Origin: a bacterium
GTDB lineage: Bacteria > NPL-UPA2 > JAUVJM01
Assembly: GCA_030606215.1 (NCBI GenBank)
Contig: JAUWGW010000020.1
Location: 1-30,156 of the forward strand
DNA length: 30,156 nt
Direction of reading: 5' to 3'
Position numbers and translations under genes: made by a program
Part shown: one piece after another, positions 1 through 30,156 of the stretch
Layout of the letters: the number at the start of each line of letters is the position of its first letter
How positions within the stretch are numbered: the first letter of the stretch is position 1
The notes under the pieces: model-generated
What the model was told of the DNA's origin: nothing
Database searches by the model: none
The model's input: the letters and a program-made list of their open reading frames with translations, nothing else

Positions 1-1211
1 ATATCTATATCGGTACAGGAAATGAGGGGATGATGTATAAAGTCTCTACGGATAGAAAAGTTGAGACAGTTCTTGAATCTGACGATTTGCAGATTCTCTC
101 AATGGTCTGGCAAAGAGATAAACTCTATTTGGCGACAGGGAATATGGGGCGCATTTACAGTCTAACAGATTGCTGCTCTCAAGAAGGTTTTCTCACATCA
201 TCTGTCCACGATGCATCTTTCATATCTCAATGGGGCGAAATTTGCTGGAATGAAACCTTGCCAGAGAGAACAGAAATACTTTTCCAGAGCAGAGCAGGAA
301 ATACTGAGAAACCTGATGATACATGGTCTGAATGGTCTAAAAGCTACTCGGATTTTTCTGGAGAAAAGATAGAAAGCCCTTCTGGAAGGTTCATTCAATA
401 CCGTGCGCATCTTAAAACCAGGGTTTCTTCCGTATCTCCTATTCTTCATGATGTTACAATTCGTTACCTGACGGCTAACCAGCCTCCTGAAATAAAGTCA
501 GTGAGGATTGAAAGTTACAACATACAGATAAAACCTGGTAAAACGCAGTCAGTAAGAATTGAAGGTTACAAAATTAATGTGAAAGGCAGGAAAGCGAGAA
601 TTCGTAAGGGTGAGAAGAGAGCAGTCTGGGAGGCAAAGGACCCGAATGGCGATACGCTAATTTACAATATATACTATCGCGGGAGAGAAGAAAAGAGTTG
701 GAAAAAATTGAAAGAGGATATCAGGGAAAACTCTTACCGATGGGATACTGCAGCCTTCCCGGATGGTTTCTATCTGCTCAAGATAGCTGCAACTGACAAG
801 CCGGATAACCCGATTGAAAAAGCTTTGAGCTGCGAGAAAGTAAGCGAACCTTTCCTGATTGATAATACTCCTCCGGAAGTGGAAGAGCTAACCCACCTAC
901 CTCCTCCCTCCTTGAGGGGGAGGATTAAGGAGGGGAGCAAGTTATTGAAATCTCAAGCATACACAATAAAAGGTGTTGCTTATGATGATACGAGCAGAAT
1001 CTTGCGAATTGAATACTCTCTTGATGGAGGGGATTGGATTCATATTTTCCCTGAGGATGACATATTTGATTCAAAGAGGGAGATTTTTGAATTTAGTCTG
1101 TCTTCTCTTTCCTCCGGAGAGCATACTGTTGTTGTGAAAGCGGCCGATTCTGAAGGCAATGTCGGAGCGGGAAAAATAGTATTTGAGAATCCAGCCTCTA
1201 AAGATAGATGA
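1..1211 (+). CDS. 3' end of a beta-propeller / Ig-like repeat protein (5' partial)
   Basis: The reading frame is open to the left edge (in phase from base 3), so the start lies outside the window. The visible part begins with propeller-blade-like sequence (IYIGTGNEG and LYLATGNMGRIYSL, about 40 residues apart). A beta-rich module follows (FQSRAGN...TWSEWS...RFIQYRAHL), then Ig/fibronectin-like modules with ALDN-type signatures such as 'DNTPPEVEEL' and 'IEYSLDGGDW'. This points to an exported or surface structural or binding protein, but no enzyme motif is visible and I do not recognise a named family. Two oddities are a 17-residue tandem duplication (SVRIESYNI / SVRIEGYKI, bases 498-599) and a Pro/Leu/Arg-rich insert (about 891-946) that looks like a palindromic repeat read in frame. 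A terminator-like hairpin follows the stop. Domain assignment is by eye only. Confidence 0.7.
   Translation, partial: IYIGTGNEGMMYKVSTDRKVETVLESDDLQILSMVWQRDKLYLATGNMGRIYSLTDCCSQEGFLTSSVHDASFISQWGEICWNETLPERTEILFQSRAGNTEKPDDTWSEWSKSYSDFSGEKIESPSGRFIQYRAHLKTRVSSVSPILHDVTIRYLTANQPPEIKSVRIESYNIQIKPGKTQSVRIEGYKINVKGRKARIRKGEKRAVWEAKDPNGDTLIYNIYYRGREEKSWKKLKEDIRENSYRWDTAAFPDGFYLLKIAATDKPDNPIEKALSCEKVSEPFLIDNTPPEVEELTHLPPPSLRGRIKEGSKLLKSQAYTIKGVAYDDTSRILRIEYSLDGGDWIHIFPEDDIFDSKREIFEFSLSSLSSGEHTVVVKAADSEGNVGAGKIVFENPASKDR
498..599 (+). repeat. In-frame tandem duplication, 51-bp period
   Basis: Two consecutive units start at 498 and 549 with the same pattern (tcagtRaRRattgaaRgttacaa). They encode SVRIESYNIQIK and SVRIEGYKINVK. 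The period is 17 codons, so the frame is kept. Confidence 0.6.
887..950 (+). repeat. Palindromic C/T-rich then G/A-rich element inside the propeller gene
   Basis: A run of CCTCC units is followed by its near-complement (GAGGGGGAGG, then AAGGAGGGG), giving an imperfect hairpin. It is read in frame as LPPPSLRGRIKEG between two Ig-like segments. The translated sequence is unlike the surrounding beta-rich protein, which suggests a short repeat inserted into the gene. This is an inference because only one clear copy is in the window. Confidence 0.4.
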
Positions 1212-1218
1212 TCAGTCA

Positions 1219-1261
1219 GGGGGCAGAGGCAACTCCCCTTGCTTCGGGGAACCCCCTTTTT
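1219..1261 (+). terminator. Candidate Rho-independent terminator after the propeller gene
   Basis: GGGGG at 1219-1223 can pair with CCCCC at 1252-1256. Inside it, TCCCC (1234-1238) pairs with GGGGA (1246-1250) around a 7-nt loop, and TTTTT follows at 1257-1261. The same bases form the left end of a repeat element, so the terminator may be carried by that element. Confidence 0.5.
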
Positions 1262-1385
1262 GCTTGCTCTATGCAGGAGGCATTTTAGTGGAGCAAAAGT
1301 TGATGTGCAATAAGGTAATGACTTTTTATTTTCTTGGGGCAAAAAGCATTTCCCTAAGTCGCTGCGGTGGAGTTGCCCCTGCCCC
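1220..1385. repeat. MITE-like element with 17-bp imperfect terminal inverted repeats
   Basis: GGGGCAGAGGCAACTCC at 1220-1236 is the reverse complement, with one mismatch, of GGAGTTGCCCCTGCCCC at 1369-1385. The interior has no convincing gene. The right part (1314-1392) recurs at 7943-8021. Whether it is mobile cannot be told from two copies. Confidence 0.5.
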
Positions 1386-1392
1386 TGCAGCC
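1314..1392 (+). repeat. 79-bp interspersed repeat, copy 1
   Basis: It matches 7943-8021 without gaps at 73 of 79 positions by eye. The last 56 bp (1337-1392) differ at a single base. It lies in the gap between the propeller gene and truB and ends 27 bp before the truB start. Confidence 0.85.
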
Positions 1393-1419
1393 AAGAGGTA
1401 GTTTAGAAATTTAAGTCCG

Positions 1420-2322
1420 ATGTCTGAACTAAATGGGATACTCATTATTAAGAAAGAACGGGGGATGACTTCTCACGATGTAGTTGCGGAAGTCAGGAAG
1501 ATTTTACATACAAGAAAAGTTGGGCATACCGGCACTCTTGACCCGGATGCAACCGGAGTTCTGCCTGTATGTGTGGGCAGGGCAACCAAACTATCGCAAT
1601 TCTTTCTGTCTTCTGACAAGGAATATGAGGCGACGTTGGTTTTGGGTATAAGAACGGATACTCAGGATTCCACCGGGAATATTGTTTCGGAAGTTAAGGA
1701 GCTGAATTTTGGGGAGAAAGAAGTTCAGGAAGTTTTCTCTAAACTTACAGGCGAGATACAGCAAATTCCTCCAATGGTATCAGCCGTCAGATATAAAGGC
1801 AGGAGACTTTATGAGCTGGCGAGAAAGGGTGAGGAAGTTGAAAGGGAACCAAGAAAAGTTCAGATTTTCAATTTGGAGATTTTAAGTTGCCAGATTCCCA
1901 GAATTCGTTTCAGAGTTGTATGTTCCAAAGGAACCTATATCAGAACGTTGTGTGCGGATATAGGGGATATGCTTGGCTGCGGCGCGCACCAGGCTGAGTT
2001 AACGCGGCTCAGGTCAGGTCTGTTCAGGTTGGGTGATTCAGTAACTTTAAAAGAGCTAAGGGAGTTGCCCAATCCCGGGGAGAGAATAATTCCACCTGAT
2101 GCGGCACTTTCACACCTTCCATCTGTGGAGGTCAGGGATTGGTTCGGGGAAGTTATGAAGAAAAATACTCTGCTTTCAGGTGTTGGTGTTGCCGGGTTGC
2201 CTGAGAGGTTGAAGACAGGGGAGTTTGTCAGAATCAGTAATTCAAGGGGAGAGCTGCTTGCAATTGGTGTGGTGGAAGCAGGTGCTGGAGTTAAAGTAGC
2301 TTGGATCCATAACAACAGGTGA
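1420..2322 (+). CDS. truB: tRNA pseudouridine(55) synthase TruB
   Basis: TruB converts uridine 55 in the T-arm of tRNA to pseudouridine. The protein has 300 residues, the usual bacterial size. The family signature HTGTLDPDATGVLPV is at about residues 36-50, with the catalytic aspartate at D41. Further motifs are KxYxATL-like 'KEYEATLVLGIRTDTQD', 'QIPPMVSAVRYKGRRLYELAR' split across residues 112-133, and 'CSKGTYIRTL' near 169. The C-terminal part looks like a PUA domain (GEFVRISNSRGELLAIG). The ATG at 1420 has only a weak Shine-Dalgarno sequence. The stop overlaps the ribF GTG start by 4 bp (GTGA), implying translational coupling. The order truB-ribF-rpsO-pnp is a common bacterial translation/RNA-processing cluster. 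Confidence 0.97.
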   Translation: MSELNGILIIKKERGMTSHDVVAEVRKILHTRKVGHTGTLDPDATGVLPVCVGRATKLSQFFLSSDKEYEATLVLGIRTDTQDSTGNIVSEVKELNFGEKEVQEVFSKLTGEIQQIPPMVSAVRYKGRRLYELARKGEEVEREPRKVQIFNLEILSCQIPRIRFRVVCSKGTYIRTLCADIGDMLGCGAHQAELTRLRSGLFRLGDSVTLKELRELPNPGERIIPPDAALSHLPSVEVRDWFGEVMKKNTLLSGVGVAGLPERLKTGEFVRISNSRGELLAIGVVEAGAGVKVAWIHNNR

Positions 2323-3335
2323 GGGGTGAGTTGGAAGTCATTCGCGGTCCTGGCAAATCCGGGAAAAAGTTTCAAGAAACTGTTGCGACAATCGGCGCCT
2401 TTGACGGAGTTCATATAGGACATCAGAAAATTATCAGAGAGGTGACTGAGTCTGCGGAGGAGTCAGGGGGAAGGAGTGTTGTAGTTACTTTTGACCCCCA
2501 TCCTTCGAAAATTGTTGCTGATGCACCGGTCCCGGTTCTGCTAAGTTTACCAGGAAAAATTAATCTTCTAAGAGAGCTCGGAATAGAAGTATGTCTTATT
2601 GTCAATTTCAATCGTAAATTTTCACATCTTTCCCCGCAGGATTTCATCAGGGAAATTCTGGTAGATTATTTGAAAGTGCGTGTTGTCATAATCGGTTACA
2701 ACTATGTTTTCGGGAAAGATAGGAAAGGAAATGCAGGGCTTTTATCAGAAATGGGGAGTAAATATGGATTCAGTGTGAGACAAATTGAACCTGTAAAAGT
2801 TGGGAGTGAGGTTGTAAGCAGCACGAGAATAAGAGAGCTTGTGGGAAAGGGAGATTTTGTAAAGGCAAATTCTTTTCTCGGCCGCCCGTATGAAATAACT
2901 GGCAAAGTTGAAAAAGGGGAGGCAAGAGGACGCATTATCGGTTTTCCAACAGCGAACATTGATATTCCTTATGGATTATTACCTCCGCCTGGAGTATATG
3001 CTGGATTTACGGTTATTGGGGGCGAGAAGTATAGAGCAGGTCTTAGTCTTGGTTATAGACCGACATTTAGTCCAGATGAGGACAAAGCAAGCTTTGCCAC
3101 TACGGGTATAGCAGCCGAGCTTGCTCGGCCAAAGGCAAAAGGTGGAGCGCCAATAGCGGAAGTCCATATACTTGACTTTAACGGCAGTATCTACGGTGAA
3201 GAACTTACATTTTATTTCCTGAGAAAGATAAGGGATGAAATTGCTTTTTCAAATCCGGATGAATTGAAAAGGCAGATTGAGAAAGACATTGAGAAAGTTA
3301 GGACTTTACAACCAACTGTTTCTGTATTAGAATAA
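2319..3335 (+). CDS. ribF: Bifunctional riboflavin kinase / FAD synthetase RibF
   Basis: RibF phosphorylates riboflavin to FMN and adenylylates FMN to FAD in the cytoplasm. The N-terminal nucleotidyltransferase domain shows GAFDGVHIGH (His32/His35), TFDPHPSKI and SSTRIREL. The C-terminal flavokinase domain shows GKVEKGEARGRIIGFPTAN, with the Thr-Ala-Asn of the ATP/Mg site, and EVHILDFNGSIYGEEL. Length is 338 aa, about 25-30 longer than usual. The excess is largely one insert of about 22 residues (bases 3084-3149) between RPTFSPDED and PIAEVHILDF, where the family normally runs almost directly from one to the other. The insert DNA is a palindromic repeat seen again just downstream. GTG 2319 overlaps the truB stop; TTG 2331 is an alternative start, but GAGGGGTGAG lies very close to it. 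Confidence 0.95.
   Translation: MRGELEVIRGPGKSGKKFQETVATIGAFDGVHIGHQKIIREVTESAEESGGRSVVVTFDPHPSKIVADAPVPVLLSLPGKINLLRELGIEVCLIVNFNRKFSHLSPQDFIREILVDYLKVRVVIIGYNYVFGKDRKGNAGLLSEMGSKYGFSVRQIEPVKVGSEVVSSTRIRELVGKGDFVKANSFLGRPYEITGKVEKGEARGRIIGFPTANIDIPYGLLPPPGVYAGFTVIGGEKYRAGLSLGYRPTFSPDEDKASFATTGIAAELARPKAKGGAPIAEVHILDFNGSIYGEELTFYFLRKIRDEIAFSNPDELKRQIEKDIEKVRTLQPTVSVLE
3083..3149 (+). repeat. Palindromic repeat built in frame into ribF
   Basis: Two small perfect palindromes lie in tandem: CAAAGC-AA-GCTTTG (3083-3096) and GCCGAGC-TT-GCTCGGC (3114-3129). The 21 bases 3083-3103, ending in GCCACTAC, are identical to 3390-3410 in the ribF-rpsO gap. It is read as 22 extra residues (KASFATTGIAAELARPKAKG plus GA) in the flavokinase domain, with the frame preserved. 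Confidence 0.8.
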
Positions 3336-3351
3336 ATTAGGATTAAAAATT

Positions 3352-3410
3352 GTAGTGGCTGAGATTGCTCGGCAGTGGTTCGCTAAGGGCAAAGCAAGCT
3401 TTGCCACTAC
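3352..3410. repeat. 59-bp palindromic repeat with GTAGTGGC / GCCACTAC ends
   Basis: The termini are perfect 8-bp inverted repeats (3352-3359 and 3403-3410). The interior carries hairpin-forming GCTGAGATTGCTCGGC and GGCAAAGCAAGCTTTGCC segments. It shares 21 exact bases with the ribF insert and its GTAGTGGC end with 10371-10378. It lies between ribF and rpsO. Confidence 0.75.
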
Positions 3411-3441
3411 ACCTTAGTTCTTCAGTAGAGGAGTTTAAATT

Positions 3442-3711
3442 ATGGCGCTTGCGAAAGAAAAGAAGGGGGAGATAATCAAGGAGTTCAAATTGCATGAGGG
3501 TGATACCGGTTCGCCAGAAGTGCAGGTGGCTCTCATGACCGAGAGAATCAACAGTTTAACAGAACACTTCAGGGCTTATAAGAAGGACCACCATTCCCGT
3601 CGGGGACTGCTCAGACTCATCGGACAGAGACGGGGACTTCTTGATTATCTTAAATCCGACAGCAGGGAAAGATACCTGAATTTGGTGAATAAACTTGGTT
3701 TAAGGAAATAG
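3442..3711 (+). CDS. rpsO: 30S ribosomal protein S15
   Basis: S15 binds 16S rRNA at the junction of helices 20-22 and nucleates the platform of the small subunit. The 89-residue length is standard. The signature regions are present: [37 protein letters not shown], and the C-terminal [13 protein letters not shown]. The Shine-Dalgarno sequence GAGGAG lies about 10 bases before the ATG. It is followed 50 bp later by pnp, the classical rpsO-pnp pairing. In well-studied bacteria both genes are autoregulated; I see no specific structure to support that here. Confidence 0.98.
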
Positions 3712-3761
3712 GAGCATTTAAAAATGCAAAGTGAAAAATATAAAATTATAGGAGTGGCAGA

Positions 3762-5843
3762 GTGACAGTAGAAAGAGTAGAAATGGAACTCGGTGGAAGG
3801 GAACTTTCCATTGAAACAGGTAAAATGGCCAAGCAGGCTGATGGTGCGGCTGTTGTTCAGTATGGTGGCACAGTTGTTCTTGGGACAGTTGTTGCTTCAC
3901 GGGAACCAAAGGTGGAAGCAAGTTTCCTTCCGCTTTTTGTAGAATATCGGGAGAAGACATATGCGGCTGGAAGGATTCCAGGAGGGTTTTTCAAGCGTGA
4001 GGGAAGACCCACAGAAAAAGAGATTTTGAGTGCCCGTCTTATTGACCGTCCATTACGCCCTCTTTTTCCGCATGGTTTTCAGAATGAGGTGCAGATAATT
4101 GTAACGGTCCTCTCTGCTGACCAGGAAAATGACCCGGACATACTTGGCGTGATTGCCGCATCAAGTGCACTTGCTTTATCGGATATTCCTTTCCCTGTTA
4201 GTATAGGTGCTCTAAGGGTGGGCAGGGTTAATGGTAAATGTATTATCTGCCCGACTCATAAACAGATTGATGACAGTGACCTCGATTTGGTGGTTGCAGG
4301 GATGAGAGACAGACTCCTTATGGTTGAGGGGTGCGCAAAGGAAATTAAGGAGGAATGTATTCTTGAAGCTGTCGAATTAGGGTTGGAAGAAGTAAAGGGG
4401 ATTTCCTCGCTCGTTGAGGAATTTAAAGGGAAGTGCGGTAAAGAAAAAAGGGAGATAAAACTTATTCAGGTTGATGAAGAGATGCAAAAGGCTGTAAGGG
4501 ATTTTGTAAAAGGGAAGATTGAAGAGGTATTTACCATACCGGATAAAAACAAACGTGAAATGTTCGTGTCTCGTCTTATATCGGAGGCATCTGAGCATTT
4601 TGGTGAAGATAAGACTACTGATATAAGAACTGTGGTTGAAGAAATTGAAAGTGAACTAATCCGTGAGCAAATTTTCGGAAAAGGGAAACGAGTAGATGGG
4701 AGAACTCCTGAAGAGATGAGGCCTATCAGTTGTGAGGTTGGGATACTCCCGCGGACTCACGGTTCGGCTCTCTTCACAAGAGGGGAAACACAGAGTTTGG
4801 CAGTTGCTACTCTTGGCACAGCTGAAGATGAACAAAGACTGGACGAATTGAGAGGGGAATCTTCTAAAAGTTTCATGTTGCATTATAATTTCCCTCCGTT
4901 TAGCGTGGGGGAGGTAAAACCTGTCAGAGGTCCCAGCAGGAGAGATGTTGGGCACGGTGCATTAGCTGAACGGGCGTTGAAACCGGTTTTACCATCAAGC
5001 GAAGAGTTCCCTTATACAATCAGGATTGTTTCGGATATCTTAGAATCAAATGGTTCCTCCTCAATGGCAACAGTCTGCGGCGGTTGTCTTGCTTTGATGG
5101 ACGCAGGGGTGCCAATAAAAGCACCTGTTGCAGGGGTTGCGATGGGACTTGTCAAAGAGCGTGATAAAGTAGTTCTTCTGACAGATATTGCCGGGTTGGA
5201 GGACCACTGCGGAGATATGGATTTCAAAATGGCGGGAACGAGAGAGGGTGTTACTGCTATCCAGATGGATGTGAAAATAGATGGAATAAGTTTAGAGTTT
5301 GTGGAGAAGATTCTTTCTGCTTCTAACAAAGGGCGTATGAAAGCACTTGATGAGATGGAAAAGGTTATCTCCCGTCCAAGAGATGAGATATCTATCTACG
5401 CGCCCCGTATCATTACAATAAATGTAAAGCCGGACAAAATTGGGAGTATAATTGGTCCGTCGGGGAAAATCATAAAGGGTATCATTGAGAAGACTGGTGC
5501 TGGGATAAATATTGAAGATGATGGCAGGGTATTTGTCAGCTCAGTTAGTGAAGATAAGGCGAAGGAAGCTGTCAATATGATCGAAGCTCTTGTGGCTGAG
5601 GTAGAAGTTGGAAAAATCTATCTTGGTAAGGTTAAGCGAATTACCGACTTTGGCGCTTTTGTTGAAGTTCTGCCCGGACAGGAAGGGCTGGTTCATATCT
5701 CTAAACTGGCTGATTATCATGTTAAAAAAGTGGGGGATATACTGAAAGTTGGAGATAAGGTGGAGGTAAAAGTTATTTCAGTTGACGACCAGGGACGCAT
5801 TAACCTCAGCAGAAAAGCTGTGCAGAAAGGAACTTCCGAATAG
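3762..5843 (+). CDS. pnp: Polyribonucleotide nucleotidyltransferase (PNPase)
   Basis: PNPase is a phosphorolytic 3'-5' exoribonuclease that forms a trimeric ring and takes part in mRNA decay. The protein has 693 residues. It holds two RNase PH-like domains separated by a helical linker. The first shows GRELSIETGKMAKQADGA, and the second shows RGETQSLAVATLGTAEDEQ and the catalytic-site segment DHCGDMDFKMAGTREGVTA. Next come a KH domain (KIGSIIGPSGKIIKGIIEKT) and an S1 domain (GKVKRITDFGAFVEVLPGQE) ending at LSRKAV. The start is GTG, supported by GGAG seven bases upstream. It follows rpsO and precedes ftsK by 24 bp. Confidence 0.97.
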   Translation: MTVERVEMELGGRELSIETGKMAKQADGAAVVQYGGTVVLGTVVASREPKVEASFLPLFVEYREKTYAAGRIPGGFFKREGRPTEKEILSARLIDRPLRPLFPHGFQNEVQIIVTVLSADQENDPDILGVIAASSALALSDIPFPVSIGALRVGRVNGKCIICPTHKQIDDSDLDLVVAGMRDRLLMVEGCAKEIKEECILEAVELGLEEVKGISSLVEEFKGKCGKEKREIKLIQVDEEMQKAVRDFVKGKIEEVFTIPDKNKREMFVSRLISEASEHFGEDKTTDIRTVVEEIESELIREQIFGKGKRVDGRTPEEMRPISCEVGILPRTHGSALFTRGETQSLAVATLGTAEDEQRLDELRGESSKSFMLHYNFPPFSVGEVKPVRGPSRRDVGHGALAERALKPVLPSSEEFPYTIRIVSDILESNGSSSMATVCGGCLALMDAGVPIKAPVAGVAMGLVKERDKVVLLTDIAGLEDHCGDMDFKMAGTREGVTAIQMDVKIDGISLEFVEKILSASNKGRMKALDEMEKVISRPRDEISIYAPRIITINVKPDKIGSIIGPSGKIIKGIIEKTGAGINIEDDGRVFVSSVSEDKAKEAVNMIEALVAEVEVGKIYLGKVKRITDFGAFVEVLPGQEGLVHISKLADYHVKKVGDILKVGDKVEVKVISVDDQGRINLSRKAVQKGTSE

Positions 5844-5867
5844 GAGTTCCGCAGGAAATAATGAGAG

Positions 5868-7940
5868 ATGAGAAGAGAAATTGGAGGCATATTTCTCCTT
5901 TCTTTATCAGTATTCACTTTAGTAAGTCTTATTTCTTACGATGCACTTGACCTTCCGTTATATACATCATCCCCAAATTCTCCCGCATTGAATAGAGCAG
6001 GTAGAATTGGAGCATATCTTTCAGGATATCTCCTATATTTCCCATTCGGTTTAGGCGCATGGCTCTTTCCGTTTATTACTCTTATATGGGCGTATAATAG
6101 GTTTTACAACAGGAGAAGAGAAAAACTGAGCATAAAGCTTGTGGGAATGGTTCTTGTGCTTCTCACGTCTTCCTGCGCGTTCTCTTTCGGCCATGTTGAT
6201 ACAAGCAGAGGATACTTCCTGCCAGGTGGTATTGCTGGAACTATTTTTTCTGAGTTGATGCTGCCGTGGTTTGGCAAATGGGGAAGTTATCTTATGCTCT
6301 TTTTTCTATTCGTAATCGGGTTTCTTGTCTCTTCAGAATTTTTAGCTGTCTCCTGGGTAAAATTCGTCATTAGGTTTTCAAGAGAAATTATTGGGAAAGT
6401 TGTCGCCTTGCTCCACAGACCCAAAACCAAGCGTGTAAGTGTAATGAGAGAACATGAGGTTACAGATGTTTCTCGTGTTAAAACTCCTGAAAAGCTCCGT
6501 TCTGAGCCGGTTATTCACACTCATGAGAGAGGAGCTCCTTCATCATTCCAGCTGCCCCCGCTGGATTTATTGGATCCACCACCTCCCCTCCAGAGGGAGG
6601 AAGAGGATATTGATGCAAGATGCCGTACGCTGGAGGACGCCCTTCGCAGTTTCGGGGTGGAAAGTCGTGTTGTTCAGGTGAATCAGGGACCTATAATCAG
6701 CAGTTTTGAAATAGAGCCTGCAAGAGGAGTGAAGGTAAATCGGATTACATCCTTAGCTGATGATATTGCTCTTGTCCTGAAAGCTTCAAGAGTGCGCGTT
6801 GTTGCTCCTATTCCCGGAAAATCAGCAGTTGGAATTGAGGTACCAAATTTGAATCCCCGTTTTGTATATCTGAGGGAAGTCTTAGAATCCCAGGAATTCA
6901 GAAGAGCTTCTTCAAAACTGGCTCTTGGACTGGGGAAAGATATTCTCGGAAGACCTCTTATAGCTGACCTCTGGGAGATGCCTCACCTTCTGGTTGCCGG
7001 CACAACAGGTTCCGGCAAAACAGTATGTCTTAATTCCATTATCCTCAGCATTCTCTTCCAGGCTACGCCTGAGGAAGTCCGGTTTCTGATGATAGACCCG
7101 AAGATGGTGGAATTAGCTGTTTTTGAGAGACTCCCGCATCTGATAGCGCCGGTTGTTGCGGGCGCAAAGAAAGCTGCAAAAGCACTTCGCTGGGTTGTCA
7201 ATGAAATGGATAATCGTTACCGCACACTTGCAGAGGAAGGAGTGCGAAACATCGCATCATACAATCAGGTTAAGAAGAAGGAAGAAAAGATGGCACATGT
7301 TGTTGTCATAATTGATGAGTTGCATGATTTAATGATAGTTGCGCAGGCTTCTGTAGAAGATGCAATTACGAGACTTGCGCAGTTATCCAGAGCAGTCGGG
7401 ATACATCTTGTTATTGCTACTCAACGCCCCTCGGTTGATGTCATCACGGGGGTAATCAAAGCTAACCTGCCGTACCGTGTTTCTTTCCAGGTCTCATCCA
7501 AAGTTGATTCAAGAACAGTCCTTGATATGAACGGCGCAGAGAAACTACTTGGCAAAGGGGATATGTTGTTCTTACCTCCCGGGGAGGCGGCACCGGTGCG
7601 CGCTCAGGGTTCACTCGTTACGGATAAGGAAACCGGGAGGGTAGCTTCATTTCTCAAGAGTCAGCGCAGGCCGGATTACAAGGCGAAAATTGACGAGTCG
7701 GGAGAAGTGGAGAGCGGCGGGTTTGAATCGGAGGGGGGAATTGATGACGAACTCTTTGATGAAGCTGTGCGGTTGGTTTTGCAGGCAGGTAAAGCTTCCA
7801 CATCAATGCTGCAGAGAAGGTTGAGTATCGGATATGCCCGCGCTGCACGGCTTCTGGATAGGATGGAAGAAAAAAACATAATTAGTTCACCGAGGGGAAC
7901 AAAACCCAGAGAAGTGCTGACTGATGAGAACAAGGAATAA
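5868..7940 (+). CDS. ftsK: DNA translocase FtsK/SpoIIIE
   Basis: FtsK is a septum-associated, ATP-driven pump that clears chromosomal DNA during division. The 690-residue protein has about four N-terminal membrane segments (residues about 6-24, 47-76, 90-110, 140-166). A short basic/proline-rich linker follows (residues about 185-245), then the motor domain with Walker A AGTTGSGKT (about 377-385) and Walker B VVVIIDELHDLMI (D483-E484). IATQRPSVDVITGVIKANLP lies downstream of these. The C-terminal gamma winged helix (DELFDEAVRLVLQAGKASTS...RLLDRMEEKNII) normally reads polarity sequences in DNA. The Walker B neighbour is His486 where Ala is usual (DELADLM). Length is at the short, SpoIIIE-like end of the family. 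A repeat element starts 3 bp after the stop. Confidence 0.95.
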   Translation: MRREIGGIFLLSLSVFTLVSLISYDALDLPLYTSSPNSPALNRAGRIGAYLSGYLLYFPFGLGAWLFPFITLIWAYNRFYNRRREKLSIKLVGMVLVLLTSSCAFSFGHVDTSRGYFLPGGIAGTIFSELMLPWFGKWGSYLMLFFLFVIGFLVSSEFLAVSWVKFVIRFSREIIGKVVALLHRPKTKRVSVMREHEVTDVSRVKTPEKLRSEPVIHTHERGAPSSFQLPPLDLLDPPPPLQREEEDIDARCRTLEDALRSFGVESRVVQVNQGPIISSFEIEPARGVKVNRITSLADDIALVLKASRVRVVAPIPGKSAVGIEVPNLNPRFVYLREVLESQEFRRASSKLALGLGKDILGRPLIADLWEMPHLLVAGTTGSGKTVCLNSIILSILFQATPEEVRFLMIDPKMVELAVFERLPHLIAPVVAGAKKAAKALRWVVNEMDNRYRTLAEEGVRNIASYNQVKKKEEKMAHVVVIIDELHDLMIVAQASVEDAITRLAQLSRAVGIHLVIATQRPSVDVITGVIKANLPYRVSFQVSSKVDSRTVLDMNGAEKLLGKGDMLFLPPGEAAPVRAQGSLVTDKETGRVASFLKSQRRPDYKAKIDESGEVESGGFESEGGIDDELFDEAVRLVLQAGKASTSMLQRRLSIGYARAARLLDRMEEKNIISSPRGTKPREVLTDENKE

Positions 7941-7942
7941 AC

Positions 7943-8021
7943 GGTAATGATTTTTAATTTCTCTGGGGCAAAAAGCATTTCCCTAAGTCGCTGCGGTGGA
8001 GTCGCCCCTGCCCCTGCAGCC
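7943..8021 (+). repeat. 79-bp interspersed repeat, copy 2
   Basis: Matches 1314-1392 (73/79 by eye). It fills almost the whole gap between ftsK and the CinA-like gene and ends 14 bp before that gene's ATG. The left-end inverted repeat seen with copy 1 was not found here. Confidence 0.85.
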
Positions 8022-8035
8022 GGTGGGTATGGTTA

Positions 8036-8764
8036 ATGAGATTTTTTTCAAGAAAGAGCAAGGATAGCAGGTCCCGCATACTGAAAACGTATGGTCTGAG
8101 CGAATCTGTAATCAGGGAGAAGCTTGGAGATGTCGCTCAGCGTGGTCTATATTTTGAGATTCTCAGCCATCCGAAAGGAGTTGATTTGAGAATTGTGGTT
8201 GAAGGGGAGAGCGAGAAAGCTCTGGAGAGAATGGTTGAGGCAGTTGAGAAAAGAATAAGACATCGTCTCGGTGAGCATGTCTTCGGAATTAACGGGGATA
8301 AGATGGAAACTGCGGTGGGGAAGGCTCTCCTCGCTCAGAAAAAGACAATTGCTGTGGCTGAGTCCTGCACCGGAGGATTGCTCTGTCACTGGCTTACTAA
8401 TGTGCCGGGTAGTTCTGAATATTTTAAGCAGGGTATAATTGCATATAGTAATGAAAGTAAGGTTGCACTTCTAAATGTCCCCGGGGAAATACTGACTACA
8501 TCCGGGGCGGTCAGCAGTCAAACTGTGGAGGCAATGGCAAAAGGTATAAGACAGATTAGCAAGACCGATATTGGTCTTGCTGTTAGCGGGATTGCCGGTC
8601 CGGGTGGGGGAACAGCGGAAAAACCTGTGGGTCTGGTGTGGCTCGGGCTTGCTGATAATGTTAAAGTTATAAGTGAAGAACATCATTTCAGAGGGGGGAG
8701 AGAGTTGATTAAAATACAAGCCTCACAGGCTGCGCTTGACCTTGTGAGGAGAAATCTGCGGTGA
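8036..8764 (+). CDS. cinA: CinA/PncC-type nicotinamide-nucleotide amidohydrolase lacking the N-terminal domain
   Basis: The C-terminal domain (about residues 85-240) is a PncC/CinA deamidase, which converts NMN to nicotinate mononucleotide. It shows AVAESCTGGLL with candidate nucleophile Ser110, LTNVPGSSEYFKQGIIAYSN, GAVSSQTVEAMAKGIRQ and AVSGIAGPGGGTAEKPVGLV. Residues about 14-85 (RILKTYGLSESVIREKL ... VFGINGD) match the middle linker domain of full-length CinA. The first domain of CinA (MoCF-like, about 170-200 residues) is absent. The ORF begins 14 bp after a repeat copy, with a weak ribosome binding site. The gene is therefore longer than a stand-alone PncC (about 160 aa) and shorter than CinA (about 410 aa). 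The amidase part appears intact. The stop overlaps the thpR GTG by 4 bp. The cinA-thpR-recA order is common. Confidence 0.88.
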   Translation: MRFFSRKSKDSRSRILKTYGLSESVIREKLGDVAQRGLYFEILSHPKGVDLRIVVEGESEKALERMVEAVEKRIRHRLGEHVFGINGDKMETAVGKALLAQKKTIAVAESCTGGLLCHWLTNVPGSSEYFKQGIIAYSNESKVALLNVPGEILTTSGAVSSQTVEAMAKGIRQISKTDIGLAVSGIAGPGGGTAEKPVGLVWLGLADNVKVISEEHHFRGGRELIKIQASQAALDLVRRNLR

Positions 8765-9375
8765 GTGAGAAGAAGATAAGGACATTTATTTCAGTTGTGC
8801 TTTCGGATGAGATAAAGGGGAAGTTGGGGGAAGTGATTGAAAGTTTAAGGGAAACAGATGCAGGAGTGAGGTATGTAAAACCTGAGAATGCTCATCTGAC
8901 CCTGAGGTTTCTTGGTTATGTGAATGAGTCAAAGGTGGAAGATATAAAGATTGCCTTAGGAACTGCATTACAGGGCATTAAACCATTTGATGTATCATTC
9001 TTGGGGATTGGCGCTTTTCCGAATGTGAATGTCCCAAAGGTTGTGTGGGCGGGAATAAGAGAAGGAAGAGAGACGCTTCATGAAATACGGGATAGATTAG
9101 AAGAGAATCTTTCAAAAATTGGTATTGAGAAGGAGAGAAGGCAGTACCATTCACATCTGACAGTTGGAAGAGTGAAATCAGAGAGGGGAAGGGATAAACT
9201 TGTATCATGGTTGAAATCAAATGCGGAGCTTGAAATTGGTTCTATGAAAGTATCTGAAATAATATTAATGGAGAGTATGTTGAAGAAAGAAGGCCCGGAA
9301 TATTTTCCACTAAAAGTGGTCAGTTTAGAAAAGGAGGAGGATGGTGATGAGCAGACAGAAGGAGAAGGGGAGTAA
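8761..9375 (+). CDS. thpR: RNA 2',3'-cyclic phosphodiesterase ThpR (LigT family)
   Basis: This 2H-phosphoesterase hydrolyses 2',3'-cyclic phosphate ends on RNA to 2'-phosphates. The 204-residue protein has the two diagnostic H-x-T/S-x motifs, HLTLRFLG (His45) and HLTVGRVK (His132), and starts with the typical [15 protein letters not shown]. The GTG start overlaps the cinA stop (GTGA). The last 29 bases overlap the start of recA and supply its ribosome binding site, so the three genes are probably co-expressed. Confidence 0.93.
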
Positions 9376-10360
9376 AGAGAAAGCGCTTGAGATGGCAATG
9401 AGCCAGATTGAGAAACGGTTTGGACGTGGTGCTATAATGAAACTCGGTATGGAAGCCGCTCAGGTTAAAGTTGATATTATCCCGACAGGGTCAATTTCAC
9501 TTGATCTTGCTCTTGGGATTGGTGGGGTCCCAAGAGGGAGAGTTGTGGAGATTTTTGGTCCTGAAGCATCCGGGAAGACAACCCTTGCCCTCCACATTGT
9601 TGCCGAGGCGCAGAAGATGGGAGGCGTAGCCGCCTTCATTGACGCTGAACATGCTCTTGACCCTGCTTATACCCGCCGGATAGGGGTTGACCTTGATAAT
9701 CTTCTAATTTCACAGCCGGATACAGGAGAACAGGCTCTTGAGATAACCGAAGCGCTTGTAAGGAATAATGCAGTCGATGTCATAGTGATAGATTCTGTTG
9801 CCGCTCTTGTGCCGAGAGCTGAAATAGAAGGGGAGATGGGGGAGGCGCAGATGGGGCTTCAGGCGAGGCTTATGTCGCAGGCTATGCGTAAACTCACCGG
9901 AGTTATAAGTAAATCAAAAACATGCGTGGTATTTCTCAATCAGATTCGGATGAAGATTGGGGTTATGTTTGGGAATCCTGAGACTACTCCTGGCGGACGG
10001 GCACTCAAATTTTATTCTTCAGTCAGGCTTGATATAAGAAGAACCGGTTCCATAAAAGAAGGGCAGGAAGTAAAAGGTAACCGCACACGTGTAAAAGTTG
10101 TGAAGAATAAGGTTGCCCCTCCATTCAAACAGGCTGAGTTTGATCTAATGTATAATCAGGGTATATCAAAAGAGGGAGAGATTCTTGATATGGGGGTAGG
10201 TGAAGAAGGGCTTATTGAGAAAAGTGGAGCCTGGTATATTTACGGGAAGGAGCGTATAGGCCAAGGGCGTGAGAATGCAAGGGCGTATTTGAGAGCCCAT
10301 CCTGAGCTGATGAAACAACTTGAAGATAAACTCAGATCCATACTAAATAAGCAGGATTAG
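9347..10360 (+). CDS. recA: Recombinase RecA
   Basis: RecA forms filaments on single-stranded DNA, catalyses strand exchange and triggers LexA-type self-cleavage. It contains the Walker A motif GPEASGKT (residues 71-78), [40 protein letters not shown], loop L2 region [20 protein letters not shown], and [23 protein letters not shown] 9347 ([10 protein letters not shown]) is preferred over ATG 9341: AAGGAGG at 9331-9337 is nine bases from the former and three from the latter. With this start the protein has 337 residues, normal for the family, with a short and not strongly acidic tail. No LexA box was recognised. recX, often adjacent to recA, is about 7.4 kb downstream. Confidence 0.98.
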
Positions 10361-10370
10361 AGATTGAATT

Positions 10371-10411
10371 GTAGTGGCAGCCCCTGCTTGCGCAGGGGTT
10401 GCTCTGCTGAA
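10371..10411. repeat. Palindromic repeat with GTAGTGGC end
   Basis: GTAGTGGC at 10371-10378 is the same end as the 3352 element. It is followed by a strong hairpin, CCCCTGC (10381-10387) pairing with GCAGGGG (10392-10398) around TTGC. It lies 10 bp after the recA stop and may serve as a transcript 3' end, but no T-run follows. Confidence 0.6.
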
Positions 10412-10435
10412 TTAAGTGAATGCTCAGTAAAGTAC

Positions 10436-10467
10436 GTGTCATTCTGAACGGAGGGAAGAATCTGGGG
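10436..10467. repeat. Short GTCATTCTGAACGGAGGGAAG-type repeat
   Basis: The sequence resembles the widespread GTCATTCTGAGCGAAGCGAAGAATCT-like interspersed repeat known from many bacterial and metagenomic genomes. Only one copy is in the window. Recognition is from memory of that motif, so this is tentative. Confidence 0.35.
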
Positions 10468-10511
10468 GAGGAGCATAATTGAAATTTCAGTGGTTTATAA
10501 GTCTGCGATAT

Positions 10512-10733
10512 TTAAAAAGGAGAGGGAATTTTTTTTGCTGTCTTTATTTGTTTTACTATATTCTTCACATCTAGCCCATTCAACCACTGCCTTTTGTCTT
10601 TAGTGTAATTCCCACTTCCTGTTTCAAATTGTTGCAGAAAACGGGCCATACCAACAGGCCCCAAAGACTTACGCAGGACATCCAGTCCCGTCTTTCTTAT
10701 TTTTACAGGACTAATTATTGTTCGCGTCGTCAT
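10512..10733 (-). CDS. Small antitoxin-like protein (partner of a PIN-domain toxin)
   Basis: This 73-residue protein is preceded by an excellent Shine-Dalgarno sequence (GGAGGTGA, 8 bases before the ATG), so it is very likely expressed. The sequence GPVGMARFLQQFETGSGNYT followed by KDKRQWLNGL resembles a small protein family that I recall as occurring next to PIN-domain proteins. Its start overlaps by 4 bp (ATGA) the stop of a truncated PIN-domain reading frame. The role as antitoxin is inferred from size and context; no DNA-binding motif is obvious. No intact toxin partner follows it downstream. Confidence 0.7.
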   Translation of the reverse strand: MTTRTIISPVKIRKTGLDVLRKSLGPVGMARFLQQFETGSGNYTKDKRQWLNGLDVKNIVKQIKTAKKIPSPF

Positions 10734-10876
10734 TTTTTAATCACCTCCATTTGCCATTTTCCACTTAAACAATGGTTTAAGGTTGTAAGGATAGATTCTG
10801 ATTCAATACGAATTCTGTCCTGTGTCTGATCATCAAACGGACGGTTTAAACAACAAACATCTAAATAAATTCTCAT
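10730..10876 (-). pseudogene. Truncated PIN-domain toxin (N-terminal 40 or so residues)
   Basis: A 48-codon frame starts at 10876 and reads MRIYLDVCCLNRPFDDQTQD then RIRIESESILTTLNHCLSGKW. This matches the N-terminus of a PIN-domain RNase family (first catalytic Asp in IYLDVC). It then runs into QMEVIKK, which is simply translation of the Shine-Dalgarno region of the antitoxin-like gene, and stops overlapping its ATG. A complete PIN protein would need roughly 100 more residues with further acidic positions, so this piece cannot be an active nuclease. No ribosome binding site is obvious. A plausible promoter lies upstream (10907-10935). Confidence 0.7.
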
Positions 10877-10906
10877 TTCGGAAAATAACTTTTTTCAACT
10901 ATAAGT

Positions 10907-10935
10907 GTTATAACCTACTATTTTCTCTTTTGCAA
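10907..10935 (-). promoter_or_regulatory. Candidate sigma-70-type promoter for the PIN/antitoxin unit
   Basis: On the minus strand, TTGCAA (10935-10930), a 17-base spacer and TATAAC (10912-10907) give a -35/-10 pair about 30 bases before the ATG at 10876. Confidence 0.4.
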
Positions 10936-11303
10936 CAACTTTTTCCCCGGAACTTTATCTACAAAGAATTTATCCTTGAATGTATCTGTAGTGAATATCA
11001 GCGGCTCAGGCAGCCCTTCTTCTCTAATAAACTCTTTAAATCCTCGTATTCTTTCCATGTCCCTCCATCCCGCATTAAGTTCAGGTATTTTTCTTCTTCT
11101 CTCGGTGAATCATCAGTGATATAGATAATTATTTCTAACCCATGGTTCATGGCTTCTTTTTGAATAGATGTTAATAAGCAGGAGAAGAAAGGGGTGAGAG
11201 AATTGAATATTATCCCAACAGTATCGGTTTTTCTTGTGACAAGGGTTCGTGCACTTTTACTGGGAACATAATTATACTTTTCAATTAGGTCTAGAACCTT
11301 CCA
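10918..11303 (-). pseudogene. Decayed LacI-family transcriptional regulator
   Basis: Minus-strand translation in one frame (11303 to 10998) gives WKVLDLIEKYNYVPSKSART followed by LVTRKTDTVGIIF. This is the end of a LacI headpiece and hinge, running into the first strand of a periplasmic-binding-like sensor domain. It continues with a DDSPREEEKYLNLM segment typical of LacI proteins. A second frame (about 11060 to 10918) gives MERIRGFKEFIREEGLPEPL, the 'RxxGFxxAL' segment that normally lies about 100 residues further along. The helix-turn-helix start, the middle of the sensor and the C-terminus are missing, and a frameshift joins the two parts. This region has no other gene. Former role: sugar-responsive repressor. 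Confidence 0.7.
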
Positions 11304-11386
11304 AGTGCAGAGAAGGGAATGGCTACTTCCAAAACCCGTTTGTCATCCATATCCTTCCAATTATTCAGAGTTCCGTTCACCAGTAC

Positions 11387-11415
11387 TTGACAAAGGAGAG
11401 AGCCCAGTGTATATT
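11387..11415 (+). promoter_or_regulatory. Near-consensus promoter for the abiE operon
   Basis: TTGACA (11387-11392), a 17-base spacer and TATATT (11410-11415) lie 38 bases before the preferred AbiEi ATG at 11453. GTGT...ACAC flanks the -10 region, but I see no strong operator palindrome. Confidence 0.6.
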
Positions 11416-11452
11416 TATATCAATAACACCCATAAAAATAGGTATAACAGAC

Positions 11453-12079
11453 ATGAAGTATGGAGATTTTTTAACTACAATTAGAAAAAACAGAATTTAT
11501 ATCTTTACCGCGGATGAGTTATCAAGATACTTTCCTGATTCTGCAATGAAGACTATCCAAAATCAAATTCAGGTATGGGTGGAACGAGGATTATTATTTA
11601 GGCTTAAGCGAGGAGTTTATAAAATTCAGTTCCCTGAAGGCGGTCCCGATCTGCCGGATCTGTATATTGCCAACAGGCTTTATGAACCATCGTATGTTTC
11701 GTTAGAGACTGCATTGTCTTTTTATAGTCTAATTCCTGAAGTGGCCGCTGAAGTTACTTCAGTAACAACTCGTCAGACGAAGTTGTTCCGGAATGAATTT
11801 GGCAGTTTTAAATATAGTTCATGCAAAAATGAAGCCTATTGTGGTTATAAAATTATGCTTTATGAGAATTTTAAGATTTATGTTGCCGAAAAGGAAAAAG
11901 CACTCGTAGATTTTGTATATTTTAAACATAGATACGGAGAAAAAATTGATGTAGACGCAGAGCGTTTTGATAAGGAAAAATTAAACGAATGCTCATGGAA
12001 CAAAGTCTTTCATTACGCCGCTATTTATAATAAGAAGACATTGTCAGTGCTAAAGAGGATTAGGGAAGGATTAAGATGA
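11453..12079 (+). CDS. abiEi: AbiEi-type antitoxin / transcriptional regulator
   Basis: In AbiE systems, AbiEi counteracts the nucleotidyltransferase AbiEii without direct binding (type IV) and represses the operon. Residues about 1-60 look like a winged helix (DFLTTIRKNRIYIFTADELS, QIQVWVERGLLFRLKRGVYK). The next part shows the family pattern LYEPSYVSLETALSFYSLIP, TSVTTRQTK and the YVAEKEKALVDFVYF segment. Length from ATG 11453 is 208 residues. The open frame extends to 11249, but that stretch reads as non-coding and contains the promoter, so the internal ATG is preferred. It overlaps abiEii by 4 bp (ATGA). Confidence 0.85.
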   Translation: MKYGDFLTTIRKNRIYIFTADELSRYFPDSAMKTIQNQIQVWVERGLLFRLKRGVYKIQFPEGGPDLPDLYIANRLYEPSYVSLETALSFYSLIPEVAAEVTSVTTRQTKLFRNEFGSFKYSSCKNEAYCGYKIMLYENFKIYVAEKEKALVDFVYFKHRYGEKIDVDAERFDKEKLNECSWNKVFHYAAIYNKKTLSVLKRIREGLR

Positions 12080-12867
12080 TTACCTTAGATTCCTTAATGG
12101 AAGAAGCCCAACGTCTCAGTCTGCCGTTACACAAAAAACGTGCTATCTTAAGAGAGTATCTTCAGGTGCTAATGCTTAATGCTATCTATAAACATAAGCT
12201 TGGGAACAAGATGTATTTTATGGGCGGGACTGCATTGAGGTTTTTCTATAAACTTCCGAGATTTTCCGAAGATTTAGATTTTAATGCAAAAGGATTGTCC
12301 AGTGAAGAATTTGATTCTTTGTTAGATGTTGTCGGAGTATCTTTAAAAAATGAGGGCTTTGAGGTTAGTATAAGAAGGAAAGATATTTATGATGTATATT
12401 CTGCCAGGATTGGTTTTAGGTCTGTGATGAAAAATTTTGGATTGGTTGACCAGAGAGGAGAAGATATTGTTATCAAGATAGAAACAAACAATCCCGTCTG
12501 GCAAATGAAATATGAGCCCATGGCTCTTTCTGCTTTTGGTCTTCTGTTCACGGCTCTACTAATGGATAAAGGGTCGTTTCTTGCCGAGAAATCCCATGCC
12601 TTTATCCGTAGATGTAGAGGCAGGGATATTTATGACGTGTTATTTATGCTGCGTCTTAAATTTCCTCTTGATAAAAAGATGTTCTCAGCAAAAAAAATCA
12701 AAGGTAATCCTAAAGAGATGTTGCTGGATAAATTTAGAAATTTGAAGGAAGATGACCTTAAAAGATTAGCCAAGCAGGTGAGACCCTTTTTATTTAAGGA
12801 AGGTGAAGTTGAATTAGTTGAAAAAGCGTCCTTTTATGGACAAGAATTACTGAAGAATTATAGATAG
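12076..12867 (+). CDS. abiEii: AbiEii-type nucleotidyltransferase toxin
   Basis: AbiEii/DUF1814 proteins are minimal nucleotidyltransferases that halt growth, in characterised members by modifying tRNA, and they protect the population from phage. The 263-residue protein has the GG[ST]xxR-type motif MGGTALRFFY (Gly50-Gly51-Thr52) and RFSEDLDF with the metal-binding Asp66 and Asp68. A downstream EPMALSAFGLLFTALLMDK segment and RCRGRDIYDVLFML carry the usual basic and acidic residues. All these positions appear intact, so it should be active. It is the second gene of an operon with AbiEi (ATGA overlap). It sits beside a degraded toxin-antitoxin unit in a region that looks like a variable island. 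Confidence 0.87.
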   Translation: MITLDSLMEEAQRLSLPLHKKRAILREYLQVLMLNAIYKHKLGNKMYFMGGTALRFFYKLPRFSEDLDFNAKGLSSEEFDSLLDVVGVSLKNEGFEVSIRRKDIYDVYSARIGFRSVMKNFGLVDQRGEDIVIKIETNNPVWQMKYEPMALSAFGLLFTALLMDKGSFLAEKSHAFIRRCRGRDIYDVLFMLRLKFPLDKKMFSAKKIKGNPKEMLLDKFRNLKEDDLKRLAKQVRPFLFKEGEVELVEKASFYGQELLKNYR

Positions 12868-13034
12868 TTTTTACCCCCTCACCTGCTTCCGAGATGTCTT
12901 TAAAACGATTTCTGGCTACGGAAAAATTTCCAAAATCCTGTTGCACTGTTAGCTTTCAGGTGGTAGCATACGATTGCTGACAGTCAAAAAAATTGGGAAA
13001 AACTTGACAGAGAACGGCTTAATGGTTACCGAAA

Positions 13035-14030
13035 GTGAGCTCTGGCAGCAAAAGAATCGGCCGAGAAAGGCTGTTTTGTCAAAGTTCGGCAGGTGGGGGG
13101 ATAGCGACGGAATCTAAAAGTCTTGAGAGAGTTGGTATTGGGAGGATAATGGAGGAGGCTTATCACCAGCATATTGTCATACCTGCTTTTAATGTTCCCT
13201 ATCTTCCAATGATAAAACCTATTGTTGATACGCTTAGAGGTTTTGATTGTTTTGGACTTGTAGAAGTTGCACGACCTGATGTGGAAAAATTTGAGGCTGG
13301 AAGTTTCAAGAAAGTGGCTGATGAATTCAATAAGTATGCTGACCGCAATTTCACCCGTCTTCATCAGGACCATATTCCTGTAATTGATGAAGATTGGCAG
13401 GAAGTTGATTGGAGAAGTCTTATACAGGAAGCTCTTAACCTCAACTATGACTCTGTAATGGTGGATGGTTCAAGACTCTCTCTGAAAGAAAATATCAAAG
13501 TCGCAAGAACTGTTGTTGATATGGCGCATGCAGAAGGTGTGCCGGTGGAGGCAGAGCTTGGAGCTGTTCTCGGGCATGAGAAAGGACCTCTACCACCGTA
13601 TGAAGAGCTATTTAGTTCAGGAAGGGGATTTACCAGGGTGGATGAAGCAAAGAAGTTTGTGGAGGAGACAAAGATTGACTGGCTCTCAGTTGCTATTGGG
13701 AATATTCACGGAGCTATAGTAGGAGTTGCGAAAGACAAGAAGAAAATTTCTGCAAAACTCAACATTGACCATCTACGAAAACTATCAGAGGCAGTTGGGA
13801 TTCCTCTTGTTCTTCATGGTGGTTCTGGAGTAAAACAGGAATCAGTTCTTTCTGCTATTCAGAATGGTATTACAAAGATAAATGTTGGGACAGTTTTAAG
13901 ACAGGCATATGAGAAGAATAAGGGAGATATACATCTTGCACGGGATACTGTCAGGAAAGAAGTGGAATATCTCATTAAGGACTACTATTATATTCAGGGA
14001 AGTGCCACAAGGTTAAATATAAGGGGTTAA
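13035..14030 (+). CDS. Class II fructose-bisphosphate aldolase-family protein
   Basis: Zn-dependent aldolases of this family (Fba/GatY/KbaY) cleave ketose bisphosphates such as fructose- or tagatose-1,6-bisphosphate. The TIM-barrel signatures are present: VIPAFNVPYLPM, RLHQDHIPV (metal His and catalytic Asp), PVEAELGAVLGHEKGPLP, AIGNIHGAIVG (metal His), VLHGGSGV (metal His) and ITKINVGTVLRQAYEKNK. The start is uncertain: GTG 13035 gives 331 residues, but the first 25 or so look unlike protein. ATG 13149 (293 residues), preceded by GGGAGG, cuts very close to conserved sequence. Substrate cannot be read from sequence. A broken isomerase begins 2 bp after the stop, so the pair was probably a sugar catabolic operon. 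Confidence 0.85.
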   Translation: MSSGSKRIGRERLFCQSSAGGGIATESKSLERVGIGRIMEEAYHQHIVIPAFNVPYLPMIKPIVDTLRGFDCFGLVEVARPDVEKFEAGSFKKVADEFNKYADRNFTRLHQDHIPVIDEDWQEVDWRSLIQEALNLNYDSVMVDGSRLSLKENIKVARTVVDMAHAEGVPVEAELGAVLGHEKGPLPPYEELFSSGRGFTRVDEAKKFVEETKIDWLSVAIGNIHGAIVGVAKDKKKISAKLNIDHLRKLSEAVGIPLVLHGGSGVKQESVLSAIQNGITKINVGTVLRQAYEKNKGDIHLARDTVRKEVEYLIKDYYYIQGSATRLNIRG

Positions 14031-14032
14031 AT

Positions 14033-14978
14033 ATGATACAGCCAAAAATAGGATTTATAGTCTATGGGGTCCATAAGGATGGGCTCAAGGATCCTATGGG
14101 GGTTCCCTTCGTTGATGATAAGATTATAGCCAATTCCAAAAAGGCGTTGGTAAATCAGGGAATGAGACTTGTTTGACTTCTATGCCATCCAATCCTTTCC
14201 GGGACTTGCTGACGATTATTCAGCAACCTGTTTTGCCCAGAGTATGATGCTTGAAGATGGTTATGGTGCTTCTACTCTGGGAGATTTCAATACTGCCTTA
14301 ACTGTACTGCTTTTAACTAAACTCAGTAAAGAAAGGGTATATTACGGATTTTCGGCAAATGGAAGTTTAAAACATACAATACGAGGGAGGAATGGATATG
14401 AGACTTTTCAGAAGTTATATGTTGATTCTGCTGGCACTATCCTTAAGTCTATTTGCTGGATGCGGTAAGAAGAGAGTCTGAATGAGCCGGGAAGCATCTT
14501 AGGACAAAACCAGATATACCTTGATGCGATGGAATATTGCTATACTATAAACGAGTTATACAGCGACCTTGCTTCTCCGGAAGAACAGCAGGCCGCAATG
14601 ACAGATGCAATGGACTTAGTAAATTTGGACCTCAAGCCGGTAGGCGGGGTTCTTGCGGAATTGGAGAAGAAGCTTAACGACCTTGTTACGGAGCAATAAA
14701 ACCAAGCTCCCTATGCCCACCAGAACTTTCCGTTTTTTTTGCTCACTTAGCCCGGGGAAATGTGATATAAGCTGTAAGGCCGCTTTACAAAGGACCCTAT
14801 ACCAGAGGATTTCTTTGGCTGCGCGGGTGTGGCGGAGATCGAGGGATTGCAGGATGCGCTTCAGAGAATAGGATATATGGGACATCGGCATCATGTCAGC
14901 GTAACTCCTGGTGAAGTCCTTGAGCCTGTCAAAGAAGCTTTTGAAAAATATCTTGGTTATGAGGTGAGTGTAGTATGA
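14033..14978 (+). pseudogene. Fragmented L-fucose/L-arabinose isomerase-like gene
   Basis: Three pieces of one family lie in order. The N-terminus at 14033-14176 reads MIQPKIGFIVYGVHKDGLKD then PMGVPFVDDKII, and stops after 47 codons. A middle piece at about 14174-14350, in another frame, reads FDFYAIQSFPGLADDYSATC then LGDFNTALTVLLLTKLS. The C-terminus at 14778-14978 reads RFTKDPIPEDFFGCAGVAEI then GYMGHRHHVSVTPGEV and ends YLGYEVSVV. A complete member would have about 450 residues. Some 200 are missing between pieces one and two, and a foreign stretch of about 430 bp separates pieces two and three. Such enzymes interconvert aldoses and ketoses. The gene starts 2 bp after the aldolase. It cannot make a functional isomerase. 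Confidence 0.8.
14398..14699 (+). pseudogene. Small lipoprotein gene with a frameshift, lying within the broken isomerase
   Basis: ATG 14398 follows GGGAGGA at 7 bases and encodes a lipoprotein signal peptide, MRLFRSYMLILLALSLSLFA then GCGKKR (lipobox LFAGC), which meets a stop at 14479-14481. Shifting frame by one base near 14472 gives an open continuation of about 70 residues (SLNEPGSILGQNQIYLDAME then YCYTINELYSDLASPEEQQA, ending at TAA 14697-14699) that reads like a helical secreted protein. A single-base change, or a sequencing error, would restore about 100 residues. Function is unknown. It occupies the gap between the second and third isomerase pieces. Confidence 0.6.
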
Positions 14979-14995
14979 GTTTAAAAAGATGCTTC

Positions 14996-16099
14996 TTATC
15001 CTCCAAGCTCTCTTCCTGCCTCATACATAGTGACTATATTCTCCAGCGGGATATCCGGTTGAAGATTATGACTTGGAGCTAAAATAAAACCTCCACCTTT
15101 TCCCAGGATTTCAATGCGCGCTTTTATCTCTTCTCTTATCTCTTCCTGTGTTCCTAATGGTAAGGTTTTCTGCACGTCTATAGAACCATGAAAAGAAAGG
15201 TCTTCCCCAAAATCTTCTTTTAATCCTTTTGGGTCCATCCCCTTTGCCCGGGTCTGAATCGGATTTAAAATATCCAGACCAATCTCAACAAAATCAGGAA
15301 TGAATTCTCTTACACCTCCGCAGGAATGGAGCATAACTTTTACTCCATACTTATGGCCGAGAGCGATTAGCTCTTTAAGCCCTGGCTTAAAGAACTTACG
15401 AAACATTTCCAAGCTGAGCATCGGTCCGTTCTCTGTGCCAAAGTCATCCCCAAGCATAAAAATATCAATCTTAGAAGCCGATAGTTCTAAAATTCTCCGG
15501 GCATGTTTTAGATGGAACTCTAAGAGTTGCGCAATCAGGCTATGAGCTATTTGGGGATTCAAACTCAAATCCATTAAAAGATTCTGCATCCCCCGCAGAT
15601 ACATTGCTAATTTGAAAATACTTGCCCGGGTTGTTATTCTATCCCCGGTTAAGATAAGAGCAAAATTATCATATTTCCGACATTCCTTAGAAAATCCTTC
15701 ATAGTCAAAGGACTCTACCCCCGGCCAGGAATGATTTTCTATTTCCTGGACATCGTTCGCTTCTGACAATGGCGATTCTACCACTTCTAAGTAACTGCCT
15801 TTCTCCCAATCAATCCTTTTCCTTCTCACTCCCCAGATATCTTTATAAGTTCCATCCGGCAACCTCTGCTGGATGCTTCCATCTGCTTCTTCCCTAAAAT
15901 CCTTACCTGTATATTTCGGTTTTATATAGCAGATGTCAACATTCAACTTCTTTAATAATTCACTCTCATTCCTTAAGTTGAAATGTCGGAGAAGTTGGTT
16001 GGTAGTCTCAGGAACTGCCCAGTAATCTAAAGGGACCCGGTCAGGTTCCTTATGACTTAGAGAAAAAAGGACTCTTTCCTTGGAATTCATCTCTTCCAT
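14996..16099 (-). CDS. Uroporphyrinogen decarboxylase-like (URO-D family) protein
   Basis: The 367-residue TIM-barrel protein resembles the URO-D / MtaA-like methyltransferase family rather than true HemE. It begins with MNSKERVLFSLSHKEPDRVP. It also has LILTGDRITT, the segment IFMLGDDFGTENGPMLSLEM, VMLHSCGGVREFIPDFVEIG, DILNPIQTRAKGMDPKGL and LSFHGSIDVQKTLPLG. The His-Cys of HSCGG is where zinc ligands occur in MtaA-type relatives. Such proteins are often found in sugar-utilisation regions of uncultured bacteria, with unknown substrate. ATG 16099 is chosen because AGG lies at suitable spacing; ATG 16090 is an alternative. It is convergent with the broken isomerase (17 bp apart) and divergent from htrA. 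Confidence 0.8.
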   Translation of the reverse strand: MEEMNSKERVLFSLSHKEPDRVPLDYWAVPETTNQLLRHFNLRNESELLKKLNVDICYIKPKYTGKDFREEADGSIQQRLPDGTYKDIWGVRRKRIDWEKGSYLEVVESPLSEANDVQEIENHSWPGVESFDYEGFSKECRKYDNFALILTGDRITTRASIFKLAMYLRGMQNLLMDLSLNPQIAHSLIAQLLEFHLKHARRILELSASKIDIFMLGDDFGTENGPMLSLEMFRKFFKPGLKELIALGHKYGVKVMLHSCGGVREFIPDFVEIGLDILNPIQTRAKGMDPKGLKEDFGEDLSFHGSIDVQKTLPLGTQEEIREEIKARIEILGKGGGFILAPSHNLQPDIPLENIVTMYEAGRELGG

Positions 16100-16248
16100 T
16101 ATTTACCTATCTCCATTGACACTACCCGTGTTTATCTGTGGTTACATATTATCATAACTTCCCCACAAAACAAGAAAAATGCATCTTCCATAAAGCTTAA
16201 CAGATTGAAATCAGGCAAAAATCAGGTGACAAAAGGTGGAAAAATTTC

Positions 16249-16278
16249 TTGCCTTTTAGAGAAAGTTGGTGATAATAT
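16249..16278 (+). promoter_or_regulatory. Candidate promoter of htrA
   Basis: TTGCCT (16249-16254), an 18-base spacer and TAATAT (16273-16278) lie about 30 bases before ATG 16310. Its position supports that start over the upstream ATGs of the same frame. The divergent 16100-16248 stretch shows nothing else recognisable. Confidence 0.45.
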
Positions 16279-16309
16279 TAGCCAAGGCCGTTATATGGAG
16301 GGTAATGCT

Positions 16310-17773
16310 ATGTCGGTTAAAGCTGTTAGTTTTTTTTATCGTGTAGTTTCGTACGTGGTAGTTGGTGGAATCAGTCTTATGATAGGAATGGCTGTGGGAG
16401 AGAGTCCATCTGATGATGCGGTGGTGGATTCAAAGCCGGTTTCTGATAGTCCGTTTATTGGGGTGGCCGAGAAGGTGAAACCTGCTGTTGTGCAGATCAC
16501 CACTTCAAAAGTGGTCAAGTATCGTTACTGGGACCCTTTTGAGGATTTTTTTGGAGGGCAGTTTGAACAACTCTTCCCTGATTTTTTCGGCCGTCAGCGC
16601 AAAAGACCACAACGGGAATATAAGAGAAAACAGGAGGGGCTTGGCTCAGGATTTATAATTGGTAAGGAAGGATACATTCTGACAAATTACCATGTCATAA
16701 AAGATGTGGATGAAATTCAGGTTAAACTGTTGGATGAAAAGAAACCATATACTGCGGAAATAGTTGGCGAACCGGATGTCGCTACTGACATTGCTGTTCT
16801 TAAAATTGAACCGCGCCGAAAGTTAACTGTAGCTAAGCTCGGTGATTCAGATAAGTTAAGGGTAGGCGAATGGGTCATGGCAATTGGAAATCCTTTCGGG
16901 TTGGAAGAAACTGTGACTATCGGAGTAATCAGCGCAAAAGGTCGTTCAGGATTTTCGGGAATGCCCAGATTCCAGGATTTTATCCAGACAGATGCATCTA
17001 TTAACCTTGGCAACAGTGGCGGGCCGCTTGTAAATATTAATGGTGAGGTAGTAGGGATAAATACATTTATTATCTCACCGTATGTTGCTCAGGGGTTAGG
17101 TTTTGCAATTCCAATTAATATGGCGAAAAAGGTGCATGAGAAAATACTTAAGCATGGACGGGTTGTTCGCGGTTACCTTGGAATCATCCCTCAGGACATT
17201 GACCCCGCAATGGCAAAACAGTGGAAACTTTCAGGTGAGGGGGGAGTTGTTGTAGCTGATGTTGAAGATGGCACTCCTGCAAGCCGTGCGGGGTTGAAAG
17301 TTCAGGATGTGATTATTGAGTTTGACGGGAGAGAAGTGATAGATGAAGACCAGTTCAGGAAGATGGTTGCTGATACACCTGTTGGGAAGGAAGTTGAGAT
17401 AAAAGTCATAAGAAATGGGAAAGAAGAAGTCCTTAAAGCTAAGATTGGGGAGCTGCCATCTGAGAGAAGGGTTGGCAGAAGGGAAGAGGAGAAGTTAGGG
17501 CTTGGACTTACGGTTCGTGAGATTACACCTTCAATGGCTGAGCGGTATGACCTGGGAGAGACTCGCGGTGTGATTGTCGTGGATGTAGAGGGTGGAAGCC
17601 CTGCTGATGGGAAAATTCAGCCCGGGGATATTATTAAGGAGATAAACAACTGTAAGGTTAAGAATATGGAAGATTATCTCTCTGCGCTGGATGAGGTTAA
17701 GCCGGGTGAGGATGTAATCTTCCTTATCAGACGGGGGAAATATACTACATTTGTTGTAATCAGGACAGAATAA
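16310..17773 (+). CDS. htrA: HtrA/Deg-family periplasmic serine protease
   Basis: HtrA proteins degrade or refold misfolded envelope proteins. From ATG 16310 (GGAGGG seven bases upstream) the protein has 487 residues. It has an N-terminal hydrophobic segment (VVSYVVVGGISLMIGMAVGE) that anchors or exports it. The trypsin-like domain has an intact catalytic triad: His128 (TNYHVIKD), Asp160 (ATDIAVLKI) and Ser236 (NLGNSGGPLV). Two PDZ domains follow: GYLGIIPQDI...GTPASRAGLKVQDVIIEFDG, and LGLTVREITP...SPADGKIQPGDIIKEIN. The frame is open back to 16205, but the upstream part lacks a ribosome binding site. recX begins 21 bp after the stop. Confidence 0.95.
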   Translation: MSVKAVSFFYRVVSYVVVGGISLMIGMAVGESPSDDAVVDSKPVSDSPFIGVAEKVKPAVVQITTSKVVKYRYWDPFEDFFGGQFEQLFPDFFGRQRKRPQREYKRKQEGLGSGFIIGKEGYILTNYHVIKDVDEIQVKLLDEKKPYTAEIVGEPDVATDIAVLKIEPRRKLTVAKLGDSDKLRVGEWVMAIGNPFGLEETVTIGVISAKGRSGFSGMPRFQDFIQTDASINLGNSGGPLVNINGEVVGINTFIISPYVAQGLGFAIPINMAKKVHEKILKHGRVVRGYLGIIPQDIDPAMAKQWKLSGEGGVVVADVEDGTPASRAGLKVQDVIIEFDGREVIDEDQFRKMVADTPVGKEVEIKVIRNGKEEVLKAKIGELPSERRVGRREEEKLGLGLTVREITPSMAERYDLGETRGVIVVDVEGGSPADGKIQPGDIIKEINNCKVKNMEDYLSALDEVKPGEDVIFLIRRGKYTTFVVIRTE

Positions 17774-17794
17774 TTCATTATGCTTTAGAAATTT

Positions 17795-18292
17795 ATGGGC
17801 AGTGAAAAATTTCAAGAAAGGTTGACGAAAGCAAAGAACTATGTGTATCGTCTTCTTGCTTATCGCTCGCGGAGCTGCCGGGAAGTCAGGGAGAGATTAA
17901 AGAAGAAAGGGTTCTCTAAGAAGATAATTGAGGGAACAGTTAAAGAACTTGAGGAGCTAAACTATCTCAACGATAGGGAATTCTCATCCACATGGGTTGA
18001 TATGAAACTATCTGCAAATCCCTGCGGCAAGAGATTAATTGAGCATGAATTGAGGATGAAAGGAATAGATGAAGAAATTATAAGAGATGTTACTGAGAAG
18101 GCTTACGGGGTGAGGGATGAGGGAAAAATTGCATATGCCCTTGCTCTCAGGAAACTGCAAAAATATACAGACCTTGATGATAAGAAGAAGTGGCAAAGAC
18201 TTTATAATTTGCTTGCAAGAAGAGGTTTCCCTCTTGAACTTGTGCGCGGTGTTCTTAGCAAAGTTCTCACAGAGGATGAAAGAGATGAATGA
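17795..18292 (+). CDS. recX: Regulatory protein RecX
   Basis: RecX binds the RecA filament and limits its extension. The 165-residue protein shows the three-helix repeat pattern of the family: YVYRLLAYRSRSCREVRERL, KKGFSKKIIEGTVKELEELN, YLNDREFSSTWVDMKL, KRLIEHELRMKGIDEEII, and a final repeat with NLLARRGFPLELVRGVL. It follows htrA by 21 bp, not recA, which is about 7.4 kb upstream. The long distance suggests that material was inserted between an ancestral recA-recX pair, although the two genes are also unlinked in many bacteria. Confidence 0.9.
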   Translation: MGSEKFQERLTKAKNYVYRLLAYRSRSCREVRERLKKKGFSKKIIEGTVKELEELNYLNDREFSSTWVDMKLSANPCGKRLIEHELRMKGIDEEIIRDVTEKAYGVRDEGKIAYALALRKLQKYTDLDDKKKWQRLYNLLARRGFPLELVRGVLSKVLTEDERDE

Positions 18293-18403
18293 ATTCCCTT
18301 TTTCCCGGATTATAAGGTTTATGGGAAAGCGGGAAGTCTATTTTATAATGTTGCTAAACCGAAATGTTTTTTCCTGTATCCCGTGTAAATGCAAAAGGGA
18401 ATT
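18292..18403. repeat. Long-range inverted repeat after recX
   Basis: AATTCCCTTTT (18292-18302, starting at the end of recX) is the exact reverse complement of AAAAGGGAATT (18393-18403). The second arm is followed by TTTTT. Several smaller complementary pieces lie between. It could be a terminator with a long loop or a structured RNA; the evidence is weak. Confidence 0.3.
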
Positions 18404-18414
18404 TTTTTAGAGTT

Positions 18415-18446
18415 TGTGTCCGCACGAGCGGGCAGGCATTTTTTAC
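18415..18446. repeat. GTCCGCACGAGCGG hairpin followed by a T-run
   Basis: CCGC-ACGA-GCGG (18420-18431) forms a 4-bp stem, and ATTTTTTA follows 7 bases later. It resembles a degenerate copy of a dispersed CTGTCCGC-loop-GCGGACAG type repeat. It may act as a weak terminator just before the next promoter. Confidence 0.3.
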
Positions 18447-18474
18447 TTGACAAACTTTTAGGGTATGGTACAAT
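18447..18474 (+). promoter_or_regulatory. Near-consensus promoter of the PEP-CTERM gene
   Basis: TTGACA (18447-18452), a 16-base spacer and TACAAT (18469-18474) are followed by AGGAGG (18491-18496) and the ATG at 18503, giving a complete and compact expression signal. Confidence 0.6.
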
Positions 18475-18502
18475 CTTTAGGGTAAGATAGAGGAGGAAGA
18501 AA

Positions 18503-19336
18503 ATGCATAGGAAAATAGTAATGGCAGTTTTTATGGTTACAGTTTTGTGCTTGGGTCTTTCAGCCAGCTTTGCTTGGGCGTATAATCTTCCCTGGGACTT
18601 CACAGCCCCATATACCAGTGACGCCAACACGGTAGGTCTGTGGCACCTGGACGACAGCACAGGCAGTACTATAGCGGTTAACTCATCCGGCAACGGCAGC
18701 GTTTTGGATGGAACCTTGGTGGACCTCGACCCGGACAACGATTGGGTAGCAGGCAAATTCGGCGGAGCCATCGATTTGAGCGGGACAGCAGGTTACATCG
18801 ATGTTGCTAGTAACCAGTTCTTGGATATCGCTGCCAACCTTACCGTGGAGTGCTGGGTAAAACGGGACGATAGCGCTTGGGTCTCCGCCTGGGAGGACAT
18901 AGTGAGCAGGGAGGGTTCTACCTCAGGCTATTTGTTGCGATATTATATGTACCAGCCTGCTTGCACTGTCGGCATCCAGACATCCACCGGGCGACAGTCG
19001 CTCAGAGTCGACCGGTATACTCCCGGCTGGACCGGCGCAATACTGGATGACCAACTGTGGCACCATCTGGCTATGACCTATATTGGCGACATCCTCAAGC
19101 TCTACGTTGACGGAGACCTCGTGGGAAGCACGACGGCACCTGAGGCAAACTGCCCCATCTACCCCAGCGGCAAGCCGGTTCGCATGGGCAATAACGCTTG
19201 GGTGGGAGGCCGTCCTTTCCCGGGGCAGATAGACGAGGTGCGCGTCCGTGAGATCATCCCTGAACCATCTGCGCTGTTACTTTTAGGAGGGGGATTATTA
19301 GGCTTATTACTTTTTGGGTGGAAGTCAAAGAAGTAA
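18503..19336 (+). CDS. LamG-domain protein with PEP-CTERM sorting signal
   Basis: This 277-residue exported protein has an N-terminal signal peptide (MHRKIVMAVFMVTVLCLGLS then ASFAWA). A LamG/concanavalin-like domain covers about residues 38-250, with DANTVGLWHLDD, FGGAIDLSGTAGYIDV, LTVECWVKRDD, LWHHLAMTYIGDILKLYVDG and PFPGQIDEVRVRE. The protein ends in the PEP-CTERM tripartite tail IPEPSALLLLGGGLLGLLLF followed by GWKSKK. Such tails are recognised by exosortase for attachment to the surface or extracellular matrix; no exosortase is in the window. The gene has its own promoter and a strong Shine-Dalgarno sequence, and it is visibly richer in G+C than recX or the following operon. Its LamG domain is related to that of the 1005-aa glycosidase at 25054-28071. 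It is likely a carbohydrate-binding surface protein; the ligand is unknown. Confidence 0.88.
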   Translation: MHRKIVMAVFMVTVLCLGLSASFAWAYNLPWDFTAPYTSDANTVGLWHLDDSTGSTIAVNSSGNGSVLDGTLVDLDPDNDWVAGKFGGAIDLSGTAGYIDVASNQFLDIAANLTVECWVKRDDSAWVSAWEDIVSREGSTSGYLLRYYMYQPACTVGIQTSTGRQSLRVDRYTPGWTGAILDDQLWHHLAMTYIGDILKLYVDGDLVGSTTAPEANCPIYPSGKPVRMGNNAWVGGRPFPGQIDEVRVREIIPEPSALLLLGGGLLGLLLFGWKSKK

Positions 19337-19358
19337 TAACTGGAAATGATGTTTTTTT

Positions 19359-20279
19359 CTAACTCTCTAAAATCTTAAGACACCGTTTCAAAGAGTTTTC
19401 GCTCGGCTCTTTTTCCTTTATCTGTAATACAATTTCCCCTTGAAATCTTTTTTTCCTCAATAGATTTAACACAGCCCTATAATCCCGGGCAGTATAGAAA
19501 CCATCCCATAAGGGTTGATGCAGAAGTAAACGGTGCCAAACTTTGTTGTAGGGACCTGGATGGTTTGCAAGATAGACTATTTCTAAATCGTGCTTCATAT
19601 AGAATGCAATAACGTCTTCCAGCCGGTATTCAGTGACACCGTTAGCCACTGCTTCATTGGCCGTGTCAAGAGCCCAAGATACCCGGTTCTTCAACTTTGC
19701 GTGGAGCTTTTTGATTACTTCTTCTTCATCCGGCCAAGCCCGCCAGGGCCAGACATAACGTTCCACCACCCTGTTTTTATCGGGTGGTAAACCATCCCAG
19801 GGAATCCAGCGCCTGCCGGGTACATTAAGAAGTACTACCTTTTTGCTCGAAGCTGCCGCGTACCGGAGTATCTCGGAAAGAGCAGTGAAATAGCGCTCAT
19901 TCTGTTTGGTGTAAGGTTTAAAGTCCTCTGTGCTTGTACCGGTGTCACAGACTACCACAGGACATTGAAGATTGCAGGCATAATCCAAGCACTGCTTAAC
20001 GTGTGCAATGGCGTTATTACGCTCTTTGTCACTGAAGGCTGCAAGGTTTCCAAGGTTGATCGGCACCAAGTCGGTAACTGCATTGATTGAGGTACAGTTA
20101 ATGCCTTCCCCTGCTAGGAATTTTGTAAGTTCCTTGAATTGAACGGCAGAAAGCTCTTTCAAGGTAAGGCCGGTAAACTCTACCTTCCTGAAACCTAACT
20201 TCGCCAATCTCCTGGCAGCAGAAGACAGGGTATCCTGATAGAAATAGGAAGCGTTAATGCCAAGTTTTCCGTTATTCAC
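19359..20279 (-). CDS. Sugar phosphate isomerase/epimerase-like TIM-barrel protein
   Basis: The 306-residue protein resembles the AP-endonuclease-2 / xylose-isomerase-like superfamily. It shows LGINASYFYQDTLSSAARRL, LGFRKVEFTGLTLKEL (strand 1-2 Glu), LDYACNLQCPVVVCDTGTST, WALDTANEAVANG (the Asp-x-x-Asn metal-site region) and a late segment GEIVLQIKEKE. It has no signal peptide, so it is cytoplasmic. The GTG start overlaps the stop of the 747-aa gene by 4 bp. It is the last gene of the six-gene operon, where it probably processes a released sugar. The exact reaction cannot be assigned. It ends 22 bp from the convergent PEP-CTERM gene. Confidence 0.75.
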   Translation of the reverse strand: MNNGKLGINASYFYQDTLSSAARRLAKLGFRKVEFTGLTLKELSAVQFKELTKFLAGEGINCTSINAVTDLVPINLGNLAAFSDKERNNAIAHVKQCLDYACNLQCPVVVCDTGTSTEDFKPYTKQNERYFTALSEILRYAAASSKKVVLLNVPGRRWIPWDGLPPDKNRVVERYVWPWRAWPDEEEVIKKLHAKLKNRVSWALDTANEAVANGVTEYRLEDVIAFYMKHDLEIVYLANHPGPYNKVWHRLLLHQPLWDGFYTARDYRAVLNLLRKKRFQGEIVLQIKEKEPSENSLKRCLKILES

Positions 20280-22519
20280 GATTCCCTTTCAATGAATTGC
20301 ACTACTGGTTTATCCAAGATGAGTTCAAGGATGTACATGTTGAAGTCAGCGTTGTCTCCCGGAAAGAGAGTAAGTGATACAGCCCCGTCTGTTATCGGCA
20401 ATTGCTTCTCCTGGTGCATAAGGTCAAGTGCCCGGATAATTTTTGCTTCTTTTGCCTGTAGCTGGAGATAGGCAACGACCGGTTCATTGTTGATAATTGT
20501 TACCACCAGTTTATCGGGTTTATCGGTAACATTGGTCAGGTACTGCACCTTCACAGTACGTTCCGCCTTTACCTTTCCATTGTCCGGGTCAAGCGAGGCG
20601 GTGATATCTAGGAGATTGCAGTCCTCAATGATGTCGAAAACAACTTCTTTTACCCCTTCTAGGAGACGGTACGGAGAACCGATTGGTTTGTCCAAGAAAG
20701 AGAGGGTGGTCGTGTCATTGTCCGGGTTTCCGCCGATTATCGGGTGGGACTCGGCTATCCGGCAGGTCAGGCCGAAGGGAACAATAACGGTAATAATTTT
20801 ACCTTTTCCCACACGATTACTGACTACCAGCGGTTTACGTTTGCCGGTTTCAAGGAGAACTTTGATCCTGGATGTAACCACTTCCGAAGCAGCAAAAGGC
20901 AGTTCCCTGTGAAGCTTTTTTGTCTTCACGTTGCGGCTTTCTCTTTCTTTTGTTTCCTTTCCCACCCATTTGATGCCGCTGAGTTTAAGTGCTTCTTCAC
21001 TTAACTGCGGTAGGCTCCAGATGACAATCCCGCCTTTTTTTACGAAGTCGGAAATCTTTCTGAGAAGTTTGCCTTTGACGGAAATTTCTCCCAGCACCGG
21101 CACCACTTGGTATCGGGACAGAATTTCAGGCCTGACATCGGAAAGGAGCACATCAGCGATATCGCCATGCGGGGTTGGCGTGAGAAAACCGCGACCGTCC
21201 CGGTAGTATGGACAGTTCTGATAACCCGGGTACATCTCCCGTAAGAAAAGGTCAATCTGGTGATCTCCCCTTTCGTAAGGGATACCTCCCCAGACAGTAT
21301 AAAATGAATCCGAATAAAAATGTCTGGGAGGGGCCCAGCCAGAATAAAAGTCAAGTAGAACAGCTGCAGGACAGTATTGGACCCCCCGGCGTCTTTCATT
21401 CTTAATACAAAAAGATGTTGCCTGTAATTGCATCTTACCAAGAGGGCTAAGATACTCCATCCTTGCCTCGGGAGCAATATCTTTCTCTTTATCTTTATCT
21501 GCAGAGGGAATAGAAGGTTGAGACGGACCTGCCGGACGAAAGAACTGTGACGTCTCCAGAGCTTCGATATTAACACCATAAATAAATAAGGTATACCATA
21601 CCCGTTTGATTAGACTCATAGAAGGACCTCTGTCCGGGCCTCCCTGAGCATGAGGGTTGCCTTTGCCCATATCAAAACCGCTCCTGTAATTTAAATCCCT
21701 GAATTTATCATCTTCAAAACTCTTATAACCGAACATATCAAATATACTGATACCGGCCATCCATAATTTCTGATACTGCCTGGCCGCTCCCCGCACCCAA
21801 GCTGCCCACATCGGCACACTCGGTAAACCTTGAATAAACTCGGCACCTATCATCCGGTGACTATCCATCTTAGCAAAGTAATGAGGATAGGTCAGACCGC
21901 AGAGAACATTGGCATAATTCTTCAAGTCAGAAAGAAATGGTTTAAACCAGCATAGGAAATACTCGTAAACCTCCTTCCGGCTAACCGGTGCCGGCCAGAT
22001 ACGCGTGCTTTGCCAGAACCATCGGCCATCATTCTCTCCGTTATCCCAGCCTAAGAAGTATTTACCTAACCTTTCGGTCAGGTAATTATGGGCCTCATCC
22101 GGAATTACCCATGATGAGCCTCCCTTAGTTCCCTTTTTACATCCGGGTATCGTACCCCAGCAGTCAAAGACATATAACTTTCTTTTTTCGACCTCATCCA
22201 TAGCTTTTTTCCAATTGTTAGCTCCCAAAAAATTGATATTCAGCCATAAGACAGGGCCGAAATTGTGAGTTAAAAGATTTTTGCTTGATTCGCCTGGTTT
22301 CAAGGCTGGATTATGCCACTGGTCAAGATCCTGCCGCATTTTGTTCAGGTCTATCTTGTTATCATCCCTTCCAAAATTACGCATTCCGGCTGTCAGATAT
22401 GTCCCACCTAAATCTTTTGGGGTTACCGGTTTGATGGACCTCTTCTGATAACTTTTATCCGATGCTGGGTCAATAGGCCGATTCCAGACTAATGGTAGAC
22501 TCTTAAAATCTTTTACCAT
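20276..22519 (-). CDS. Uncharacterised 747-aa protein with GH42-like two-domain layout
   Basis: I do not recognise a defined family. The N-terminal 440 residues read like a TIM barrel with many aromatics, for example VLWLNINFLGANNWKKAMDE, RKLYVFDCWGTIPGC and LGWDNGENDGRWFWQSTRIW. From about residue 385 to 540 there is a Rossmann/GATase-like domain similar in layout to the trimerisation domain of GH42 beta-galactosidases: QYCPAAVLLDFYSGWAPPRH, ADVLLSDVRPEILSRYQVVP and KISDFVKKGGIVIWSLPQL. A beta-rich tail follows. No signal peptide is visible. GGAG lies suitably before the ATG. Its place between a GH78 rhamnosidase and an isomerase-like gene suggests a glycoside-cleaving or related role. This is an inference and the catalytic residues are not identified. 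Confidence 0.7.
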   Translation of the reverse strand: MVKDFKSLPLVWNRPIDPASDKSYQKRSIKPVTPKDLGGTYLTAGMRNFGRDDNKIDLNKMRQDLDQWHNPALKPGESSKNLLTHNFGPVLWLNINFLGANNWKKAMDEVEKRKLYVFDCWGTIPGCKKGTKGGSSWVIPDEAHNYLTERLGKYFLGWDNGENDGRWFWQSTRIWPAPVSRKEVYEYFLCWFKPFLSDLKNYANVLCGLTYPHYFAKMDSHRMIGAEFIQGLPSVPMWAAWVRGAARQYQKLWMAGISIFDMFGYKSFEDDKFRDLNYRSGFDMGKGNPHAQGGPDRGPSMSLIKRVWYTLFIYGVNIEALETSQFFRPAGPSQPSIPSADKDKEKDIAPEARMEYLSPLGKMQLQATSFCIKNERRRGVQYCPAAVLLDFYSGWAPPRHFYSDSFYTVWGGIPYERGDHQIDLFLREMYPGYQNCPYYRDGRGFLTPTPHGDIADVLLSDVRPEILSRYQVVPVLGEISVKGKLLRKISDFVKKGGIVIWSLPQLSEEALKLSGIKWVGKETKERESRNVKTKKLHRELPFAASEVVTSRIKVLLETGKRKPLVVSNRVGKGKIITVIVPFGLTCRIAESHPIIGGNPDNDTTTLSFLDKPIGSPYRLLEGVKEVVFDIIEDCNLLDITASLDPDNGKVKAERTVKVQYLTNVTDKPDKLVVTIINNEPVVAYLQLQAKEAKIIRALDLMHQEKQLPITDGAVSLTLFPGDNADFNMYILELILDKPVVQFIERES

Positions 22520-22552
22520 AATTTTCTCCGGTATGAGTGTCTGCCTCTATCT

Positions 22553-25054
22553 TTAAGATTCAAATTTTCTATTTTGATATTTTTCTACGGCTCTAAATTC
22601 ATAAAGACCGGCCCGAAGCAAAGCAAAATAGATATAACCACCTTTCTTGTGAGCTCGTTCAAGCCATGACGGGGAACTAACTAGTTGTCCGTTATTCCAT
22701 ATTATCTTTTTCCCTATGTTCACCTGTGGATTGTCAAAGTTTTTTATCGGTATTCCAACATTTGCTTGCAACCCTCGTGGTACTAAGAGGTTCATATTAA
22801 ATACTTTCTTATGCCTATCTCTCTTCCAGGACATTCGGATTTTCCCCTGCGGTGTTGGGATAGTTCCCTTAGCCCATTTTAGGTCAGCTAAGCATGGTTT
22901 TACAGAAAAGCTCTTAAAACCAGGTGCGGTAGGTTCAATCCCGAGTACCATCTTTTGTAACAAAAATACTGGGCCCGCTGACCAGCCGTGACAATAACTG
23001 ACACCTGCCCCGGGGTCAAAATTAACTCCGAGCCTGGGGACAATGCAAGGTTCTGTTTTCCGGTCGAATTCCTCCCAAAAAGTGGTCGCTCCCCTTTTAA
23101 GCATTTCTCCCCAGTAGTCACGAATAAGTTCTAACCCATCTATATCTCTACCACTGCGGAACAAAACTTCTGCCCAAAAAGCATTCATAAATGGTGTTTT
23201 AATCGGTTCCACATTTACATTGTCTCTTAGATACCTTTGAATTGCAGGCCATTTTTCCGAAGGAGCAATATTAAAAAACATGGCCAGGGTATTGGTTGAC
23301 TGGCTGACACTTCTGCTTAATCCTTTTTTAGTTCGGCAATCCATATAAACCTGTAATTTATCTGACCAAAGACGTCTATTAATAATCTCATTGACCTTAT
23401 CCGCGAGTGATAACCACTCCTGGCTTAATTTTTTCTTTCTCGCTGCTTCAGCAATCTTACCTGCGCAACGCAGTGCATGGCAGTAAAGAAATTGTAGAGC
23501 GGAAATCTCTTCCCTCCTGTCAATTTTAGCCCAATCAATAAAACACCAACCTCCCTTATCACCTATTTTTCTTTCCCCCCAGTCAATCAATCCATGCTCA
23601 TCCACGTGAGTCTGGAACCAGGTCATTAATCTGGACAGTGCAGGGAAAAGCTCAGAAAGAAGCGCCTTATCACCGGAATGGAGAAAATAGGTATAGAGGC
23701 AAATGACATAATCCGCGCAGTAATCCGGAAGAATAAGAGTGGTTCGGGGTGAACAGAAAGCTGGCAGGGATCCGTCAGAATGCTGGATGTGTGCCATCTG
23801 TTGGAAACATTTAGCAGCTAATTTATACTCACCAAAGGCATAATAGCTAACAGGCATCGTAACCAGCATATCCCCAAACCAGGTGTTACACTCCCGCCAC
23901 AGCGAATCTATATAGTGGTCCTGCATGCACAGCTCTACAGTATAACGTCCTGCCTCCCAGATTTTGTTAAGCAAATCGTCCGAACAATGAAATGCACCTT
24001 GATATTTAACTGGATATCCGGTCAGATCTAAAGTGAGAGATTTTAATTCTACTGCACGGGGAAAAGCGTGAAAAGTGAGTTTTACGTAACGAAAAGCACA
24101 CCTTCGGAAAGGAGACCATTCCTGCATTCCCGGCCTGGTGACCAGGCGGTCCACATCTCGCAGGGCCAGGCTTTCCCCGTAAGAAAATGTGATGATTCCC
24201 TTGCCTACTTTCCTGAACCTAACCTGCAGATACCCAATTACCTCCTTTCCGAAATCGAAAACGATTGATGGAAAAGAACCTGGTTTTGAAGCATCAATAG
24301 TAGCAACTTTGTTTTTCGATGGAAGAAGATTGTCAGCGTGTGTAACCTTGCCCAAATTTTCCTGGACAGAAAATATTTTTTGCGGATATATTTCCACCTG
24401 CCTCAAAAACGGAATTTCTCTCGGCAGGAGGTTAGTTGATGGTTTAACTGGCGGTTTTCTAAGTACTTCCGGGACTTTCCATCCGGAGTCATCAAAATCC
24501 TCCTTTAACCACCCCACCGTATCCAGGTTGGCATCAAACACTTCCTGGTAATCATGAACAATATTGAGACGCGGGACATTTTGCCACCAGGCTTTTGCCT
24601 GGATTACCCGCCACTTCTCATCAGATAAAACCTCAATGACCTTGCCGTTACAATAGGTAATAATTGTCTGGAAAAGAAACCCGGGCGTTTTACGCATCTT
24701 GACAAAACAGGCATGTGAAGTAGTACCATAATGATAGCAAATAACACCAAAAACATTCCTACCGTGTTTTAAGTATTTCGCAGCTTCGTACTCATCAAAG
24801 TACTGCCACTCCGGATCGCAAGGGGAAGGCCCCCGCCCCACATATCTTCCATTAATATATAACTTGTACTCGTCCCTGCAGGTGCATCGTATCCGAGCGC
24901 TTTTTACCTTCCCGGTCACTTCTATGACCTTTCTGGCGTACATAAAGAAGTTGTCCATCGGATGGTCAGGGAGGAGCGGATCAATACAAGCCCCAACCTT
25001 TTTTATGGGCGGGTGCCAGATCCAGCTTGCTTCCCATGGATATTTGTTTGGCAT
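22553..25054 (-). CDS. Alpha-L-rhamnosidase, glycoside hydrolase family 78
   Basis: GH78 enzymes release terminal alpha-L-rhamnose by inversion. From ATG 25054 the protein has 833 residues. Beta-sandwich domains come first (WEASWIWHPP; RDEYKLYINGRYVGRGPSPC; a second with FDFGKEVIGYLQVRF and FRYVKLTFHAF). The (alpha/alpha)6 barrel follows with DSLWRECNTWFGDM, giving Asp383, Glu388 and Asp395 at the spacing of catalytic-site acids in a characterised GH78 enzyme. Further on are GATTFWEEFD and GVSYCHGWSAGPVFLLQKMV then LGIEP. No signal peptide is visible, so it is probably cytoplasmic. The frame extends to 25141, but that would overlap the previous gene by 88 bp. ATG 25054 overlaps the upstream stop by one base (TGATG) and begins at the conserved domain. 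Confidence 0.88.
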   Translation of the reverse strand: MPNKYPWEASWIWHPPIKKVGACIDPLLPDHPMDNFFMYARKVIEVTGKVKSARIRCTCRDEYKLYINGRYVGRGPSPCDPEWQYFDEYEAAKYLKHGRNVFGVICYHYGTTSHACFVKMRKTPGFLFQTIITYCNGKVIEVLSDEKWRVIQAKAWWQNVPRLNIVHDYQEVFDANLDTVGWLKEDFDDSGWKVPEVLRKPPVKPSTNLLPREIPFLRQVEIYPQKIFSVQENLGKVTHADNLLPSKNKVATIDASKPGSFPSIVFDFGKEVIGYLQVRFRKVGKGIITFSYGESLALRDVDRLVTRPGMQEWSPFRRCAFRYVKLTFHAFPRAVELKSLTLDLTGYPVKYQGAFHCSDDLLNKIWEAGRYTVELCMQDHYIDSLWRECNTWFGDMLVTMPVSYYAFGEYKLAAKCFQQMAHIQHSDGSLPAFCSPRTTLILPDYCADYVICLYTYFLHSGDKALLSELFPALSRLMTWFQTHVDEHGLIDWGERKIGDKGGWCFIDWAKIDRREEISALQFLYCHALRCAGKIAEAARKKKLSQEWLSLADKVNEIINRRLWSDKLQVYMDCRTKKGLSRSVSQSTNTLAMFFNIAPSEKWPAIQRYLRDNVNVEPIKTPFMNAFWAEVLFRSGRDIDGLELIRDYWGEMLKRGATTFWEEFDRKTEPCIVPRLGVNFDPGAGVSYCHGWSAGPVFLLQKMVLGIEPTAPGFKSFSVKPCLADLKWAKGTIPTPQGKIRMSWKRDRHKKVFNMNLLVPRGLQANVGIPIKNFDNPQVNIGKKIIWNNGQLVSSPSWLERAHKKGGYIYFALLRAGLYEFRAVEKYQNRKFES

Positions 25055-28000
25055 CACCTTGGTACAACCTTGAGTATTGCCCCTTCGTAACCATCCAGGG
25101 TTAAGGTGAGTTTTCCCTGCTTTAGTTCTGAACCTTTCCAATTCTCAGTTTGGTCATGTTTAAGCACAAGACTGCCAGTCATTAGATTTTTGACCTGATA
25201 GTTTTTCTCTGGATTGATCTTCAAAATCTCAGGTTTGGCTATCTTAAGGGTAAAAGACTTCGGGACAAGCTCAGCATTAACCAGAACAATGGAATCCTTC
25301 TTTGGAAGATGCCTCAGATAATGAACAATAACAGGGGAGGATACTTCCACACAGTCAAAAATGGTCTGTCCATCTCTCAGTTCCAGGTTTTCTTTCCTGA
25401 CGTTATTAAGCTGCTTAAAAGTATCAAACCACCTTGCAAAATCGCTCTTATGTTTCTCGGCTTCTAATCGCTCCGGGTTGTTTTCAGTACCCGGAGGATA
25501 GGTTGCCTTATCGCCTAAAAATAATATTCTCATACTCCAATTGAGGCCCCAATAGTACGGAATGCGGTCTAAGGTACTGACCAGGAAACTCTTGGCTTTC
25601 CAGCTTTCTTTGTATTTTTCAGCCAGGTCGCGGTTTGCAGGTACCTCTTTATAAAAACCAAGACCCTGCTGTACATAGCCAAAAGGACGTATACCGGGTA
25701 TAAGATTTAATTCTTGAACCAGTATGAATTTTTGCATCTCTTCCGGTTTAATAGCCGGCCAGATTCCAAAGACCTGTAAATAGGCAATATCCACCCGGCT
25801 CATGGTTTCTGCCCCAGCGCCCTCGGCCATCACCACGCAATCCGGGTTAATGCTCTTGGCTGTCTTGACAATTTCACTTAGCAAGCTGTTTTTGGCTCCA
25901 TTGGGACCGCCATACCAGCCGTCTTTAGCCTTGTAATTGAGCTGATGGTCTTGCCATGAGGAATCAAGCCAGAAACCGTCAAAACCGTAATCCTTAATAA
26001 TCTTCTCTACATTTTTTAGCATAAATTCTCTCCATCCCGGAGAGGCAGGATTTGCCGGAGCCATAAATTTATACCACTTGCTGAACTTTCCTTCTTTATC
26101 ATAGACCCACCAGTCAGGTTCTGTTTTCGCTTCCTCAGATGAAATATCAATACCAGCCATGGAAGTCGGCCCCCAGGTAAATACTCTCATTCCCATTGCG
26201 TGAGCTTTGGCAATAAATCTTTTCAGACCTTCTTCTCCGCCGGATACCGGATCAGGAACAACATACCCATTTTTAGGTATTGGAATAAAGCCGCGGACAC
26301 CTTTCTCTGCCTCCATGCTGGAAGGACAAAACCATGTTCTGCCCCCAGTATTAATATCTGTAAAACCCGCATCTTTATAGTCCTTCAGTGCATTCCCCAA
26401 ATCATCAAAAGTGTTGATACCAACGCCTGGTATTCCCTCAGCTATTAGCACCATATCTTTAACGAATCCGGGTAAAGTCTCCGGTGCCTTATATCCAGCT
26501 TCTTTCATCAGGAGCTCTTTTTCCGCTAACATGCCCTTCTGCCAATCGCCGGGAAAAAAAGCCAGGTAAACTGTGCCAAGTTCCTCAACCTGTTCATGTC
26601 CAATAATCCTGAAAATTTCAAAGAGAGCGGTTAATGAACCAGAGTCACCACCCAATGCTCCTACCCTGACCTTTGACTTGCTGTTCACTCCAGAAACTGT
26701 CACGCACTCCTTACAAATGTCATTATAAATCATCGCATAGGGTAGCATCATCCCGTGAGTGGGCTGCATATGCCCGTAGATGTACTGTGTTCCCATATAA
26801 CCAGCGGTTGCATTTTTGACCTCACCCTTCATAAAATAGAAGGCGGTTGGCGGGTATATAAACCGGTTATTCTCCAGACTGCCGCCGAGCGCAAGTCTCC
26901 CCAGCTTATATTGATACTTTTGCAGAAGAACTTTCCGATTAGAGAGATTTTCATAACTACCTTTGCATACAAGATAGCGGTTGTTTTCCTTCAAGGTATA
27001 TGTCTGAATTAAACCAGCATCTGGTCCCTGGCTGAATATCTTTAAGATAGCTTCACCAGGCCTGGAAACATATTCTCCCCTCAAGTAGTGGGTGCGGCAA
27101 GAACTGAAAGAAGGACTATTCTCTAATTCCACTGTCCATTCTCCCAGAAGGGTCTTTTTTGCAGTATTGAATTTTGATGAAGGATTGTCTTTATCGAAAA
27201 CTTCAAAAAGCACTCCGCCTTTCTTCTTATCAAAGGCAAATTCCATTTTTTTATTACCCAGTATAATCTTTTCTTTTTCTTCCTTCAGGTAACAGCTATT
27301 TTTAGCCTGAACCTTAATTGCCACAGTATCTGTCTTAAGGATATCAGCAAGACTTTCTCCTGCTATCTTCCGGGCAATATTGGATATTCGGACCTCATCA
27401 ATCTCCCCTTCAAAAAACCTGCTCTTTGCCCAGTTCATTCCACCAATCCAGAGGCTATAGGTACTGGGTTTAATCTCTCCTGTGGCTGCAGTACTGCCCA
27501 TGAGATTACCGTCATAATAAAGACTTAAAAGTTTACCGTCATAGGTCATTGCCACATGGTGCCACCTGGTATCGTAAATCTGCTTTAAATAGTCAGAGTC
27601 ACCTATCTGTACAGTAAATGCTCCATCACTGGTTCCAATGCTACAGGCAAGATGTCCCAGGTAAAACTGGATATGGTAGCCGGCCATGTAACTTTCATTG
27701 TTGACAATAGTTACCCAGGATTTTCCTTCAAAGTCGGTATTAGTCAATCTAATCCAGGTCTCAACAGTCAGAGCAGACTCAGGGTTTAAAGAGTCATCAT
27801 CTCCACAATCAACATAACTCTTACCGTCAAATTTGAGGGCACTGCCGAACCTACCCTCGCACCAGGTTGCTCCGACAATCTGCCCATTATTACGGTTTTT
27901 GCTTTTATCTTTGGCAACCTCACCTTTATTCTCATCAAAATGCCAAAGGGTAACAGTATCCTTATCAATACTGTAAGGAACATCTGTCTTTGACCAGGCA

Positions 28001-28071
28001 TTACTGATAAAAGATAATCTAATGAAGATTCCCATAACTGTCAAAAACACTACCCATTTAGCTCTTTCCAT
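25054..28071 (-). CDS. Secreted LamG + TIM-barrel glycosidase (clan GH-D-like)
   Basis: The 1005-residue protein has a signal peptide (RAKWVVFLTVMGIFIRLSFI), so it is exported. A LamG domain covers about residues 35-235 (KDTVTLWHFDENKGEVAKDK, FGSALKFDGKSYVDCGD, RWHHVAMTYDGKLLSLYYDG, FFEGEIDEVRISNIAR). A beta-sandwich region runs to about 540. The TIM barrel is reminiscent of GH36/GH31, with FTDINTGGRTWF, HAMGMRVFTWGPTS and YGFDGFWLDSSWQDH. Asp703 of WLDSS is the likely nucleophile, and VVMAEGAGAE follows. A C-terminal beta domain ends at LDGYEGAILKVVPR. Substrate is not deducible, although galactoside or related links are possible. AAGGAGGA precedes the ATG, and the gene follows the solute-binding gene by 12 bp. 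Confidence 0.78.
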   Translation of the reverse strand: MERAKWVVFLTVMGIFIRLSFISNAWSKTDVPYSIDKDTVTLWHFDENKGEVAKDKSKNRNNGQIVGATWCEGRFGSALKFDGKSYVDCGDDDSLNPESALTVETWIRLTNTDFEGKSWVTIVNNESYMAGYHIQFYLGHLACSIGTSDGAFTVQIGDSDYLKQIYDTRWHHVAMTYDGKLLSLYYDGNLMGSTAATGEIKPSTYSLWIGGMNWAKSRFFEGEIDEVRISNIARKIAGESLADILKTDTVAIKVQAKNSCYLKEEKEKIILGNKKMEFAFDKKKGGVLFEVFDKDNPSSKFNTAKKTLLGEWTVELENSPSFSSCRTHYLRGEYVSRPGEAILKIFSQGPDAGLIQTYTLKENNRYLVCKGSYENLSNRKVLLQKYQYKLGRLALGGSLENNRFIYPPTAFYFMKGEVKNATAGYMGTQYIYGHMQPTHGMMLPYAMIYNDICKECVTVSGVNSKSKVRVGALGGDSGSLTALFEIFRIIGHEQVEELGTVYLAFFPGDWQKGMLAEKELLMKEAGYKAPETLPGFVKDMVLIAEGIPGVGINTFDDLGNALKDYKDAGFTDINTGGRTWFCPSSMEAEKGVRGFIPIPKNGYVVPDPVSGGEEGLKRFIAKAHAMGMRVFTWGPTSMAGIDISSEEAKTEPDWWVYDKEGKFSKWYKFMAPANPASPGWREFMLKNVEKIIKDYGFDGFWLDSSWQDHQLNYKAKDGWYGGPNGAKNSLLSEIVKTAKSINPDCVVMAEGAGAETMSRVDIAYLQVFGIWPAIKPEEMQKFILVQELNLIPGIRPFGYVQQGLGFYKEVPANRDLAEKYKESWKAKSFLVSTLDRIPYYWGLNWSMRILFLGDKATYPPGTENNPERLEAEKHKSDFARWFDTFKQLNNVRKENLELRDGQTIFDCVEVSSPVIVHYLRHLPKKDSIVLVNAELVPKSFTLKIAKPEILKINPEKNYQVKNLMTGSLVLKHDQTENWKGSELKQGKLTLTLDGYEGAILKVVPR

Positions 28072-28083
28072 TATTATTCCTCC

Positions 28084-29364
28084 TTAATTTTGCTTTAAAA
28101 ATTTATCAGCGCCAGCAACAATGTTTCTTACAGTTTCATCTACTGTTTGTATACCTAAAAAGAGTTTATCTAACTCTGGCCGATAAATAGTACCCATAAA
28201 CTCTTCGCGCCATATTTTCTTCGCTATTGGATTTGGCATTATTTCCTCAATCTGGTCTATGAATATCCTTACATGCTGTGGTGGTGGTGTGCAAAAATTT
28301 GTATAAGCTACTTCCTTAAGTGAAGAAATACAGTTTTTCACTAAATATTTCTCTCCCTCCTTTCCACAGGCAAACTTAACAAATTCCCAGGCTTCTTGAG
28401 GATATTTAGTCTGAGAAGAAATACATAGAATCCCCTGGCCAGGTTCCGGGGTCCTCCTCTTGTCTTTCCCCTTAGGTAAAGGAGCCACATCCCAGCGGAA
28501 ATCCTTAATCTGATTAACAGTGGAAATAACAAATGAGGAGATAAAAAACATAGCTACACGGCCGGTCATAAACATCTGCATTTCTTCTCTGTACTTATTT
28601 AGTCTTCCGAATTCTGTCAAGGCAGGAACAACCTGATGTTTCTTTTCTAAATCTACTAAAAATTGTAATGCCTTTCTTGCTTCGGGGCTATCTACGGTAC
28701 ATTTAGTCCCGTCCTGATTGAATATATTTCCTCCGTAACTTGCATATAACGCATATTCAAACGGTCTGGTAGTACCAAATTGAACTGTTCCCCCTTTCCT
28801 TATAGTTAATTTCTCAGCGGCTTTCAAGAAATCATCCCAGGTCCATTTATCATCAGGATAACTCAAACCAGCCTGGTCAAAAAGGTCCTTATTGTAGGCT
28901 AAAACCTCACTACCCCAGTAAAGAGGGAATGCATATATTCCATTATTAAAAGATAATGCGTCAAAAAGACCTGGAAAATAATCATCTAAATTTACCTTAC
29001 TGGCTTCAATATAAGGCTTCAAGTCTATGACTGCCTTCTTTATTACTAAAGGTGCTAATATATCGTTAGACCAGAAAAAAACATCAGGCGCTGTTCCCCC
29101 AGCTATCTCAATCAGTATCTTCTGACGTCCTCCCTGGACAGGTTCAAATTTAACTTTAACCTTGGATTGGCGCTGATTAAAGGCATCGACTACTCTTTGG
29201 TGAGAGGCAACTTGCTCAGGCAAAGGCTCAAAATTTGCGTATCTGATTCTCTTCACTTCTATCTTGATCTGTCCCTCTCTACTACAGCCTCCAATCAAAC
29301 CTGTGCTTACTATCACTAAAAGTAAAGAAAGTAACAACAGACCATTCCTTATTTCCCATTTCAT
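28084..29364 (-). CDS. ABC-transporter extracellular sugar-binding lipoprotein (family 1)
   Basis: The 426-residue solute-binding protein has a lipoprotein signal (basic n-region, LLLLSLLLVIVS h-region, lipobox LIGGC, Cys27). The mature part shows the family-1 sugar-binding pattern: VVDAFNQRQSKVKVKFEPVQ, IEIAGGTAPDVFFWSND, AFPLYWGSEVLAYNKDLFDQ, AGLSYPDDKWTWDDFLKAA, FMTGRVAMFFISSF and YPQEAWEFVKFACGKEGEKY. These proteins capture oligosaccharides or sugars for ABC import. The usual two permease genes and ATPase gene do not accompany it in this window, so the partner must lie elsewhere, or the protein may only bind substrate at the surface. It starts 2 bp after the pseudopilin stop. Confidence 0.9.
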   Translation of the reverse strand: MKWEIRNGLLLLSLLLVIVSTGLIGGCSREGQIKIEVKRIRYANFEPLPEQVASHQRVVDAFNQRQSKVKVKFEPVQGGRQKILIEIAGGTAPDVFFWSNDILAPLVIKKAVIDLKPYIEASKVNLDDYFPGLFDALSFNNGIYAFPLYWGSEVLAYNKDLFDQAGLSYPDDKWTWDDFLKAAEKLTIRKGGTVQFGTTRPFEYALYASYGGNIFNQDGTKCTVDSPEARKALQFLVDLEKKHQVVPALTEFGRLNKYREEMQMFMTGRVAMFFISSFVISTVNQIKDFRWDVAPLPKGKDKRRTPEPGQGILCISSQTKYPQEAWEFVKFACGKEGEKYLVKNCISSLKEVAYTNFCTPPPQHVRIFIDQIEEIMPNPIAKKIWREEFMGTIYRPELDKLFLGIQTVDETVRNIVAGADKFLKQN

Positions 29365-29366
29365 AT

Positions 29367-30068
29367 TTAGTTCTCCCTGATATAGTATTTTTTACCTGAA
29401 CTTAAAGTCTCCCCGATTTCAGTTAACTTAATTGTTTCGACATGGCCATCGACGAATAAAGCATTGAGGAAACCACTATGCCATTCATAAAGTGTAGTTG
29501 TAAAATTTTCCTCTCTAAAAGCAGAGTAACTGAATGTTCCGTGGGGAGGGCCGCTGTCGCCTTGATATGCCGCATCACCCACTGTTATCAGAGACGATGG
29601 GTTGCTATAACAACCTATCCTTCTTCTATAGCCGTCACCATCGGCCGTTGCACTTACTCTCTTATTATAGGCATAGGTATTGCGTCTCCAGGTTGGTTGA
29701 AAATGGGGATTTGAACGACAATTGAAAACGCTCTTAGGGCTGGTTGTATAAGTTGGAGACCCCAGCTCTCCGTAAATAACCCCTGTTCCCGCCTCCTCAA
29801 GTATCCGCTGCCAAACACGGGAGGCGCCAGAATCATACCAGTATGGAAACCAGTCATCATAATTCTGAGCATATATCATAAAGGCGAACCCTATCTGCTT
29901 CAGATTACTCATACACCTTGCCTGTCTTGCCTTCTCTCTCGCTTGACTGAGTGCTGGCAGCAGCATCGCCGCCAGGATAGCAATAATGGCAACCACGACA
30001 AGTAGCTCTATCAATGTGAAACCATGTCGGCTCGGAGCCTTTGTGTTAAAATGGTTTACATGAAGCAT
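29367..30068 (-). CDS. Type II pseudopilin with H-X9-DG C-terminal motif
   Basis: The 233-residue protein has a class III prepilin leader, [20 protein letters not shown] then [15 protein letters not shown]. Cleavage is expected after Gly16, with Glu5 of the mature protein at residue 21. CMSNLKQIG follows, as in the large pseudopilin families of planctomycetes and related phyla. The C-terminal H-x9-DG signature is [12 protein letters not shown]. The body is a small beta domain. GGAGGTGA lies six bases before the ATG, so translation should be strong. It is the first recognisable gene of the minus-strand operon. In such bacteria these proteins are numerous, and they are often encoded beside carbohydrate genes. 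A surface or extracellular role in polymer binding is speculative. The 88 bases between it and the right edge hold no clear promoter. Confidence 0.88.
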
Positions 30069-30156
30069 AACAAATCACCTCCAGTTCAGACATAAAGTCC
30101 ATCTGTTATTGAAAATGTTAACCGCTCCCCCATGGAGCAGAAAGGAGAAAAACCAT

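Follow-up and report, generated by a model that had tools for sequence, protein, structure and literature searches.

Is a palindromic repeat that lies within a coding region a mobile element accommodated as new protein sequence, and if so, to which kind of element does it belong? The question arises from the window, a 30,156-nucleotide contig of a bacterium of the NPL-UPA2 lineage, in which ribF contains two palindromes and the gap between ribF and rpsO contains a related sequence. A preliminary description had proposed that the element was tolerated in frame as 22 extra residues of RibF, in the manner of the Rickettsia palindromic elements. The gene concerned is as follows.

2319-3335, + strand: ribF, bifunctional riboflavin kinase/FAD synthetase; ORF intact, carrying an insert of about 20 residues (about K256-A277)

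The ribF reading frame is open straight through the insert and the motifs on both sides (GYRPTF and the glutamate) are intact, as had been proposed. The insert itself is real. Against RibF of a same-family relative (G001) it measures 20 residues; against the Pfam Flavokinase model, on which 143 residues align to 122 positions, it measures about 21. Both values approach the 22 first given. It was absent from RibF in 8 of the 8 phylum-mates searched, G001 included; the relatives thus lack the residues altogether, rather than encoding the same residues with unrelated codons, a pattern that had been named as evidence against insertion. At the junction, the window's RibF reads TFSPDEDK-(20 residues)-PIAEVHI where that of G001 reads TFGSTESK-DPAAEVHI. 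This nearest relative, whose RibF is 59% identical, is too diverged for a base-by-base reading of an empty site or a target-site duplication (the MITE criterion); an exact empty site would need a very close relative, and none exists.

Alignment with homologues placed the insert after GYRPTF and before the catalytic glutamate (E281), in a loop whose length differs among relatives. In the numbering of the Corynebacterium ammoniagenes enzyme (CaFADS), it falls between the motif at 254-260 and E268 (by alignment, residues counted by hand), and replacing E268 with alanine in that enzyme abolished production of both FMN and FAD (PMC2573891). A structure predicted for RibF with one extra homologue had a kinase-domain pLDDT near 25 and was left unused, the placement coming from the alignment and the CaFADS literature. 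RibF gave a single match in the window's genome; a separate scan of genome contigs returned only four RibFs, all of them distant.

The insert resolves into short repeat units of the REP type, and a further pair of units lies in the ribF-rpsO gap:

3082-3103, - strand: REP 1 of ribF; its GTAG tail reads as CTAC on the + strand at 3100-3103; CAAAG/CTTTG stem with CAAG loop
3108-3129, + strand: REP 2 of ribF, tail to tail with REP 1; intact GCCGAG/CTCGGC stem with CTTG loop
3130-3142, + strand: probable REP-dimer remnant CAAAGGCAAAAGG in ribF, assigned by eye against G001 dimers
3352-3410, no strand assigned: head-to-head, BIME-like REP dimer of 59 bp in the ribF-rpsO gap, with GTAGTGGC/GCCACTAC ends; REP at 3352-3373 (+), spacer at 3374-3388, REP at 3389-3410 (-)

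Both small palindromes in ribF have perfect stems and 4-nt loops (CAAAG-CAAG-CTTTG at 3083-3096 and GCCGAG-CTTG-CTCGGC at 3114-3129). The 21 bp of CAAAGCAAGCTTTGCCACTAC, whose end is GCCACTAC, occur without a difference in ribF (3083-3103) and in the gap (3390-3410); the longer match between the two has 24/25 identity. REP 1 has lost its outermost stem pair (A3082) and has one mismatch to the family pattern; the tail of REP 2 is worn to ATAGCA, with two mismatches. To the right of REP 2, CAAAGGCAAAAGG resembles the spacer and second-arm start found in head-to-head dimers (CGGCtaaaggGCAAAG in one G001 example) and is probably a remnant of one. Read in this way, insert bases 3083-3142 break down into REP 1 (-), GG, REP 2 (+) and the probable remnant. 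The 59-bp extent and the ends reported for the gap element hold, and when folded as single-stranded DNA the element beats 200 of 200 shuffles (z -3.35). The ribF copy and the gap element are not the same unit: the gap carries a head-to-head dimer, whereas ribF carries a tail-to-tail pair and a short remnant.

Further copies were located by pattern searches of G000, the window's genome, whose 34 contigs total 1.52 Mb at 92.9% completeness. With up to 3 mismatches allowed, the 17-mer core gave 18 matches versus 0 for the reversed control, and the family pattern GTAGTNGCNNAGMTTGCTNNGC gave 21 versus 2 in the control. Thirteen of these 21 matches, at nine loci, are convincing copies, a low number for REPs, and three genes contain copies in frame; the 21-bp match recurs elsewhere in the genome, its absence having been the other proposed sign against the insertion. 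One match (C22:66791, L136), inside a frame resembling that of a regulator, appears fortuitous. G001 yielded 87 pattern matches versus 6 in the control, or about 80 copies at about 51 loci. Phylum-mates of other families were near background, with the exception of G008, which has a perfect dimer, and G005, which has a few copies. An intergenic REP on C26 of G000 and one on C4 of G001 were considered as an orthologous pair and rejected, the copies being oppositely oriented.

The family unit is about 22 nt long, 5'-GTAG-T-N-[6-bp stem, 4-nt loop]. Across 23 aligned variant sequences, hand-picked from the copies so that their number reflects the variety of types and not independent events, the GTAG tail is invariant, being worn (to ATAG) in ribF REP 2 only. 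Stem cells are 98.6% paired, with 14 double-sided changes, a result that 0 of 500 shuffles reached and that slid versions fell far below; two stem pairs vary on both sides (A-T/G-C/C-G/T-A). Units are joined head to head at 3352-3410 and on C13, tail to tail in ribF and in tandem (HT) at locus L129. Before an apparent carB gene, a REP lies immediately upstream (L134:2994-3015), and by eye the preceding gene seems to take its TAG stop from the GTAG tail of this REP. A likely relative also occurs further along the window:

10371-10407, + strand: likely degenerate REP relative directly after recA, GTAGTGGCAG-[CCCCTGCTTGCGCAGGGG]-TTGCTCTGC, assigned by eye

This element is headed by GTAGTGGC and has a second hairpin nested in the REP loop. 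Beyond it, two adjoining frames at 11249-12867 resemble, from their translations alone, an AbiEi/AbiEii-type pair of antitoxin and nucleotidyltransferase toxin.

Six of the nine loci in the window's genome are intergenic and three are in frame within genes, as judged by open frames and the codon usage of the flanks, not by full annotation. Besides the tail-to-tail pair of ribF, there is one REP in asd (aspartate-semialdehyde dehydrogenase) and two tandem REPs in frame (REAKQSLRLQAGEGEAEQALQLQQG) in L129, which encodes a 215-residue predicted secreted protein whose homologues are too weak to reveal an empty site. In asd and L129 the REP-encoded reading is of AKQALPL type; in ribF it is KASFATT. 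Four of the five genic REPs have CTAC on the coding strand, an orientation that for this variant has no stop in any frame; in the fifth, ribF REP 2 with its worn tail, the frame used contains no TAG.

G000 and G001 share the asd insert, of about 9 residues, which the six other Asd sequences found all lack; Asd has a single match in G000 and its motifs are kept. In these two genera the REP sits at the same codon (L091:2996-3017 and L133:3067-3088) and is identical at 20 of 22 nt, the two differences being partners in a single stem pair (GCAAAG..CTTTGC vs GCAGAG..CTCTGC). Outside the REP, half of the same-residue codons are identical, and 7% of 22-nt windows elsewhere in asd also reach 20/22. 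The shared palindrome is compatible with common descent and compensation, with gene conversion and with a second insertion alike. Among the roughly 51 loci of G001, asd is the only clear internal genic case. An ABC transporter protein of G001 may also begin with a REP-encoded N-terminal extension (MSKVHSGVEQALPLLAAENLTKSF; L107:2914-3681). The genic share of loci is therefore 3/9 in G000 versus 1-2 of about 51 in G001 (Fisher p 0.009-0.02, an unplanned test).

GTAG-tagged REPs have been described in several phyla, mostly in intergenic positions and with dimers in three orders, and in-frame genic copies coding for 20-30 residues were already reported in 2013 (Di Nocera et al. 2013; PMC3733652). 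The window family shares with them the unpaired terminal GTAG, a covarying stem of 6 bp (within the 6-13 bp range of such REPs), a short loop of 4 nt, dispersal, head-to-head, tail-to-tail and tandem dimers, a mostly intergenic placement and some dimers translated in frame. It differs in its own stem and CTTG-type loop, its few copies and the lack of a RAYT found alongside. Paired inverted REPs spanning 50-60 bp, with an outer GTAG at each end, likewise recall BIMEs/REPINs, which are mobilised by RAYT (PMC2817692, PMC3116915), whereas no cognate RAYT flanked by window-family REPs was found in G000 or at the relatives' loci examined. By their sequence features, we class the window elements as a GTAG-tagged REP/BIME family, and the insertion as a kind of event already described.

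RAYT transposases are the presumed movers of GTAG REPs. REPtrons can be lost (PMC3733652). Neither PF01797 nor NF047646 detected a RAYT in the 92.9% complete assembly of G000, where no tyrosine transposase flanked by REPs, the mark of a REP/RAYT system (REPtron), was found; nor was a cognate RAYT flanked by these REPs found in the relatives' loci examined. One weak PF01797/RAYT-type match was obtained in G001 (46 bits vs a cut-off of 80). The gene that gave it, a RAYT-like transposase gene (L127:8-748), has a 10-bp inverted repeat, CGGGGACATA, on its two flanks in place of GTAG hairpins, and resembles the TIR-flanked type of PMC3733652; a GTAG hairpin was nearby at 0 of the 9 RAYT-family loci examined. 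The missing RAYT of G000 could reflect either loss or a gap in the incomplete assembly. With none found in G000 and that of G001 flanked by another repeat, RAYT-type single-strand transposition is only a presumed means by which the copies moved.

Several other accounts of the ribF insert deserve consideration. Kinship with the rickettsial elements, a family specialised in in-frame genic insertion, would explain a palindromic repeat found in frame in several unrelated genes, and the copies in ribF, asd and L129 do share with the Rickettsia elements their translation in frame inside genes, housekeeping genes among them. RPE-4 and RPE-6, however, belong to another superfamily, tagged CGTC (PMC3733652), and the tail of the window family is GTAG, which refutes membership and makes GTAG REP/BIME the right family. 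The lineage also differs, intergenic copies dominate (nearly all in G001), and the inserts are read in differing frames, so that we regard such kinship as highly improbable; the parallel with RPE-1, RPE-4 and RPE-6 stands as a fair analogy that named the wrong family. A second account dispenses with mobile insertion, the RibF loop having grown by slippage or local duplication and its likeness to the repeat arising by chance or by copying from the gap. The sister element lies about 250 bp downstream, template switching between hairpins is possible, and the near-identity of the longer match would follow. But REP 2 of ribF, with its GCCGAG stem, is closer to copies elsewhere (C13:112828) than to those of the gap (TGAGAT), and two other genes have inserts with no copy in the neighbouring gap, and we consider local copying unlikely.

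Selection might instead have kept the genic palindromes, through a beneficial RibF loop or an mRNA or DNA hairpin acting in regulation or RNA stability. The asd REP, conserved at one codon in two genera with both differences on a single base pair and more alike than the surrounding codons, favours this reading, as does the higher genic share in G000, within the limits of an unplanned test. Yet asd is a single case whose identity other windows of the gene also attain, its pattern could also stem from a second insertion or from another copy acting through gene conversion, and the tail of ribF REP 2 is worn; beneficial inserts seem to us about as unlikely as local copying. Slightly less doubtful, if still speculative, is a combined proposal in which paired changes, by selection or gene conversion, kept the asd REP palindromic across two genera and, the REP transposase having been lost, surviving REPs became enriched in frame in essential genes, coding constraint preserving fossils of an extinct element.

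Insertion of a GTAG REP into ribF, with translation in frame, and likewise in asd and the predicted secreted protein, is very probably the correct explanation. A small GTAG-tagged REP family, often paired as BIME-like dimers, is dispersed in the window's genome and its relatives, and in this lineage one REP insertion of about 60 bp would have struck ribF in its flavokinase half. Because its length is a multiple of three and it holds no in-frame stop, it is translated as about 20 extra residues within the variable loop before E281; RibF appears to have stayed functional, and the insert is presumably neutral rather than useful. The asd and L129 genes followed the same course. The central proposal of the preliminary description, that a repeated palindrome was tolerated in frame as new protein, is supported by its absence in relatives, the dispersed family, the two other genic cases and the single-match ribF with its motifs kept.

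The ribF case leaves the picture of what REPs are unchanged, and it extends the range of GTAG REPs to a sparsely sampled phylum. It also supplies clear-cut examples of protein sequence derived from REPs in single-match enzymes that are probably essential; one of these examples is conserved between two genera. With examples of this kind it becomes possible to test whether selection shapes the peptides that REPs encode or leaves them neutral.
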